DNA of 64,000 nucleotides from Roseovarius halotolerans. Its GTDB lineage: Bacteria > Pseudomonadota > Alphaproteobacteria > Rhodobacterales > Rhodobacteraceae. This document shows, piece by piece, positions 1-64,000 of this stretch (the stretch's first letter is position 1; each line of letters begins with the position of its first letter). The position numbers and the translations under genes were made by a program. The stretch is from the NCBI RefSeq assembly GCF_900172255.1, contig NZ_FWFU01000001.1:248001-312000 (forward strand), given 5' to 3'. A model generated the notes under the pieces. It made no database searches. It worked only from the letters and a program-made list of their open reading frames with translations, and was not told where the DNA came from.

Positions 1-1136
1 GGAGTATCGCGTTCAACTACAAGGCCTATGCGGCGGCCTTGCGTGAACGGCGCGATGTGATGGCCTCGTATCAGCCGGTGGCCTTCATCCGCGCACTTGT
101 CGCCTATGGCGAAGAGCAGATGATGGTTGTCGACTCCGTGCTGCAGGAGGTGGCGGGGGATGCCGCGCCGGGGCGGCATCTGGCGCAGGCCGAGAAGCCC
201 GTGCTGATGGTGCTTTTCGTGGGCGAGACGCTGCGGGCGCAGAATTTCGGGCTGAACGGATATGAGCGCGACACGACGCCGGGGCTGGCCGCGCGGGACG
301 TGATCAACTTCCCCGATGTGACCGCGTGCGGGACATCGACATCGGTGTCGCTGCCCTGCATGTTCTCGCCGCTCGCGACCAGTGATTATTCACGCGAGGC
401 CGCGCTGTCGCGGGAGAACCTGCTGGATGTGCTGGTGCGCAGCGGGTTCGAGGTGAACTGGGTCGACAACAACACCGGCGACATGGGCGTGGCGATGCGC
501 CAAGGTTGGCAGATCGTGGAAAAGACCCTTGCCCCCGATGCCTGCGTGACCGAATGCACCGACGAGGTCTTTCTGCCGCTCATCGAAAAGACGCTTGAAG
601 AGGTCACTGAGGATACCGTGCTGGTCCTGCACATGATCGGGAACCACGGGCCGGCCTATTATCTGCGCTATCCGGAGGGGCAGGCGCCATTCAGCCCGGA
701 CTGCCGCAGCGCGCAATTCTCGGACTGCCCGGTGCAGGAAATCGTGAACGCCTATGACAACGCCGTGGTCGAGACGGACCTGGTTCTTTCGCGCGCCATC
801 GACATGCTCGATGCGTCAGACCGCGTCTTGCCGGCGATGGTCTTTCTGTCCGACCACGGTGAATCCCTTGGGGAGAGTGGCCTTTACCTGCATGCAGCGC
901 CGCGTTTCATGGCGCCCAAGGAGCAGACCAAGGTGCCGATGGTGATGTGGCTGGGCGATGCATTCCGCGATGTCATGAGGCTGAAACCTGACTGCATGCG
1001 CGCCCATGCCGACGCTCCGGTAAGCCACGATCATCTGTTTCACACGATGCTGGGCCTTCTTGACATCAGGACCGCCGCGCGGGATCCATCTCTCGATCTC
1101 ACCGAAACCTGCCGCAGCGAGGACCGAGAGAGTTGA
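1..1136 (+). CDS. eptA: Lipid A phosphoethanolamine transferase, EptA-like (5' end outside window)
   Basis: Inner-membrane sulfatase-fold enzyme that transfers phosphoethanolamine from phosphatidylethanolamine to lipid A, releasing diacylglycerol. Only the periplasmic catalytic part is present; the reading frame is open from base 3, so the start codon and the membrane segments lie outside the window. Visible signatures are VGETLRAQNFGLNGYERDTT (metal-binding Glu and family block), CGTSTSVSLPCMFS containing the nucleophile Thr, and SDHGESLGE with the metal-binding Asp-His. Paired cysteines fit the disulfides of this family. The stop codon overlaps the TTG start of the next gene, dgkA, which consumes the diacylglycerol by-product. 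The family is clear; the acceptor (lipid A or another glycolipid) is inferred. Confidence 0.9.
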   Translation, partial: SIAFNYKAYAAALRERRDVMASYQPVAFIRALVAYGEEQMMVVDSVLQEVAGDAAPGRHLAQAEKPVLMVLFVGETLRAQNFGLNGYERDTTPGLAARDVINFPDVTACGTSTSVSLPCMFSPLATSDYSREAALSRENLLDVLVRSGFEVNWVDNNTGDMGVAMRQGWQIVEKTLAPDACVTECTDEVFLPLIEKTLEEVTEDTVLVLHMIGNHGPAYYLRYPEGQAPFSPDCRSAQFSDCPVQEIVNAYDNAVVETDLVLSRAIDMLDASDRVLPAMVFLSDHGESLGESGLYLHAAPRFMAPKEQTKVPMVMWLGDAFRDVMRLKPDCMRAHADAPVSHDHLFHTMLGLLDIRTAARDPSLDLTETCRSEDRES

Positions 1137-1531
1137 AGAAAGCCACCCCCGGAGATCCCGAGCCGCTGGTCGTTCCCGCGCGGAGAGGGCTGTTTCATGT
1201 CATCGACGCCACGCGGTATTCGCTGGCCGGGATGCGTCGGCTGGCGCGCGAAAGTGCTGCGCGGCTGGAGTTTCTGGCGGCTGGCGGGGCGGCGCTCGGG
1301 TTCCTGTGGCGCGGAGCCGAGCCGTGGCACTGGGCGGCGCTGGTTGCCCTTGTCGCGCTGGTGCTGGCGATCGAGGCGATCAACACTGCGCTGGAGATCC
1401 TGGTTGACCGGGTGTCGCCGGAATGGTCGCTCATGGCGAAAGAGGCCAAGGACCTCGGATCGCTGGCGGTGGGCTTGATGCTGTTGGTCAGTGCCGGTTT
1501 CGTGGCATTGGTGATGACCGGCGTCATCTGA
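1133..1531 (+). CDS. dgkA: Diacylglycerol kinase DgkA
   Basis: Small integral-membrane kinase that phosphorylates diacylglycerol to phosphatidic acid, returning it to phospholipid synthesis. The 132-residue product has the family core EAINTALEILVDRVS, followed by AKEAKDLGSLAVG, and three hydrophobic segments at roughly residues 47-60, 67-88 and 108-130. The start is TTG at 1133, overlapping the upstream eptA stop (TTGA), so the two are translationally coupled. The coupling makes biochemical sense because EptA releases diacylglycerol. The N-terminus is slightly longer than in E. coli DgkA. Confidence 0.93.
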   Translation: MKKATPGDPEPLVVPARRGLFHVIDATRYSLAGMRRLARESAARLEFLAAGGAALGFLWRGAEPWHWAALVALVALVLAIEAINTALEILVDRVSPEWSLMAKEAKDLGSLAVGLMLLVSAGFVALVMTGVI

Positions 1532-1552
1532 GCGCGCAGCGGGCTGCCGCTC
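1530..1552. terminator. Hairpin between convergent dgkA and dmdA-like genes
   Basis: GAGCG at 1530-1534 pairs with CGCTC at 1548-1552, and an inner GCAGC/GCTGC pair lies between them. The hairpin overlaps both stop codons of the convergent genes. There is no T-run, so it is a compact bidirectional terminator candidate rather than a classical one. Confidence 0.4.
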
Positions 1553-2666
1553 AGGTCACGAAGGGCAGATCATGCAGGCGCGCAGGGTATGCGGCCCCGT
1601 CGATCATGACCGCCAGTGCGCCGGACGCGTCGGCAAACTCCGCCCCGATCAGACCGACCGCGATGGTCGCGCCAATCCGCTTGGAATATGCCAGTTCGCT
1701 GACGAAGCCTGCATCCTGGCCATCGCATGTCAGCCGCACGGTATGGCCGGGCAGGGGTGGGTGTCCATCGACGATCAGCCCGGTGCGGCGCCGGGCAAGG
1801 GGCTTGGCCGCAAGCCGCTCCAGCGCGGCGCGACCGACGAAATCGTGATCCGCCGCAAGGTCGATCAGCCCGCCAAAGCCCATCTCGAACGGGTTGGCAC
1901 GGTAGTCCTGCCAGCGCATGTCGGCGCCATATGAAATCAGCCCGCCTTCGAGCCGCTCGATATCGTTGGGCGCACCAGGGCCGATGCCGAAGGGCGCGCC
2001 AGCCGTCTTGACCCTGTCCCAGAGCTGCGTCCCGCAGGACCGGTCCATGAGATAAAGCTCATATCCGCCCTGCTTGGACCAGCCCGAGCGCGCAAGAACC
2101 AGCGGCATGTCGTCAAGCTTGGTCGAGATGAAGCCGAAATGGCGCAGATCGCGCACCGTTTCGCCAAATAACGCGGCGGCGACATCAATCGCCTTCGGCC
2201 CCTGTATCGCCATCGGCGAGACATCGGGCTCGCCGACCGCCACATCCCAGCCCTTTTCCCGGCCAATGGCCGCGGCCCAGAGGTGGATGTCGCTGTCGGC
2301 GACCGACAACCAGAAGCGATCCTCGGCCAGTTTCAGAAGGACGGGGTCGTTGATCAGCCAGCCATCGTGATCGCAAAGCGGGACATAGCGGCCCTGGCCG
2401 ACGCGGGTCTTGGCAAGGTTGCGCGGCGTGAGGTATTGCGCCAGTCGCCCAGCATCGGGGCCGGTCAGTTCCACCTGACGCTGCGCGCCCACATCCCACA
2501 TGGCAACGCCGTTCAACAGCCGGTCGTATTCGGCCTCCGGGTCGCCGAAATCGCCGGGGATATACATGTGGTTATAGACCGAGAAGCACCGGACGCCATC
2601 GCGCACAGTGGCGTCGAAATAAGCGGATTTGCGGATATTGGGGCCGATTCCGATCGAGAATGTCAC
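1551..2666 (-). CDS. GcvT-fold aminomethyltransferase family protein, DmdA-like (DMSP demethylase-like)
   Basis: Tetrahydrofolate-dependent methyl or aminomethyl transferase fold, 371 residues. The conserved series VYNHMYIPGDFGDPEAEY, MWDVGAQRQVELTGPDA, NDPVLLKL, EPDVSPMAIQGPKA and ARSGWSKQGGYELY resembles the dimethylsulfoniopropionate demethylase DmdA more than glycine-cleavage GcvT, and no gcvH or gcvP is nearby. The GTG start at 2666 is chosen because GGAGG sits seven bases upstream; a longer reading from 2711 adds an Arg-rich leader with no ribosome site. Roseobacters carry several DmdA-like paralogues not all shown to use DMSP, so the family is firm and the substrate is inferred. It is convergent with dgkA and stands alone. 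Confidence 0.75.
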   Translation of the reverse strand: MTFSIGIGPNIRKSAYFDATVRDGVRCFSVYNHMYIPGDFGDPEAEYDRLLNGVAMWDVGAQRQVELTGPDAGRLAQYLTPRNLAKTRVGQGRYVPLCDHDGWLINDPVLLKLAEDRFWLSVADSDIHLWAAAIGREKGWDVAVGEPDVSPMAIQGPKAIDVAAALFGETVRDLRHFGFISTKLDDMPLVLARSGWSKQGGYELYLMDRSCGTQLWDRVKTAGAPFGIGPGAPNDIERLEGGLISYGADMRWQDYRANPFEMGFGGLIDLAADHDFVGRAALERLAAKPLARRRTGLIVDGHPPLPGHTVRLTCDGQDAGFVSELAYSKRIGATIAVGLIGAEFADASGALAVMIDGAAYPARLHDLPFVT

Positions 2667-2872
2667 GCGATGTCCTCCGGGATGAATGCGCCTTCGCCTG
2701 CGTCGATCCATCGCCTATGGCTGGCGCGACTGCAACGCGAATGTCGCTTGGATCGCGTCTCTGGATGTGGCTGAACGGTCGCGAGAGCGGCGCGTCAATA
2801 GCACCATGCCCGCGCCACAACCGGCAAGCGGGTTCGTCCGAACAGTCATACCTGGAGGGTGCTGGGGATAAG

Positions 2873-2947
2873 TGGCAGCCCGTAGGGGAATCGAACCCCT
2901 CTTTCCAGGTTGAAAACCTGGCGTCCTAACCGATAGACGAACGGGCC
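2873..2947 (-). tRNA. tRNA-Glu (anticodon TTC)
   Basis: On the minus strand a full cloverleaf can be folded: acceptor GGCCCGT with ACGGGCT (first pair G-U), anticodon stem CCAGG/CCTGG around loop TTTTCAA giving anticodon TTC, T-arm GAGGGGTTCGATTCCCCT, discriminator G, and an encoded CCA at the 3' end. The anticodon reads GAA/GAG codons for glutamate. It stands alone between the DmdA-like gene and recJ. Confidence 0.95.
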
Positions 2948-3066
2948 ATGCCGTGGCGTGAGGCGTTACCTAGAAAAAAGCAGAGGCCGACGCAAGAGGC
3001 ATTTTGCAAAAAAAGCACGCGGACGAGCGCGATATGTGTCAGGGGTCGCGCGGCGGTGGGCAAGGA

Positions 3067-4818
3067 TCACGCTTTCTGTGCCGGGGCCGCGTCTTCGAGG
3101 CGCAATTGCACGGTCTGGCGGCCGCCCCAGTGGTTGATGTCGAGCCGCCCTGCAAGGTGGAAGCGCGCGCCGCCATGTTGTTCGAGAGCCGCGCCGAGGG
3201 GGCCATCGAAGGCGCCGAAGGCGATGGCGTCGAGTTGCCCCGACAATCCGTCGCCAAAGCGCAGTTTCAAGTGCGACTCGCCGACCCTTTTGGCAAAGCC
3301 GATGCTCATGTCGCTGAACACGTAGCGCGGGCCGGGCGCACCTGCGCCGAAGGGGCCGGCGGATTCGATCTGTTCGACCAGTTCCACGGTTGCGGCGCCG
3401 GGCATCAGCAGCCCGTCAAGGCGCAGATCGGCAGGCCCGGCCATGCCCGCGCCCTGACGTGCCAGCAGTTCGGAAAGACGCGCCATCGCCTCGTCGATGC
3501 GGTCGCGCGCCACGGTCAGCCCGGCGGCCATGCGATGCCCGCCGCCCTTGATCAGCAGGCCCTCGGCGGCAAGGCGCTGGATCGAGGCGCCAAGATCCAC
3601 CCCCGAAACCGAGCGTCCCGAACCCTTGCCCTCGTCGCCCTCGAGGCCGATCACGACGGCAGGCCGGTTGGTCAGCTCCTTGAGCCGCGAGGCGACGATG
3701 CCGACGACGCCGGGATGCCAGCCCTCGCCCGCGGCCCAGACCAGCGGTGCATCGAAACCGCGCGCTTCGGCCTGTTCCAGGGCGGCGGCCCGCACGAGAG
3801 ATTCGACTTCGCGGCGCTCGGTGTTGAGCTGATCCAGCCGCTCAGCCATCGCGGCTGCCTCGGCGGGGTCGCGCGTGGCCAGCAGGCGCGCACCAAGATC
3901 GGCCTTGCCGATGCGCCCGCCCGCGTTGATGCGCGGCCCGAGGACAAAGCCGAGGTGATAGGCGGCAGGGGCGCTATCAAGCCGCCCCACATCGCAGAGC
4001 GCCACAAGGCCGGGGCGCGCGCGATGCGCCATCACCCGCAGCCCCTGGCGCACGAAGGCGCGGTTCACCCCCCTGAGCGGCGCGACATCGGCCACGGTGG
4101 CCAGCGCCACAAGATCCAGCATCGCCATGAGGTCGGGGCCTTTCTGCCTGGCCTCGCGCAGCTGGCGGCCTGCCTCGACCAGCATCAGGAACACGACGGC
4201 GGCGGCGCAGAGATGCGCAAGGTCGCCGGATTCGTCCTGCCGGTTGGGATTTACCACGGCCAGCGCGTCGGGCAGGGTCTCGCCGCCCAGGTGGTGGTCG
4301 AGGATCACCACATCGGCCCCCTTGGCGGCGGCGATGGCGTCATGGCTGAGCGTGCCGCAATCGACGCAGACGATCAGATCGTGATTAGCGGCAAGCTCGG
4401 ACATCGCGGGCACGTTGGGCCCGTAGCCCTCGTCGATACGGTCGGGCACGTATAGCGTGGCGTCCTGGCCCATCCGGTGCAGCCAGTCCAGCAGCAGCGC
4501 CGCCGAGGCGCCGCCATCCACGTCGTAATCGGCGAAGATCGCGATCCGCTGCCGGTCGCGGACCGCCTGAAGGAACCGCGCGGCGGCAGGTTCCATATCC
4601 TTGAGGCTGCGCGGGTCGGGCAGGAGGTCGCGCAGCGCCGGGACAAGGTAGGCTTCGGCCTCATCGGCAGCCACGCCAAGGCGCGCGAGCGTCTGGCAGA
4701 GCGGGCGGGGCAGGGCGGTGGCCTGGGCCATCGCCTCGGCCAGGCGGTCGATCTCGGTGCCGGGGCCGATCCAGCGCCGTCCGGTCAGGGAGCTTTCAAT
4801 TCCGAGATAGGCATCCAC
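3067..4818 (-). CDS. recJ: Single-stranded-DNA exonuclease RecJ
   Basis: 5'-to-3' single-stranded DNA exonuclease of the DHH phosphoesterase superfamily, used in recombination and mismatch or base-excision repair. The 583-residue product has motif I FADYDVDGGASAALLLDW near residue 95, VDCGTLSHDA, the ILDHHLGGE signature, and the DHHA1 region containing LVWAAGEGWHPGVVGIVASR and KGSGRSVSG, followed by the C-terminal OB-fold region. Length is typical for the family. It lies 15 bases downstream of glpX on the same strand, in an operon-like run hom-glpX-recJ. Confidence 0.95.
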   Translation of the reverse strand: MDAYLGIESSLTGRRWIGPGTEIDRLAEAMAQATALPRPLCQTLARLGVAADEAEAYLVPALRDLLPDPRSLKDMEPAAARFLQAVRDRQRIAIFADYDVDGGASAALLLDWLHRMGQDATLYVPDRIDEGYGPNVPAMSELAANHDLIVCVDCGTLSHDAIAAAKGADVVILDHHLGGETLPDALAVVNPNRQDESGDLAHLCAAAVVFLMLVEAGRQLREARQKGPDLMAMLDLVALATVADVAPLRGVNRAFVRQGLRVMAHRARPGLVALCDVGRLDSAPAAYHLGFVLGPRINAGGRIGKADLGARLLATRDPAEAAAMAERLDQLNTERREVESLVRAAALEQAEARGFDAPLVWAAGEGWHPGVVGIVASRLKELTNRPAVVIGLEGDEGKGSGRSVSGVDLGASIQRLAAEGLLIKGGGHRMAAGLTVARDRIDEAMARLSELLARQGAGMAGPADLRLDGLLMPGAATVELVEQIESAGPFGAGAPGPRYVFSDMSIGFAKRVGESHLKLRFGDGLSGQLDAIAFGAFDGPLGAALEQHGGARFHLAGRLDINHWGGRQTVQLRLEDAAPAQKA

Positions 4819-4833
4819 CGCCGGCCCGCAGCG

Positions 4834-5796
4834 TCAGCGGATCGGGTTGCGGTAGATCATCCGGCGCAACGAGCCGGTCTTGGACCGCATCAAAACAGTT
4901 TCGGTCTCGACATAGCCGGGGCGGCGCTTGATCCCGGAAACGACCGAGCCGTTGGTGACGCCGGTGGCGGCGAGGATGACATCAGATGTCACCATCTCGT
5001 CGCGGGAATAGACGCGGTCGAGATCGGTGATCCCGGCCTTGGCGGCGCGGCCTTTCTCGTCGTCGTTGCGAAACAGCAGACGGCCCCACATCTGCCCGCC
5101 CATGCATTTGAGCGCACTGGCGGCCAGAACGCCCTCGGGTGCGCCGCCGGCGCCCATATACATGTCGATCCCGGTCATTTCGGGTTCGGCGCAGTGCATC
5201 ACGCCGGCCACGTCGCCATCCGAGATCATGTAGATCGAGGCGCCTGTGGCGCGCACATCGTCGATCATTTCCTGGTGGCGGGGCCGCTCGAGGATGCAGA
5301 CGGTTATTTCGGATGGCTTGCAGCCCTTGGCAGCGGCCAGCGCCTCGACGCGTTCGCGCGGCGACATGTCGAGCGAGACCACGTCCTTGTCATAACCCGG
5401 CCCGATGGCGAGCTTGTCCATGTAGACATCCGGCGCATGCAGCAGCGTGCCGCGCGGCGCCATGGCGATCACGGTCAGGGCATTGGGCATTGCCTTGGCG
5501 GTGAGGGTGGTGCCCTCCAGCGGATCGAGCGCGATATCCACGCCGGGGCCTTCGCCGGTGCCGACTTCTTCACCGATATAGAGCATCGGAGCCTCGTCGC
5601 GCTCGCCCTCGCCGATCACCACGACGCCCTTGATGTCGAGCATGTTGAGCTGCTCGCGCATGGCGTTCACCGCCGCCTGGTCGGCGGCCTTCTCGTCGCC
5701 GCGACCGATCAGGTCGGCGCAGGCCAGGGCGGCGGCCTCGGACACGCGGGCAAGGCCCAGTGAAAGCATGCGGTCGTTGAAATCGGCGGCGGTCAT
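4834..5796 (-). CDS. glpX: Fructose-1,6-bisphosphatase class II (GlpX)
   Basis: Li-sensitive, metal-dependent phosphatase hydrolysing fructose 1,6-bisphosphate to fructose 6-phosphate in gluconeogenesis. Diagnostic strings are VVVIGEGERDEAPMLYIGEE, DIALDPLEGTTLTA and the C-terminal ATGVTNGSVVSGIKRRPG. The start at 5796 (MTAADFNDRML, 320 residues) is preferred because AAGGATC lies just upstream; an in-frame extension to 5856 looks non-coding. It sits 85 bases after hom and 15 bases before recJ, all on the minus strand. Confidence 0.95.
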   Translation of the reverse strand: MTAADFNDRMLSLGLARVSEAAALACADLIGRGDEKAADQAAVNAMREQLNMLDIKGVVVIGEGERDEAPMLYIGEEVGTGEGPGVDIALDPLEGTTLTAKAMPNALTVIAMAPRGTLLHAPDVYMDKLAIGPGYDKDVVSLDMSPRERVEALAAAKGCKPSEITVCILERPRHQEMIDDVRATGASIYMISDGDVAGVMHCAEPEMTGIDMYMGAGGAPEGVLAASALKCMGGQMWGRLLFRNDDEKGRAAKAGITDLDRVYSRDEMVTSDVILAATGVTNGSVVSGIKRRPGYVETETVLMRSKTGSLRRMIYRNPIR

Positions 5797-5881
5797 GGCG
5801 GATCCTTGTATATTCAAAGCCCCGAAAGCATTAGCGGCAGGGTGGCTGTGGCACAAGTGCCGCGGACCGGGGCAGGGTGTC

Positions 5882-7168
5882 TCATACGGTTTCGATGCGC
5901 AGGGCGACGGGCTCGCCGACCATCACATCGAGTCGCGACATCGCGTCGAGCGCGCCGTCGAGCGCGCTGCGGGTGGTCTTGTGGGTGACGATCAGCACCG
6001 GCGCGGTGGTGTCGTCATGGCGATACTGGCGCATCCGGTTGATCGATATGCCGGCCTCGCCCAGCACGGCCGCGACCTTGGCCAGCGCGCCGGGTTTGTC
6101 CTCGAGCAGGATGCGCAGGTAATAGGGCGCGGGCGTGGCGGCGCGGGCGGCTTTCGGCGGTTTCAGGCCGCTGGCGGGCTGGCCGAAGGTTGCGATCCGG
6201 CAGCCGCGGGCGATATCCATCACGTCGCTCATCACGGCGCTGGCGGTGGGGCCTTCGCCTGCGCCGGGGCCGCGCAACACGATCTGTTCGACCATGTCGC
6301 CTTCGAGAACGACCATGTTGGTGCCCCCTTCAAGCTGCCCCAGCGGGCTGTCGGCGGGCACGAGGCAGGGCGACATGCGCTGTTCGAGCCCCCGTCCGGT
6401 CATCTGCGCGACACCGAGAAGCTTGATGCGATAGCCCATGTCGTCGGCATGGCGGATATCGGCCAGCGTGACGCGCTCGATGCCTTCGAGCTCTATCGCG
6501 CTGAAATCGACCTGGGTGCCAAAGGCGATGCTGGAAAGCAGCGCCAGCTTGTGTCCGGCATCGATGCCGCCGACATCGAGATTGGGGTCGGCCTCGAGAT
6601 AGCCCAGCTTGTCGGCCTCCTCGAACAGGGTGTTATAGCCCTGGCCGGTGGCCTGCATCCGGGTCAGGATATAGTTGCAGGTGCCGTTCATGACGCCCAT
6701 GACGCGGGTGATGTCATTGCCCGCAAGGCCTTCCGTCAGGGCCTTGACGACAGGGATGCCGCCCGCCACGGCGGCCTCGAACCGCAGCACGCGGCCCGCG
6801 GATTCCGCTGCCGTAGCAAGAGCTTGGCCGTGCAGCGCGAGCATCGCCTTGTTCGCCGTAACGACATCCTTGCCCGCGGCGATGGCGGCCTCGGTCGCTG
6901 CCTTGGCGGGGCCGTCGCTGCCACCCATCAGTTCGACGAAGACATCCACGTCATCGCGGCGGGCCAGGGCGACGGGGTCGTCCTCCCATGCATAGGCATC
7001 CAAGGAGACGCCGCGATCCTTGTCGCGGGTGCGCGCCGAGACGCCTGTGATCACTACGGGACGGCCCGCGCGGGCGGCCAGAAGGCTGGCTTTCTGGCGG
7101 ACGATCTTGACGACACCGGTGCCGACGGTGCCCAGTCCGGCGATGCCAAGGCGCAGGGGTTCGGTCAT
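5882..7168 (-). CDS. hom: Homoserine dehydrogenase
   Basis: NAD(P)-dependent reduction of aspartate semialdehyde to homoserine, the branch point to threonine and methionine. The 428-residue product starts MTEPLRLGIAGLGTVGTGVV with the Rossmann GxGxxG loop, and contains ANKAMLALHG, MNGTCNYILT and the GIDAGHKLALLSSIAFG block. The C-terminus (YYLRILLEDKPGALAKVAAV onward) is an ACT domain, so allosteric feedback by threonine is likely. The ATG at 7168 has GGAG six bases upstream; an in-frame TTG four codons earlier is less likely. It is the first gene of the hom-glpX-recJ run. Confidence 0.96.
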   Translation of the reverse strand: MTEPLRLGIAGLGTVGTGVVKIVRQKASLLAARAGRPVVITGVSARTRDKDRGVSLDAYAWEDDPVALARRDDVDVFVELMGGSDGPAKAATEAAIAAGKDVVTANKAMLALHGQALATAAESAGRVLRFEAAVAGGIPVVKALTEGLAGNDITRVMGVMNGTCNYILTRMQATGQGYNTLFEEADKLGYLEADPNLDVGGIDAGHKLALLSSIAFGTQVDFSAIELEGIERVTLADIRHADDMGYRIKLLGVAQMTGRGLEQRMSPCLVPADSPLGQLEGGTNMVVLEGDMVEQIVLRGPGAGEGPTASAVMSDVMDIARGCRIATFGQPASGLKPPKAARAATPAPYYLRILLEDKPGALAKVAAVLGEAGISINRMRQYRHDDTTAPVLIVTHKTTRSALDGALDAMSRLDVMVGEPVALRIETV

Positions 7169-7267
7169 GTCGGTCTCCAATCGTCACGGGAATAGGGCTA
7201 TGAAAACGCGATGTAACGGGTTCGCAAGCGCCTTGCAACGCGGGTTTTTGGCGGGGATGCCGGGGGA

Positions 7268-7573
7268 TTACCCGGGGTCTGGTGCCTGGATGCCGCGGGA
7301 CATGCGGGTGCGGGTTTCGGAGTCGATCACCGATCCCCGGAGCCGCTTGGCGCGATCGCGCAGGGTCTCGGCGCGGTCTTCAACATCGGTCTCGTCCTGT
7401 TCGGTGAGGGTCGGCTCGGCTGCGCGCTCACGGAGGTCTTCGGTGGGCAGCAGATCGAGATAGGGCGCCGTGCGCACGTCGTCGTCGATCGCCTCGTCGA
7501 GGTCCGGAAACCGGGTGCAGCCGGTAGCGGGCAGGGCGATCAGGGCCAACAGGGCAAGGGCGGAAAGGCGCAT
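7268..7573 (-). CDS. Small putative lipoprotein
   Basis: A 101-residue protein beginning MRLSALALLALIALPATGC, a lipoprotein signal peptide with lipobox Cys at residue 19. The mature part is short, charged and hydrophilic (RFPDLDEAIDDDVRTAPYLD, then a Glu/Arg-rich tail ending GIQAPDPG). No functional domain is recognised. The start at 7573 is chosen at the signal peptide; an upstream in-frame extension is rejected. It is divergent from the tetR gene, which starts 104 bases away. Confidence 0.75.
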   Translation of the reverse strand: MRLSALALLALIALPATGCTRFPDLDEAIDDDVRTAPYLDLLPTEDLRERAAEPTLTEQDETDVEDRAETLRDRAKRLRGSVIDSETRTRMSRGIQAPDPG

Positions 7574-7648
7574 GGGTGATCTCGGGACGGGACAGTTGTT
7601 TCCCTCATGCCACTGTTTCAATGCCGAGGGCAAGCGGGGGCTTTGATT

Positions 7649-7662
7649 TGAACGAGTGTTCA
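7649..7662. promoter_or_regulatory. Palindromic operator candidate upstream of tetR
   Basis: TGAAC, four bases, GTTCA forms a perfect 14-bp inverted repeat whose right end is 15 bases before the TetR-family start codon. This is the geometry expected for an autoregulatory TetR operator, and the site lies between the divergent lipoprotein and tetR genes. Assignment to this repressor is inference. Confidence 0.5.
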
Positions 7663-7677
7663 GATAACTCTGAGACC

Positions 7678-8286
7678 ATGGCCAGGACACAGGGATCGCA
7701 TTCCGATATCACCGGCCCGCGGGTGCGGGAGGCTGCGTTGCGTCTGTTTGCAACGCATGGCTATGCCGCTGTTTCCATGAGACAAATCGCGGGTGAGGTT
7801 GGGGTGCAGGCGGGGGCGCTGTATAATTACACGCCAGACAAGCAGAGCCTGCTGTTCGACCTGATGAAAGGCCATATGGACGACCTGTTGGCAGCGCGAG
7901 CGGCTGAACCTGGCCCTGACGACCCGCTGGCGGCGCTGGAGGGGTTCACCCGTTTCCACATCCGTTTCCACCATGACCGCCCCGACGAGGTGTTCATCTC
8001 CTATATGGAGCTGCGCAACCTTTCGCCGGAAAACTTCAAGGAAATAGAAGGTCTTAGGCGGAGTTACGAAGACCAGCTGGAGGCGATCTTGCGGCGTGGC
8101 GTGGCGATCGGTGCGTTCGATGTGGCCGAACCCAAGATTGCGGCAATGGCGGTGATCGCGATGTTGAACGGGGTCAATACATGGTTTCGGGAAGGCGGGC
8201 GGCTGAGTCTGCCGCAGATTGAGCAGCTCCACTGGGACATGGTGCGCAAGGCCGTCTCTGCGCCGGAGCCACCGAATCACGGTTAA
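7678..8286 (+). CDS. TetR/AcrR-family transcriptional regulator
   Basis: A 202-residue one-domain repressor. The N-terminal helix-turn-helix is visible in VREAALRLFATHGYAAVSMR, then QIAGEVGVQAGALYNYTPDK, a typical TetR DNA-binding region; the rest is an all-helical ligand domain with FTRFHIRFHHDRPDEVFISY. The start ATG at 7678 places the HTH at the usual distance from the N-terminus; an in-frame extension to 7576 would run through the putative operator. The ligand is unknown. It is monocistronic, followed by a long intergenic region. Confidence 0.88.
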   Translation: MARTQGSHSDITGPRVREAALRLFATHGYAAVSMRQIAGEVGVQAGALYNYTPDKQSLLFDLMKGHMDDLLAARAAEPGPDDPLAALEGFTRFHIRFHHDRPDEVFISYMELRNLSPENFKEIEGLRRSYEDQLEAILRRGVAIGAFDVAEPKIAAMAVIAMLNGVNTWFREGGRLSLPQIEQLHWDMVRKAVSAPEPPNHG

Positions 8287-8317
8287 TATCTTGCTTTAAA
8301 ATAAAAAAACACTGCCT

Positions 8318-8352
8318 GTATCGCGTCAGTATCACATCGGTATCGCGTCAGT
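8318..8352. repeat. 13-bp direct repeat pair
   Basis: GTATCGCGTCAGT occurs twice, at 8318-8330 and 8340-8352, 22 bases start to start (about two helical turns). A partial copy, GTATCACATCG, bridges them. The phasing suggests cooperative binding of a regulator, but no protein can be assigned. Confidence 0.6.
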
Positions 8353-8482
8353 GCGCCGTGCCGCATCGCGCAGGGTGAATCGGGCGCGCGCCGCATGACA
8401 CAAGCGCGCAACCTTGGCGTGCACAAGAAATTGCACAAATCCAACAAAATCTTGCCTGATTGCAGGGCTAAAACGAGTGGCC

Positions 8483-8501
8483 GCCTAACCGTTTGTTAGG
8501 C
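8483..8501. promoter_or_regulatory. Perfect inverted repeat upstream of the Hint gene
   Basis: GCCTAAC, loop CGTTT, GTTAGGC: seven perfect pairs with a five-base loop, about 120 bases upstream of the Hint-domain start. It lacks a T-run, so an operator or leader hairpin is more likely than a terminator. Confidence 0.4.
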
Positions 8502-8619
8502 ATGGCCCAGTATTACGGCGCTGCTCGGCGGGAGCGCGCAAGAGGGCTGGGCATGCCTGCGGTGCGGGTCATGCCCGGTGGACAAGTGGCATGTGTTGCC
8601 TGAGTTGGAGTGTGTTTCG

Positions 8620-9765
8620 ATGCCGAACTATAACCTGATGCTCTACAATACCAACAGCGTCACGCAGTATTCAGAGACCAACTTTCTGTCCACGCCCGAA
8701 GCGAGCTTCTTTCCCAACAGTTCGACCGGGGATAATGATGCGGATGGGGCGACCGTCACCTTCGGGAATCTGAACGGCGACGTGATCACTGTCAACGATA
8801 ACGATAGCGTTTTCGGGGATGGCGATGTCGGGCTGATCGGCGGGCAGACATCGACCTCTTCGACCACCCTGTTCAACCTCGATGGCGGGATCGAACCCGA
8901 ATATGCCTATACGCTGACTGATCCTGGCACGGGCGAGTCGTTCCGCATCTATGCGATCACGGCCACGACGTTGCTTCTGGGAAACACGGTTGTCGGCTTT
9001 GCATCAGAGCGCCCGATCGACCCGACCGTCACCTATAATGTCAGCTATGACATTCCCCCATTCCTTGGAAGCACGGCGGATTCCGACCCGAGCGTCGCAT
9101 TTTCCAGTCTCATCTGCTTTGTGCGCGGCTCCCTTATCGATACGAGTCGCGGGCCGGTCGCGATCGAGGATCTTGGTCCGGGGGATCCGGTGGTGACGCT
9201 CGACCACGGCTGTCAGCCGATCCGTTGGATCGGCAGGCGCAGGCTGAGCCATACCGAACTGAAAGGTGCATCGCATATGTATCCGGTCCGCATTCGCGCC
9301 GGGTGCCTGGGTGAAGCCCTGCCGAACAAGGATCTCATGGTGTCACAGCAGCACAGGATGCTGGTGCGTTCGACCATCGTGAAGCGGATGTTCGCCTGCG
9401 GCGAGGTTCTGGTTGCGGCCAAGCACCTGTTGGCGCTGGACGGGGTCGAGATTGTCGAGGATCTGGAAGAGGTGGAGTATTACCACCTGCTGTTCGACCA
9501 GCACGAGATCATCTTTGGAAACGGCGCCCCGACCGAGAGCCTTTATACCGGTCCGGTGGCGATGCGCTCGCTTTGTCCGCAATCGCGCAACGAAATTCTG
9601 GAGCTGTTCCCGGAGCTCAAATACATGACGGAGCCGCCCCGCCCCATCCGCCAGTTTTCGAGCGCACGCAAGGGCCAGCACCTGGCCGAGCGACACCGGA
9701 GGAACCGCAAGGCGGTGGTGGAGATCGAAACGGCGCGGCGGGACGCCCCCCAGCCAGTGACGTAG
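8620..9765 (+). CDS. Hint-domain (hedgehog/intein-type) protein
   Basis: A 381-residue protein with an acidic, Thr/Ser/Asp-rich N-terminal half (residues 1-165, no recognised domain) and a C-terminal Hint module. The Hint part starts at CFVRGSLIDTSRGPVAIEDL with the splicing-type Cys, continues through LGPGDPVVTLDHGCQPIRWI, has the block VSQQHRMLV with its conserved His, and ends with HLLFDQHEIIFGNGAPTESL. Such stand-alone Hint proteins are common in Rhodobacterales and are thought to be secreted or self-processing, with unknown role. ATG at 8620 is preferred (GGAG upstream) over a GTG at 8578. No signal peptide is visible. Confidence 0.85.
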   Translation: MPNYNLMLYNTNSVTQYSETNFLSTPEASFFPNSSTGDNDADGATVTFGNLNGDVITVNDNDSVFGDGDVGLIGGQTSTSSTTLFNLDGGIEPEYAYTLTDPGTGESFRIYAITATTLLLGNTVVGFASERPIDPTVTYNVSYDIPPFLGSTADSDPSVAFSSLICFVRGSLIDTSRGPVAIEDLGPGDPVVTLDHGCQPIRWIGRRRLSHTELKGASHMYPVRIRAGCLGEALPNKDLMVSQQHRMLVRSTIVKRMFACGEVLVAAKHLLALDGVEIVEDLEEVEYYHLLFDQHEIIFGNGAPTESLYTGPVAMRSLCPQSRNEILELFPELKYMTEPPRPIRQFSSARKGQHLAERHRRNRKAVVEIETARRDAPQPVT

Positions 9766-9773
9766 CGACGCGC

Positions 9774-9791
9774 GGCGGCCCGAAGGCCGCC
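9774..9791. terminator. GC-rich hairpin between Hint gene and pirin
   Basis: GGCGGCC, loop CGAA, GGCCGCC forms a seven-pair stem just after the Hint stop codon and before the convergent pirin gene end. There is no T-run. Position and strength suit a shared terminator. Confidence 0.45.
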
Positions 9792-9819
9792 CCGCAGCGC
9801 GAAATTCATCCGGCGCGCT

Positions 9820-10731
9820 TCAATGCGCGGGCTTGATGAAGGTGCCGTTGCGCAGCTCGCGCATCGCCTGTTGCAGCTCTTCGCCGGTATTCATGACGAT
9901 GGGGCCATGCCAGGCGACGGGCTCGGCTATGGGCGCGCCCGAGACCAAGAGGAAGCGAATGCCGTTCTCGCCCGCCTGCACCGTCACCTCGTCGCCGGTG
10001 CCAAAGCGGATCAGGGTGCGGTCACCGGACATGTCGCGGATGTTGACCTCCTGGCCCATTACCTCTTTTTCCAGCAGCACGCCGCGCGGTTGGCTTGCAT
10101 CGGCAAAGGCGCCGGAGCCCTCGAACACATAGGCGAAGGCGCGCCGGTAGGTATCGACGGGGAGGGTCTTTTTCACGCCCGGCGGCACCGAGATATCGAG
10201 ATATTGCGGATCGGCGGCGATGCCGTCGACCGGGCCGCGCCGCCCCCAGAATGTGCCGACCACCACGCGCACCACCGTGCCGTCATCGTCGATCACCTCG
10301 GGGATGTCGGGGGCTTTCACGTCCTGGTAGCGCGGCGCGGTCATCTTGAGCGATGACGGCAGGTTGGCCCAGAGTTGGAAGCCATGCATCTGGCCTTTTG
10401 CGTTCCCTTTCGGCATTTCCTGATGCATGATGCCCGACCCCGCGGTCATCCATTGCACGTCACCCGCACCCAGCAGGCCGCGATTGCCCAGGCTGTCGCC
10501 GTGTTCAACGCTGCCCGAAAGCACATAGGTGATGGTTTCGATGCCGCGATGCGGGTGCCAGGGGAAGCCCTGGGCGTAATGCGCCGGATCCTCGTTGCGA
10601 AAATCGTCGAACAGAAGGAACGGGTCCAGCTCGGACGGTTTGTGAAAGCCGAAGGCGCGGTGCAGGTGGACCCCGGCACCTTCCATCGTGGGCTGGGCGG
10701 CGCGGGATTCAAGGACGGGTCTGATCGACAT
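9820..10731 (-). CDS. Pirin family protein
   Basis: Two-cupin metalloprotein of 303 residues. The N-terminal cupin holds the metal ligands His59 and His61 in PWHPHRGIETITYVLSGSVE and His103/Glu105 in GSGIMHQE; the C-terminal cupin follows (FAYVFEGSGAF and FGTGDEVTVQAGENGIRFLL). Bacterial pirins act as quercetin dioxygenases or redox/stress-linked regulators; the role here is not deducible. It is monocistronic, divergent from the membrane protein at 10909. Confidence 0.93.
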   Translation of the reverse strand: MSIRPVLESRAAQPTMEGAGVHLHRAFGFHKPSELDPFLLFDDFRNEDPAHYAQGFPWHPHRGIETITYVLSGSVEHGDSLGNRGLLGAGDVQWMTAGSGIMHQEMPKGNAKGQMHGFQLWANLPSSLKMTAPRYQDVKAPDIPEVIDDDGTVVRVVVGTFWGRRGPVDGIAADPQYLDISVPPGVKKTLPVDTYRRAFAYVFEGSGAFADASQPRGVLLEKEVMGQEVNIRDMSGDRTLIRFGTGDEVTVQAGENGIRFLLVSGAPIAEPVAWHGPIVMNTGEELQQAMRELRNGTFIKPAH

Positions 10732-10908
10732 GGCGTGTCTCCTTTTGTCCCCAAAGACCTATGGCGCTGGGCGCAAGGTGCAATGGGTGCGGCTGTGTGG
10801 CCGTGAACCGCACCTGTGCGCAGGCCCGCAGGGCGCTTTGGTGCACGAATGATACTCGCATCGGGGGCGGTTTCGGGCTAAGCCGCCTGAGCAAAACGGG
10901 AGATGACG

Positions 10909-11391
10909 ATGGCGGACGAGGTATTGATGGTGCTGAAGGCATCACCGGGGCGGCGCGTGCTGGGGGTCGGGACGGTCCTGACTCTGGGTGCGATCGCGGT
11001 CTATGTCGCCCTGTTCGAGCCGCCGGGGCATTTCGGGTGGACGGTGTTCCTGTTGGTTCTGGGGATGGCGGCGCTGTGGTTGAGCAACCGGATGCGCCAG
11101 GCCACGATGGCCCAACTGGAGCTGACGCATGAGGTGTTGCGCAGTAGCACGGGCGAGGTTCTGGCGCAGGTCGGCGATATCGAGGCGCTGGAACGCGGTG
11201 TATTCGCCTTCAAGCCGTCGAACGGATTCACCCTGCGCCTGAAGGAAGGCGCGAGCGGCGCGCGCCGCTGGGAGCCGGGCCTGTGGTGGCGCATGGCGCG
11301 CCGCATCGGGGTCGGGGGGGTGACGCCGGGCGCGCAATCGCGCGCGATGGCCGAAATCCTGGCCGAACTGATGCAGCAGCAGGCGCGCTGA
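10909..11391 (+). CDS. Small membrane protein of unknown function
   Basis: A 160-residue protein with two N-terminal transmembrane segments (about residues 17-38 and 42-58: VLGVGTVLTLGAIAVYVALF and FGWTVFLLVLGMAALWL) and a soluble C-terminal part with THEVLRSSTGEVLAQVGDIE and FKPSNGFTLRL, which resembles a small beta-rich domain. The ATG at 10909 is chosen over the one at 10903 because GGAG is six bases upstream of the former but abuts the latter. No family function is recognised. Confidence 0.75.
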   Translation: MADEVLMVLKASPGRRVLGVGTVLTLGAIAVYVALFEPPGHFGWTVFLLVLGMAALWLSNRMRQATMAQLELTHEVLRSSTGEVLAQVGDIEALERGVFAFKPSNGFTLRLKEGASGARRWEPGLWWRMARRIGVGGVTPGAQSRAMAEILAELMQQQAR

Positions 11392-11418
11392 TTCAGGCGC
11401 GATCCCGGCAGGCGGCGG

Positions 11419-11991
11419 TCAGCAATCCGGGCATTTGACCTGTTCGGCAAAGCGCGGGCTGGTGAAGACGCGGGTCTGGATGCCGATCGCCTTGCTGAAG
11501 CCGATATCCAGTTGAGGTTCGTATTCCGAATAGGATTCGACCTGAATCAGGTGCTCGCCATTGCCCATGATGGGCAGGATGTCGTGGCGGGTCTTGATGC
11601 TGTCGTCGGTCAGCTCATCAAGCGGGCCGTCGCCGCGCACTTCGGACCAGACGATCGCATATTCGTCATCGTCGGAATTGTAGGTGATGATCGAGATGCG
11701 CATCTGGTTCTCGCCGCGATCATTGGTGAAATCGTCGAACAGGGTCTTGGTGTTGTCGACATAGGCGGTCGAGACGTTGGTCTGCTCGCGCGAGATCATG
11801 TCGACGATGGTATAGCTCGCCTTCTCGCGCACGCTCTTGTAGCGATACATCTCGAAGAACTCGTAGGTCGCCGACAGGGTCCAGAACAGGAGCGGGACAA
11901 CGATGACCGTTTCGACGGTCACGGTGCCGCGGGTAGAGTCGCGAAAACGGGTGAGAAAGGATTTCAAACGGGCGATCAACATCGGTCTCAT
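11419..11991 (-). CDS. TadE-like pilus surface protein
   Basis: A 190-residue protein with a basic N-terminus followed by a hydrophobic prepilin-like helix (TRGTVTVETVIVVPLLFWTL at about residues 20-39, with the family Glu at ETV), then an extracytoplasmic domain ending with the Cys pair VKCPDC. This matches TadE/TadG-type minor pseudopilins of Flp/Tad pili. It overlaps the preceding TadE-like gene by ATGA, making it the last gene of a three-gene operon. No tad secretion ATPase or prepilin peptidase is in the window. Confidence 0.75.
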   Translation of the reverse strand: MRPMLIARLKSFLTRFRDSTRGTVTVETVIVVPLLFWTLSATYEFFEMYRYKSVREKASYTIVDMISREQTNVSTAYVDNTKTLFDDFTNDRGENQMRISIITYNSDDDEYAIVWSEVRGDGPLDELTDDSIKTRHDILPIMGNGEHLIQVESYSEYEPQLDIGFSKAIGIQTRVFTSPRFAEQVKCPDC

Positions 11992-12521
11992 GGCTCCTGC
12001 ACGAAGGCGGACATGGATACGACGGCGGCCTGGCCGCTGCTATCCTTTTTCAGGGCCTTGCCAAGGATGTCCTGGGGCATCATCGGGTCGTATTTCAGGC
12101 AGGCGCGCAGCAGCATGAGCTGGTTGCGCTGGCCGGGCACGAACTGGCGCACCGGTTTCGTGGGCTGGGCCTCGTCGGAGCAATCCGGCGTTGCGTCAAG
12201 CCCGCTATAGGCGCGGATATCCACGGGTTTCATCTCGAGCCGGAGGTTCTCGCTGCAGTTTCCGCCAAGGTGGGAGAACTCGCAGACCATGTTCTTGATC
12301 GTCGGGTGGTTGGGCGGCGTCGCATAGCCCAGCCGGATCTGGCGCACGGTAAGATCGAGACCGCGTTCCAGCATGGCGTGGCGCAGGGTGATGACGCTGA
12401 GTTCGATCGAGAACAAGAGGAACATCACGAACACGGGGAAGATGATGACAAACTCCACCGACGCGTTGCCGCTGTCGTCACGCCGCAACCGCGAGAGTCT
12501 TCGGGAAATGAAGCGGGTCAT
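11988..12521 (-). CDS. TadE-like pilus surface protein
   Basis: A 177-residue protein beginning MTRFISRRLSRLRRDDSGNA, followed by the TadE-type hydrophobic helix SVEFVIIFPVFVMFLLFSIE at about residues 21-40, and a periplasmic region with cysteines at CEFSHLGGNC and CSDEAQ. It overlaps the VWA-containing gene upstream and the TadE-like gene downstream by ATGA on each side, so all three are translationally coupled. Likely a pseudopilin-like part of a Flp/Tad surface structure. Confidence 0.78.
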   Translation of the reverse strand: MTRFISRRLSRLRRDDSGNASVEFVIIFPVFVMFLLFSIELSVITLRHAMLERGLDLTVRQIRLGYATPPNHPTIKNMVCEFSHLGGNCSENLRLEMKPVDIRAYSGLDATPDCSDEAQPTKPVRQFVPGQRNQLMLLRACLKYDPMMPQDILGKALKKDSSGQAAVVSMSAFVQEP

Positions 12522-14419
12522 TGGGTCAACCTCAGCTTCTGGACGTTTGCGGCGATGGAGCCGAACGCCTGTTTGATGTTCACCGTGGTGGCGTCGTAAT
12601 GGTTGCCATCGCTTGAGGCGCAGTTCGCGAGCTTGCTTGCCGCGCTGGTCTGGTCACCCATTTCGAAGGCGATGGTGAAGACAACGATTCCCGCGGCGTC
12701 GGCAGCATCGCAGATATAGGACATGCGGTCGTCCTTGTCGCTGGGGCTGATGCTGCCCGAGCTGTACCTGTCGAATTGCTGGTCGGGGACATAGTCGTCG
12801 CTGATATCGCCATACCAGTCGGGCGACATCAGGCCCCAGGCCTCTTCCCAGCTCAGGCGGTTCTGGCTGATCACGTTCGAGAAGGCATCGCTGAGGGAGT
12901 AGAAACGCCGATTGCGTGCGGGATCATAGTATTTTTTGCTCAGCTTCGGGGTGTAGATGTAGTGACCCTCGTGCTCTTCGGTCGAGTAGTCGCATTCCCA
13001 TGTGCCGACATAGGTTCTCCAGATCCAGTAACCCTCATAGACGTCGGTGCCGCATTTGGATTCGTTGTTGGAGTAGTCGATGACACTGCCACTCGAGTTC
13101 ACCAGCTTTGCTTGCTGGAATTCGTCCGCTTCATAGGTGATCTCGTAGACGTTGGAGTTCGGGCCGCGATAGTCGGGGGTCGCGTGGCTTTCGGGAACGT
13201 TCGGATCGATCAGATCGTTCGGGTCCGACAGATGATAGGACCAGTCATTCGCACCGTCACCCATCAGGATGATGATCTTGAGCACCTGGCCGGTGGTGTA
13301 AAGCGCGGGCAGGTCTGAAATGTTGGGGTTGACGACGTTGTAGGTCTCGGTGCCGCCATTGCCGTCCGGCCGGGTGCGATCAGCCTGGAGGCTGGTCACG
13401 ACGGGACGGAAGGCCGGATCCAGCAGGGCGCTGGCCCATTTCATCCCCATATCGGCCGAGGTACTGCCCGCGGCCTTGAGCGAATCGAGCTTGCGTTCCA
13501 CTGCGGCATAGGTGCTCGCATAGGGCAGGATGCTGAAGTAGTCGTCGTCAAAGCAGCTGCGGTTATAGGCGCTCGAGGAGCCGCTTTCGACATTGCCGGA
13601 GCCGACCTGGCCGAAGCTACCGTAACGCGACGTGTAGAGCGTCTGTGCGTAGGAGACGTTCGGGTCGATGGCCGCGTTGTGGAATTCATCGTTGGTGAAA
13701 TCGAGGCATGTCGAATAGTTGTGCGTCTTGTTCACGGACAGGGCATCGAACATTTCCGGCGAGGGGCTCACATTCCAGCTGTAGGGCACGACCGAAATGG
13801 TGGTGGTCCCCTCGTCGGAGTTGTTCATCACATCCTCGGCGAATTCCTTGGCGGCTTCCTTCATCTTGGCCAGGCGGGTGCCGGCCATGGAGCCGGATAC
13901 GTCGAGCGCAAGAACGATCTCCATCTTGGGCGACGCGATCGCGGCCGTCGAGGTTGCGGCGGCGTCGAGCGTGTCGATGCCGGAGAGCTTCATCAGCAGC
14001 GTAGCCATCGTCATCGAGGCCGACGCGGTCACGCGCTTGCTGTTGAGACCGGCGTCGATATCCGTCGCCGGGTCGATCGGTTCCAGGTATTGCTGCAGGC
14101 CGGCGGCTTCGAAGTAATCTTCGACGATACCCTTGATGTCCTCGTTGGTGGCGCCGACGGGGGCACCGGCACCCGCGAGCACGGCACTGTCGAGTGTTGA
14201 CTGGATATGGGTTCGGGTCATCTCGTGGCGCATGGTGTCGATGCCGAGCCCGGCCGCCACCAGCATGACGATGAAAATGAAGATCGCCAGGGCCACGACG
14301 GCCCCGCTTTCATCCTTGCGATAGCGCCAGAGCGCTCGCATCAAGCCCATTTTGGAAATCCGCGGTTTGCCCGCCGTCAAATACTGACGCGCGCGCCGCT
14401 CGCTCTTGAAGCCAATCAT
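12518..14419 (-). CDS. TadG-like protein with von Willebrand factor A domain
   Basis: A 633-residue membrane-anchored protein. After a basic N-terminus comes the TadG signature KDESGAVVALAIFIFIVMLV (about residues 35-54) and a transmembrane helix, then a Flp-type pilus assembly region, and a VWA domain with the MIDAS motif LALDVSGSMAGTRLAKMKE near residue 171. A long insertion rich in Tyr, Asn and Asp (about residues 225-530) separates the VWA halves; the end contains SYICDAADAAGIVVFTIAFE and SSDGNHYDATT. The start at 14419 has GAGGTGA upstream. First gene of the three-gene operon; likely a surface adhesin or pilus-tip-like factor. Confidence 0.85.
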   Translation of the reverse strand: MIGFKSERRARQYLTAGKPRISKMGLMRALWRYRKDESGAVVALAIFIFIVMLVAAGLGIDTMRHEMTRTHIQSTLDSAVLAGAGAPVGATNEDIKGIVEDYFEAAGLQQYLEPIDPATDIDAGLNSKRVTASASMTMATLLMKLSGIDTLDAAATSTAAIASPKMEIVLALDVSGSMAGTRLAKMKEAAKEFAEDVMNNSDEGTTTISVVPYSWNVSPSPEMFDALSVNKTHNYSTCLDFTNDEFHNAAIDPNVSYAQTLYTSRYGSFGQVGSGNVESGSSSAYNRSCFDDDYFSILPYASTYAAVERKLDSLKAAGSTSADMGMKWASALLDPAFRPVVTSLQADRTRPDGNGGTETYNVVNPNISDLPALYTTGQVLKIIILMGDGANDWSYHLSDPNDLIDPNVPESHATPDYRGPNSNVYEITYEADEFQQAKLVNSSGSVIDYSNNESKCGTDVYEGYWIWRTYVGTWECDYSTEEHEGHYIYTPKLSKKYYDPARNRRFYSLSDAFSNVISQNRLSWEEAWGLMSPDWYGDISDDYVPDQQFDRYSSGSISPSDKDDRMSYICDAADAAGIVVFTIAFEMGDQTSAASKLANCASSDGNHYDATTVNIKQAFGSIAANVQKLRLTQ

Positions 14420-14758
14420 ACGTCACCTCGCAAAACTCGACGTATCGTCTGTTGTGCGGACGATCCCGGTCCTGGAACGGTCCAAAGTGGATTTCTTACC
14501 GAGTTTTATGGCCAAAATAAGGCGCGACAAGGTGCCGATACAGGCAATAAGGTGGTGTTTTGAAACAGTTTTGCGCGCCTGCGTGGGTTGTTTCCGCTTT
14601 GCGAGCAATTCCCCCAAAAATCCGGCGAGACCTGTTAACCGCGACATCCGGGCGGGCGACGGGTGGACAAAATTGTCGCAGGCCTTCACGATGTTTAAAG
14701 CCTGAGGGTCTAAAGGGGGAATGCCGGAATTGTGTCGGCATGACAAGGGAGACGCGCG
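14420..14758. other. Divergent intergenic region between tadG-like gene and gdhA
   Basis: This 339-base gap holds promoters for both directions but no convincing gene. Visible items are a relatively T/A-rich centre and, near gdhA, the inverted repeat ATGCCG-N9-CGGCAT at 14721-14741, 18 bases before the gdhA start codon. Confidence 0.5.
14721..14741. promoter_or_regulatory. Inverted repeat in the gdhA leader
   Basis: ATGCCG (14721-14726) and CGGCAT (14736-14741) are perfect inverted halves with a nine-base spacer. The right end is 18 bases before the gdhA ATG, next to the ribosome-binding site AAGGGAGA. It could be an operator or a leader hairpin. Confidence 0.35.
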
Positions 14759-16189
<1,431 letters not shown>

Positions 16190-16213
16190 TCGCCGATCGG
16201 CGGCGCTGAGATG

Positions 16214-16239
16214 CCCGGCCCGTTGTCATTCGGGCCGGG
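16214..16239 (+). terminator. Strong GC hairpin after gdhA
   Basis: CCCGGCCCG (16214-16222), loop TTGTCATT, CGGGCCGGG (16231-16239): a perfect nine-pair stem 25 bases after the gdhA stop. No long T-run follows, so termination may be partial. Confidence 0.55.
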
Positions 16240-16281
16240 GCCTGACAGTCTGTGTCGAAGATCACCGGACACGAGGAATCG

Positions 16282-16608
16282 ATGCTGAGAGTTGTGACCC
16301 TTTGTTGCGGAATCGCCCTGACGGGTGCGACCGCGACGGCCCAGTCGGCCACCGAGACCGAGGCCGAAAAGGCCGAGCGTTGCGCCGCCCTGAGCGACGT
16401 GATCGCGCGCAGCGTGACCGCGCGCCAGCTCGGCCAGGATCTCAGTCAGGCCAAGCGCGGGCTGACCAGCGGCGAGGGGGCCGTGGCGGCCAAATACGCC
16501 CCCGGCGTGCCGCCGCTCGTCGACTGGATCTATACGCTGCCCGAAGAGCAGCTTGTGCCCGGACTGCCCGCCGCCTTCGAGAAACAATGCCTCGATTACA
16601 GCGGTTAG
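16282..16608 (+). CDS. Small secreted protein of unknown function
   Basis: A 108-residue protein with signal peptide MLRVVTLCCGIALTGATATA (cleavage likely after ATAQS). The mature part has two cysteines (ERCAALSDVI and KQCLDYSG), which could form a disulfide, and is mostly helical. No family is recognised. ATG at 16282 is chosen at the signal peptide with GAGGA upstream. It sits 58 bases before dnaG on the same strand, so it may share transcripts with the dnaG-rpoD block. Confidence 0.7.
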   Translation: MLRVVTLCCGIALTGATATAQSATETEAEKAERCAALSDVIARSVTARQLGQDLSQAKRGLTSGEGAVAAKYAPGVPPLVDWIYTLPEEQLVPGLPAAFEKQCLDYSG

Positions 16609-16666
16609 CACGACAGCGCCCCGGACGATCTTGCCCACGGGCCAAGGATCGCCCATATTCCATTGC

Positions 16667-18637
16667 ATGAGTCTACCGCCCGGCTTTCTCGATGAATTGC
16701 GAACACGGACCTCGCTTGCCCAGGTGGCAGGCCGAAAGGTCATGTGGGATACACGCAAGTCCAACCAGGGCAAGGGCGACATGTGGGCGCCATGCCCCTT
16801 CCATCAGGAAAAGACCGCCAGTTTTCACGTCGATGACCGCAAGGGCTTTTATTACTGCTTTGGTTGCCACGCCAAGGGCGACGCGATCAGCTTCGTGAAA
16901 GAAACCGAGAATGTCGATTTCATGGAGGCGGTACGCATCCTGGCGCAGGAGGCGGGGATGCAGATCCCCGAACGCGACCCGCAGGCGCAGCAGAAGGCCG
17001 ACCGGCGCAGCCAGCTGGCCGAGGTGATGGACCTGGCGGTGCAGTTCTTCTGTCTGCAGCTCAAGACCGCGGGCGGGGCCGCATCGCGCGAATATCTGGC
17101 CGGGCGCGGGCTGGACGAAGCGGCGCAGGCGCGTTTCGAGCTGGGGTTCGCCCCCGCCGCGTGGCAGGCGCTCTGGGATCACCTGAAGGGCAAAGGGATC
17201 GCCGACGATCTGATCATGGATTGCGGGCTGGCCCGCCCGAGCCGCAAACCCGGCGGGCGGCCCTATGACGTGTTTCGCAACCGCATCATGTTCCCGATCC
17301 GCGATCCGCGCGGGCGCTGCATCGCCTTTGGCGGGCGGGCGATGGACCCGAATGACGACGCGAAATACTACAATTCCCCCGATACCGAGCTCTTCGACAA
17401 GTCACGCACGCTTTACCATCACGGACCGGCGCGCGAGGCTGCGGGCAAGGGCAAGCCGCTGATCGTGGCCGAGGGCTACATGGATGTGATCGCGCTGGCG
17501 CTGGCGGGGTTCGACGCCGCCGTCGCGCCGCTTGGCACGGCGATCACCGAGCATCAGTTGCAGATGTTGTGGCGCATGTCCGATGAGCCGATCATCGCGC
17601 TGGATGGCGATCGCGCCGGTCTGGGCGCGGCCTATCGCGCCATCGATCAGGCGCTGCCGCTGATCGAGGCCGGGAAGTCGCTGCGCTTCGCGCTGATGCC
17701 CGAGGGGCAGGACCCCGATGACCTGTTGCGCGCCAAGGGCGCGGGGGCGCTGCGCGAGGTTCTGGACGGGGCGGTGCCGATGGTGCAGCTGTTGTGGCGC
17801 CGCGAGACCGAAGGGCGCGATTTCGACAGCCCCGAGCGCCGCGCCGCATTGGACAAGGCGCTGCGCGAGAAGATCAAGCTGATCCGCGATCCGTCGATCC
17901 GCAGCCATTACGGGCAGGCCATCAAGGACTTGCGGTGGGAGCTGTTCAGCCCGCGCCGCGCGCCGGCCGGGTCGCGCCGGCCGGGTGGGCGGATCGGTGC
18001 AACGGGTCGATGGCAGCCCGCCCCGGAACCCGCGCGCCCCGGCACGCGCTCTTCCCTGTTGGCCGCCGCTGGTGATGGTGCGCCGCACCGTCTGCGCGAG
18101 GCAGTCATTCTTGCCTCGGTGATCTGCACGCCCGATGTGTTCGATGACGTCGAGAGCGCGCTGGAAACGATGATCTGCACCGATCCCGAACACGAGCGAC
18201 TGCGCGCGCTGATCCTGAGGCATGCCCCCGACGGAACAGAGGACCTGCGTGGTCGTATCGAAGAGGCATTCGGCAGCGAAGCCCTTGAAAAGCTGCTCCG
18301 TTTGCCCCATGTCGCGCTGACGCCCGCCGTGCGCAGGCCCGGAGACCGCGACATGGCGCGCATGACCATCGCCGAGGAGCTGGCCAAGCTGGAGGCCGAG
18401 CGCGGGCTGGATGCCGAAGTGAGCGAAGCGGCCGAGGATCTTGCCGGGGTGGCCGATGAGGCAGTGACATGGCGGCTGGGACAGGCCGCCGAGCAACGCC
18501 AACGGACCCTGCGGAGCCAGAGCGAAGACCGGACCGAATACGACCTTGCCGATAACGGCGCACGAATCAGTCGCGACGAGCGCGAGCGCCTTGATGCGCT
18601 GCTTGATCGCATCACGTTTTCCAAACCGACGCGTTGA
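16667..18637 (+). CDS. dnaG: DNA primase DnaG
   Basis: Synthesises RNA primers at the replication fork. The 656-residue product has the N-terminal CHC2-type zinc finger (Cys43, His46, Cys64 and Cys67 in CPFHQEKTASF and YYCFGCHAKG), the primase core with YYNSPDTELFDKSRTLY, the TOPRIM domain LIVAEGYMDVIALALAGFDA with ALDGDRAG, and a DnaB-interacting C-terminal domain. The start ATG at 16667 gives the usual MSLPPGFLDELR N-terminus. It precedes rpoD by 119 bases, the conserved macromolecular-synthesis arrangement. Confidence 0.96.
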   Translation: MSLPPGFLDELRTRTSLAQVAGRKVMWDTRKSNQGKGDMWAPCPFHQEKTASFHVDDRKGFYYCFGCHAKGDAISFVKETENVDFMEAVRILAQEAGMQIPERDPQAQQKADRRSQLAEVMDLAVQFFCLQLKTAGGAASREYLAGRGLDEAAQARFELGFAPAAWQALWDHLKGKGIADDLIMDCGLARPSRKPGGRPYDVFRNRIMFPIRDPRGRCIAFGGRAMDPNDDAKYYNSPDTELFDKSRTLYHHGPAREAAGKGKPLIVAEGYMDVIALALAGFDAAVAPLGTAITEHQLQMLWRMSDEPIIALDGDRAGLGAAYRAIDQALPLIEAGKSLRFALMPEGQDPDDLLRAKGAGALREVLDGAVPMVQLLWRRETEGRDFDSPERRAALDKALREKIKLIRDPSIRSHYGQAIKDLRWELFSPRRAPAGSRRPGGRIGATGRWQPAPEPARPGTRSSLLAAAGDGAPHRLREAVILASVICTPDVFDDVESALETMICTDPEHERLRALILRHAPDGTEDLRGRIEEAFGSEALEKLLRLPHVALTPAVRRPGDRDMARMTIAEELAKLEAERGLDAEVSEAAEDLAGVADEAVTWRLGQAAEQRQRTLRSQSEDRTEYDLADNGARISRDERERLDALLDRITFSKPTR

Positions 18638-18684
18638 TTGTCGTTTGGTGAGGAATAGGTAAAGAAAACAGGGTAAAGGGTGTG

Positions 18685-18726
18685 CGAATCAGCAGATCGC
18701 GCTATTGATTCGTTTTTAACGAATCA
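18685..18726. promoter_or_regulatory. Repeated CGAATCA half-sites and hairpin upstream of rpoD
   Basis: CGAATCA occurs at 18685-18691, and the perfect inverted repeat TGATTCGTT-TTT-AACGAATCA at 18706-18726 contains two more copies in opposite orientations. The region lies in the dnaG-rpoD gap, 30 bases before the rpoD start, so it could be an operator for an internal rpoD promoter or an mRNA hairpin separating the two genes. Confidence 0.45.
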
Positions 18727-18756
18727 CCCGAACTGCCCATTGTTCAGGAGACCTTC

Positions 18757-20742
<1,986 letters not shown>

Positions 20743-20776
20743 GCGCCCCGAAGGGCACCGGACGAGAGAAAAAGAA

Positions 20777-20799
20777 GCCGCGGAGACGCGGCTTTTTTT
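20777..20799 (+). terminator. Rho-independent terminator of rpoD
   Basis: GCCGCG, loop GAGA, CGCGGC followed by seven T residues, 35 bases after the rpoD stop codon. This is a textbook intrinsic terminator. Confidence 0.93.
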
Positions 20800-20866
20800 G
20801 TACAAAACGTCCGGTTTGTACGCCGGTTTTGTACAGATTCCGGCCAGGGCGCGCTGAGGTTTGTAC
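20797..20866. repeat. Four copies of TTTGTAC
   Basis: TTTGTAC begins at 20797, 20815, 20828 and 20860, all in the same orientation; three of the copies follow GG, and the first extends to the palindrome TTTGTACAAA at 20797-20806. Starts are 18, 13 and 32 bases apart. A multi-site operator for the gene at 21122 is possible. Confidence 0.55.
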
Positions 20867-21121
20867 ATTGCCTCGGAGGCGGCCCCAGAAGGGCGCGGGA
20901 GAGGTGGGGCGCGCTGGCACGTTGGGCCGGTCGGGGTGTTAGGAATTGCCACCCTCAGAGGCGAGGCGCCGCCGACAGGTGAAGGGAATGTGAAGAGTGC
21001 GCGCGCCGGTGATGGATGAAGACGGCGCGCGGTCGGGTCACGGGAACGAAAGGGTTGGGCGGCGCGTGCGGGCCTGTGATAGGCTTGACCCTGATAAATC
21101 CATTTGCCGGGAGAGTTGGCG

Positions 21122-21619
21122 ATGCGGGGTCTGACCCTGGGGGTGATCGCGCTGGGCGCGCTTGCGGGGGCGGCGAGCGCCGAGGGTTGTTTCGGCCCCG
21201 GCACGCCGCTGTTTCACTGCACGCTGAACGGCGGCACCAAGGCGGTGGATGTCTGCCTGCAGGACGATGTCGCCTATTACCGTTTCGGTCCCGCAGGTGG
21301 CGCGGCGGATATCCTGCTGGCGCGGCGGGCCGGCGCGGTCGACATGCGGCCCTGGAACGGGGTGGGGCGTTCGATCTTCGAGACGGCGACGTTTTCAAAC
21401 GGCGGGTATGACTATACCGTTCACTATGCCATCGACCGGCTGACGCAGGCGCATGAGGTCACTGGCGGCGTGATCGTCACGCGCGGGGGAGACGAGCTGG
21501 CCGATCTGTCCTGCGATGCCGGTGCGGTCACGGTGTCGGATATCTACCCGCTCTTCGAGGCGAAGGAGGCTGCGGGGCAGTGCTGGAACCGCGAGATGTT
21601 CCGATGGGGCGAATGCTGA
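21122..21619 (+). CDS. Secreted cysteine-containing protein of unknown function
   Basis: A 165-residue protein with signal peptide MRGLTLGVIALGALAGAASA. The mature part has cysteines in EGCFGPG, FHCTLNGG, VDVCLQDD, LSCDAG, GQCWNRE and a terminal Cys, six in all, enough for three disulfides. It looks beta-rich (YYRFGPAGGAADILLARRAG, GYDYTVHYAIDR) and is probably periplasmic. ATG at 21122 has GGGAGA upstream. It lies four bases before the yjbQ gene on the same strand, so the two are co-transcribed. No family function is recognised. Confidence 0.75.
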   Translation: MRGLTLGVIALGALAGAASAEGCFGPGTPLFHCTLNGGTKAVDVCLQDDVAYYRFGPAGGAADILLARRAGAVDMRPWNGVGRSIFETATFSNGGYDYTVHYAIDRLTQAHEVTGGVIVTRGGDELADLSCDAGAVTVSDIYPLFEAKEAAGQCWNREMFRWGEC

Positions 21620-21622
21620 GCC

Positions 21623-22045
21623 ATGCAGAGCAGTTTCACCATCGAGACCAATGGACAGGGACTTTATGAATTCACCCGCGAGGTCACCGCCTGGGTGGCT
21701 GCATCGGGGGTGGATGCGGGGTTGTTGACGCTGTTCATCCGCCACACATCGGCCAGCCTGCTGATCCAGGAAAACGCCGATCCCGACGTGCAGCGCGACC
21801 TGCGGGCGTGGTTCGGGCGGCTGGTGCCGCCGGGCGATGACCCGGCGATGGCCTATCTGCGCCACACCATTGAAGGCCCCGACGACATGCCTGCCCATAT
21901 CAAGGCGGCGATGATGCCGGTCAGCCTGTCGATCCCGGTAAGCGGGGGGCATCCGCTGTTGGGGACATGGCAGGGCATTTATCTGTTCGAGCACCGCGAT
22001 GCGCCCCACCGGCGGACGGTGGCGGCGCATCTGCTGACGACGTAA
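21623..22045 (+). CDS. YjbQ / UPF0047 family protein
   Basis: A 140-residue single-domain protein of the YjbQ (UPF0047) family, named in some annotation sources as secondary thiamine-phosphate synthase because of weak thiamine-phosphate synthase activity in related proteins. Family strings are TLFIRHTSASLLIQENADPD, LRHTIEGPDDMPAHIKAAMM and PLLGTWQGIYLFEHRD, with conserved His residues for metal binding. It follows the secreted protein by four bases. The physiological role remains uncertain. Confidence 0.9.
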   Translation: MQSSFTIETNGQGLYEFTREVTAWVAASGVDAGLLTLFIRHTSASLLIQENADPDVQRDLRAWFGRLVPPGDDPAMAYLRHTIEGPDDMPAHIKAAMMPVSLSIPVSGGHPLLGTWQGIYLFEHRDAPHRRTVAAHLLTT

Positions 22046-22051
22046 GCGCGC

Positions 22052-22729
22052 TCAGCCGTTGGGCATCAGCACCAGTTCGCGCAGGTCGGCGCGGCGTGGC
22101 TGATCGAGCGCGTGCACCACGCTTGCGGCCACGTCCTCGGGCTTGAGCTTGTCGGGTTTGGGTTCATCGAAAAAGGGCGTGTCGACCATGCCGGGTGCGA
22201 TCACGGTGCAGCGCCCGCCCCATTCGTGCATTTCCTTGGACATGTTGCCGGCAAAGCCGTGGACGAACCATTTCGAGGCGCCATAGACCGAACCGGGCAG
22301 GTGGATCTTGCCCGCGACCGAGCCGGTCAGCACCAGGTGCCCCTTGCTGGCGCGCAGGGCGGGCATCGCGGCGCGGGTTGTCCAGAGGACCCCCATGACG
22401 TTCACCTCCATCATCCTGCGCCATTCCTCGGGGTCGCCCTGTTCGACGCCGGGCGTATCGAGCCCCATGCCGGCATTGGCAAAGACCGCCTGAAGCCCCT
22501 GGAAATGGGTGGCGGCGCGTTCGATGGCGGCGGCGACGTCGTCATATTGCGTGACGTCGCCGGGCAGGGCGAGGGCGCGGTCATTGCCGATTTCCTCGGC
22601 CAGAGCGTTCAGTTTCTGCTGATTGCGCGCGAACAGTGCCACGTTCCAGCCCGCATCGGCGGCGGCATGCGCGGTGGCGGCGCCGATACCGCTGGAAGCG
22701 CCGGTGATGAATAGCGTCTTGTCGCTCAT
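22052..22729 (-). CDS. Short-chain dehydrogenase/reductase (YdfG-like)
   Basis: NAD(P)-dependent oxidoreductase of 225 residues. The cofactor loop TGASSGIG is at about residues 9-16, NAG at AVFANAG, the catalytic Ser in LTGSVAGK and the YGASK catalytic Tyr/Lys pair are all present. Overall length and the PGMVDTPFFDEP region resemble YdfG-type 3-hydroxy acid dehydrogenases. ATG at 22729 has AAGGA upstream; the in-frame extension to 22765 is unlikely. It is convergent with yjbQ and divergent from nrdR. Confidence 0.9.
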   Translation of the reverse strand: MSDKTLFITGASSGIGAATAHAAADAGWNVALFARNQQKLNALAEEIGNDRALALPGDVTQYDDVAAAIERAATHFQGLQAVFANAGMGLDTPGVEQGDPEEWRRMMEVNVMGVLWTTRAAMPALRASKGHLVLTGSVAGKIHLPGSVYGASKWFVHGFAGNMSKEMHEWGGRCTVIAPGMVDTPFFDEPKPDKLKPEDVAASVVHALDQPRRADLRELVLMPNG

Positions 22730-22830
22730 GGAGATGATCCTTTCGCGTTGAAATTCATGCGTCATGATGTGGTTAACAACGATGTAATCATCATGGGCGG
22801 GGTATCAAAGGGGGAGGCGTGCCATTCATC

Positions 22831-22852
22831 TAGGGGTGGCATTTCACCCCTA
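22831..22852. promoter_or_regulatory. Perfect inverted repeat upstream of nrdR
   Basis: TAGGGGTG, six bases, CACCCCTA: eight perfect pairs in the gap between the divergent SDR gene and nrdR, 88 bases before the nrdR start. It does not resemble the NrdR box. An operator or untranslated-leader hairpin is possible. Confidence 0.4.
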
Positions 22853-22940
22853 CCCAAAGCATTGCGGCTCGCCTATAGTGGTTGTGGATAAGTGGGCTTG
22901 AGACCCATCATTGAGGCGGACCAGAAAAGGGGAACGGCCG

Positions 22941-23426
22941 ATGCGCTGCCCGTTTTGCGGAAATATAGATACACAGGTCAAGGATTCACGCCCCGCGGAG
23001 GATCATGTTTCGATCCGGCGGCGGCGGTTCTGTCCGGCATGCGGCGGGCGTTTCACCACCTATGAAAGGGTGCAGCTGCGCGATCTCGTGGTGGTCAAGA
23101 CCAACGGGCGGCGTGAGGATTTCGATCGCGACAAGCTGGAGCGTTCGATCCGTATCGCGCTTCAGAAACGGCCGGTCGATCCCGAGCGCATCGAGCAGAT
23201 GATCTCGGGGATCGTGCGGCGTCTGGAAAGCATGGGCGAGACGGATATCCCCTCGAAGGTGGTGGGCGAGATCGTCATGGAGAGCCTGGCGCGGATCGAT
23301 ACCGTGGCCTATGTGCGCTTTGCCAGCGTCTACAAGAATTTCCAGGCGGCGGATGATTTCGACAAGTTCGTCAGCGAATTGCGCCCCGACGAGGCGATCG
23401 CCGAAGCCAAAGAAAAAGACGAGTAG
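22941..23426 (+). CDS. nrdR: Transcriptional repressor NrdR
   Basis: Nucleotide-sensing repressor of ribonucleotide reductase genes, 161 residues. The N-terminal zinc ribbon has Cys3, Cys6, Cys31 and Cys34 ([10 protein letters not shown] and [15 protein letters not shown]), followed by an ATP-cone domain ([20 protein letters not shown]). The start ATG at 22941 gives the invariant MRCPFC N-terminus. ribD begins four bases after its stop, an arrangement widespread in proteobacteria. Confidence 0.97.
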
Positions 23427-23430
23427 TCCC

Positions 23431-24525
23431 ATGCGCGGGGAGGACGCCCGCTACATGGCGCTGGCGTTGGCGCTGGGGCGGCGCGGGCAGGGCCGGTGCT
23501 GGCCCAACCCGGCGGTGGGCTGCGTGATCGTGAAGGGTGGACGCATTGTCGGGCGCGGCTGGACCGCGCCGGGCGGGCGGCCCCATGCGGAGGTGCGCGC
23601 GCTGAAGCAGGCGGGCGAGGGCGCGCGCGGCGCGACGGTCTATGTCAGTCTTGAACCCTGCGCCCATCACGGCAAGACGCCGCCCTGCGCCGATGCGCTG
23701 ATCGCGGCCGGTGTGGCCAGGGTCGTGGCGCCTATCGTCGATAGCGACCCGCGCGTCGCCGGGCAGGGGTTTGCGCGGCTTGAGAGTGCCGGGATCGAAG
23801 TGGAGACCGGCATCTGCGCCGGGGAGGCGCTGCGCGATCTTGGCGGGTTTCTGCGCCGGGCCGAAACCGGGCTGCCGCATCTGACATTGAAACTGGCGAT
23901 GTCGCTCGATGGGCGCATCGCCACCGCATCGGGCGACAGCCAGTGGATCACCGGCGCCGAGGCGCGCCGCGTGGTCCATGCGATGCGCGCGCGTCATGAC
24001 GCGGTGATGGTGGGCGCGGGCACGGCGCGGGCGGATGACCCGATGCTGACGGTGCGCGGGCTTGGCATCACCGGGCAGCCGGTGCGGGTGGTCGTGTCGC
24101 GCCGGCTGGATCTGCCCCTGATGTCGCAACTGGCGCAGAGCGCGCGCGAGGTGCCCCTGTGGCTTTGCCACGGGCCGGACCCGGATGCGGCGCTGGCCGA
24201 GGCCTGGGACGGGGTCGGTGCGACGCGCATCGCCTGCGATCTGACGGGCCGGCAGCTGGACATGGCATCGGTGCTGCGGGCCTTGGGCGACAAGGGCATC
24301 ACGCGGGTCTTCTGCGAGGGCGGCGGCGGTTTGGCGGCATCGCTTCTGGGCGCGGGGCTGGTCGATGAGCTGGTGGTGTTTCGCGCCGGGATCGCGATCG
24401 GCGCCGAGGGCCTGCCGGGGATCGGTGCGCTGGGCCTTGATCGGCTTGCGGGGGCGGAGCGCTTCGCGCTGGCCGAAACCCGCGCGGTGGGCGGCGACAC
24501 GATGAGCCGCTGGCGGCGCGGCTGA
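23431..24525 (+). CDS. ribD: Riboflavin biosynthesis bifunctional deaminase/reductase RibD
   Basis: Deaminates diaminohydroxyphosphoribosylaminopyrimidine and reduces the ribosyl side chain, two steps of riboflavin synthesis. The 364-residue product has an N-terminal cytidine-deaminase-like domain (His52-Ala-Glu54 in RPHAEVRAL, and Cys77/Cys86 in PCAHHGKTPPC) and a C-terminal reductase domain (LTLKLAMSLDGRIATASGDS, VMVGAGTARADDPMLTVR, FCEGGGGLAASLL). ATG at 23431 is four bases after nrdR. ribE lies about 5 kb away, so the rib genes are partly clustered. Confidence 0.95.
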   Translation: MRGEDARYMALALALGRRGQGRCWPNPAVGCVIVKGGRIVGRGWTAPGGRPHAEVRALKQAGEGARGATVYVSLEPCAHHGKTPPCADALIAAGVARVVAPIVDSDPRVAGQGFARLESAGIEVETGICAGEALRDLGGFLRRAETGLPHLTLKLAMSLDGRIATASGDSQWITGAEARRVVHAMRARHDAVMVGAGTARADDPMLTVRGLGITGQPVRVVVSRRLDLPLMSQLAQSAREVPLWLCHGPDPDAALAEAWDGVGATRIACDLTGRQLDMASVLRALGDKGITRVFCEGGGGLAASLLGAGLVDELVVFRAGIAIGAEGLPGIGALGLDRLAGAERFALAETRAVGGDTMSRWRRG

Positions 24526-24538
24526 GACGGGCCGGACA

Positions 24539-24600
24539 GGGGGCGCAGCCCCCGTCGCCGCGAGCGGCGACTCCCCCGAGGTATTTTCGGCCAGATGAAG
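24539..24600 (+). repeat. Double-hairpin intergenic element after ribD
   Basis: Two adjacent hairpins, GGGGGC-GCA-GCCCCC (24539-24553) and GTCGCCG-CGAG-CGGCGAC (24554-24571), are followed by the tail CCCCCGAGGTATTTTCGGCC. I associate near-identical elements with many intergenic sites in Rhodobacterales genomes (recollection, not a search). Placed between the convergent ribD and kpsC genes, it probably serves as a terminator. Confidence 0.6.
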
Positions 24601-24606
24601 GGCGGA

Positions 24607-26658
24607 TCAGCGCCAGAGCCAGGATTGGCTGGCGAAGAGTCCCTGGAGTTTCGAGAGCATGCGGTTGGCGGGGCCGGGCGTTGGCAGGGTATTGGGCGCG
24701 CAGAGGCGGGCGACGATGGTTTCCACGGCGCAGGGCTGGCCGGTGAGCGGGTCACGGTAGCGCGGGTAGTCGATCAGGGCGGCATGGACCAGACCGTGAA
24801 GCGAGGGGCGTGCGCCCCCGCGCCGCGCCGGGATCCGGCCCAGATCGCTGGTGAGGCCCCAGCCCGCATAGAAGGGCGCGCCGGTGGTGGTGACGGGCAG
24901 GCCGCGCAGGAGCGCCTCGAAGCCGAGCAGCGAGGTCATCGTCCAGACCTCGTGGACATGGTCGAGGAGGGCGGCGGGGTCGCAAGCGGTGAGCACGTGA
25001 TCGGCGAGGCCGCTGAGTGCGCCGGGCGGGATGGCGCCGGGGCGCAGGCCTGCTTCGACATCGGGATGGGGCTTGAAGAGGATGAGCGCGTCGGGATTGG
25101 CGGCGCGGGCATGTTCGAGGAGGCCGAGATTGGTCGCGGGGTCGCCTGCGCCGAGGCGGATCGAGGCGTCGTCCTCGACCTGGCCGGGGACGAGGATGCG
25201 GTGGCCGCTGGCGGGCAGGGCTGGCAGCGCGCCGCCGAGATTGTACTTGCTGAGGCCCGCGTCGCACAGCGCGCGGATCAGCGCCTCGGCGCGGGCGAAC
25301 TGGCCCGGGCGCAGATCGGCGCGGGCGGCGATCAGGCGTTCAAGCCGGCTTTCGCGGGTGGGATCATAATAGATGCCGAGATCGTCGCAGACCAGCGAGA
25401 GCGGCGGCACGAGCCGCGCGCCAAGCCCGCGCGAGCGCAGAAAGCCGTCTTCGACGCGCAGGATATCATCATCCGGCGCGGTGGCGGAGGCCCAGGCCAT
25501 CGCGCGCCGTTCGGTCCGGGCGGCGAACCGGGTGGCGTCGGATACGGTTCTGCAAAAGCGGACGGGGCGGCCCTTTGCGCCGAAGAACCCCTGCAGGGCG
25601 CGGCGTTTCCAGAGGCGCATACCGGCGGCGGCCCAGCCGTGGCGGTCCTCGCGCCAGGCGCGGGTGCGGGCCTCGAGCGCGCCGAGCGTGTCCTCGAGGG
25701 GGCAGAGGCGGTCGCGATCGGGGTCATACCAGGTGGGGTAGAGGATCATCGCACCGGCGAAGAGCTGTGCGCGGGTGAGGCGGCGACCGCGGCGTGGCAG
25801 GGCGGCGGGATGGCGATCCTCGGTAAGGTCCCAGCCCGCATAGAAGGGCTGGCCGAACACATGCGGGCGGTGACCTGCGAAGATCGCCTCGAATCCGAGT
25901 TGAGAACTGACCGTGTAGACGGCGGTGGCGCCCGAAAGGAGGTGCCAGGGGCTGACCGGATCGCTGAAGAGCCGGATGCGGTCGGTTTCGTCCGCGCCGG
26001 AAAAATGGCCCGGCCGATGGCCTGCCAGGGTTTCGGGATGGGTCTTGATCAGGATACGCGCGCCGGGGTTTTCCTGCTGCGCGAAGGTCAGCATCTCGCG
26101 AAAGGTATTGGCATCCGCGCCGGAGGCGGTGAGCGAGGCGTCGCCGCGCGTCTGGTCGATCACCAGCACATAGCCGGGATCGGGGCAGGGCGCTTCGGGA
26201 TCGAAGGCGTTATACTTGCTGAGGTGGGAGTCGGACAAGCGGGCGGCGGCCTCGCGCGCGCGATCGAGCAGCGGGGTCTGGTCGAGCGGGTGGGTCGCCA
26301 GCAGGGTTTCGAGATCGGAGGGTGTGCGCGCGTCGAAATGCACGCCCGTCCTGTCGATCAGGAGGCCGAGGGGCGGCTCTCCCGCGCGTCCCGGATTGAG
26401 CGAGCGCAGAAAGGCGTCCTCGATCCGCAGGAGCTGCGCGCCGCTCTGCGCGGCCATTGCTTCGCCGCGCCGCGCATAGGGGCTTTGGCCCCAGACGGCG
26501 ATCAGGTCATCCGCGCCGGGCCGGCCGAGGCTGAGCGGATAGCCCGCGAGCGCCATGATCCGGCGCAGGCGGCGCTGGCGCAGGAAGCCGGCATTGAAAT
26601 ACAGAACCCGCCGCGCCATTTCCGGTGCGGCGGGGTCGGGCGCGGCGGGCGCCTGCAT
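24607..26658 (-). CDS. kpsC: Capsule polysaccharide biosynthesis protein KpsC (Kdo transferase)
   Basis: Cytoplasmic glycosyltransferase that builds the oligo-Kdo linker on lysophosphatidylglycerol, the anchor of group 2-type capsules. The 683-residue product is internally duplicated, as KpsC is: RIEDAFLRSLNPG, LSDSHLSKYNAF, LIKTHPE, YTVSSQLGFEAIFAGH, and FYAGWDLTED in the first half recur as RVEDGFLRSRGLG, LSKYNLGG, LFKPHPD, WTMTSLLGFEALLRGL and FYAGWGLTSD in the second. ATG at 26658 overlaps the stop of the upstream Wza-like gene (TGATG). A 725-residue antisense frame over it is an artefact. Confidence 0.93.
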   Translation of the reverse strand: MQAPAAPDPAAPEMARRVLYFNAGFLRQRRLRRIMALAGYPLSLGRPGADDLIAVWGQSPYARRGEAMAAQSGAQLLRIEDAFLRSLNPGRAGEPPLGLLIDRTGVHFDARTPSDLETLLATHPLDQTPLLDRAREAAARLSDSHLSKYNAFDPEAPCPDPGYVLVIDQTRGDASLTASGADANTFREMLTFAQQENPGARILIKTHPETLAGHRPGHFSGADETDRIRLFSDPVSPWHLLSGATAVYTVSSQLGFEAIFAGHRPHVFGQPFYAGWDLTEDRHPAALPRRGRRLTRAQLFAGAMILYPTWYDPDRDRLCPLEDTLGALEARTRAWREDRHGWAAAGMRLWKRRALQGFFGAKGRPVRFCRTVSDATRFAARTERRAMAWASATAPDDDILRVEDGFLRSRGLGARLVPPLSLVCDDLGIYYDPTRESRLERLIAARADLRPGQFARAEALIRALCDAGLSKYNLGGALPALPASGHRILVPGQVEDDASIRLGAGDPATNLGLLEHARAANPDALILFKPHPDVEAGLRPGAIPPGALSGLADHVLTACDPAALLDHVHEVWTMTSLLGFEALLRGLPVTTTGAPFYAGWGLTSDLGRIPARRGGARPSLHGLVHAALIDYPRYRDPLTGQPCAVETIVARLCAPNTLPTPGPANRMLSKLQGLFASQSWLWR

Positions 26659-27806
26659 CAGTTGCTGCTGAAGGCGCTGGCCGTCGAGGCCACTGAACCC
26701 ACCGCACCGAGGGTGCCGGTCAGGGCCGAGATGACCTTGCTCCATTGCGCGAAGGGCGCTTCGGTGACGTAGAGCGTGTCATCGTCGCGGATCACGAAGT
26801 CACGCGCCATGAACATGCCGTTCGGCTTGGTGAGGTCGAGCACATAGACCATGCGCTGCGCGCCGATGAGATCGTCCCGGCCAAGCACCTGGTTGGCTAT
26901 TTCGGCCGGTTCGTTGCGCATGACGAAGACGCCGGTCGGATCGGCGGCGCTGGGCGTCAGGCCGCCGACCTGTGCGAGGGCCTCGACCGCCGAGAGGTTT
27001 TGGGATTCAAAGGGCACGCGGGCCTGGGCGCCGGTGGCGCCAAGCGCGGTGAAGGAGCGGGTGTCCTCTTCGACGAGGATCCGGTCACCGGCACGCAGGG
27101 CGATATCATAGGTGGGATCCTTGTAGAGATCCTGGAACCACACCTGGCTGCGCTCGCCGCCACGGATGACGGTGATCTGCGCGATTTCGGGTTCGATGGA
27201 TATGCCACCCGCCGCGGCCAGCATCGCCGAGAGCGTGCGGGTCGGGCGTTCGATCGGGTAGACACCTTGGGCGCCGATCGCACCCACGAGCGACACGGTG
27301 GAGCCGTCACCGGCGACGCGGCGCACTTCGACCTGGGGGTCGGGGGTCTGTTCATCGAGCTTGGAGGTGATGATCCGTCGGATCGCGTCGGGCGTGTTGC
27401 CGGCGGCGCGGATGCGCCCGGCATAGGGCACGAAGATGAAGCCGGAACCATCGACCTGGACCTCTTCGAGGATGGTCTGGTTGGCAGCCTGGCCTGCAAG
27501 CAGCCCGTCATCGACGTTTTCCCAGATGGTCAGGCCCAGCACGTCGCCGGGGCGGATCGTGTCCGACCCGAGGCGCCCGGCGTTGCGGAAGGCGTCGGAG
27601 AAGCCGAGGGCCGGTTGCACGGCGGTGGCGCGGGTCACGCGGTCATTGACCGTGACGATGAAGGCGTCGCCCTGGCGTTGCACCGATCCGGCGTAGATTT
27701 CTTTTTTGTTGGGGCCGACACGGGGGAGAGTGCCGCAGGCTGAGACCATAGCGACACTGATTAACAGGGCGACGGATAGCGCCCGGCGACTGGTTCTGGG
27801 TTTCAC
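26658..27806 (-). CDS. Capsule polysaccharide export lipoprotein (Wza/KpsD-like)
   Basis: Outer-membrane polysaccharide export protein of 382 residues. A lipoprotein signal ends at Cys24 (VALLISVAMVSACG); the poly-export domain starts around IRPGDVLGLTIWENVDDGLL and is followed by SLBB-type repeats (GAIGAQGVYPIERPTRTLSA, VEALAQVGGLTPSAADPTGV). GTG at 27806 is chosen because GGAG lies eight bases upstream; a TTG at 27860 has no ribosome site. It lies between kpsS and kpsC. No ABC transporter (kpsM/kpsT) or kpsE is in the window, so export partners must be elsewhere. Confidence 0.9.
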   Translation of the reverse strand: MKPRTSRRALSVALLISVAMVSACGTLPRVGPNKKEIYAGSVQRQGDAFIVTVNDRVTRATAVQPALGFSDAFRNAGRLGSDTIRPGDVLGLTIWENVDDGLLAGQAANQTILEEVQVDGSGFIFVPYAGRIRAAGNTPDAIRRIITSKLDEQTPDPQVEVRRVAGDGSTVSLVGAIGAQGVYPIERPTRTLSAMLAAAGGISIEPEIAQITVIRGGERSQVWFQDLYKDPTYDIALRAGDRILVEEDTRSFTALGATGAQARVPFESQNLSAVEALAQVGGLTPSAADPTGVFVMRNEPAEIANQVLGRDDLIGAQRMVYVLDLTKPNGMFMARDFVIRDDDTLYVTEAPFAQWSKVISALTGTLGAVGSVASTASAFSSN

Positions 27807-27906
27807 TGCTCGGTCTCCTCGACCTATTCTGCCTGCTTCTTTTTTGGTCTTTTTCCGCAAGCTACCGGAAATGCGCTGTTAAATCCAGAGTCTTGAGCGG
27901 TTTGGC

Positions 27907-29193
27907 TCAGGTCACGGCGTGCAACTGTTGCCGTGGAGCCGCGGTGCCTGAGCGCAGCGCATCATAGGGATCTTCGGGGGCGAGCATCATGTCGACGGTC
28001 TGGCGCAGCAATTGGCGGCGCCCGCGAGAGGAGTAGAACCCCCCTGCCACCTGGCTGGTTTCCAACAGGAAACGGCGATAATCGGCATAGGCGCGCCGGT
28101 CGGGACGTTCGGCACAGGCGAAGAATTCCGGCAAGGGTTTCGAGGAGACGAATTCGGGTTTGTCATAGACCGCGGCGCCGAAGGTCTTGAGCGGAATGCC
28201 GCGCCAGAGCGCCTGCTGGGCGGCGGTGGAATTGACGGTGACGGCGCTGCGGGCCTCGTCGAGAAGGCGCGCGAGCTTGCCGCCGCGCACGAAATGGACC
28301 CGTTTCGCGATGCCATGCGCCCGCGCGAAGCGGCGCACGTCGTGGCGGATCGGTGCGCGCCCGTCCTCGAGCGGGTGGGCCTTGATCACAAGGTGATGGT
28401 GGCGCGGCGCGCCGCTGGCGAAATCGGCGATCACGGTTTCGAGGAATTCGCCCATCGTGGAAAAGGGCGAATGGGCCTGGAAGGCGGAATCATGTTCGAG
28501 CTGCAGGAGCGCCAGGTGATAGGGGAAGCCGCCCTGGGTGACGCGCAGCGTGGCGATGCGCCGCTCGATCGCCTGGAAGGGCATGAGCAGCAGGCGGCGG
28601 AGGTAGAGGCTGAATTCCTGGCCGACCGACAGCGCGCGATGCGGGCGGAAATGGCGGTAGCGCCGGTTCAGGAACAGCACGAAGCCATGATAGAGCGCGC
28701 CGTAGAACACATGCTGGCGGGTGTCGCCCCAGCTGGCCGGGGGCAGTGGCGGCGCGTCCATGTCGCAGCGTTCGAGTGCCGCGCGCATGTCGGCGATGTC
28801 GAGCGACATCAGGCGGGAATGGCCGTTCGATCCGCCCCGCTCATAGGTGACCCAATAGGGGCGCAGGTAGCCTTCCTCGAAGACGTGGATGCGAAGGCCC
28901 GCGGCGCGGGCGATGGCGACGGCTTCGGCATGGACCGGGCGGGTATCGCCGTAAAGCACAAGGTCGGTTACGGATTTGTCGCGGAGCAGGGCGCGCAGGC
29001 TGTCGCCCCAATCCTCAAGCGTGCCGAGATAGGGGATATAGCTGGCGCGATCGCCCCAGAACACCCTGTCGCCGGTGTTGAAGCCGACGCGCCAGACCTG
29101 CGCGCCTGTGCGGCGCAGCATCGACGCCAGCTTGTGAAAGAAGGGGCCATGCGGCCCCTGGAGAAACAGAAATGTCCGGTCGCTGCCTGCCAT
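27907..29193 (-). CDS. kpsS: Capsule polysaccharide export protein KpsS (Kdo transferase)
   Basis: Single-domain beta-Kdo transferase that adds the first Kdo to the lipid acceptor in group 2-type capsule assembly. The 428-residue product has FLFLQGPHGPFFHKLASMLR, VGFNTGDRVFWGD, LVLYGDTRPVHAEAVAIA, VFEEGYLRPYWVTYERGGSN and LVIKAHPLEDGRAP, followed by TVNSTAAQQALWRGIPLKTF, all typical of KpsS. Its stop is 100 bases before the Wza-like gene on the same strand, so it leads the capsule gene run. Confidence 0.93.
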   Translation of the reverse strand: MAGSDRTFLFLQGPHGPFFHKLASMLRRTGAQVWRVGFNTGDRVFWGDRASYIPYLGTLEDWGDSLRALLRDKSVTDLVLYGDTRPVHAEAVAIARAAGLRIHVFEEGYLRPYWVTYERGGSNGHSRLMSLDIADMRAALERCDMDAPPLPPASWGDTRQHVFYGALYHGFVLFLNRRYRHFRPHRALSVGQEFSLYLRRLLLMPFQAIERRIATLRVTQGGFPYHLALLQLEHDSAFQAHSPFSTMGEFLETVIADFASGAPRHHHLVIKAHPLEDGRAPIRHDVRRFARAHGIAKRVHFVRGGKLARLLDEARSAVTVNSTAAQQALWRGIPLKTFGAAVYDKPEFVSSKPLPEFFACAERPDRRAYADYRRFLLETSQVAGGFYSSRGRRQLLRQTVDMMLAPEDPYDALRSGTAAPRQQLHAVT

Positions 29194-29365
29194 GATGCCA
29201 AAACCCTAAACGCGCATCTGTTACCCGTCGGTTACCCCTAGCGCAGTTCGGCGGTGAAAATAAGTCCTTTCCGGGGCGGGGTCACGGCATGCCGCGGCGC
29301 GTGATGACTTGTCACCGGGCGCAGGCGGGGCTAGGTGCGAAGGGCATGAAGTGTGGAGGCGAGCC

Positions 29366-29953
29366 ATGTTCACGGGGATCATCACCGATGTCGGCAAGGT
29401 GCGGGCGCTGGAGCGGCGCGGCGATCTGCGGGCGCGGATCGCGAGCGGCTATGACATGGGCGGCGTCGATATCGGCGCCTCGATCGCCTGCGACGGGGTC
29501 TGCCTGACGGTGGTGGACAAGGGCGGCGACTGGTTCGACGTGGATATCAGCGCCGAGACCGTGTCGAAGACCAATCTTGCGAGCTGGACCGAGGGGCGGC
29601 GGGTGAACCTGGAACGCGCGCTCAGGGTCGGTGACGAGCTGGGCGGGCATATCGTGTCGGGTCACGTGGACGGGCTGGCGAAGATCGTGGGGATCCGGGA
29701 CGAGGGCGACAGCACGCGGATCACGATGACGGCGCCCGAGGCGCTGGCACGGTTCATCGCGCCCAAGGGGTCGGTGGCCCTGAATGGCACGTCGCTTACG
29801 GTCAACGAGGTCGAGGGGCGCGATTTCGGCATCAACGTGATCCCGCATACCAAGCAGGCGACCACATGGGGCGAGGCGCAGGTGGGCGATCTCGTCAATC
29901 TCGAGATCGACACGCTGGCGCGCTATGTGGCGCGGTTGCAGGAGACGCTTTGA
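29366..29953 (+). CDS. ribE: Riboflavin synthase alpha subunit
   Basis: Dismutates two 6,7-dimethyl-8-ribityllumazines to riboflavin. The 195-residue protein has the two homologous lumazine-binding barrels: MFTGIITDVGKV, ASIACDGVCLTV in the first and GGHIVSGHVDG, KGSVALNGTSLTVNEVEG in the second, with the C-terminal trimerising helix DTLARYVARLQ. GGAGG precedes the ATG at 29366; an in-frame extension to 29309 is not supported. No FMN riboswitch is visible upstream. Confidence 0.95.
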   Translation: MFTGIITDVGKVRALERRGDLRARIASGYDMGGVDIGASIACDGVCLTVVDKGGDWFDVDISAETVSKTNLASWTEGRRVNLERALRVGDELGGHIVSGHVDGLAKIVGIRDEGDSTRITMTAPEALARFIAPKGSVALNGTSLTVNEVEGRDFGINVIPHTKQATTWGEAQVGDLVNLEIDTLARYVARLQETL

Positions 29954-29981
29954 TAGGGCAGCCGCCGGGGGCGGTGCGATT

Positions 29982-31034
29982 TCAGATCGGATCGCGCGAC
30001 AGGAGCCGCCGCGAGACCGTCCAGAACAGCGCCGCGAGGATGATCGCGAGGTAGCTGTCGACGGCGTAATGCCAGGCAAGATGCACCGAACCGAGCGCGA
30101 TCATCGCCGCAAAGACGCTGAGCGCCCAACCAACCGCCCGCGACAGGCTGAAGCCGTAGAAGGCCATCAGGACCGCGGTGGTCACATGCATCGAGGGCAT
30201 GGCCGAGATGCCACGCACCGGCCCGCCATTGCGATAGCCTTCCAGCAGCATGTCCTGCACGCCGAGCGCCCAGACCGGGCTGACATCGTGCAGATCGCGC
30301 AGCATCTGCAACTGGGGCTCGAAGGTGTCGCCAAAGCCGAAGGCCGCGTAATAGACCGGCCCGACCGAGGAGAACACCGTTGCCAGCAGGTTGGCAGCAA
30401 AGACCCAGGCCATCGCCATCGACAACAGGAAGGCCCGGTGGCCGGTGGCCTCGGCGCGGCCGAAACAGGCGATGAACACCAGGAAATAGAGCAGCATGAT
30501 CCAGACGTGGTAGGCAGCGTTGATGACTGTGGTCACCAACGGATAACCCAGGAGCGGCGCGAGCAGACGCCAGGCATCCTGGCCACCATGGAGCGCCCGG
30601 TCGAGCGCCGCAAAGGTGGGATCCCATGAGAAGGGCACGATCATGGGGATCATGTCCTTGAGGAAGGTGGCGGTGCTGACGATGAAGCCGATGGTGACCA
30701 GCGCCACGGCGCCGCCAAGCAGGCGTTCGCCGTCAAGCAGCAGGGCCTTGATGTCCTGAAAGAAGCGGCGCAGCGGATAGGCCGGGCGCAGCACGATGGC
30801 GATCCAGCCCAGGCGGCCAAGCGCCAGCAAGAGCACGAAGAAGGGCACCATCGAGCTGAACAGCGTCAGCAGGATCGTGACGGTCGAGGAATAGAACGGC
30901 TGCCCGAGCGCCCATGAGACGATCAGCGCCGCCACGAGGTGCAGCCCCGCGAGCGTGAGCAGGAACCGGTTGAGCCAGATCGCGCGGCCCGGAAGGCTGG
31001 ACCACGCGGTGGCGATATTGACCTGGAATTCCAT
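29982..31034 (-). CDS. PAP2-superfamily membrane phosphatase/transferase
   Basis: A 350-residue integral membrane protein with six or more hydrophobic segments. The PAP2 catalytic motifs are visible: GISAMPSMHVTTAVLMAFYG (second motif with catalytic His) and GSVHLAWHYAVDSYLAI (third motif with His and Asp). The long form fits the PAP2_3/inositol-phosphotransferase-like group that includes Aur1-type lipid head-group transferases, as well as lipid phosphatases. A homologous gene lies directly upstream on the same strand, indicating tandem duplication. The substrate is unknown. Confidence 0.85.
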   Translation of the reverse strand: MEFQVNIATAWSSLPGRAIWLNRFLLTLAGLHLVAALIVSWALGQPFYSSTVTILLTLFSSMVPFFVLLLALGRLGWIAIVLRPAYPLRRFFQDIKALLLDGERLLGGAVALVTIGFIVSTATFLKDMIPMIVPFSWDPTFAALDRALHGGQDAWRLLAPLLGYPLVTTVINAAYHVWIMLLYFLVFIACFGRAEATGHRAFLLSMAMAWVFAANLLATVFSSVGPVYYAAFGFGDTFEPQLQMLRDLHDVSPVWALGVQDMLLEGYRNGGPVRGISAMPSMHVTTAVLMAFYGFSLSRAVGWALSVFAAMIALGSVHLAWHYAVDSYLAIILAALFWTVSRRLLSRDPI

Positions 31035-31186
31035 TGCACGACCTCGATCATCGAACAGAACAATACTGCGGGTTATATGCTGAAGGATCGTGACAGTGTC
31101 CCGGCGCGATTGGGCCGTTTTCGCGGCAGCGGCGTTTTTTCACGGGCCGGTGCGCAGCGCAGCGCAAGGCGGGTGCATTGCCGCGC

Positions 31187-32242
31187 TCAGGCCGGGTCGG
31201 CGAGCAGGCGGCAGAGCCGTCCGGCGAGCCACCAGCAGGCCAGAGCCAGCGGAATCGCCAGATAGGCGTCAACGGCGTAGTGCCATCCCAGATGAACCGA
31301 GCCGAGCACGATCAGCACGCTGAACAGCACCAGCAGCCACCCCGCCCAGCGCCGCCACGAAAACGCATAGAGCGTCATGATCACCGAACTGGCCACATGC
31401 ATGGACGGCATCGCCGAGATGCCGCTGACCGTTGTCTCGTCGTTGAAGCCCTTGAGCAGCGTGCGTTGCACGTCGAGCGCCCAGACCGGGCTGACCTGAT
31501 CGGATGCGCGCAGCCCCTGCACCAGCGGCGCGAAATCCGGGCCGAAGCCGAACGCCTGAAAATAGACCGGCCCCGCCGAGGACAGGACGAGCGCAAGGAC
31601 ATTGCCGCCAAGCGCAAAGCCGAGCAGCAGCGCAAAGATGAAGCGGGCGCTCTGGGCGCGTTCGTGACGATCAAAACAGGCCATGAAGATCATGAAGTGC
31701 ATCATGAACAGCCAGAAATGGTAGTTGGCGTTCAGGATCGTCGTCGCCAGCGGCGAGCCAAAGAGCGGTTGCAGCCAGACCCAGGGATCGTGGCCGAAAT
31801 GGAGCCACCGGTCGAGGGTCGCCAGCCAGGGATCCCATGCGAATGGCTGGATCAGAGCGATATTGGATTTGGCATCGGCAAAGGCGCTTGTGAAGATCGC
31901 CACCAGAAGCAGCGAGAGAAGCCCAGCCCCAAGGCGGCGCGGATCAAGCGCGACGATCCGTATGTCGCGTAGCCAGCTTTGCAGCGGGCGGCCGGGGCGG
32001 CGAAGGAGGGCAAGGTGCAGAAAATGCGCAACCATCAGCACGACCATGAAAAGCGGCACCAGCGTCGTGGCCAGAAGCAGCAGCGTCGTCACGGTCGAAT
32101 CATCGAAGGGTGCGCCCGCGATGGCCGATATCGCCGATGCCAGCGCAAGTTGGCAGGCAACCAACCCGAGCAGGATCGTGTTGCGCTGCAAGCCCTGCGT
32201 CACGGTTTGGCTGCGCGGCGGCAGGTATGAGGCGTCAGGCAT
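31187..32242 (-). CDS. PAP2-superfamily membrane phosphatase/transferase (tandem paralogue)
   Basis: A 351-residue paralogue of the neighbouring PAP2 protein, with the same layout: GISAMPSMHVASSVIMTLYA, GSVHLGWHYAVDAYLAIPLA, and matching blocks such as DQVSPVWALDVQ and GPVYFQAFGFG. Both lie on the minus strand, separated by 152 bases, and have nearly identical lengths. Predicted role is transfer or removal of a lipid phosphate head group; retention of all catalytic residues in both copies suggests distinct or dosage roles. Confidence 0.85.
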   Translation of the reverse strand: MPDASYLPPRSQTVTQGLQRNTILLGLVACQLALASAISAIAGAPFDDSTVTTLLLLATTLVPLFMVVLMVAHFLHLALLRRPGRPLQSWLRDIRIVALDPRRLGAGLLSLLLVAIFTSAFADAKSNIALIQPFAWDPWLATLDRWLHFGHDPWVWLQPLFGSPLATTILNANYHFWLFMMHFMIFMACFDRHERAQSARFIFALLLGFALGGNVLALVLSSAGPVYFQAFGFGPDFAPLVQGLRASDQVSPVWALDVQRTLLKGFNDETTVSGISAMPSMHVASSVIMTLYAFSWRRWAGWLLVLFSVLIVLGSVHLGWHYAVDAYLAIPLALACWWLAGRLCRLLADPA

Positions 32243-32437
32243 CGGGCTCTCCCGTTGGCGTGGCGTCAGGGCGTTGCCTGGCAGGGCGATGCGGCAGTCA
32301 AGCGAAAGGAGTGTGACGTTTCAGGGGCGGTTTCGCATTCGTCGCGCATCTGGCGGATCGGTGCATTCATATTCACGAAATCCATTGCGTAAATGCATGC
32401 GGGCACTATCCTTGGCCAAAACCAAGGGAGGAATTTC

Positions 32438-33403
32438 ATGACGTTGCTCAGACCCACGCGCCGCGATCTTCTGAAAATGGCCGCGGCCGCGCCTGCATTC
32501 GCGATGCCTGCCGCCGCACGCGCCGAGCTGGGCGCGCCGGAGGGCACCAACCCGGCGCATTTCCGCTTTTCGGTGGGGGATGCGCGCATCACCATCGTTT
32601 CGGACGGGTATTTCCGCCTGCCCACGGACGGGCTTGGCGTCAACGCCGATCGCGACGAGGTGCAGGCGTTTCTCAAGCGCCATTTCCTGTCGCCCGATCT
32701 GGGCTATTCGCATACCAACCACCTGTTCGTCGAAATCGGCGATGCGAAGGTGCTGGTCGATGTCGGGTCGGGCAACCGGTTCATGGAACATACCGGCAAG
32801 CTGATGGGCAACCTGGAGGCGGCGGGGATCGATCCTTACGGGATCACCCATGTGGTCATCACCCATGCGCATCCCGATCATATCTGGGGCATCCGCGACG
32901 GGTTCGACGAGGCGATCATCCCGGATGCGCAATACCTGATGGGCGAGGCCGAGCACGATTACTGGATGCAGGACGGTCTGGTGGATCGCGTACCCGCAGA
33001 AGACCAGCAGTTCGTGCTGGGGGCGGTGAATTCGATCAATGTGGACGGTGCGGAATGGACCCTGGTGCAGGACGGGCACGAGGTGGTGCCGGGCCTGACC
33101 ATGTTCGACACGCCGGGTCACACGCCGGGGCATATGAGCCTGCGGGTGGACAGCGGGGACCAGTCGCTGATCGCGCTGGGCGATGCGATGAGCCACGCCT
33201 ATACGAATTTCGCCCATCCCGAATGGTACAACAACTTCGACAGTGACGGCGAACAGACGGTGACGACGCGCAAGCGCCTGCTGGACATGGCGGCCGCGGA
33301 CCGGATCGCGGTTCTGGGTTATCATTTCCCCTTCCCCGGCGTGGGGCATGTGCAGCGCGACGGCGATGTCTATCGCTTCGTTCCCGCGCTCTGGCAGTTC
33401 TGA
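32438..33403 (+). CDS. Tat-exported metallo-beta-lactamase-fold hydrolase
   Basis: A 321-residue MBL-fold protein. The N-terminus LLRPTRRDLLKMAAAAPAFA carries a twin-arginine motif (Arg8-Arg9) and a signal ending about residue 29, so it is probably folded in the cytoplasm and exported with bound metals. Zinc ligands are His143, His145, Asp147 and His148 in ITHAHPDHIWG, plus the histidine in DTPGHTPGHMSLRV, the Asp in GDAMSHAYT and His near GYHFPFPGVGH. The ATG at 32438 has AGGGAGGA upstream. The substrate is unknown; it is monocistronic. Confidence 0.88.
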   Translation: MTLLRPTRRDLLKMAAAAPAFAMPAAARAELGAPEGTNPAHFRFSVGDARITIVSDGYFRLPTDGLGVNADRDEVQAFLKRHFLSPDLGYSHTNHLFVEIGDAKVLVDVGSGNRFMEHTGKLMGNLEAAGIDPYGITHVVITHAHPDHIWGIRDGFDEAIIPDAQYLMGEAEHDYWMQDGLVDRVPAEDQQFVLGAVNSINVDGAEWTLVQDGHEVVPGLTMFDTPGHTPGHMSLRVDSGDQSLIALGDAMSHAYTNFAHPEWYNNFDSDGEQTVTTRKRLLDMAAADRIAVLGYHFPFPGVGHVQRDGDVYRFVPALWQF

Positions 33404-33418
33404 AGGCGAGACATGAAA

Positions 33419-33454
33419 AGGGCGCGCCGGTCCGATCCGGTGCGCCCTCTTTTA
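33419..33454. terminator. Bidirectional terminator between MBL-fold and DUF2189-type genes
   Basis: GGGCGCGCCGG (33420-33430), loop TCCGAT, CCGGTGCGCCC (33437-33447), with one G-U pair. A TCTTTT run follows on the plus strand and an A-run precedes it, giving a T-run on the minus strand. It serves both convergent genes. Confidence 0.85.
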
Positions 33455-33470
33455 AGGCCTGCGGCCAGGG

Positions 33471-34331
33471 TCAGCTGCGCGGCACCGCGGCGCGGTAGAT
33501 GTGCCAGGTGGCGTGGCCGAGGATCGGCAGCACCACGATCAGCCCCAGGAAGAACGGCAGCGTTCCCAGCAGCATCGCCACCGCGACCAGAAGGCCCCAG
33601 CCGGCCACGGTGAACGGGTTGCGGCGCGCCACCTTGACCGAGGTGGCCACGGCCACCGGCAGGCCCACATGCCGGTCGATCAGCATCGGCAGGGCCGTGA
33701 GGCTGATTACCAGCACGATGGCGGCAAACACGAGGCCGACCCCCATGCCGACAGCGATCATGGTCCAGCCCGCCTCGGTGGTGAAGACCTGCGCGGCGAA
33801 ACCGGTCACGCTGGCGGGCATGCCGGGGCCGAGGGTCCATGCGTGGATCTGCATCGCAGCCGCCATCCATAGCAGGAACAGCGCAAGAAGATAGAAGGTC
33901 ATCACCAGAACGGGGCCGATATTATACGCCCTGAGCACCGACAGCGCGGCGCCCCAGCCGACATCGTCGTTGTCTTCGCCCTGCCGGCTCATCTCGTAAA
34001 GGCCGATGGCGGCGATGGGGCCAAGCAGCAGGAAGCCTGCACCAAGCGGGAACAGCATCGGCAGGAGCGCCCCATGAAAGGCCAGCGCCGCAAGGCAGAG
34101 GCCGATGATCGGGTAGAGCAGCACGACGAACATCACGTCGCTGCGAAAGCGGGTGAAATCGCGATAGCCCTTGCGCAGGGCGATACCGAGGTCGCGGGGC
34201 GTGATCGCGTTGACCTCGGGCGGTTCGGTGACTTCGCTGCCAAGGGCGGCGGTGGCATCGCGCGCGGCATGTCCCATATGCGAGACGCCTTGCGCGGCCC
34301 AGGTGAATGGATTTCCGATTGTCTTGACCAT
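33471..34331 (-). CDS. DUF2189-type integral membrane protein
   Basis: A 286-residue protein with about six transmembrane segments (for example DVMFVVLLYPIIGLCLAALA, LLPMLFPLGAGFLLLGPIAA and WGLLVAVAMLLGTLPFFLGL). The region INAITPRDLGIALRKGYRDF preceding the first helix and the GPIAAIGLYEMSRQGE string fit the DUF2189 family, for which no function is established. ATG at 34331 has GGAGGG upstream. It is convergent with the MBL-fold gene and 143 bases downstream of the next gene set on the same strand. Confidence 0.8.
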   Translation of the reverse strand: MVKTIGNPFTWAAQGVSHMGHAARDATAALGSEVTEPPEVNAITPRDLGIALRKGYRDFTRFRSDVMFVVLLYPIIGLCLAALAFHGALLPMLFPLGAGFLLLGPIAAIGLYEMSRQGEDNDDVGWGAALSVLRAYNIGPVLVMTFYLLALFLLWMAAAMQIHAWTLGPGMPASVTGFAAQVFTTEAGWTMIAVGMGVGLVFAAIVLVISLTALPMLIDRHVGLPVAVATSVKVARRNPFTVAGWGLLVAVAMLLGTLPFFLGLIVVLPILGHATWHIYRAAVPRS

Positions 34332-34473
34332 GTTGCCCTCCAATTCTGCACATTCGGGCGCGATATGCGCGCCGGGCGATCTGGGCGGGACTCGGGCAGC
34401 GGCGGGAGACCCGCACAGACCAAAGCTTAACACGGCCACGGATTTTTTGGGGTCACGATTTCGGGACCGGGGG

Positions 34474-35130
34474 TCAGTCGTTGTCGGTCAGGCCCGCGCC
34501 CGCGCCCGAGAGGCGGCTTTCGGGGGTTTCGGGTGCATAGGTGCGGCGCGCGAACGCGTCGAGCCGGGCCGCCGTTTCGGGGGCGATATCGGCGCGGCCC
34601 TGGGCGGGCCGGGGTGTCGCGTTGCCCGATGAAGGGGTGCTCTTGATCGTGACGCTGTCCACGATGGCGACGCCGAGCGCCGCCCCGGCGCCCGGATCGG
34701 GCCGCATGGCGGGGCCGCAGGCGACGGTGACGCCATCCCAGCTGACGGTGATGTCGCGCCCCGAAAGCTGCGCGGCGGCGTCGAGATAGGGAAGCAGCAG
34801 CATCGGCGAGGCCGTGCGCCCCAGGGTGAGCGCGTCGCCCTGCGCCAGCCGCCCGGCGTGATCCGAGAGCGCCGCGCCGGAAATCAGCGGGCAGAGCGTG
34901 CCGCCGCGCGCGATCCAGGTGCCTTCGTGCTCTTCGTGCGGGCAGAGGGTTTCGTAGTCGCGCCCGTCATTGCGCGTCAGCAGATCGGCCAGCACCTGCG
35001 GCCCCGGCAGACCGGCGGCGGCAAGCCAGCGAGTGGCCTTGCCGGCCTCTTCGGCGAGGCCCCAGCTGAGTCCCGCGCCGCGTGCCGCCTTGCGCGAGAG
35101 CGTCTCGATTTCGTTGAGCGACCAGGTCAT
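34474..35130 (-). CDS. DUF3726-like protein of unknown function
   Basis: A 218-residue soluble protein beginning MTWSLNEIETLSRKAARGAG, with a helical N-terminus, a CPHEEHEGTWIARGG block and a Pro/Ala-rich, low-complexity C-terminus. It resembles proteins annotated as DUF3726 in marine Rhodobacterales; this assignment is from memory and moderate. The start overlaps the stop of the 564-residue gene upstream by ATGA, so the two are translationally coupled and probably form a complex or act in one pathway. Function unknown. Confidence 0.7.
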   Translation of the reverse strand: MTWSLNEIETLSRKAARGAGLSWGLAEEAGKATRWLAAAGLPGPQVLADLLTRNDGRDYETLCPHEEHEGTWIARGGTLCPLISGAALSDHAGRLAQGDALTLGRTASPMLLLPYLDAAAQLSGRDITVSWDGVTVACGPAMRPDPGAGAALGVAIVDSVTIKSTPSSGNATPRPAQGRADIAPETAARLDAFARRTYAPETPESRLSGAGAGLTDND

Positions 35131-36821
35131 GACACCGCCCCGTTGAGGAATGGATAGGCCCAGTCGTCGCCCGAGCGCGTGCCCAGTTCATGCGGGAAGG
35201 GGGCGTGCTGATACATGTTGATGCGCACCCAGCGATCCGAGCGCGGGTCGAAATGGCTGGCGCCGAAGAAGCTGAGTTTCATGCGGAGCATGTCGATGGG
35301 CAGCACCGATGCGTCGATCGTGTTGTCGCGAATCTCGGCATAGGGCAGGCGCGCGGCGATCTGGGCGCGGCGCAGGATGTGGCGGTGTTCGGGATGGCGC
35401 ATGAGGAACCCGGCGACGGTGGTTTCGCGCGTGGTGGCCAGGTCGGCATGCATCCGCGCGGCGTCGCGCCCCGGACAGAGCGGCTGTTCATAGGGTTCGA
35501 GTGGCTCGGTGGAGCGCTCACCAAGGCGCGGTTCGAGCTTTTCTTCGGACACATACCAGACCCGCGCCTGCGCGGCGGGATCGTTCCAGTCGGTTGCGAG
35601 CGCCCAGCCATAGATGCGTTCGACCAGTTCGCGCAGGCGGGCCACGGACATCGCCCCGTCGATGCGCCATGTGGCGGATTCATCCGCCGCCATGCAGCTG
35701 GCAAGCCCGTCGACGAGATGCGGGTAGGGTTCAAGCAGAAGCGAGGCCAGCAATTCCTGCCCCTCAAGAGAGAGCGCGTTTTCGCCCCAGAGCCAGAGCC
35801 GGTTCCAGGGGTGATCCGCGCAAAGATCGGCGCTCTCGAGATGCGCGAGAAGCGCCTGCATGTCGGCGCCGAGCGCGTCGAGCTTGGCGATCTGTGCGGG
35901 GTGTTCGGAGTGCCATTCGCCCACATGCGCGGCGGCGCGGCGCGCGAAGGCGCGCAGGCTTGCGGCCTCGCTGCTGCTGGCGCCGGGGAGCGAGCGGATA
36001 CGCGACAGCGCCTCTTCGCGCGCGCCGATCCAGTTGTTGAGAAGAGCCGGGTGCGTCACGAGGAAGGGCGCCATGCCGAGGCCGGTGGAATTGCCGATGC
36101 CGAAGCGGCGGCGCAGGTCGGGATCAAGTGCCGTGGCGGTGTCGGGTGCGCGCATCAAAGCCATGTGTTCGACGAGGTCCATGACAAAGGCGCGGGTGAG
36201 GTAGACCGAAAGCATCTCGATTTGAAAAGGGGGCTGGAATTCGGGACGCTCGGCGGTGCGTTCGCGATCCGCCGCGCCGAATTTGCCCGAGCCGTAGACG
36301 GCGGTAGTGCGCATGAGATAGCCGACCTCTTCGACCGTGGTGCGGTCGGGCTGTTGCCCCGCGGCCAGTCGTTCCACCACATGATCCCACAGCCGCACCG
36401 AGCGGTTGGCGCGGCTGAGCGACAGCTCGCTTTCGGTGATGCGGCCGGCCTCCTGACGGGGGACGTTCTGTTCCAGGCGGTCGAGATCGGCCGTGGTCGG
36501 CACACCGTCGAACAGCGCGAATGTGGCGTCCCATGCGGTGGCGATCACCCGGTCCGAGCGTTGATCGGCGGGCAGGTCATTGGCGAAGGCCACCAGCGAA
36601 TAGCTGTGTTCGGGGCCGTGGGCTGTATAGACCGCGCGCCCGGTGCCCGCCGCGTCGATGTCGAAGACGGGGCGCTCGAAGCGCCAGGATTCGGATTCCA
36701 TGCGGCGCAGAAGGATGCGCATGAAGCTGAGCCGGGATTGATGGAACGAGCCGAGCCGTGAAAGGCGCATCACCTGATCGGGGTCACGGGGCGGCACCGT
36801 CATGCCCTGGTGCTGTTCCAT
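35127..36821 (-). CDS. Unrecognised 564-residue protein, partner of DUF3726-like protein
   Basis: No domain recognised. The product is soluble, without signal peptide or transmembrane segment, rich in Arg, Glu and Trp and probably mainly helical. Notable strings are RLGSFHQSRLSFMRILLRRM at the N-terminus, GYLMRTTAVYGSGKFGAADR, and WVRINMYQHAPFPHELGTRS near the C-terminus. ATG at 36821 has GGGAGG seven bases upstream. It sits 75 bases after the BCCT transporter gene and overlaps the DUF3726-like gene, which ties it to the betaine-like transport cluster. An enzyme of quaternary-amine metabolism is a possible but untested role. Confidence 0.75.
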   Translation of the reverse strand: MEQHQGMTVPPRDPDQVMRLSRLGSFHQSRLSFMRILLRRMESESWRFERPVFDIDAAGTGRAVYTAHGPEHSYSLVAFANDLPADQRSDRVIATAWDATFALFDGVPTTADLDRLEQNVPRQEAGRITESELSLSRANRSVRLWDHVVERLAAGQQPDRTTVEEVGYLMRTTAVYGSGKFGAADRERTAERPEFQPPFQIEMLSVYLTRAFVMDLVEHMALMRAPDTATALDPDLRRRFGIGNSTGLGMAPFLVTHPALLNNWIGAREEALSRIRSLPGASSSEAASLRAFARRAAAHVGEWHSEHPAQIAKLDALGADMQALLAHLESADLCADHPWNRLWLWGENALSLEGQELLASLLLEPYPHLVDGLASCMAADESATWRIDGAMSVARLRELVERIYGWALATDWNDPAAQARVWYVSEEKLEPRLGERSTEPLEPYEQPLCPGRDAARMHADLATTRETTVAGFLMRHPEHRHILRRAQIAARLPYAEIRDNTIDASVLPIDMLRMKLSFFGASHFDPRSDRWVRINMYQHAPFPHELGTRSGDDWAYPFLNGAVS

Positions 36822-36896
36822 GCTGGGGCCTCCCTTTGTCATCCCATTGTGAACGATATAGGGCGGCCCGCGAAAGGGCCGCCCCGTTTTCTGGCG

Positions 36897-38459
36897 TCAG
36901 TTTCCGCCGGCCTCGCGGCCCTTGGCGAGGGTGATGCGCAGCGCATCCCAGAGCGAGGGCAGCAGCACCAGCGACACCGGCACGGCGGTGACGACGATGA
37001 AGCTTTGCAGTTTGCCGACGCCGCCGGAGCCCGTGTAGATCAGGATCAGGGCCATTACGCCCATCGCCGCGCCCCAGAACATACGCACCGGCAGCGAGGG
37101 GATGTCCTCGTTCGACATGGCGACCGAGATCACATAGGTCATCGAATCCCCGGTGGTGGCGACGAAGACCGTGGTCAGGATCAGGAACAGCACCGACACG
37201 AGAAAGCCCATCGGCAATTGCTGGGTGATGGCCAGCAGGGCGGCGGGCAGGTTGAAGCCCTCGAATGCGGTCGAGACCGAGCCGGGATTTGACAGTTCCT
37301 GGCTGATGCCGGTGCCGCCGACGATGGTGAACCAGAAGGCGGTGACGATGGGTGCGACGATCGAGAGCATGATGATGATCGAGCGGATCGAGCGGCCGCG
37401 CGACACCCGCGCGATGAACATCGCCATCAGCGGCCCGTAACCGAGGAACCAGCCCCAGAAGAACACCGTCCACCAGCCAAGCCAGCCCGGATCGCCGAAG
37501 AGCCCGGCCTCGCCGCGATAGAGCGCCATGCCGAAGAAATCGCCGATATAGGTGGTGAAGCCGCCGAAGAAGCCCTTGAGGATGAACATGGTCGGCCCGG
37601 CGATCAGCATGAACAGCAGCAACAGCCCCGCCAGGATGACGTTGAAGCGGCTGAGGATCTGGATGCCCTTGGAGAGGCCGGTCATTGCCGAGATCGTATA
37701 GATCGCCACCAGCCCGAGGATCACCACCATTTGCGTGCCGAAGGCATCGGGGATGCCGAAGAGGGCGTTAAGCCCGTAGCTGACCTGAAGCCCGAGAAAG
37801 CCGATCGGCCCGACGGTGCCCGCCACCACGGCGATGATGCAGGAGGCGTCCGCAATGAGGCCGATGGGGCCATTGATCGCGCGATCGCCGAAGACCGGGT
37901 AAAGCAGCGTGCGCGGCGAGAGCGGCAGACCCTTTTCATAGTGGTAATGCATCAGCATCACCGTGGTCAGAGCCCCGAGGATCGCCCAGGCAAGAAAGCC
38001 CCAATGCATGAAGCTCTGCGCGAGGGCGGGATTGACCGCGGCCTCGGTCGGGCCGTCGCCGCCGAAATAGGGCGGATTGTAAAGGAAATGCGCCATCGGC
38101 TCGCCCGCGGCCCAGAACACGCCGCCCCCGGCCAGCAATGTGCACATGATCATGGCTCCCCACTGAAAGAGCGGGAATTCAGGCGTGTCGCGTCCGCCCA
38201 TGATGGCCTTGCTGCCCGGCAGCACCACCAGCACGAGTCCCATCAGGAAGGTGCCAAGCAGCAGGAGCTGCCAGTAGAGGCCGAAATACCTGGCCGAGAA
38301 GGCGAAGCTCGAGTCGACCATCGACGAGAGCATGTCGAGGTCATAAAGCGCGATCAGGCAGAACAGCGCGATGAAGCCGCCGGTCACGGCGAAAAGCGGC
38401 TTGTTAATATGGTGCAGGCCGCCTTGGCGGCTGGCGTCGGTGTGGGTGGTTTCGGACAT
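36897..38459 (-). CDS. BCCT family transporter (betaine/carnitine/choline type)
   Basis: A secondary transporter of 520 residues with about 12 transmembrane helices. BCCT hallmarks are GGGVFWAAGEPMAHFLYNPP, FMHWGFLAWAI, the Trp-rich WWTVFFWGWFLGYGPLMAMF block near the conserved substrate site, and IARVSRGRSIRSI. ATG at 38459 follows GGGAGG; a longer in-frame extension is a shadow of the M19 gene. It likely takes up a quaternary ammonium compound using Na+ or H+. It lies between the M19 gene and the 564-residue unknown, all in one direction. Confidence 0.92.
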   Translation of the reverse strand: MSETTHTDASRQGGLHHINKPLFAVTGGFIALFCLIALYDLDMLSSMVDSSFAFSARYFGLYWQLLLLGTFLMGLVLVVLPGSKAIMGGRDTPEFPLFQWGAMIMCTLLAGGGVFWAAGEPMAHFLYNPPYFGGDGPTEAAVNPALAQSFMHWGFLAWAILGALTTVMLMHYHYEKGLPLSPRTLLYPVFGDRAINGPIGLIADASCIIAVVAGTVGPIGFLGLQVSYGLNALFGIPDAFGTQMVVILGLVAIYTISAMTGLSKGIQILSRFNVILAGLLLLFMLIAGPTMFILKGFFGGFTTYIGDFFGMALYRGEAGLFGDPGWLGWWTVFFWGWFLGYGPLMAMFIARVSRGRSIRSIIIMLSIVAPIVTAFWFTIVGGTGISQELSNPGSVSTAFEGFNLPAALLAITQQLPMGFLVSVLFLILTTVFVATTGDSMTYVISVAMSNEDIPSLPVRMFWGAAMGVMALILIYTGSGGVGKLQSFIVVTAVPVSLVLLPSLWDALRITLAKGREAGGN

Positions 38460-38500
38460 TCTTTCCTCCCTGCGAATGACCGTGGTGGGCGCGTTGGCCC

Positions 38501-39496
38501 TTACATGTCCGGCGTTGGCTTTGCCGGGATGAAGTTCGTCTCGAAGAAGCGGCGCCAGTTGCCGCCCATCAGGCCGGCGACCTCGGAGTCGCTGAAGCCG
38601 GTCTTGCGCAGCCCGCTTTCGATATTCCCGAAGTCGCGGTTGTCGCGGAACCAGGCGGGTTGGGGCGGGAAGCCCGGCGCGCTGGCAGAGCCTTCGCCAT
38701 AGTCGATTTCCTTGCTCCAGCGGCCCACGCGCATCCATTCGACGATGCTGTCGGGCTGGTCCTGGCAAAGATCGCTGCCGATGCCGAAATGCTCGGCGCC
38801 GAAGCGTTCGGCGGCGGTGGCGATCATGGCGCAGAAATCATCCACCGTGCAGTCGGATTTGCCGCGCAGGTGATGCGGATAGAGCGAGAAGCCCATCATC
38901 CCGCCGTTTTCCACCACCGCGCGCAGCACGTCGTCGCGCTTGTTGCGCAGGGCGGGTTGCCAAGAATGCAGATTGGCATGGGTGATGGCGATGGGGCGTT
39001 CGGAGATCTCGGCGGCCTCGATGGTGGAGCGGTCGGCGGAATGGCTCATGTCGACCACCAGGCCGACGCGGTTCATTTCCTTGATGACCTGGCGGCCCAT
39101 GCGGGTGATGCCGGGGTCTTCGGCCTCGTAGCAGCCCGTCGCCAGTAGCGACTGGTTGTTGTAGCTGAGCTGCATGAAGCGCAGGCCCAGCTTGTGCAGC
39201 ACCTCGACGAGGCCGATATCGTCCTCGATGGGCGAGGGGTTCTGCGCGCCAAAGAAGATCGCGGTGCGGCCGCTGTCGCGGGCCTTGTCGATATCGCTGG
39301 CCCATTCGCCCTGAAAGATCAGGTCCGGATATTGTTCGAACCAGCGGTTCCAGCGTTCGATATTGAGAACGGTTTCGCGGAAGGTCTCGTGATAGGCGAT
39401 GGTCACATGCACCGCATCGAGCCCGCCTTCGCGCATCTGGCGAAAGATCTTTTCGGACCAGTTGGCATATTGCAGGCAATCGATGCGGGGGCTCAT
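38501..39496 (-). CDS. Peptidase family M19 (membrane dipeptidase) homologue with altered zinc site
   Basis: A 331-residue TIM-barrel protein of the renal dipeptidase family. The second-zinc histidines are present in VVDMSHSADR and ITHANLHSW, and the Asp in GIGSDLCQD. However, the N-terminal His-x-Asp zinc motif normally found in a DGHND-type block is replaced by RIDCLQYANWSE, so the first metal site is incomplete and classical dipeptidase activity is doubtful. ATG at 39496 has GGAG eight bases upstream; the gene starts just after the aldehyde dehydrogenase stop. In Pseudomonas a gene of this family lies in the dimethylglycine catabolic locus, which supports an amine-related role. Confidence 0.85.
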   Translation of the reverse strand: MSPRIDCLQYANWSEKIFRQMREGGLDAVHVTIAYHETFRETVLNIERWNRWFEQYPDLIFQGEWASDIDKARDSGRTAIFFGAQNPSPIEDDIGLVEVLHKLGLRFMQLSYNNQSLLATGCYEAEDPGITRMGRQVIKEMNRVGLVVDMSHSADRSTIEAAEISERPIAITHANLHSWQPALRNKRDDVLRAVVENGGMMGFSLYPHHLRGKSDCTVDDFCAMIATAAERFGAEHFGIGSDLCQDQPDSIVEWMRVGRWSKEIDYGEGSASAPGFPPQPAWFRDNRDFGNIESGLRKTGFSDSEVAGLMGGNWRRFFETNFIPAKPTPDM

Positions 39497-39501
39497 GCGG
39501 G

Positions 39502-40953
39502 TCACTCCGGCGTTCCGGACGCGATGTAGGATGTCTTGACGCTGGTGTAGAATTCGCGCGCGTATGTGCCCTGTTCGCGCGGACCATAGGAGCTGAGGCC
39601 GCGCCCGCCGAAGGGGACGTGGTAATCGGTGCCCGCGGTGGGCAGGTTGACGGTGACGACGCCGGTCTGCGCCTTGCGGCGGAAATCGGTGGCGCGCGCA
39701 AGGTTGCGGGTGACGATGCCCGAGACCAGCCCGAAGTCGGTGTCGTTGACGGTGGCGAGGGCCTCGTCATACGAACCGACCCGGATCACGGAAGCGAGCG
39801 GCGCGAACATTTCCTCGCGGTTGATGCGCATCTGGTTGGTGGTGTTGAGGAACACGCCGGGCGACATGAAATAGCCCTCGGTCTCCATCGTGAGGCGTGC
39901 GCCGCCGCAGGCGAGTTCGGCGCCTTCGGACTTGCCCAGTTCGACATAGGCGAGGTTCTCGGCGAGTTGCTGTTCGCTGACCACCGGACCCATCTGGGTG
40001 CCCTCGGCGAGGGCGTGGCCGACCTTCATCGCCTTCGCGCCCGCGACCAGCTTGTCGACGAAGGCGTCGTGGATGGCGTCATGCACGATCAGACGCGAGG
40101 AGGCGGTGCATTTCTGCCCGCTGCCCCCGAAGGCGCCGCCAAGCGCCAGCGTCACGGCAAGATCGAGATCGGCGTCATCCATCACCGCGAGCGCGTTCTT
40201 GGAGCCCATCTCCATCTGCACGCGGGTCAGGTTCCCGATCGCGGCGGCGGCGATGCCCTTGCCCACGGGCACCGAGCCGGTGAAAGAGATGGCATCGACC
40301 TTGGGGCTTTCCACAAGGCGCTGGCCCACGTCGCGCCCTGCACCCATGACCAGCTGAAAGAGACCCTTGGGGATGTCCTGACGGGTGATGATCTCGGTCA
40401 GGGCATGGGCGGATGCGGGTGTGAGATTGGCGGGCTTCCAGATCACCGCGTTGCCGAAGGCCAGCGCGGGGGCGATTTTCCAGCTGGCGGTGGCGGTGGG
40501 GAAGTTCCAGGGGCTGATCACGGCGACGGTGCCGACGGGATCGCGGCGGATGTCCACCTCGATGCCGGGGCGCACGCTGTCGGCGTTTTCGCCCAGCTGG
40601 CGCAGGATTTCATGGGCGTAATAGGTAAAGAACTGTCCGGCGCGGTAGACCTCGCCCTTGCCTTCGGCGAGTGGCTTGCCCTCTTCACGGCTGAGAAGCG
40701 TGCCCAGTTCCTCGGCGCGGGCCATCATCTCGGTGCCGATGGACATGAGCACGGCCTGTTTGCGCTCGAGCCCGTAGGCGGCCCATTCGGCCTGTGCCGC
40801 GATGGCGGCGTCGAGCGCGGTGTCGAGCTGATCGGGCGTGGCCTGCGCGAAGCGGCCGACAAGGTCGCTGAGGTCCGAAGGGTTGCGGTTTTCGATCTCG
40901 CTGCCGCCGGAGACCCATTCGCCCGCGATATGGTTGAGTTTCGTCTCGGTCAT
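39502..40953 (-). CDS. Aldehyde dehydrogenase, 2-oxoglutarate-semialdehyde dehydrogenase-like
   Basis: NAD(P)-dependent aldehyde dehydrogenase of 483 residues. The core has VAVISPWNFPTATASWKIAP, FTGSVPVGKGIAAAAIGN, the catalytic Glu in QMEMGSKNALAVMDDADLDL and the catalytic Cys in GGSGQKCTASSRLIVH. The GQKCTASSR form is typical of 2-oxoglutarate-semialdehyde dehydrogenases, which finish hydroxyproline, arabinose or glucarate breakdown, but related aldehydes are possible. ATG at 40953 is chosen over an upstream in-frame start. It lies downstream of a LysR gene and just before the M19 and BCCT genes. Confidence 0.85.
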   Translation of the reverse strand: MTETKLNHIAGEWVSGGSEIENRNPSDLSDLVGRFAQATPDQLDTALDAAIAAQAEWAAYGLERKQAVLMSIGTEMMARAEELGTLLSREEGKPLAEGKGEVYRAGQFFTYYAHEILRQLGENADSVRPGIEVDIRRDPVGTVAVISPWNFPTATASWKIAPALAFGNAVIWKPANLTPASAHALTEIITRQDIPKGLFQLVMGAGRDVGQRLVESPKVDAISFTGSVPVGKGIAAAAIGNLTRVQMEMGSKNALAVMDDADLDLAVTLALGGAFGGSGQKCTASSRLIVHDAIHDAFVDKLVAGAKAMKVGHALAEGTQMGPVVSEQQLAENLAYVELGKSEGAELACGGARLTMETEGYFMSPGVFLNTTNQMRINREEMFAPLASVIRVGSYDEALATVNDTDFGLVSGIVTRNLARATDFRRKAQTGVVTVNLPTAGTDYHVPFGGRGLSSYGPREQGTYAREFYTSVKTSYIASGTPE

Positions 40954-41048
40954 GGTTCGCCCTTGTCCTGAGTCGCGCATTCAAGTTGATGGCGGACAGA
41001 AGGCCACGTCAGGCGATTTCAGGCAAACGCAAACATTTGAAGCAAAAT

Positions 41049-41963
41049 TCAGATTGACTTAAGTTTCGCGTCGGGCGGCGCGGAAGAGCCGGGCAGATCG
41101 GCGCGCTTGATGGCGAGGGCCAGCGCCTTGACGGCGGGAGTCATGAGGTCATCTGGCGGCGTCAGCATCCAGACCTCGCGCCGTGCGCTGCTGTCGAGGA
41201 GGGGCAGGAAGACAAGCCCGCCTTCGCTTTGCTGCAAGGCGAGTTCGGGCAGGAGGGTGACGCCCGCGCCCGCGCGCACCATGCTGAGAAGCGAGGCGGT
41301 ATTGGCTACATGCAGGCGCGCCGCGTCGAGGATCGGGGCGACGCTTTCGTCGGTGATGTGCTGGCAGAGCCCGTTGGTGATGAAATCGGCCCCGTCCATG
41401 TCGGCCCAGCTGAGGCGCGACCAGTTCTCGACCAGCGGGTGACCGGAGGGACAGACGACACCGAACCGGTCGGTAAAGATAAGGCTGCGTGTGAAGCCAG
41501 GGATCGGCCCCAGCGTGGCAAGCCCGATATCGGCGCGCCCTGCACTCAGTTCGTCCTGAACCGAGGCGGAATCGCCGTCGCGCATGTCAATATGGACACC
41601 GGGATGGGCGGCCATGTAGGCGCGCAGGATGGGGGGCATGATGACCTGCCCGACCGAGGGCGTGACCGCAAGCCGGACGTGGCCCGCCTCGGCGCGCGAG
41701 ATGCCTTCGATGGCGGCGATGGTGCGGTCGAAATGAGCCAGCTCGCGCCGGGCCTCGGAGAAGATCAGCTCGCCCAGCGGGGTGAGGCGCGACTTGCGCG
41801 CGCTTTCAAAGAGCGGCGCGCCGATATGGTCCTCGAACTGGCGCAGCATCATCGATACGGCCGAAGGGGTGCGCCCCAGCACCTCGGCGGCATCGGCAAG
41901 GCTTCCCTGTTCGGCGACGGTGCGAAAACAGCGCAGCATTTCGAGTTTGATGGCCAAGTTCAA
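41049..41963 (-). CDS. LysR-family transcriptional regulator
   Basis: A 304-residue LTTR: N-terminal HTH in MLRCFRTVAEQGSLADAAEV with LGRTPSAVSMMLRQFEDHIG, then a periplasmic-binding-like effector domain (HVRLAVTPSVGQVIMPPILR, RADIGLATLGPIPGFTRSLI). It is encoded upstream of and in the same direction as the aldehyde dehydrogenase-M19-BCCT genes with a 95-base gap, so it likely controls them. The effector is unknown, possibly the transported amine or its aldehyde. Confidence 0.92.
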   Translation of the reverse strand: MNLAIKLEMLRCFRTVAEQGSLADAAEVLGRTPSAVSMMLRQFEDHIGAPLFESARKSRLTPLGELIFSEARRELAHFDRTIAAIEGISRAEAGHVRLAVTPSVGQVIMPPILRAYMAAHPGVHIDMRDGDSASVQDELSAGRADIGLATLGPIPGFTRSLIFTDRFGVVCPSGHPLVENWSRLSWADMDGADFITNGLCQHITDESVAPILDAARLHVANTASLLSMVRAGAGVTLLPELALQQSEGGLVFLPLLDSSARREVWMLTPPDDLMTPAVKALALAIKRADLPGSSAPPDAKLKSI

Positions 41964-42105
41964 TCATCCTGGATTGTAGGGGTGGAACATCGGGTTGAAT
42001 TGAAGTTTAGGGCGGAACGCTGCGCACGTCCAGAGCGGCGGCTGGGTGCTGGCCTTGGGGCGGATGGGTGGTTATAAGCGCGCGACCGAAGCCGAGAGAC
42101 GCGTG

Positions 42106-42657
42106 ATGACCCCCAAGACCTCAGCGACGCAACAGCCACAAGACAGCGGTGCGATCCCGGCCTGGGTCGATGGCGCGCTGATGCCGGTGGGCAAGATCGA
42201 GACCCATCGCCGGGGGCTGCGGCACAAGGCGGTATCGGTCTTTGTCCTGCAGGGGGCGGACCTGTTGATCCAGCGCCGGGCGCTTGGCAAGTATCACACG
42301 CCGGGCCTTTGGGCGAATACATGCTGCACGCATCCCCATTGGGGCGAGGCGGCGGAGGTTTGCGCGGTGCGCCGTCTCGATGAGGAACTGGGCATCACCG
42401 GGCTGGAGCTGGATCACCGCGCGCAGGTGGAATACCGCGCCGATGTGGGCAGCGGGATGATCGAACATGAGCTGGTCGATATCTTCGTGGCGCGCGTGGC
42501 GGAACGTATCGCGGTTGCGCCGAACCCCGACGAGGTCATGGATACCGAATGGGTGGATCTTGCCGAATTGGCGGCGCGGACCCGTGACGAGCCGGGGCGC
42601 TTCACGCCCTGGCTGCGCATCTATCTCGAAGAGCACGCCGCGCAGATCTTTGCCTGA
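42106..42657 (+). CDS. idi: Isopentenyl-diphosphate delta-isomerase (type I)
   Basis: Interconverts isopentenyl and dimethylallyl diphosphate in isoprenoid synthesis. The 183-residue Nudix-related protein has HRRGLRHKAVSVFVLQG, YHTPGLWANTCCTHPHWGE with the catalytic Cys and metal-binding His, the AVRRLDEELGI Nudix-like helix, and a Glu-rich VDYRADVG-type block (QVEYRADVGSGMIEHELVDI). The start is placed at ATG 42106; a GTG directly before it is an alternative. It is flanked by the divergent LysR gene and the convergent ThDP enzyme, so it stands alone. Confidence 0.93.
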   Translation: MTPKTSATQQPQDSGAIPAWVDGALMPVGKIETHRRGLRHKAVSVFVLQGADLLIQRRALGKYHTPGLWANTCCTHPHWGEAAEVCAVRRLDEELGITGLELDHRAQVEYRADVGSGMIEHELVDIFVARVAERIAVAPNPDEVMDTEWVDLAELAARTRDEPGRFTPWLRIYLEEHAAQIFA

Positions 42658-42672
42658 CGGGCCTCTTGGCCG

Positions 42673-44271
42673 CTAGTGGCCGGAGGGCGCGGGCAAGCCG
42701 GCGATCTCGACATTGACGCAGGCGGGCTTGCCCGCGGCGAAGGCGCGTTCGAGCGCCGCCGGCAGATCGTCGGGACGGGTCACGTATTCGCCATGTGCGC
42801 CGAGCCCCGCGGCGGCCAGATCGTAGCGCGCGCCGCTCAGTTCGCAGCCGATCAGGCGCTCGGCCCCGTAATTGCGCAGCTGGATCTGGTGTTCGGCGTT
42901 CCAGCGCCGGTCATTGCCGATCACCACGACGAAGGGCAGGGATTCCCGCATCGCGGTTTCAAATTCCGGCAGGTGGAAGCCGACGGTGCCGTCGCCCATC
43001 ATGGCCACGATCGCGGCGTCGGGGCGCGCGGCGCGCGCGCCAAGGGCATAGGGCAGCCCGCCGCCGATGGCGCCGGACGGGCCGTTGATGACGCGCGCGT
43101 CGGGGCGCAGGATGGCTTGTGCCCATTGGCCGAACTCGCCCCCGTCGCAGATCGCCACCGTTTCGGCTGGCGCGCGGGCCGCAAGCGCGGCCTGCACGGC
43201 CATGCAGAGGCCGGCAGAGGTGATGCGCCCGTCGGCGTCCTCAGGCGGGCCGGAGAGGCGCTCTTCGATCAGGTCGTCCACGCTGGCGCACCAGACGTCG
43301 CGGGCGGGCGCGTCTTGCGCGTGGTCGGCCAGCGCCTCGGCAAAGGCGCGCGGGCAGGCCTGCACCGCGAGGTGCAGCCGGTCCTTGAGGTTCAGCGCGG
43401 CGCGGGCGGCCTCGTCGGCGTCGGCCTGTACGCAGATCCAGCTCATGTCGCCGGCGCCAAAGCCAAGGGTGAAATCCACCCGCTTGCCGATGGTGACGAT
43501 GAGGTCGCTGTCGGGGATGAGTTCGCCAAAATGGCCCAATGCGGGATCCTTGAGGCCACGCGGGCTTTCCATCGCGCAGACAGGCGCGCCGGTCTGCGCG
43601 CGCAGGCGCGCGGCGAGGCCGGGAGCGCGGGTGGAGTTGAGCGCGGGGCCGAGGATGATCAGCGGGCGCTTGGCCTTGGTGAGGGCGGCTGCGACCTTGG
43701 CGATATCGTCCGCTGCAGGCACGTCGCGCGCCGGGCGCGCGATGGTGGCGGTGCCGTCATCGGGGACGGGATCGTTCAGCACGTCGAAGGGCAGTGCCAT
43801 GTGGACGGGACCGGGACGCCCGCCAGCGGCGGCATCGAGAGCGCGGGCAAGATTATCGGCCAGCGCGTCGGCGCGCGTGGCGCGCAGCGAGAGGCGCGTG
43901 AGCGCGGATGTCACGCCAAGCTGGTCCATCTCCTGGAAGGCGCCGCGCCCGTCCTGTGCCACCGGGCTGTCGCCCGAGAGAAGCAGCACCGGGGTTTCGG
44001 ATTCGGAGGCCGAGAACAGCGCGCCGCCTGTATTGGCGATCCCGCCCCCTGCCGTGACCAGCGCCACGCCGACCTGGCCGGTCAGCTGGGCATGGGCCTC
44101 GGCCATGAAGACGGCGGCGGCCTCGTGGCGGGTGTGGACGATGCGCAGCCCGGCGTCGATGCAGGCGTCGAAGACCGGCATGATCTGGTTGCCCGAGAGT
44201 GCGAAGATCGTATCGGTTCCGGCCTCGGCCAGTGCCCTGACCAGGATGTCTGCGCCGCGTGTTTCTGTCAT
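42673..44271 (-). CDS. Thiamine-diphosphate-dependent enzyme (acetolactate synthase-like)
   Basis: A 532-residue ThDP enzyme with the three usual domains. The activating Glu50 is in VHTRHEAAAVFMAEAHAQLT; the cofactor motif GDG...N is MMGDGTVGFHLPEFETAMRE followed by VVVIGNDRRWNAEHQ; the middle domain contains RPLIILGPALNSTRAPGLAA. Family members include acetolactate synthases, oxalyl-CoA and 2-oxoacid decarboxylases, and sulfoacetaldehyde acetyltransferase; sequence reading alone does not decide between them. It begins one base after the tctA stop, so it is the last gene of the tctC-tctB-tctA-ThDP operon and probably acts on the transported acid. Confidence 0.85.
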   Translation of the reverse strand: MTETRGADILVRALAEAGTDTIFALSGNQIMPVFDACIDAGLRIVHTRHEAAAVFMAEAHAQLTGQVGVALVTAGGGIANTGGALFSASESETPVLLLSGDSPVAQDGRGAFQEMDQLGVTSALTRLSLRATRADALADNLARALDAAAGGRPGPVHMALPFDVLNDPVPDDGTATIARPARDVPAADDIAKVAAALTKAKRPLIILGPALNSTRAPGLAARLRAQTGAPVCAMESPRGLKDPALGHFGELIPDSDLIVTIGKRVDFTLGFGAGDMSWICVQADADEAARAALNLKDRLHLAVQACPRAFAEALADHAQDAPARDVWCASVDDLIEERLSGPPEDADGRITSAGLCMAVQAALAARAPAETVAICDGGEFGQWAQAILRPDARVINGPSGAIGGGLPYALGARAARPDAAIVAMMGDGTVGFHLPEFETAMRESLPFVVVIGNDRRWNAEHQIQLRNYGAERLIGCELSGARYDLAAAGLGAHGEYVTRPDDLPAALERAFAAGKPACVNVEIAGLPAPSGH

Positions 44272-44272
44272 G

Positions 44273-45781
44273 TCAGCCCTTCAAGCGGTTTGCGCCGATG
44301 TTGCGTGCCGCGCGGTAGCCCGCGCGGATGATCGCGACGACGGTGATGATGGTCACGGTCCAGAAGAACCAGGTGATCGGGCCGCGGAACAGCACCATCC
44401 AGTCATTGCCGGACATCAGCATGGATTGGCGGAAATTGTCCTCGAGAAGCGGGCCGAGGATGAAGGCGATCAGGAAGGGGGCGGCCGGGATGTGATAGCG
44501 CATCATGAAATAGCCGACCCAGCCCATCGCGAACATCACGCCCACGTCGAAGATGTTGTTGTTCACCGCGAAGACGCCGTAGATGCACAGCACCAAGACT
44601 GACGGGATCAGCAGCCGCTTGGGGATGTCGGCGACGTATTTGAAGCCGCGGATGGCGGCGGTGCCGATGAAGAACAGGAAGATCGAGCTGACGATCAGGC
44701 CGATGAACAGCCCGTAGATGATATCCACGTTGAGGACGAACATCATCGGTCCCGGCTGCAGCCCGTGGACCATGAACGCGCCGATGATGATCGCGGTGAT
44801 CACGTCACCGGGCACGCCAAGCGCCAGAAGCGGGATCAGCGTGGCCCCGGCGACGCCGTTATTGCCAGCCTCGGAAGCGGCGACGCCTTCGACCTCGCCC
44901 TTGCCGAAATTGGCCTTGTTCTTGGATTTGCGCCGTGCCTCGGAGTAGCTCAGGAAGGCCGAGGGGGCAGCGCCGATGCCGGGGATCGAGCCCAGAAACA
45001 CGCCGATCATGCTGCCGCGCACGATCGAGCGGAAGCACCTGCGGTAATCGGCGAACGTGACCCATTTGTTGCCAAGCGAGCGCGTCTTGCCCAGGTGGGC
45101 CGTCGGGTTCCAGGCCATTGCCAGGATCTCGGGGATGGCGAAGAGGCCGATCAGAACGGCGATGAAGTTGAGCCCGCCCATCATGTCGGGGCTGCCGAAG
45201 GTAAAGCGGTTGGTGCCATAGACCAGGTCAAGCCCGATCGTGGCCAGCAACAGACCCAGCACAGCCGAGAGCGCGCCGCGCAGAAGGCTGTCGCCCGAGA
45301 CGCCCGCGATGATGGTCAGCGAGAACAGGATCAGTGTGAAGAATTCGGGCGGGCCGAAATTGAGCGCGAAGGAGGCGAGCCAGCCCGCGAAGACGATCAG
45401 CGCCAGGTTCGAGATGAGGTCGGCCGTGCAGGACGCCCAGAGCGCCATGCCGAGCGCGCGCCCCGCCTCGCCGCGTTCGGCCATCGGATAGCCGTCGAGA
45501 ATCGTTGCCGAGGAGGCCGGGGTGCCCGGTGTCTTGATCAGGATCGCCGGGATCGAGCCGCCGAAGATGCCGCCCTTGTAGACCCCGAGCAGCAGAAGGA
45601 TGCCGGTGATGGGCTGCATCGCGAAGGTGAAGGGCAGGGTTAGCGCCACGGCCATCGTGGCCGACATGCCCGGAATGGCGCCGCCGATCACACCGATCGC
45701 CACCCCGGCGCCAAGCGCCAGGAAGGCCTCGATATTGCCCACGAGGGCCAGGCCGGCAAGGAGGCTGTCGATAAAGCTCAT
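44273..45781 (-). CDS. tctA: Tripartite tricarboxylate transporter, large permease TctA
   Basis: A 502-residue membrane protein with about 11-12 helices. The family hallmark GAIPGMSATMAVALTLPFTF near residue 33 and the second copy GSIPGIGAAPSAFLSYSEAR are both present, as is GVYKGGIFGGSIPAILIKTP. It forms the transport pore for the acid delivered by the TctC binding protein. ATG at 45781 overlaps the tctB stop by ATGA; the longer reading upstream is a shadow of tctB. Confidence 0.96.
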   Translation of the reverse strand: MSFIDSLLAGLALVGNIEAFLALGAGVAIGVIGGAIPGMSATMAVALTLPFTFAMQPITGILLLLGVYKGGIFGGSIPAILIKTPGTPASSATILDGYPMAERGEAGRALGMALWASCTADLISNLALIVFAGWLASFALNFGPPEFFTLILFSLTIIAGVSGDSLLRGALSAVLGLLLATIGLDLVYGTNRFTFGSPDMMGGLNFIAVLIGLFAIPEILAMAWNPTAHLGKTRSLGNKWVTFADYRRCFRSIVRGSMIGVFLGSIPGIGAAPSAFLSYSEARRKSKNKANFGKGEVEGVAASEAGNNGVAGATLIPLLALGVPGDVITAIIIGAFMVHGLQPGPMMFVLNVDIIYGLFIGLIVSSIFLFFIGTAAIRGFKYVADIPKRLLIPSVLVLCIYGVFAVNNNIFDVGVMFAMGWVGYFMMRYHIPAAPFLIAFILGPLLEDNFRQSMLMSGNDWMVLFRGPITWFFWTVTIITVVAIIRAGYRAARNIGANRLKG

Positions 45782-46269
45782 GGAAGTCTCACGAAATGGC
45801 CCTGCGGGATCGCCACTCCGGCGACATGGGCGAAAAATGCATAAAGGACGAGCGGAATCACGATGGCGCAGATCACCGCTGCGATGGGATGGCGGGTGCG
45901 CACCGTGAAGGCGGTGGCGACAAAGGCCAGCATGCTGGTCCAGACCATTCCGATCCGGGGCAGAAGCAGCATCGTCACCACCATGATCGCGGCCAGCCCG
46001 AACAGGCGTAGCCAGGCGGTGTGGGGCTTGTCGGCCGCGTCGTTGAGCGGCACGCCGTCTTCCTCGGTGAACCATCCGACCGCCAGCAGGCCAAGCCCGG
46101 TGAGTCCGGTCAGCCCGGCCAGCACATAGGGCCAGAACAGTGGCGACAAGATGATGTTACGCACGTTGGTGGGCGATGCCACCCAGCCCGGTATGGCCAC
46201 GAAAATCAGGAACAGCGAGGCGATGCAGGCCCCGAGTCCCAATTGCAGTTGAACGCTCCTGTTGGTCAC
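45778..46269 (-). CDS. tctB: Tripartite tricarboxylate transporter, small permease TctB
   Basis: A 163-residue protein with four transmembrane helices (for example LQLGLGACIASLFLIFVAIP, VLAGLTGLTGLGLLAVGWF and PIAAVICAIVIPLVLYAFFA). GTG at 46269 is chosen because GGGAGGAG precedes it; an in-frame ATG at 46293 falls inside the upstream hairpin. It overlaps tctA by ATGA and follows tctC after a 75-base gap that contains a stable hairpin. Confidence 0.9.
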   Translation of the reverse strand: MTNRSVQLQLGLGACIASLFLIFVAIPGWVASPTNVRNIILSPLFWPYVLAGLTGLTGLGLLAVGWFTEEDGVPLNDAADKPHTAWLRLFGLAAIMVVTMLLLPRIGMVWTSMLAFVATAFTVRTRHPIAAVICAIVIPLVLYAFFAHVAGVAIPQGHFVRLP

Positions 46270-46290
46270 GCCGCTCCTCCCTGGCGAGAT

Positions 46291-46318
46291 CACGCCGGAC
46301 CGCAGACGGCCCGGCGTG
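46291..46318 (-). promoter_or_regulatory. Intercistronic hairpin between tctC and tctB
   Basis: CACGCCGG and CCGGCGTG pair perfectly over eight bases and the stem continues with CCG/CGG around loop CAGA after one mismatch. It lies between the binding-protein gene and the permease genes, has no T-run, and is well placed to protect the tctC transcript or attenuate read-through so that binding protein exceeds permease. Confidence 0.6.
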
Positions 46319-46344
46319 GATTTGGCTTTGGGTGTGTCGGGGCG

Positions 46345-47322
46345 TCAGCCCTCGACACGCATTCCGAGTTCATCCACCAGCTTGCGGAAGGTGTTGTACT
46401 GGGTTTCGATGAATTCGTTGGCTTCTTCGGGGCTCATCAGCTCGATCACCGAGCCGCGCTCGGTCATCTTCGTGAGGAAATCCTCGTCCTTGGTGGCAGT
46501 GGCCATCCACTCGCCCCATTTCGCGGCCACGTCATCGGGCAGACCCGCAGGACCGGCGATGCCAGTCCAGCCGACAAGCTGCTCGAGCTGCGGTTTGCCG
46601 ACATCGGCCGATGTCGGCGCGTCGAAACCGGGGACCGGTTCGGCGGTGGTCACGAGAATCGGGTTGAGCTGTTCGTTCGCCACGAAGCTGGCCAGCGCCG
46701 AGGAGTTGGTGCAGATGAAGGTCGCGGTGCCATTGAGGACCGCCGTGGCCGCAGCGCCGCCGCCCTTGAGCGGAATATGCGTGGCTGCCTCGAGCGGATC
46801 TTCGATGCCGAATTCGCGCAGGACCATCGCCCCGGCGAGGTGCAGCAGCGAACCGACGCCCGAAGAGCTGTAGGTAACGCCGCCCTCTTTGACCTTGGCG
46901 ACAAGGTCTTCCATCGATTCGATCCCCGAGGAGGGGTTCACGGCACAGGCGACCGGGTTGATCTCGTAGACGGTGACGAAGCGGAAATCGTCCAGCGTGT
47001 AAGGCAGCGTGGCCTTCATTGCCGGGCTCACCGAATGCGACCCGACACGCGCGAACAGCATGGTGTAGCCATCGGGGCTGGCGTTCTGAACCGCAACCGA
47101 GCCGGTCGCGCCGCCCGCGCCGGTGACATTGGCCATCACCAGCGGCTTGCCGACCGCCGTACCCAGCGGCTCGGCGATGGTGCGCGCGGAGATATCCGTC
47201 GCGCCGCCGGCGCCGTAGGGAATGATCATGTTGATGGGTCGTTCGGGATATTCGGCAAGTGCCGCGGTGGCTGTGAGCCCGGCCGCGAATGCGCCGACCG
47301 TGAAAATTGTCTTGAGTGTCAT
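46345..47322 (-). CDS. tctC: Tripartite tricarboxylate transporter, substrate-binding protein TctC
   Basis: Periplasmic binding protein of 325 residues with signal peptide MTLKTIFTVGAFAAGLTATA ending near ALA-EYPERP. The family loops are present: INMIIPYGAGGATDISARTI, VTGAGGATGSVAVQNASPDG and GIAGPAGLPDDVAAKWGEWM. Substrate specificity (citrate, tartrate, sulfolactate, aromatic acids in known members) cannot be read from the sequence. First gene of the operon, divergent from a LysR gene. Confidence 0.94.
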   Translation of the reverse strand: MTLKTIFTVGAFAAGLTATAALAEYPERPINMIIPYGAGGATDISARTIAEPLGTAVGKPLVMANVTGAGGATGSVAVQNASPDGYTMLFARVGSHSVSPAMKATLPYTLDDFRFVTVYEINPVACAVNPSSGIESMEDLVAKVKEGGVTYSSSGVGSLLHLAGAMVLREFGIEDPLEAATHIPLKGGGAAATAVLNGTATFICTNSSALASFVANEQLNPILVTTAEPVPGFDAPTSADVGKPQLEQLVGWTGIAGPAGLPDDVAAKWGEWMATATKDEDFLTKMTERGSVIELMSPEEANEFIETQYNTFRKLVDELGMRVEG

Positions 47323-47397
47323 GTTGCTCCTCCCTGGATTCCTATGACTTGGGCCTATGGTAGCACGAAATTCCGTGGCCCTTGACTTCGTATATCT

Positions 47398-47455
47398 TTA
47401 AGGTGAACTTAATAGAAGAAATAATCTATTACACAAACCGTTAGAAAAACTAACG
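47398..47455. promoter_or_regulatory. Three inverted repeats in the tctC-lysR divergent promoter
   Basis: The AT-rich gap contains TTAAG-N5-CTTAA (47398-47412), AATAGA-N8-TCTATT (47411-47430) and CGTTAG-AAAAA-CTAACG (47439-47455). The last ends 13 bases before the LysR start codon. Such dyads suit LysR-type recognition and activation sites controlling both directions; which are functional is inferred. Confidence 0.6.
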
Positions 47456-47468
47456 AACATTATAATAA

Positions 47469-48428
47469 ATGACAAGGGCGCGCACATCCATGTCCATCCG
47501 AATGCTTCGCACGCTGATCGCGGTCGAGGAGAACAAGACCTTCAGCGCCGCGGCGGATGCCGTGCATGTCACCCATGCTGCGGTCAGTCAGCAGATGCGC
47601 GCATTGGAAGACGATTGGCAAGTCGCTTTGTTCGATCGCTCCAAGCGCACCCCGGAACTGACACCGACCGGGCGGGCCATCGTCGCGCGCGCCCGCGAGG
47701 TGGTGCGCGCCTATGACAATATCGTGCCCTCGGTCATCAGCGGTGAAAGCCTTGAGGGCGAGGTCATGCTGGGGGCGGTGCCGACCACGCTGATCGGGCT
47801 GGCGCCGCTGGCGATTTCACTGCTGAAGGCCGGATATCCCAAGCTGCATGTGCGGCTGTTTCCGGGCCTGACGGCGCATCTGGTGTCGCAGGTCGAGCGC
47901 GGCGCGATCGACGCGGCGCTGGTGTCGCGCCCGATGGTCGTGTCGCCCGATCTCGAGTATCGCGAGATCGCCGAGGAGCCGTTGCGCCTGCTGGTTTCGG
48001 AGGACATCGAAAGCGACGACGCGCGGGCGCTGCTCTCGACGCAGCCGTTCATCCGGTTCAACCGCGATGCGGTGGTCGGGCATCAGATCGAATCCTGGCT
48101 GCAAAAAGAGCGCATCCGGGTGCATGAATCGATGGAACTGGAGGGGCTGGAGGCGATTTCCAGCATGGTGCTGGCGAATCTGGGTGTCTCGATCGTGCCG
48201 GAAAGCTGCGTGCGCAGCTGCAACCCGCTGCCGCTCAAGCGCCTGTCGCTGGGCGAGGGCGCGCCGACACGGCACCTGGGGCTGATCTATCGGCGTGACA
48301 ATCCGCGCAGCCGGGTGATGACGGGGATGGAGGACGCATTGCTGGAAGGCGTGCGGATCGGAACCTTCGAGCCGGGCGCCCTGCGCGGCGAAGTGACCAC
48401 AAGCGAAAGCGGGAGCGCTGCTTCATGA
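47469..48428 (+). CDS. LysR-family transcriptional regulator
   Basis: A 319-residue LTTR with HTH in MLRTLIAVEENKTFSAAADA and VHVTHAAVSQQMRALEDDWQ, and an effector domain (GEVMLGAVPTTLIGLAPLAI, GAIDAALVSRPMVVSPDLEY). The start may be ATG at 47469 or the in-frame ATG at 47490; neither has a clear ribosome site. It is divergent from tctC and overlaps the TSUP gene downstream by ATGA, so it probably controls both operons in response to the transported acid. Confidence 0.9.
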   Translation: MTRARTSMSIRMLRTLIAVEENKTFSAAADAVHVTHAAVSQQMRALEDDWQVALFDRSKRTPELTPTGRAIVARAREVVRAYDNIVPSVISGESLEGEVMLGAVPTTLIGLAPLAISLLKAGYPKLHVRLFPGLTAHLVSQVERGAIDAALVSRPMVVSPDLEYREIAEEPLRLLVSEDIESDDARALLSTQPFIRFNRDAVVGHQIESWLQKERIRVHESMELEGLEAISSMVLANLGVSIVPESCVRSCNPLPLKRLSLGEGAPTRHLGLIYRRDNPRSRVMTGMEDALLEGVRIGTFEPGALRGEVTTSESGSAAS

Positions 48429-49168
48429 CCACGCACGAGATCGTCCTGGTGATTGCCGGGGCCGCCGCGGGAGGATTCATCAACGGTCTGGCCGGCTTTG
48501 GCACGTCGCTGTTCGCGTTGGGATTCTTTCTCAATGTCATGACGCCGCCGCAGGCTGTGGGCGTGGTAGTGGTGCTGTCGGTGCTGAGCGGCCTGCAGGG
48601 GCTTTGGGTCGTGCGCGGCGCGATCTGGGACGAGCCGCGCCGCCTGATGCGGTTCCTGTTGCCCGGTTTGCTGGGCATTCCGCTCGGGGTGATGGCGCTG
48701 TCGGTCATCGACGCGGTCGCGCTCAAGCTGGTGATCGCGGGCTTCCTGCTGCTTTATGGAGGGTTCTTCACCCTGCGCCGGTCATTGCCGCGGTTCCAGC
48801 GGCCCACGCCGCTGGTGGATTCGGGGGTCGGGTTCCTGGGTGGTATCCTTGGGGGCGCGACGGGGCTGTCGGGGGCCTTGCCGACCATGTGGTGTTCGAT
48901 GCGCCCCTGGACCAAGGATGCGACCCGCGCGGTCCTGCAGCCCTTCAACGTTGCAATTCTGAGCATCACGACGGGGACGCTTTGGCTGCAGGGCGTCTAC
49001 ACGGCGAAGATGGTGATCTACCTTGCGGTCGCGATCCCGGTGACGCTGCTTGCCGCGCAGGTCGGAATCGAGGTGTTTCGCCGCCTGCCCGACGATCTGT
49101 TCCGACGGTTGCTGATCGGCATGTGTTTCCTGTCGGGACTCATTCTGATGGTGAGGGAGCTGATATGA
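48425..49168 (+). CDS. TauE/SafE (TSUP) family membrane transporter
   Basis: A 247-residue integral membrane protein with about seven to eight helices. The repeated family signatures are AAAGGFINGLAGFGTSLFAL near the N-terminus and SGVGFLGGILGGATGLSGAL in the middle. Family members export sulfite, sulfoacetate or other organic anions. It overlaps the LysR gene upstream and the enolase-superfamily gene downstream, both by ATGA, so the three are co-translated. A sulfonate-linked role is possible but not shown. Confidence 0.9.
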   Translation: MTTHEIVLVIAGAAAGGFINGLAGFGTSLFALGFFLNVMTPPQAVGVVVVLSVLSGLQGLWVVRGAIWDEPRRLMRFLLPGLLGIPLGVMALSVIDAVALKLVIAGFLLLYGGFFTLRRSLPRFQRPTPLVDSGVGFLGGILGGATGLSGALPTMWCSMRPWTKDATRAVLQPFNVAILSITTGTLWLQGVYTAKMVIYLAVAIPVTLLAAQVGIEVFRRLPDDLFRRLLIGMCFLSGLILMVRELI

Positions 49169-50304
49169 CGATCGAGAGAATCAATGTGGATGTATTCCGT
49201 GCGCCGGTGACGCGGCCGGTGGCGACGTCGTTCGGCGTGATGCGCGACCGTCCGGCGGTGTTCGTGCGCATCGAGGACAGCGACGGCGCCTTTGGCTGGG
49301 GCGAGATTTTCGCCAACTGGCCGTCTGCGGGGGCCGAGCATCGCGCAAGGCTGCTGCTTGAGGATATCGCTGATCTGGTGCTGGGCCGCGGCGTCGGTGC
49401 GCCGGGGGAGCTATGGGCCGGGTTGACGCGGGAAACCCATGTGCGCGCGCTGCAATGCGGTGAATGGGGGCCGTTCAGGCAGGTCATTGCAGGGCTCGAC
49501 ATTGCCGCGCACGATCTGCTGGCACGGCGCGCGGGCGTGCCGCTTGCCAAGATGCTGGCGCCGGGCGGCGCGGCCGAGTCGGTGCCGGTCTATGCCAGCG
49601 GGCTGCATGTTTCGGCGGCAACCGATGCAATCGCGGCGGCGCGGGAGGCGGGCGTTCGCGCCTTCAAGGTCAAGATCGGGTTCGATGCGATGCGCGACAT
49701 GGCGGATCTGCGCATGCTTTGCGCCGATCTGGGCGAAGGCGAGGGGCTGATGGCGGATGCCAACCAGGCCTGGACGCTGAGCGAGGCGCTGCGTTTCGTC
49801 GAGACGGCGGGTGATCTCGGCCTTGGCTGGCTGGAGGAACCCATCGGCGCGGATGCCCCGGCGGATGCGTGGCATACATTGGCGCAGGCCTCTTCGATTC
49901 CGCTGGCGGCGGGCGAGAACATCGTCGGACATGCGGATTTCACCCGCGCGGTGCAGGGCGGCGCGCTGGCGGTGGTGCAGCCGGATGTCGCCAAATGGGG
50001 TGGTGTCGGCGGATGCATCGGCGTGGCGCGCGAGGCGCTGGAGGCGGGGCTGAATTATTGCCCGCATTTTCTTGGGGGGGGGATCGGCCTTGCGGCCTCG
50101 GCGCATCTGCTGGCGGCGGCGGGCGGGCCAGGGATGCTGGAGCTTGATGCCAATGACAACCCGCTGCGCGATGCGTTCTTCGCGCAGGGTCCAGCCGCAC
50201 GGGGCGATTTCGTCATCGGGGCAAGGCCCGGTCTGGGGATCGAAGCCCTGCCCGAAGAGATCGCGCGCTATCGCACGTTGTCACGAGAGACGGCGAAGGG
50301 CTGA
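49165..50304 (+). CDS. Enolase-superfamily enzyme (mandelate racemase/muconate cycloisomerase type)
   Basis: A 379-residue enzyme with the capping domain (MTIERINVDVFRAPVTRPVA) and a modified TIM barrel. Catalytic residues are visible: KxK in AFKVKIGFDA, metal ligands Asp in MADANQAW, Glu in WLEEPIGA and Glu in AAGENIVG, and the His-Asp dyad formed by Asp in VQPDVAKWGG and His in YCPHFLGGGIG. The dyad places it in the mandelate racemase subgroup, which includes many acid-sugar dehydratases and racemases. ATG at 49165 overlaps the TSUP stop. The substrate is probably an alpha-hydroxy acid. Confidence 0.88.
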   Translation: MTIERINVDVFRAPVTRPVATSFGVMRDRPAVFVRIEDSDGAFGWGEIFANWPSAGAEHRARLLLEDIADLVLGRGVGAPGELWAGLTRETHVRALQCGEWGPFRQVIAGLDIAAHDLLARRAGVPLAKMLAPGGAAESVPVYASGLHVSAATDAIAAAREAGVRAFKVKIGFDAMRDMADLRMLCADLGEGEGLMADANQAWTLSEALRFVETAGDLGLGWLEEPIGADAPADAWHTLAQASSIPLAAGENIVGHADFTRAVQGGALAVVQPDVAKWGGVGGCIGVAREALEAGLNYCPHFLGGGIGLAASAHLLAAAGGPGMLELDANDNPLRDAFFAQGPAARGDFVIGARPGLGIEALPEEIARYRTLSRETAKG

Positions 50305-50322
50305 GCGCAGCCCTTCGGCCCT

Positions 50323-50991
50323 TCAGCCGATCAGCTCATCGTTGCGGTCATCGGTTTCGCCGAACCGCTTGAGAACGGCCGGCCGCGTGCCTTCATAGAC
50401 CCGCGAGAGGTTCTCGGCGATGCGGGCGTTCTCGCGCTCGAACAGGCAGTTGCCCTCCATGTCCGAGGCGACGATGAACGGTCCCATCTTGTTGCATTTG
50501 ATGACCCACATGGCCTGTGCAAGACCCAGCTCCTCGTGCCAGTGAACGGCTTCGACATTCTCGACCCCGCGTCCCAGAAGCGCGCCGGTGCCATAGCCGA
50601 CAGTCGAGAGGTAGACCGCGCCGTTGGGCACGAAATATTCCTTGTAGTCCTTCGAGGACATGCCGCCCTTGCCGATGATCAGCTTGGCGCCGGTCTTGGC
50701 GATCCATTCGGGCAACCATTTGGCGAAGCGGAAAGAGGCGGTCGCGGTCACCGCGCCCATGTCGAAGCTGCCATCCTCGCGGATGACGGCGGCGGGCGAG
50801 CAGTGGAAATTCGCGGCACTGTCAGCGGGCAGTTCCATCGGGATATTGGCCTGCTTTTCCAGTGCACGCATGTAGACGCCCTCGCGGGCAGTATACATCA
50901 GCCCGTCGAGATAGACGATATCGCCAAGGCGAAGCTGGGCGATGTCCTCGTCGGTGGGCGTGGTGCTGAGACGAATCTCACGCGGTTTCAT
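50323..50991 (-). CDS. Class I fumarase / L(+)-tartrate dehydratase, beta subunit
   Basis: A 222-residue protein of the C-terminal fumarase class I domain family. Typical blocks are LRLGDIVYLDGLMYTAREGV, GPFDMGAVT-like GSFDMGAVTATASFRFAKWL, LIIGKGGMSSKDYKEYF and GAVYLSTVGYGTGALLGRGV. It pairs with the alpha subunit encoded just upstream (84-base gap) to form a Fe-S hydro-lyase acting on a C4-type dicarboxylate. ATG at 50991 has GGAGG eight bases upstream. Last gene of the six-gene operon; convergent with the enolase-superfamily gene. Confidence 0.88.
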   Translation of the reverse strand: MKPREIRLSTTPTDEDIAQLRLGDIVYLDGLMYTAREGVYMRALEKQANIPMELPADSAANFHCSPAAVIREDGSFDMGAVTATASFRFAKWLPEWIAKTGAKLIIGKGGMSSKDYKEYFVPNGAVYLSTVGYGTGALLGRGVENVEAVHWHEELGLAQAMWVIKCNKMGPFIVASDMEGNCLFERENARIAENLSRVYEGTRPAVLKRFGETDDRNDELIG

Positions 50992-51075
50992 TCTGTGGCC
51001 CTCCTGTGGTGGCGTCATGGGTCGTACTGGCCCGTGCAAGCGCGTTGATATCAGTAGCGTCGAGCGCGCTTTGGG

Positions 51076-52035
51076 TCATTCCGCGGCCTGAGAGGCAGCA
51101 GGCGGCCATTCCACGGTTTCGCGGCGCTGATAGGGGGTGAACCAGTCGGGGTCGGTGCGGTATTCAACGCGCCCGTCAGGGAACAGCCGCGCCACCGCGC
51201 GCCGGGAGCTGAGGCAGAAGGCGTGGACGCTCATCTGCATGCCGCCGGTATGGCAGTAGCCGACCTCGATATTGCAGTCGATCACCATGTTCTTGCCGAC
51301 GAACCCCATCGCGCCCATGCCGATCGAATTGCCCAGTTCCTTGAACTCGTCCTCGAGCTCGGCGATCTTCGGATCGCTGTTGCGGCTGCCCACGGTGCGC
51401 AGCGTCGATGCGCGCTTGCCCAGCACCATGCAGGTATCCTTCGAGCCGCCCAGCCCGATCCCGATGATCGCGGGCTGGCAGGCAAGGCCGCGCTTGCCGA
51501 ACGCCACCAGCGTATCGAGATAGAACCGCTTGATCCCCTCGATTCCGTCCGAGGGGAACAGCATCCGGTAGTCGGTGCCAAACAAGCCGCCCTTGTGGAC
51601 GGTGATGAGATCAATCCAGTCGCCTTCGGGCTCGAACCCGTATTCGATTTCAGGAGCGCCGATGCCGACATTGTTGTTGTGATCCGTGCGCCAGAGCGGA
51701 TGCACCCGGTTGGGGCGCAGTGGCACGCCGTTGGTGGCACGAGCGGTGGCGCGGCGCAGGGCTGTTTCCAGTGCCAGCATCCCGCCTTCGACCTGGGCCT
51801 CGTTGCCCATCTTCACATACCAGCGCGGCACGCCGGTATCGCCGCACATGGCGCGGCGGTCCTCTTTCGCGGCGTCGTAGTTTTCCAGCATTGCCTGAAG
51901 CACGAAGGATGAGAGATCCCCGTCCTCGGTCTCGGCGGCGGCCTTGAGCCCGTCGAGGTAGTCCTGCGGGATCTCGATGGCGGCCTTGTCCATCAGGGTT
52001 TCGGCCGTTGTCTGGATCTGGTCGATGGGTATCAT
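51076..52035 (-). CDS. Class I fumarase / L(+)-tartrate dehydratase, alpha subunit
   Basis: A 319-residue subunit carrying the catalytic [4Fe-4S] cluster. Cluster-ligand cysteines are likely Cys64 in RRAMCGDTGVP, one in LACQPAIIGIGLGGSKDTC and one in VGYCHTGGMQ. Further signatures are LRPNRVHPLWRTDHNNNVGI and HKGGLFGTDYRMLFPSDGIE. The start overlaps the flavoprotein stop by ATGA, linking hydration to oxidation of the same substrate. Two-subunit members act on fumarate, tartrate, mesaconate or related acids; the substrate here is not resolved. Confidence 0.9.
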   Translation of the reverse strand: MIPIDQIQTTAETLMDKAAIEIPQDYLDGLKAAAETEDGDLSSFVLQAMLENYDAAKEDRRAMCGDTGVPRWYVKMGNEAQVEGGMLALETALRRATARATNGVPLRPNRVHPLWRTDHNNNVGIGAPEIEYGFEPEGDWIDLITVHKGGLFGTDYRMLFPSDGIEGIKRFYLDTLVAFGKRGLACQPAIIGIGLGGSKDTCMVLGKRASTLRTVGSRNSDPKIAELEDEFKELGNSIGMGAMGFVGKNMVIDCNIEVGYCHTGGMQMSVHAFCLSSRRAVARLFPDGRVEYRTDPDWFTPYQRRETVEWPPAASQAAE

Positions 52036-53804
52036 TGGGCTGCTACCAGTGTTTCGGGTTCGCCCTCGGGCAGGATGGTTTCGCCGGGGCGAACGATGGT
52101 GAATTGAACGGGCGCGCGCGTGACGCTGACGCCGTTGTCGGAGTCGCTGTCGCCGTCACGCCGGGCCACGGTGAAGTAGGAATTCTCCAGATCGCCTTCG
52201 TCCGGGAAATCCTCGCGGTAATGGGCGCCGCGCGAGTTTTCGCGCCACAGGGCCGCGCGGGCGATAACCTCTGATATATCACAAAGCGAGGCCAAGTTCA
52301 GCCAGTCATGCCAGGTGAGGTTGAAGGCGAGGTTGTCGGCGGACACCCCGGTCTCCATGAGTTCGGCGCGAATCGCGTCGACCTCGTCGATGCCGCGGCG
52401 CAGCTTGGATTCGGTGCGCATGACGCCGACATCTTCCCACATGGCCTCTTGCAGTTTCTGGCGCAGGGGCTGCACGAGGCCAGCGGGTTTCGAGAAGGGC
52501 CGGGTGGCGCGGTCGATTTCGGCGGCGAGGATGGTTTCGTCGGGGTCGCGCAGCGCGCCCATGTTGCGAATGTCGCTACCCATCACGTCGCCCGCGATGC
52601 CGCCATAGACGGTGGAATTGGCCACGCCGTTGCCGCCAAGGCGGTTCGAGCCATGCGCGCCGCCCGCGTCCTCGCCCGCCACGTAAAGCCCTTCGAGCGC
52701 GGTGCGGGTGTCGACATCGACCACCACGCCGCCCATGAAGTAATGCGCCGTTGGCACCACCTCGACGCGCCCGCCGGCAAGGTCAAAGCCGCAATCGGCG
52801 CAGCGCTTGACCATGCCCTTGAACTTCTCGGCCACGAAATCCGCGCCCAGATGCCCCATCGAGATATAGACGCCGCCATTCTCGGAGGTGTTGTTCTTGC
52901 GCATCTCTTCATAGATGCAGCGGCTGACCACGTCGCGGGTGGCGCGTTCGCCCTTGCCGTCATAGTCGAACATGAAGCGGTTGCCCGCACCGTTCAGAAG
53001 ATGACCGCCCGCGCCGCGAAGCCCTTCTTCGAGCACGGTGCCGGTCATCCGCGTGTGATCCCCGGCCAGAAGGCCGGTGGGATGGAACTGCACCATTTCC
53101 ATGTCGCGCAGCGGCAGGCCGACGCGCAGCGCCATTGCCAGCCCGTCCATCGTCTTGTCGCCCGAGGGCGTGTGATACTTGTACATGGTCGGGCCACCGC
53201 CGGTGGCCATCAGCACCGTCTTGGCGCGCACGAGCCGGAAGCGCCCGGTGCGCATGTCGATCATCAGAACCCCCGCGAGCGCGCTGCCGTCGGCCGTCGG
53301 GATCAGTCCGATAGCGCGGTGTTCCTGCAGTTTCTCGACCGGGCGGGCCAGCACCTGTTCCATCAGGCGGTTGATGATCTCGATACCGGTCAGGTCGCCC
53401 TTGTGGACGGTGCGGTCGGCGGTCTGCCCGGCGAAGGCCTTTTGATGCAGGGTGCCGTCCGGGTTGCGGTCGAAGAAGCAGCCGACCTCGTTCTCGAGTT
53501 CGCGGATGCGCACGACCGCCTGTTCGCAAAGCCGCCAGGCCATGTCCTGATTGGGGAGCCACTTGCCGCCCTTGACGGTATCCATGAAATGGCGCTCGAC
53601 GGTGTCGCCGCCGCCCATCGCCACGTTATAGCCGCCCTGCACCATGCGGGTGCAGCCGCATTTGCCGATCAGCCCCTTCACCGCGATGGTGATACGGGTG
53701 CCCTCGGGCGCGGATTGCTGGGCATGGAGCGCGGCAAACAGGCCCGCCCCCCCGGTGCCGAGGATCAGGATGTCGGTGTCATGTCGGTCGATATCGTGGC
53801 GCAT
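52032..53804 (-). CDS. Succinate dehydrogenase/fumarate reductase-like flavoprotein subunit
   Basis: A 590-residue FAD enzyme. The Rossmann loop is ILILGTGGAGLFAAL (about residues 12-26). Residues that bind the dicarboxylate are conserved: His241 in QFHPTGL, Arg290 in ATRDVVSR, His354 in TAHYFMGG and Arg388 in HGSNRLGGNG. The position of the covalent FAD-binding His of SdhA/FrdA is Cys51 in GCTRMVQGG, so FAD is probably non-covalent, lowering its potential. It is the fourth gene of the operon, three bases after the cytochrome b-like subunit. The substrate is likely succinate-like but may be substituted. Confidence 0.88.
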   Translation of the reverse strand: MRHDIDRHDTDILILGTGGAGLFAALHAQQSAPEGTRITIAVKGLIGKCGCTRMVQGGYNVAMGGGDTVERHFMDTVKGGKWLPNQDMAWRLCEQAVVRIRELENEVGCFFDRNPDGTLHQKAFAGQTADRTVHKGDLTGIEIINRLMEQVLARPVEKLQEHRAIGLIPTADGSALAGVLMIDMRTGRFRLVRAKTVLMATGGGPTMYKYHTPSGDKTMDGLAMALRVGLPLRDMEMVQFHPTGLLAGDHTRMTGTVLEEGLRGAGGHLLNGAGNRFMFDYDGKGERATRDVVSRCIYEEMRKNNTSENGGVYISMGHLGADFVAEKFKGMVKRCADCGFDLAGGRVEVVPTAHYFMGGVVVDVDTRTALEGLYVAGEDAGGAHGSNRLGGNGVANSTVYGGIAGDVMGSDIRNMGALRDPDETILAAEIDRATRPFSKPAGLVQPLRQKLQEAMWEDVGVMRTESKLRRGIDEVDAIRAELMETGVSADNLAFNLTWHDWLNLASLCDISEVIARAALWRENSRGAHYREDFPDEGDLENSYFTVARRDGDSDSDNGVSVTRAPVQFTIVRPGETILPEGEPETLVAAQ

Positions 53805-53807
53805 GGG

Positions 53808-54149
53808 TCAGATCGCCTTGAGAAAAAATGTGCCGGAAACGAAGAAGGCCAGCGCCAATGCGGCGGCGGCGGCGGTTTTCTGGCCCTGAGACCAGGGGAG
53901 CCACTCCATCGCCAGGAGACGCAGGCCCCCGAAGAAATGCACCGCCAGAAGGAAAACCAGGCCGAATTCGGCCAGTTTGACTGCCGGGTTGTCGGTGAAG
54001 GCAAGCATGGCATCAAGTTCATCCGGTGCGGTCAGGGCCTTGGACAGAACCCAGAAATGCAGCGGCAGGAACAATGCCAGCGCCAGTCCCGAAACACGGT
54101 GAAGCAGATAGGCGAGCCAGAGCGGGTGGGTGCGGGCCGGACGGATCAT
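53808..54149 (-). CDS. Succinate dehydrogenase cytochrome b-type membrane anchor (SdhC-like)
   Basis: A 113-residue protein with three transmembrane helices. The N-terminal block HPLWLAYLLHRVSGLALALF is followed by LPLHFWVLSK, with a possible haem-ligand His; a second helix is GLVFLLAVHFFGGLRLLAME and a third lies in AAAALALAFFVSGTFFLKAI. The HRVSG string is a hallmark of SdhC/FrdC anchors. ATG at 54149 overlaps the SdhD-like stop by ATGA. It anchors the flavoprotein and iron-sulfur subunits and passes electrons to or from quinone. Confidence 0.85.
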   Translation of the reverse strand: MIRPARTHPLWLAYLLHRVSGLALALFLPLHFWVLSKALTAPDELDAMLAFTDNPAVKLAEFGLVFLLAVHFFGGLRLLAMEWLPWSQGQKTAAAAALALAFFVSGTFFLKAI

Positions 54150-54478
54150 GCTGCGGTCACGGCCCAGACGGCGCGTGCTCCCATAGCCAGAAGTCCAAGG
54201 CCGGTGGCCCAAGTCAGCGCCGACAGCGCCGCGCCCTTGAGACCGGCCCATTCATGCACGATCACGCGGATGCCGATCGCGGCATGGATCGAGACTGCCA
54301 GCACGAAGAGCCCGTAGAACAGGAGCCAGAACAGAGACCCCTGGGTGCGTCCGAGGATCTCGGCGCTGCTGAGGCCACCCTGAATCGCATAGATCATCAC
54401 CGCGATATGGCCCAGCACCAGCGGTGCCATGATCAGGGCCGTCAGGCGCTGCGCCATGTAGAGTCTGAAATCAAGCAT
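54146..54478 (-). CDS. Succinate dehydrogenase membrane anchor (SdhD-like)
   Basis: A 110-residue protein with three helices: RLTALIMAPLVLGHIAVMIY, SLFWLLFYGLFVLAVSIHAA and LTWATGLGLLAMGARAVWAV. The QRLTALIMAP start and the histidines in LGHIAV and SIHAAIGIRV fit a haem- and quinone-binding anchor. ATG at 54478 lies inside the end of the iron-sulfur gene (8-base overlap) and its stop overlaps the SdhC-like start by ATGA. A longer frame running to 54823 is a shadow of the iron-sulfur gene. Confidence 0.82.
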   Translation of the reverse strand: MLDFRLYMAQRLTALIMAPLVLGHIAVMIYAIQGGLSSAEILGRTQGSLFWLLFYGLFVLAVSIHAAIGIRVIVHEWAGLKGAALSALTWATGLGLLAMGARAVWAVTAA

Positions 54479-55205
54479 CGCGCCGCCTCCGGAACACTCG
54501 CCGCACGGTTTCACGTTTGAGACCGGCAATGGCTGACATCGGGTCGAGTTCATTGGGACAATATTGCGTGCAACTGCCCATGGAGTGACAGTTGTGGCAT
54601 CCGCCGCCGCCCGAAACCGCATCGAGGATCGACGCACCACCGCCGTCCCGCGTGTCATTGAGCAGCGTCCAAGCGCGCTGCAGCGCGGCCGGGCCAAGGT
54701 AGTCGGCATTGCCCGCCACAGTGTCGCAGGCCGCGTAACATACTGCGCAGTTGATGCATTCGATCCCGGCATCCGCCGCCTGCCGCGCGCCAGAGTCCGC
54801 ATCGACATGCGCGATCGGGTCATGGCGGGTGCCGGTGGGATGATGCACCGCCTCGGCCTCGACCCATTTGTCGAAGAACGGGTCCATGTCGGCGGCGAGA
54901 TCCTTGATCACCGGCAGGTTGCGCAGCGGTTCGATACGCAGGCTGTTGCCCTCGGCGACCTTCTGCACATGGGTGCGGCAGGTCCAGCGTGGCGTTCCGT
55001 TGACCATCATGGCGCAGCTGCCGCACATGCCCACGCGGCAGGCATAGCGATAGGTCAGGGTCGGGTCGGCGAATTGCTGAATCCAGCTGACCACGTCCAG
55101 AACCGTCTGGCTTTCGCGGGCGGGCACCTCGAAGGTTTCGAGTGCACCACCATCGGCTGACCCACGCCAGACCGAAACTTCAAGAACCTCCGCCTTGGTC
55201 GTCAC
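54471..55205 (-). CDS. Succinate dehydrogenase/fumarate reductase-like iron-sulfur subunit
   Basis: A 244-residue protein with three Fe-S centres visible: [2Fe-2S] in YACRVGMCGSCAMMV with a further Cys in RWTCRTH; [4Fe-4S] in ECINCAVCYAACDTV; and the [3Fe-4S]/[4Fe-4S] ligands in GCHNCHSMGSCTQYCPNEL. It carries electrons between the flavoprotein and the membrane anchors. GTG at 55205 has GGGAGG eight bases upstream. It is the first gene of the six-gene operon, preceded by an AT-rich promoter region. Confidence 0.92.
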   Translation of the reverse strand: MTTKAEVLEVSVWRGSADGGALETFEVPARESQTVLDVVSWIQQFADPTLTYRYACRVGMCGSCAMMVNGTPRWTCRTHVQKVAEGNSLRIEPLRNLPVIKDLAADMDPFFDKWVEAEAVHHPTGTRHDPIAHVDADSGARQAADAGIECINCAVCYAACDTVAGNADYLGPAALQRAWTLLNDTRDGGGASILDAVSGGGGCHNCHSMGSCTQYCPNELDPMSAIAGLKRETVRRVFRRRRDA

Positions 55206-55499
55206 GCGACACGCCTCCCGCTCATGAAATACTGTCCGAGAGTTATAATGATGAATTTACCTAACGAAAAGGAATAAAGACTTATGATTTGTGTAAGCTA
55301 AAATTTACAAACTGAGGGCGCGACAGCGGCGCGGATCAGGGTGGGTGCGGCACCATGACCGGCCCAATAGCGGGAATGCCGAGTCTTTGGCGGATAATGG
55401 CCACTTTCTGATCATAATTCCTCTGCAATCTCGTCCTGTTTACGAGTGTGACCGTGGTTTCCTTGCCGCTTCTCTGCTCACGGATGGACATACCTCGCT
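55206..55499. other. Divergent promoter region between SDH-like operon and kinase operon
   Basis: This 294-base gap is AT-rich near 55240-55315, in contrast to its surroundings, and carries an imperfect dyad TTTGTGTAA-N7-TTTACAAA at 55288-55311. It probably contains the promoter of the SDH-like operon on the minus strand and that of the kinase operon on the plus strand. No gene is seen. Confidence 0.5.
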
Positions 55500-56915
55500 G
55501 TGCAACACAATGCGATCTGCCAAGACGACAGCCTGACCGATGAACTGCCCGGCGGCGTAACGCTGCTGCACGGTCAATATGAAATCGAACAGCAACTGGT
55601 CGGGGGCGGCTTCGGGCTGACCTATCTCGCGCGTGACAGCCTGGACCGGCGCGTGGTGATCAAGGAATGCTATCCCAGCGCGCTCTGCCTGCGCCGGGGC
55701 CGCGAGGTGCGGCCGCGCAGTGAAAGCCAGGAAGCGCAATATGAAAGCGTGATCCGCAATTTCATCATGGAGGCACGGCGTCTTGCGCGGCTGGATCATC
55801 CCGGCATCGTGCGGGTTCACCAGGTGTTCGAGGAAAACAACACGGCCTACATGGCGATGGACCTGGTCGAGGGGCTGGACCTGCTGACGATTCGCCAGGA
55901 GGATTCGCCGCGCCTGACACGGGAGGTGCTGGAAAAGGCGCTGCGCGACACGCTGGATGCGCTGGGCTATGTGCATGGGTTCGACATGCTGCATCGCGAC
56001 ATCTCGCCTGACAATCTGCTGCTGGGCGAGGATGACAGTCTTACGCTGATCGATTTCGGCGCCGCGCGAGAAGGGTATTGTCAGAAGTCGCGTGCGCTGT
56101 CGGCAGTGCTGTCGGTCAAGGACGGCTATTCGCCCCATGAATTCTACCTCAAGGACATGGCGCAAACCCCGTCGAGCGATCTCTACTCGGTGGCGGCGAC
56201 ATTCTATCACCTGATCACGGGCTCGGCCCCGCCCGACAGCCAGAAACGCCTGGCGGCGATGGCGTCCGATTGCGCCGATCCCTATCAGCCGCTGGCGCTT
56301 GGCCCCTGGAACCTGCGCCACAACATGCTGGTGACGATCGACCGCGCATTGTCGGTGGCGCCGCAGGACCGGATCCAGTCGGTTGCGGAATGGGTCGAGC
56401 TTCTGGACTGCGAAGAGCTGCTGCCGGTCGACGCCGTGCAGGAGGAAACCGGGCAGGTGCCCGCCGAACGGGTCAAGGAGCTGGACCCTGCGCTGTTCAA
56501 GGCGATCTCGTCGCTGGTGCGTGACACCAACAGCCATCTGTCGCCCGGCCCGCATGACCGCGCCTTGCGCGCCATGCATGTGCGACACGGGCCGGCGGCG
56601 CCCAAGGCAGAGCGCCAGGATGACCAAACGCGCCCTGAGCAGCTGTATGACATCTTCGGAGAGCCGGTCGACGATGTCGAAGCATGGTTGAAGGAACAGG
56701 ACCGCCTGTCACGGAAGGGCGCTTGTGATGGGACCGGGCAGGCAGGCGCAAAGCCCGAAGGGACGCGCCGGTCGGGATGGGCGAAACGCGCCCCGCGTCA
56801 GACCCTGGCGGCGGGTTATGACGAGACACGCCCGACATCGCTTCTTTCCCGGCTTGTCCGCGCCCTCGTGAAGGGGCGGCGCAGGTCGGGTGACGAAGAA
56901 ATGATCCGGAACTGA
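55500..56915 (+). CDS. Serine/threonine protein kinase
   Basis: A 471-residue Hanks-type kinase. Visible motifs: glycine loop VGGGFG (34-39), catalytic Lys55 in VVIKECYP, Glu91 in IMEARRLARLDHP, HRD at 165-167 in MLHRDISPDNLLL, and DFG at 185-187 in LIDFGAAREG. The catalytic domain ends about residue 300; the rest is charged, Pro-rich and without a transmembrane helix, so it is cytoplasmic. GTG at 55500 is the only plausible start before an upstream in-frame stop; the ribosome site is weak. It heads an operon with an FHA protein, a PP2C phosphatase and GTPases. Confidence 0.92.
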   Translation: MQHNAICQDDSLTDELPGGVTLLHGQYEIEQQLVGGGFGLTYLARDSLDRRVVIKECYPSALCLRRGREVRPRSESQEAQYESVIRNFIMEARRLARLDHPGIVRVHQVFEENNTAYMAMDLVEGLDLLTIRQEDSPRLTREVLEKALRDTLDALGYVHGFDMLHRDISPDNLLLGEDDSLTLIDFGAAREGYCQKSRALSAVLSVKDGYSPHEFYLKDMAQTPSSDLYSVAATFYHLITGSAPPDSQKRLAAMASDCADPYQPLALGPWNLRHNMLVTIDRALSVAPQDRIQSVAEWVELLDCEELLPVDAVQEETGQVPAERVKELDPALFKAISSLVRDTNSHLSPGPHDRALRAMHVRHGPAAPKAERQDDQTRPEQLYDIFGEPVDDVEAWLKEQDRLSRKGACDGTGQAGAKPEGTRRSGWAKRAPRQTLAAGYDETRPTSLLSRLVRALVKGRRRSGDEEMIRN

Positions 56916-56926
56916 AGGGATCGGAG

Positions 56927-58207
56927 ATGAAATTCATACGCGACATCATCGGCGAGAAGCGCCAGAACGCGGAGGGCGATGCGATGCCTTTCGAGCAGGA
57001 TCACGCGGCCGCAGCCGCGCCGGACGTATCTGAACCGGCACATGCCGCGCCATTGCAGCTGGATGCGTTCAGCCGTGTGCCGCCCCAAGAGGTGGTGCCG
57101 GATCGAGACGAGGCGGACCGGCGGTCCGATGCGCTGGCAGGATATGCAGGTTTCTTCGACTCCGGGGCAGAGGATCGCACGGAGGACGAAACCCGCCGGG
57201 CGGGTTTCGAGGAGGAGACCGAGGCGGTGGATCCGACCGCGGAGTCGATCCGTATGGCTCTGACGGCTGCGAAGGCGGATGATGCCGAGGATGAGGTGTT
57301 GGCGGATCCGTGGGCGGAGGAGGAGGTTGATAATCTCTGGCACGAGGATTCCGCCGACGCAGCGTTTGACGTGCCGGGAGAGGAGCCCCTGGACAACCAA
57401 GAGACCGCCGACGAGGGCCTTGATGCTGTTCTGAGCGCGATGCGTGCGGGCGGGGCGGAAGCAGAGGCGACGCAACCGGATGACGCGCCGCTTGAACGCC
57501 GGGAGGCGCCGCGCGCGCCCGAGGCGGAGCGGGCGGCGATCCTTCCCGAGGTTGACGTGCCGCAAGAGGACGTCCCTGCAGCCGCCGAAACCCGGCAGCC
57601 GCCAGAGGCAAGCGCGCCAGAGGCCGCAACACCTGTCGAGCCGGCAATGAGCTGCCCGGCACCCGACGCCGAACCTTCGGCGCCGGTGGATGTGACCGCA
57701 CCGGCCCTGGGCCGCGCGGCGGGGCGCGCCGGACGCGTCAAGACAAGGCTGCTGGGCTTCAATGGCGGGCAGACGCCGGGGCTTGATCCTCTGGCGGCGG
57801 AGCGCGAAAGGCCTGACGCGCCCGATACGCGCTTTCCTGTCGGTTGGCTGGTCGTGGTCAAGGGACCGGGGCGCGGCGAGGCATTCACGCTGCAGACCGG
57901 CGTGGCCCAGATCGGACGCGGCGCGGGACAGCAGGTTCGGCTTGATTTCGGCGATAACAGCATTTCGCGCGAGAACCATGCCGCGATCGCCTATGATCCG
58001 GAGCAGAAAGCCTTTTTCATCGGCCACGGCGGCAAGGCCAATCTGGTGCGCCGCAATGGCCGCCCGGTGCTGAGCACCGAGGAGATGCAGGCCGGCGACC
58101 TGATCGTGATCGGCGAAACGACGCTGCGCTTTGCGCCGCTCTGCGGTCCTGAGTTCAGCTGGGACGAGGGGCAGGACAGCAGCCATGCCCAAGCCTCGCT
58201 TGCCTGA
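56927..58207 (+). CDS. FHA-domain protein
   Basis: A 426-residue protein. Residues 1-300 are acidic, low-complexity and probably disordered, rich in Ala, Glu, Asp and Pro, giving many possible phosphorylation and docking sites. The C-terminal FHA domain starts near GWLVVVKGPGRGEAFTLQTG and holds the phospho-Thr-binding core QIGRGAGQQVRLDFGDNSIS with RENHAAIAYD, so it should bind targets of the adjacent kinase. It is 11 bases after the kinase gene, and its end overlaps the PP2C gene by 23 bases. Confidence 0.88.
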   Translation: MKFIRDIIGEKRQNAEGDAMPFEQDHAAAAAPDVSEPAHAAPLQLDAFSRVPPQEVVPDRDEADRRSDALAGYAGFFDSGAEDRTEDETRRAGFEEETEAVDPTAESIRMALTAAKADDAEDEVLADPWAEEEVDNLWHEDSADAAFDVPGEEPLDNQETADEGLDAVLSAMRAGGAEAEATQPDDAPLERREAPRAPEAERAAILPEVDVPQEDVPAAAETRQPPEASAPEAATPVEPAMSCPAPDAEPSAPVDVTAPALGRAAGRAGRVKTRLLGFNGGQTPGLDPLAAERERPDAPDTRFPVGWLVVVKGPGRGEAFTLQTGVAQIGRGAGQQVRLDFGDNSISRENHAAIAYDPEQKAFFIGHGGKANLVRRNGRPVLSTEEMQAGDLIVIGETTLRFAPLCGPEFSWDEGQDSSHAQASLA

Positions 58208-59084
58208 ATTCCTTTATGACGCCGCGATGGTCATCGACCAGGGGCGGCGCGCGCGTCAGGAGGATGCGATCGTGTCGGATTTCCCGACCGGGAACGGCTT
58301 TGGCTTCGTGGTGCTGGCCGATGGCATGGGCGGGCATGCGGGGGGCGATGTCGCCAGCAAGATCGTGGTGACCGAAGTGTTCAGCGAGTTGAAGATGCAA
58401 TCGGGAGATCCCGAGGTGCTGGAGCAGCGGATCGGGGATATCCTGGGCGATGCGGCGCTGAGTGCGAATGAGTGCATCGGCCTCTATTCCAGCCGTTCGC
58501 CCGAACATGAGGGCATGGGCGCGACCCTTTTGGCGCCGGTGCTGATGGATGACCGGCTCTACTGGGTGTCGATCGGGGACTCGCCGCTTTACCTGTTTCG
58601 CGACGGCACGCTGAGCCGGTTGAACGCGGATCATGTGCTGGTGTCGCAGATTGATTTCATGGTGAACAGCGGGCTGATGGGGCGCGAAGAGGCGGTCAAT
58701 CATCCCGACCAGCACTGTCTGACATCGGTTCTTGCCGGGCGTGACATAGCGCAGATCGACTGCCGCGCGACGCCGGTGCGGCTGGCGCATGGCGATATCG
58801 TGATCGCTGCCAGCGACGGGCTGCAATCGCTGAGCGAGCCACGGATCGAGGCGCTGCTGCGCTTTGCCGGAAACCAATCGGCCGAGCGCATCGCGGACGG
58901 GCTGTTGCGCGATATCGCGCGGCTGGATGACCCCTGGCAGGACAATGTCTCGTTTTGCGTGATCAAGGTGCAGAAACAGGGCGAACCGGCGCAACCCGCC
59001 GAAGACCCGGTGCTGCGCCGGAAGTTCAAGGCGCGAAACGGCTCGGTCACGATTCTGGCCAAGGTGAAGCGGAGCGCCGGATAA
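58185..59084 (+). CDS. PP2C-family serine/threonine phosphatase
   Basis: A 299-residue metal-dependent protein phosphatase. Metal-binding residues are visible in RARQEDAIVSD (24-27 RQED) and VLADGMGGHAGGDVASK (45-54), with later family blocks WVSIGDSPLYLFRDGTLSRL, VIAASDGLQSLSE and DPWQDNVSFCVIKV. It should reverse the phosphorylation done by the kinase two genes upstream. The start ATG at 58185 lies inside the FHA gene. A short C-terminal tail (RKFKARNGSVTILAKVKRSA) is basic and unusual. Confidence 0.92.
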   Translation: MPKPRLPEFLYDAAMVIDQGRRARQEDAIVSDFPTGNGFGFVVLADGMGGHAGGDVASKIVVTEVFSELKMQSGDPEVLEQRIGDILGDAALSANECIGLYSSRSPEHEGMGATLLAPVLMDDRLYWVSIGDSPLYLFRDGTLSRLNADHVLVSQIDFMVNSGLMGREEAVNHPDQHCLTSVLAGRDIAQIDCRATPVRLAHGDIVIAASDGLQSLSEPRIEALLRFAGNQSAERIADGLLRDIARLDDPWQDNVSFCVIKVQKQGEPAQPAEDPVLRRKFKARNGSVTILAKVKRSAG

Positions 59085-59107
59085 GGCGCAAGCACGGGGA
59101 AAGCGAA

Positions 59108-60358
59108 GTGAGCATTGCCGAGAATATGAACCCTGTCGTGGCGCGCCTGGAAACCGTGCTGGAGGCTTCGGATGTTCCGGCGCCCTATCATCGCTGGGGC
59201 GCGCGGCTGTTGTCACATCTGCGCAAGCCGGTGCAGGTGGTCGTGACCGGCCTGCCGGGAAGCGGCAAGACCGCGCTGTTGAACATGCTGGCGGGGCAGA
59301 ACGTGCTGGGCGGGCAGGGTGCTCAGGGCGGTGCGGAGGTGAGCGAGATCACGCATGGCAGCGACGCGCGCACCCTGTTCGAGCGGCGCGACGGGTCGGT
59401 CAGGCAAAGCGTGGGGCTGGCGCGCGATGCGGTCTGGCCGCAGGATGTAAGGCGGGTGCGCCAGGAATTGCCGGACCCGGAACTGGCGCGACGGAGCCTG
59501 ATAGAGATCGGCCTGCCAGCCCATCCCGACGCGCAGATGACGCGGCTTCAGGAGATTGTCGCGCAGGCCGATATCATCCTGTGGTGCAGCGAGAGTTTCA
59601 CCGCCGCCGAACAGCGCCTCTGGAGCGCCGTGCCCGACCCGATCAAGGATCACAGCCTGCTGGTGTTGACGATGGCCGATCGTCAGGTAATGCGCGGGAT
59701 TCTCGGTCAGACGATCGCCGCGCTGGAGCCGGTCGTTGCCGAGGAGTTCCTGGGGCTATACCCGGTGGCGACGATGCAGGGGTTGAGCGCGCTGACGGCG
59801 GGCGACGGGGTGGATGGTGATCTCTGGGCCGCAAGCGGCGGCAAGGCCCTGGCGCAATGCATCGCGCACCAGGCCGAGCTGGGCCGCTCATCGGATGTGG
59901 ATCAGGCGCAGCTGTTGCTGGACAGGCTGAGCGCGCATAGCGGGCGGGGCCGCGCGGCGCCTGTCACGGCCCCCGCGCCCACGGAACCGCAAGAACCCGC
60001 GAGACCCGACACCACGGGCAGTCCTGCGCAAGGTGAGGCGCTGATGGATGCCGCAACGCTGTTGCAGGACCGGGCGGGCAGGATGCTGGAGTTGCTGGAC
60101 GAAAGCGAGGATCTGGACAGCGATGCGCTGCTGGATCAATGCGTCGATGCCGTGGCCGCCCTGGCCGGGATCATGGAGCGTGCGCCCCAGGATGACTCCG
60201 ACGCCGCCGATCTGCGCTTGGACCTGCAGGACGGCGAGGAAATGCTGCTGCTGTTCCAGCTCGAACGCGGCGAGGAGGCGGCGCTGGATGCGGTGACGCT
60301 GCTGTTGCAACTGCGCAAGGAAATGGTCGGGAAAACCGCCGGGAGGGCGCAATCATGA
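59108..60358 (+). CDS. P-loop GTPase-like protein, cluster member 1
   Basis: A 416-residue protein with a Walker A motif GLPGSGKT at residues 48-55 in VQVVVTGLPGSGKTALLNML. Switch and G4/G5 elements are less clear; DIILWCSESFTAAEQRLWSA and SLLVLTMADRQ occupy the expected G3/G4 positions, and ATMQGLSALTAG the next. The second half (after about residue 280) is Pro/Ala-rich, then acidic and helical. GTG at 59108 has a purine-rich GGGGAA upstream; a longer in-frame extension is a shadow of the PP2C gene. It overlaps the micro-ORF downstream by ATGA. Confidence 0.75.
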   Translation: MSIAENMNPVVARLETVLEASDVPAPYHRWGARLLSHLRKPVQVVVTGLPGSGKTALLNMLAGQNVLGGQGAQGGAEVSEITHGSDARTLFERRDGSVRQSVGLARDAVWPQDVRRVRQELPDPELARRSLIEIGLPAHPDAQMTRLQEIVAQADIILWCSESFTAAEQRLWSAVPDPIKDHSLLVLTMADRQVMRGILGQTIAALEPVVAEEFLGLYPVATMQGLSALTAGDGVDGDLWAASGGKALAQCIAHQAELGRSSDVDQAQLLLDRLSAHSGRGRAAPVTAPAPTEPQEPARPDTTGSPAQGEALMDAATLLQDRAGRMLELLDESEDLDSDALLDQCVDAVAALAGIMERAPQDDSDAADLRLDLQDGEEMLLLFQLERGEEAALDAVTLLLQLRKEMVGKTAGRAQS

Positions 60359-60504
60359 GCGTTTCCAACCCCGGCGCCAGCCCAATTGTCACCACATTCA
60401 GGTTCCACCTTTCGGCAGTGAGTCCAGTGAGTGACGCCCTTGTTCAGGCCCCCGATACCCCAACCGAAACAGCCCTTTGCCCAACGCAGGCGGATGACGC
60501 ATGA
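60355..60504 (+). CDS. 49-residue micro-ORF coupled on both sides
   Basis: An open frame of 49 codons that starts with ATG overlapping the upstream GTPase stop (ATGA at 60355-60358) and ends with TGA overlapping the ATG of the large GTPase (ATGA at 60501-60504). The product starts MSVSNPGASPIVTTFRFHLS and continues with a Pro/Thr-rich, acidic tail containing one Cys. No family is recognised. Double 4-base overlaps match the rest of the operon and favour a real coupled gene over a chance frame, though the gap is also explained if it only carries ribosomes forward. Confidence 0.55.
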   Translation: MSVSNPGASPIVTTFRFHLSAVSPVSDALVQAPDTPTETALCPTQADDA

Positions 60505-62564
60505 ATATCAAGGCAGAGATTGACCCCACCACCGAGATCAGGGCGCAGGCGCGCCCGACCAACCTCAAGGCCGGGATGGAGGCCCTTGCGCAATTCGCGC
60601 AGGAGGCCGCGAGCATCGAGAATGCACTGGAACAATTGGCCGATCTGTCGGGGCCGGATGCGGCGCGCGCCGTCGCAAAGCTGAAGACGCAGCTTCAGGG
60701 GTTCGAGCCCTGCGTCACGCTGCTTGGGCAGGTGAAATCGGGCAAGACCTCGCTCATCAACGCGATGGCGGGCTGGTCCGATCTGTTGCCGTCGGACGTC
60801 AATCCCTGGACCTCGGTTGTGACCTCGCTGCACCTCGCCCCAGCCAGTCGGCGCGCTGAAACGGGCGCGCGATTCCGTTTCATGACCGAAGAGGAATGGG
60901 ATCGTCTGACCGTCAAGGGCGGACGGATCGGCGAGTTGGCGGGGCGTGCGGGCGCCGAGGGTGAGCTGGAAAAGATCCGCCGCCAGATCGACGCGATGCG
61001 CGACAAGGCGCGTGCGCGCCTTGGGCGCAATTTCGAGCTGTTGATGGGGCAGGAGCACGATTACGGCTTCTTCGACAAGAACCTGCTGGAGCGTTACATC
61101 TGTCTTGGCGACGATTTCGATGCTGGCGGCGCGGATGAGGGCGTAGAGGATCAGGGGCGTTTCGCCGATATCACGCGCTCCGCCGACCTGTTCCTGAACT
61201 GCCAGGCCGTGCCCTTCCGCATGTGCCTGCGCGACACGCCGGGCGTGAACGATACCTTCATGATGCGCGAGATGGTGACGATCAAGGCTGTGCGCGACAG
61301 CCGGATCTGCGTGGTGGTGCTGTCGGCGGGACAGGCACTGACATCGGTGGACATGGCGCTGATCCGCATGATCGCGAACCTTCAGTCGCGCGACGTGGTG
61401 ATCTTTGTGAACCGGATCGACGAACTGCCCGACCCGGTGGCGCAGATCCCCGAAATCGAAGAGAGCATCCGCCAGACTCTGAAAGACCATGACGGCCCTG
61501 CCGGAGCCGAGATCATCTTTGGCAGCGCGGCTTGGGCCAACACGGTGCTGAGCGGCGAGCTGGAAGAGATGAACAGTGCCAGTTCGCGGGCGCTGATCGC
61601 CTGGACGGAGGCCAAGCTCGAACTGTCGGACAGCAACCATTCGCCCGCTAATATCGTGTGGGAAATGTCGGGTCTTCCCGCGCTCTGGAAGGCGCTGAGC
61701 AGGCGGATCGTGACCAATCTGGGCGCGCCCTGCCTGGCCGGGATCGCCCGCCCGGCGATTACGCTGGCGACATCGCAGGAGGCCGCCGCATCGGTCGAGG
61801 TGCAGGGCCGAGGATTTGCCGACGGGATCGGTGCGCAAGAGCTGCGTGCGCAAATGGATCGGGTCGCGCACGAGGCGCTGGCGGCGCTGGAAGGCGATCT
61901 CGATTCAATCCTCGATGAATACCGCGCCCGAGCCGTGCGTGCGCATGAGACCTTCGTGGATCGGGCCACGCATTCGCTGCTCGAACATCTGGAGCAGCGC
62001 GGATCGGACGAGATGTGGGAATATGACCCGGCCGGGTTGCGCATCCTGTTGCGTTCGGCCTGGTCGGTGCTGGGCAGCCGCACGCGCAAGGCGGCGGAGG
62101 CGCGCTACGAAGAGGCCGTGGGCGCGGCGGCGGGAGTGCTTTATCGCGGGTTCGGACCGGCGGTCGAGGGAGTCCGGCTGGGCGTGCCTGATGTGCCCGA
62201 ACACCCAGCGCCGGTGGCCCTGGCGCAGACGATCGCGCTTGATTTCAACGATAGCTGGTGGGCCGCCTGGTGGCGGCGCACGCGCGGCTACAAGGCTTTC
62301 GCCAAGCAGTTCCGCCAGTTGATCATCGGTGAAACCGAAGACTTCATGACCCAGATGACCGATATCCAGACCCGTGACATCCGCGCCGGTATTCTGGCGG
62401 GGCTTGGCGCGTTCTTCGATCAGCAGCAGGATATCCTGATGGAACTCGGCGCAGGCGCAGAAGGTCGGGACGATGTCGGCGCGCTGTTCGGGACGGGCGA
62501 CGAACAGGCCCGGCGCGAGGCGCTGAACGGCGCGCTAACGATCCTCGAACGGCATGTCGCATGA
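60501..62564 (+). CDS. Large dynamin-like GTPase, cluster member 2
   Basis: A 687-residue protein. GTPase motifs are G1 GQVKSGKT at 76-83 (TLLGQVKSGKTSLINAMA), Thr at SVVTSL as a possible switch I, G3 DTPG at 245-248 in CLRDTPGVNDTF, and G4 NRID at 304-307 in VIFVNRIDELPD. The remainder is helical, like a dynamin stalk, with a Trp/Arg-rich patch NDSWWAAWWRRTRGYKAFAK near residue 590 that could contact membrane. It overlaps the micro-ORF upstream and the third GTPase gene downstream by ATGA. Function is unknown; membrane remodelling or signalling are possibilities. Confidence 0.85.
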   Translation: MNIKAEIDPTTEIRAQARPTNLKAGMEALAQFAQEAASIENALEQLADLSGPDAARAVAKLKTQLQGFEPCVTLLGQVKSGKTSLINAMAGWSDLLPSDVNPWTSVVTSLHLAPASRRAETGARFRFMTEEEWDRLTVKGGRIGELAGRAGAEGELEKIRRQIDAMRDKARARLGRNFELLMGQEHDYGFFDKNLLERYICLGDDFDAGGADEGVEDQGRFADITRSADLFLNCQAVPFRMCLRDTPGVNDTFMMREMVTIKAVRDSRICVVVLSAGQALTSVDMALIRMIANLQSRDVVIFVNRIDELPDPVAQIPEIEESIRQTLKDHDGPAGAEIIFGSAAWANTVLSGELEEMNSASSRALIAWTEAKLELSDSNHSPANIVWEMSGLPALWKALSRRIVTNLGAPCLAGIARPAITLATSQEAAASVEVQGRGFADGIGAQELRAQMDRVAHEALAALEGDLDSILDEYRARAVRAHETFVDRATHSLLEHLEQRGSDEMWEYDPAGLRILLRSAWSVLGSRTRKAAEARYEEAVGAAAGVLYRGFGPAVEGVRLGVPDVPEHPAPVALAQTIALDFNDSWWAAWWRRTRGYKAFAKQFRQLIIGETEDFMTQMTDIQTRDIRAGILAGLGAFFDQQQDILMELGAGAEGRDDVGALFGTGDEQARREALNGALTILERHVA

Positions 62565-63496
62565 CAGGGGAGGCAATTTTGACAACCGCAGCAGAAGAAT
62601 CCGGCAAGATGCCCGCCCGCAAACCGCGGCTGGCATTGATGGGGGAATTCAGCGCGGGCAAGAGCACCCTCAGCAACATGCTGTTGGGAGGCAGAGCTCT
62701 GCCTGTGCGGGTGACGGCCACGCGCTTGCCTCCGATCTGGATCTCATATGGGCCGGATTCGGTGGTGGCGGTGTCGCATGACGGAGAAGAGCGTGCGCTG
62801 AGCATCGCGGAGCTTGCGCATGTGTCGCTGGAGGACACGAAGTTCATCCGCATGCAGATGGTGGCCGACACGCTCGAGATCTGCGACCTCATCGACATGC
62901 CCGGCATTTCCGATCCAAACATGGCGGCGGAGGTCTGGCAATCGCTGATCGACGAGGTCGACAGCGTGGTCTGGTGCACCCATGCCACGCAGGCCTGGCG
63001 GCAATCCGAGGCCGCGGTCTGGGAGGAAATCGCAGGTGCTACCAACGGACGCAACCTGCTGCTGGTCACGCAGATCGACAAGCTGCGCAAGGGGCGTGAA
63101 CGTGGGCGGGTGATGTCACGCGTCGGGAAGGAAACCGAAGGTCTGTTCGAGGCGATCTATCCCATATCGCTGACAGGTGCGATCGAGGCGGGCGAGGACG
63201 CTGCGCTTTGGCAGGAGAGCGGCGCGGCGGATTTCGTCGAGCATCTGGTCGAGCTGCTGCTGAGTGCCGAGACCGGTCAGCGCGCCGCAAGCCCGCGCGC
63301 CGACGGCGCCGACCGGGCGACGACGGGCGCCGAGATCGTCCAGATGTCGCGGCGCGCAACGGTTGAGGACGAGAGTGCGCAGGATGATGTGGCGGAGGAC
63401 GGACCACGGGTCAGGCCCAAGCGGGTGCAGCCCCCGGTTGATCAGCCAAGGCGCTCGCGACGGCCCGCGCGGCGAGAGGCGGCGGATGGTGGCTGA
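62561..63496 (+). CDS. P-loop GTPase, cluster member 3
   Basis: A 311-residue protein with an intact GTPase domain: G1 GEFSAGKST at 28-36 (RLALMGEFSAGKSTLSNMLL), possible switch Thr in RVTATRLP, G3 DMPG at 112-115 in DLIDMPGISDPN, and G4 TQID at 170-173 in LLLVTQIDKLRKG. The GEFSAGKST form is typical of dynamin-family and related bacterial GTPases. The tail after about residue 230 is Arg/Pro/Asp-rich and probably disordered. It overlaps the dynamin-like gene by ATGA. Confidence 0.85.
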   Translation: MTGEAILTTAAEESGKMPARKPRLALMGEFSAGKSTLSNMLLGGRALPVRVTATRLPPIWISYGPDSVVAVSHDGEERALSIAELAHVSLEDTKFIRMQMVADTLEICDLIDMPGISDPNMAAEVWQSLIDEVDSVVWCTHATQAWRQSEAAVWEEIAGATNGRNLLLVTQIDKLRKGRERGRVMSRVGKETEGLFEAIYPISLTGAIEAGEDAALWQESGAADFVEHLVELLLSAETGQRAASPRADGADRATTGAEIVQMSRRATVEDESAQDDVAEDGPRVRPKRVQPPVDQPRRSRRPARREAADGG

Positions 63497-63529
63497 GCCG
63501 TTTGAAATCTATCCGGCAGGAGCAGGCGC

Positions 63530-63907
63530 ATGATCCATTCGGAGCGTCTTGATGCGATGCGCGCAGATATCGCGGGATGTTCGCTGGTGTCCTTTGGCGA
63601 TCTTCAGACCGCGCTTGCGCTGCGCACCAGTTCCGCAGCGCCCTGTCCGCGTGAAAAGCTCGACGAGATTTTCGCCCAGGCGGTGGCCAGCTTTGCCGCG
63701 GCGGACAAGCTGGCGCAGGACATGGCGCAAGGCGGTGAACCGGCCGAAGATACGCTGGTGATGACGCCGCGCGACCTGCGGGTTTTCGTGCGTTCGCAAA
63801 GCAATGGCGCGGATGTGGTCTGCGCGGTGGGTGACAGCCACGAGGCGGTTCCGGCAATGATAGCATCGGCGCGCGAGCTGTTGCGCGTCGCGGCAAGGGG
63901 CGGCTGA
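63530..63907 (+). CDS. Small unrecognised protein of the GTPase operon
   Basis: A 125-residue soluble protein starting MIHSERLDAMRADIAGCSLV, with a mixed alpha/beta pattern: MTPRDLRVFVRSQSNGADVV, then CAVGDSHEAVPAMIASAREL. Size and pattern are reminiscent of Roadblock/LC7 or small adaptor proteins that often accompany bacterial GTPases, but I see no decisive motif. A ribosome site AGGAG lies upstream of the ATG; its stop overlaps the next start by one base (TGATG). Confidence 0.7.
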   Translation: MIHSERLDAMRADIAGCSLVSFGDLQTALALRTSSAAPCPREKLDEIFAQAVASFAAADKLAQDMAQGGEPAEDTLVMTPRDLRVFVRSQSNGADVVCAVGDSHEAVPAMIASARELLRVAARGG

Positions 63908-64000
63908 TGAGACGCATGATGCACGCCAGACCGACGCCGGATCGCGACGCCGCCAGACGCTTGCGCGAGAAGCTGATGCGCCTGTCGGCGAACGCTGCGG
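63907..64000 (+). CDS. Gene cut by window end, same operon
   Basis: Only the first 31 codons are present. The N-terminus MRRMMHARPTPDRDAARRLR is basic, with a helical Arg-rich start. ATG at 63907 shares its A with the previous stop codon, so it continues the overlapping operon. No prediction of function is possible. Confidence 0.6.
   Translation, partial: MRRMMHARPTPDRDAARRLREKLMRLSANAA

Follow-up and report, generated by a model that had tools for sequence, protein, structure and literature searches.

A roseobacter operon that places a phosphothreonine signalling trio beside dynamin-family GTPases and a protein of predicted Roadblock fold

The temporal and spatial control of bacterial dynamins is, to our knowledge, largely open. 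The dynamin genes of LeoABC of E. coli lie within a multi-gene set for which we know of no kinase, FHA, PP2C or Roadblock member, and Roadblock proteins are regulators of Ras-like GTPases. Signalling operons in which a Roadblock protein is encoded beside GTPases, namely MglA-MglB and the actinobacterial conservons, are described in PMC2907295 and PMC13343842. Threonine phosphorylation in type VI secretion (T6SS) is set out in PMC3953482 and PMC6082577 as the PpkA-Fha-PppA pathway, in which Fha reads the phosphothreonine of a machine component (PMC3953482).

The operon analyzed here groups a kinase with an FHA protein and a PP2C phosphatase, a trio that corresponds in enzyme type to PpkA, Fha and PppA; unlike in that pathway, it adjoins dynamin-family GTPases and a protein of predicted Roadblock fold. 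As in MglA-MglB and the conservons, the Roadblock protein is encoded next to GTPases; however, the GTPases it accompanies are of the dynamin family rather than Ras-like, and the phosphothreonine trio contrasts with the histidine-kinase-like CvnA that is the usual conservon input. Neither the Ras-like GTPase CvnD nor the CvnC domain of unknown function that mark a conservon was found: two of the products (DLP and G3) match Dynamin_N and three others (G1, Rb and S8) have no Pfam model above its cut-off. With the bacterial dynamin-like proteins and pairs [BDLP (2j69), the C. jejuni pair (5oxf/5owv, identified from PDB titles), IniA (6j72) and SynDLP (7zw6)] the locus shares the fold, as modelled for DLP, and the tandem arrangement of dynamin-family genes, but G3 is a stalkless GTPase domain here and the trio and Roadblock-fold protein are attached.

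The original prediction placed a writer, reader and eraser of phosphothreonine with GTPases in one operon that continues beyond the window (the whole 64,000-nt stretch of DNA that was analyzed). All of these genes are present where it placed them, on the + strand, and extension to the right adds one gene, S8:

55500-64704, + strand: operon of eight genes in the order K, FHA, PP2C, G1, DLP, G3, Rb, S8; the last 704 bases lie past the window end
55500-56915, + strand: K, soluble Ser/Thr protein kinase of 471 aa, GTG start (Pkinase 6e-28)
56927-58207, + strand: FHA protein of 426 aa, FHA domain C-terminal at residues 329-396 (FHA 4e-5)
57740-57760, + strand: codons of KTRLLGF, a conserved threonine motif (Thr273) just N-terminal of the FHA domain
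58185-59084, + strand: PP2C-type protein phosphatase (PP2C_2 3e-12)
59108-60358 (start approximate), + strand: G1, P-loop protein resembling G3 in sequence, GTG start likely
60501-62564, + strand: DLP, dynamin-family GTPase of 687 aa (Dynamin_N 1e-11, above cut-off)
62253-62291, + strand: conserved W-rich basic segment WWAAWWRRTRGY, DLP residues 585-597 plus the preceding Ser
62561-63496, + strand: G3, dynamin-family GTPase domain, stalkless (Dynamin_N 2e-11)
63530-63907, + strand: Rb, 125 aa, predicted Roadblock/LC7 (MglB-like) fold, from a structure model
63907-64704 (63907-64000 inside the window; L002:8907-9704), + strand: S8, eighth gene, an ORF of 265 aa

The claim that many genes are joined by ATGA overlaps was overstated. 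There is one ATGA overlap, between DLP and G3 (62561-62564), and one TGATG between Rb and S8 (a 1-nt overlap at 63907); FHA and PP2C overlap by 23 nt, and the remaining junctions are gaps of 11 nt (K to FHA), about 23 nt (PP2C to G1), 142 nt (G1 to DLP) and 33 nt (G3 to Rb). A small frame that lies between G1 and DLP (60355-60504) and shows stop/start overlaps is 49 aa long here and in the nearest relative; as it is not conserved further, it was dropped as a chance frame.

The members of the trio retain the residues characteristic of their families: the catalytic lysine, HRD and DFG in K, G-R...S-R..H and N in the FHA domain, and the conserved aspartates and DGMGGH in PP2C. Residues 1-265 of the FHA protein are acidic and Ala/Pro-rich. 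A KTRLLGF-type threonine motif lies just ahead of the FHA domain in 124/124 FHA ORFs examined, and the back-translated pattern has a single match in the whole genome, at the site in the FHA gene. Based on the sequence, Thr273 is likely to be a phosphosite of the FHA protein. A transmembrane scan of the eight operon proteins found no such segment in K; the sole transmembrane-like stretch was within the GTPase domain of DLP.

Of the three GTPases in the original prediction, the large dynamin and the third GTPase both belong to the dynamin family. The motifs of DLP are GQVKSGKT, DTPGVND and NRID, and the P-loop G/K, DTPGVND and N-R-x-D columns are invariant in an alignment of 33 rows; those of G3 are GEFSAGKST, DMPG and TQID, its tail being poorly conserved except for P-x-R-V. 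G1 has a P-loop, but its switch motifs are degenerate despite its similarity to G3, and no Pfam model scored above its cut-off (Dynamin_N 0.007). Sequence alone gave weak PDB matches to BDLP, C. jejuni DLP, Fzo1 and Der. The predicted DLP model, which has a long helical stalk and a BDLP-type fold, aligns with solved dynamin folds over most of its length and resembles BDLP, IniA, the C. jejuni pair and SynDLP, with the LeoA structure (4aur) at rank 19. The W-rich segment sits between the final two long stalk helices of this model and, judged by position only, we infer that it is a candidate membrane-inserting tip.

The small protein that the original prediction left as unknown is Rb, now predicted to have a Roadblock/LC7 fold. 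Its model (pLDDT 92) shows the a-b-b-a-b-b-b-a order of Roadblock folds, and the top seven of the nearest solved structures are MglB, with Roadblock, Ragulator and dynein chains (by title) listed further down. The window Rb had no match to Pfam Robl_LC7 above cut-off, and one of four relatives scored 0.08, also below it; a profile including divergent relatives retrieves proteins that NCBI names roadblock. For S8 there was no family match and no Pfam model above cut-off, and its profile found only five relatives among the 7996 candidates sharing most words. We considered S8 as a second Roadblock domain, for which profile-profile comparison found nothing (probability 0.2%).

The exact eight-gene order is kept in 92 of 121 loci (our own counted; the set is redundant and some loci are incomplete), at DLP identities as low as about 43-48%, and the members also recur, rearranged, in other roseobacters. 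Because gene order is kept across genera, the grouping is more than chance. The co-occurrence of kinase and dynamin was likewise strong: among 244 related genomes, K was found in 77 of 84 with DLP (in seven of these 77 only away from the DLP locus; the other seven lack K) and in 5 of 160 without it. One scan for relatives counted 505, of which 80 were listed. Outside the family, DLP had no match at 1e-20 in a sample of the class (289 genomes, including 4 from the family) or in an overlapping sample of the phylum (349 genomes, including 23 from the family going by listed order), although divergent relatives may be missed because only three to four first-look candidates were scored per genome.

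GTPases occurring without the trio had been named as evidence against the original prediction, and these were found in part. A divergent dynamin, G3 and Roadblock core lacks an adjoining trio at eight loci (L055, L068, L069, L070, L163, L168, L169 and L170), and at L189, in a closer relative (G237), the genes are G1-DLP-G3-Rb-S8 and all three trio members are missing; no K was found in that genome at 1e-30. Conversely, L164 and L166 carry K-FHA-G1 (plus Rb and/or S8) and no dynamin in the stretch read. Coupling of the trio to the dynamin is therefore not obligatory.

Our main reading, to which we assign a probability of roughly one half, is that the operon encodes a dynamin machine of the inner membrane under the control of phosphorylation, in which phosphothreonine signalling gates a DLP-G3 pair tuned by Rb. 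An envelope or cytosolic cue would activate K, which would phosphorylate the FHA protein at Thr273, within the observed motif, and perhaps also a GTPase. The FHA domain may then rebind in cis or onto a GTPase partner, recruiting or releasing the DLP-G3 pair, and PP2C would reset the cycle. DLP would assemble on the membrane via its conserved W-rich tip, and Rb, whose gene is found no more than 4.5 kb from that of the dynamin at 127 of 143 loci, may act on the GTP cycle of G3 or G1 in the way that MglB acts on that of MglA. The original proposal of a phosphorylation-controlled, possibly membrane-acting dynamin system is partly supported: the coherent phosphothreonine and dynamin operon, the lack of a T6SS link in the tests made, the predicted BDLP-like fold and the kinase-dynamin co-occurrence favour it, and the core without a trio counts against it. 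Both membrane action and phosphorylation control of the pair are inferred from these features. If true, a phosphorylation signal that switches a membrane-remodelling machine on or off would be a new type of control for bacterial dynamins; among the matches listed from the open-access PMC literature, which by title were off-topic or dealt with separate systems, we found no paper linking a bacterial dynamin to roadblock or to FHA/PP2C. As the phosphothreonine set and one conserved candidate phosphosite lie beside a dynamin pair, phosphorylation control of a bacterial dynamin is directly testable here, in marine bacteria that are harmless.

A possible input signal is hinted at by a sister clade in which the kinases are receptor-like and accompanied by binding proteins of wall type. 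Fifteen kinases have a transmembrane helix after the kinase domain, 14 forming one clade and one being a stray, and by sequence the clade members add a long tail. Solute-binding proteins (SBPs) with LysM or OmpA-type domains occur at 12 of these 15 loci vs 0 of 92 with soluble kinases; because there is essentially one clade, this link is in effect one event. A Pfam scan of five LysM/SBP-type partners gave two above cut-off (LysM). Since most such loci combine a transmembrane kinase and long tail with SBPs, a periplasmic ligand or cell-wall state is the likely kinase input there. The window version has a cytosolic kinase, with no transmembrane helix, long tail or LysM/OmpA-type SBPs. Its genome has a full-length PBP-OmpA relative (32%) elsewhere (C8), unlinked to the operon; a candidate LysM-SBP was rejected, as the match covered just 56 residues of the LysM part. 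More tentatively, the family may form a roseobacter signal-to-membrane relay mirroring eukaryotic signal-triggered dynamin control, in which wall-anchored binding proteins and a transmembrane receptor Ser/Thr kinase (in the window, a cytosolic one) would lead to phosphorylation of the FHA adaptor at the KTRLLGF threonine, unlocking a BDLP-type pair under Roadblock GTPase control to remodel the inner membrane.

The GTPases could instead be signalling switches in an MglAB-like polarity or localization system with phosphothreonine input, Roadblock regulating G1/G3 and the dynamin serving as scaffold. Three observations are consistent with this: the solved folds nearest to Rb are those of MglB, which serves a polarity GTPase as its GAP; the switches of G1 are degenerate; and a Roadblock ORF lies near DLP at most loci, as counted above. 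However, we consider it unlikely, as no Ras/MglA-type small GTPase scored above Pfam cut-off in the operon and DLP has a predicted BDLP-like stalk with the conserved W-rich tip.

Less probable again is a kinase-switched, dynamin-based anti-phage or stress-abortive defence system. Its patchy presence (5 of 11 same-genus genomes among those listed) and its occurrence on plasmids of Leisingera (L. caerulea for example), Ruegeria and Rhodobacter would suit such a role, as would a weak match of DLP to a LeoA-type model of PADLOC (1e-8) and generic PD-T4-6 kinase matches of K. The LeoA match of DLP is partial, as is that of G3 (4e-5). However, what K matches in PADLOC is a large number of generic models, in their kinase part; the six proteins from FHA to Rb had only weak LeoA, LeoBC, mad8 and PDC-S73 matches and no partner set; and PADLOC returned no full-length match with partner genes for PD-T4-6 or MADS. 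Ten flanking proteins of two loci had no match at 1e-3 except those of the neighbouring histidine kinase, the annotated genes flanking three plasmid loci included no recognizable defence gene, DLP had no match in phage records, and the SBP/LysM/OmpA partners suit envelope sensing.

That two independent modules (trio plus G1, and dynamin-G3-Roadblock) merely share a promoter and were transferred together is improbable: each occurs without the other at some loci and one lineage has them on opposite strands, but their association persists in differing gene orders and K tracks DLP across genomes as counted above. Finally, a T6SS threonine-phosphorylation pathway that drifted beside unrelated GTPases is very improbable and largely refuted, in spite of the shared enzyme types, by the conserved order with the GTPases across genera, by 0 matches to the TssB/VipA sheath (PF05591) in the genome, where the E. 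coli control was positive, and by the lack of any recognized T6SS gene among the downstream ORFs read. The original observation that no T6SS structural gene is visible in the window thus extends, for TssB, to the genome.

Downstream of the operon, 105 nt after S8, lies a histidine-kinase gene, followed by an AHL-synthase-like gene on the opposite strand. The operon occurs in marine Roseovarius-type bacteria.

The window (bases 248001-312000 of contig C3; genome size 3.7 Mb) carries a plus-strand gene series encoding a Ser/Thr kinase (K), an FHA-domain protein (FHA), a PP2C phosphatase (PP2C), three P-loop proteins (G1; DLP, a large BDLP-type dynamin; and G3, a small dynamin-family GTPase without a stalk) and a 125-aa protein (Rb). 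The original prediction had this gene list and its coordinates right, and its expectation that the operon runs past the window was borne out: rightward extension adds one gene, S8 (265 aa), whose start is the last base of the preceding stop codon. To the right of S8, a 105-nt gap is followed by a histidine kinase, an opposite-strand AHL-synthase-like gene and a pair of response regulators, of which one shows a sub-threshold GGDEF match. The upstream neighbor, about 290 nt away, is transcribed away from the operon.

Window 51076-55205, minus strand: SDH/fumarate-reductase-type iron-sulphur, flavoprotein and membrane-anchor genes, divergent from the operon
Window 62561-63496, plus strand: G3
L002 (the window's own locus, extended) 8907-9704: S8
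L002 9810-15051 (about 64810-70051 in window numbering): right-hand neighbors of the operon, namely the histidine kinase, the AHL-synthase-like gene and both response regulators

The eight genes form a unit. In a first comparison with 40 more loci, taken from relatives as stretches of 20 kb or up to the contig end, the order was as in the window in 32, as far as genes were detected, and deviated in eight (L055, L067-L073). An HMM survey of 121 loci (our own, these 40 and the best 80 of 505 relatives in a second scan) found the exact order K-FHA-PP2C-G1-DLP-G3-Rb-S8 in 92; the two sources share genomes and are thus redundant, the wider tree set comprising 107 different kinases. Several of the remaining 29 loci stop at a contig end, some are without one detected gene, and the rest have other architectures. 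Among the best 80 of 505 relatives, the nearest named one at the locus is Roseovarius sp. EGI FJ00037 (DLP 91%). Flanking genes are less conserved than the operon, the most frequent flanking family, next after the operon genes, occurring in 11 of 41 loci. Homologs of the histidine kinase and regulators lie near the operon in 8/41 loci and of the AHL-synthase-like gene in 7/41, sometimes upstream or reordered and, as judged from sequence, in some with a P450-like gene. An upstream SdhA and SdhB pair was seen only in L034 and L035 among the 40 further loci tested.

A Pfam scan of the 125-aa protein gave no match. Its predicted structure is confident (pLDDT 92), and MglB chains fill the top seven places among its matches to solved structures, with 1j3w as the best (E 3e-6); by title, the other matches listed are Roadblock, Ragulator or dynein-complex chains. 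A profile of Rb and divergent relatives finds proteins named roadblock/LC7 by NCBI; because four divergent-type sequences went into it, the comparison of folds gives the cleaner evidence. On its model, the "small unknown" protein of the original prediction is a predicted Roadblock-fold protein. S8 matched no known family; its N-terminal half contains a conserved EID-TVLPR...NRRL-type stretch, and close to its end lies a Trp that hardly varies. G1, Rb and S8 are annotated "hypothetical protein" in a Leisingera copy.

In 127 of 143 loci (a redundant set), DLP has a Roadblock ORF on its own strand no more than 4.5 kb away. Nine of the other 16 are cut at or beside DLP, judging from lengths, and the other seven include two same-genome pairs. 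Eight trio-less loci (without K, FHA and PP2C; L055, L068, L069, L070, L163, L168, L169, and L170) have DLP-G3 with a Roadblock of a second sequence type, four of them with a second DLP-GTPase pair. Since Roadblock is near DLP in most loci, trio-less ones included, we consider the deepest core to be dynamin, G3 and Roadblock, to which the trio, G1 and S8 would have been added in the majority type. Ruegeria has the arrangement DLP-G3-Rb-S8-DLP2-G1-K-FHA-PP2C-SBP-SBP (SBP, solute-binding protein), and Leisingera sp. S132 has G1, PP2C, FHA, two SBPs and K on one strand and DLP-G3-Rb-S8 on the opposite strand. Tandem kinase-less operons, DLP-G3-DLP2-G3' (L068, L069, L070, L168, and L159), encode four dynamin-family GTPases each, with the second-type Roadblock in all except L159, which is cut near its left end.

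In one order-level set of 244 genomes, those displayed all being of one family, 84 contain DLP (E<=1e-3) and 82 contain K (E<=1e-30): both occur in 77, DLP only in seven (including G215, a marginal partial match at 5.6e-4) and K only in five. In 70 of the 77, K and a DLP share a contig and are at most 10.1 kb apart. Co-occurrence of the GTPases with the trio was proposed as a check by the original prediction; for K and DLP it held in 77 of 84 DLP genomes, but trio-less dynamin loci exist. Fourteen DLP-positive genomes are without an adjacent K, and all but G019, G210, and G215 were inspected. In three (G155, G171, and G175) the locus reads FHA-PP2C-G1-DLP-G3-Rb-S8 and the kinases are encoded at other sites; the G243 locus begins at a contig end; in G237 the five-gene core is present and the trio absent; in G094 the dynamin-GTPase pair is a divergent one; the G080 locus is split by a contig break, with FHA and PP2C on either side of it; and G057, G063, G088, and G159 have dynamin loci without an adjoining trio, although G057 carries a kinase locus at another site.

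Little of the FHA linker is conserved apart from R-x-K-T-R-L-L-G-F directly ahead of the FHA domain. Of 124 FHA ORFs in a redundant set, 110 show the pattern [KR]T[RTK][LF]LGF, which is absent from every non-FHA ORF of the same loci; the other 14 keep the Thr in the variants KTRLIGF, KTRILGF, KTRVLGF, RTRLVGF, RTRLIGF, and RTRLLGH. The corresponding DNA pattern has a single match in the whole genome, at this locus. A Thr followed at +3 by a hydrophobic residue is suitable for an FHA ligand, and placement of a phosphothreonine immediately ahead of an FHA domain is reminiscent of GarA/OdhI. Thr273 is a candidate switch site, and we infer its phosphorylation. In the poorly conserved G3 tail, a P-x-R-V stretch (P286 and R288 kept in at least 90% of 123 rows) is a possible docking motif.

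We favor, at a probability of about one half, phosphothreonine gating of a membrane-acting dynamin pair. That the GTPases form a switch or polarity system without membrane remodeling appears rather unlikely. More doubtful still is a defence system: the distribution is patchy, there is a weak LeoA match, and plasmid copies of DLP exist (18 PLSDB records; Leisingera, Ruegeria and Rhodobacter only), but for the ten flanking proteins tested the only matches among defence models were to histidine-kinase ones. No DLP was found in phages, nor outside the family at 1e-20 in a class sample (289 genomes, four of the family) or a phylum sample (349 genomes, 23 of the family). A link to T6SS is unlikely; the operon shares the trio logic of the T6SS pathway, but here the trio is attached to a dynamin-Roadblock module, and we rate the operon as that logic applied to this module. 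Its recognizable parts are members of known families, and the combination was not found in the open-access portion of the PMC literature searched.

The window's copy has neither a transmembrane kinase nor an SBP-type partner. Fifteen different kinases of the set have a hydrophobic helix behind the kinase domain, 14 with a long tail after it, and SBP-type proteins accompany 12 of the 15 (same-genome loci merged) and 0/92 soluble kinases within the stretches covered. The raw tally (transmembrane/partner) was nine yes/yes, six yes/no, one no/yes and 92 no/no. Three loci could be completed from another stretch of their own genome, and the single no/yes entry is L063, which has a truncated kinase and comes from the genome of L175. 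One partner type has PBP_like_2 and OmpA well over Pfam cut-offs. The other matches LysM and/or SBP_bac_3; of five such proteins scanned, two passed a cut-off, in both cases for LysM. Remaining partners were assigned by BLAST to these seeds, and in two plasmid loci the partner is annotated "transporter substrate-binding domain-containing." As 14 of the 15 kinases fall in one clade (99/95), with L062 apart, the association is in effect one evolutionary event, but it involves two different partner types, which we read as support for a periplasmic input in this clade. Two loci have no dynamin in the stretch covered: L164 (K-FHA, PBP-OmpA, G1, Rb, S8) and L166 (K-FHA, PBP-OmpA, G1, PP2C, a second FHA protein and an S8-like ORF). 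From these, the signaling half of the operon may serve other outputs.
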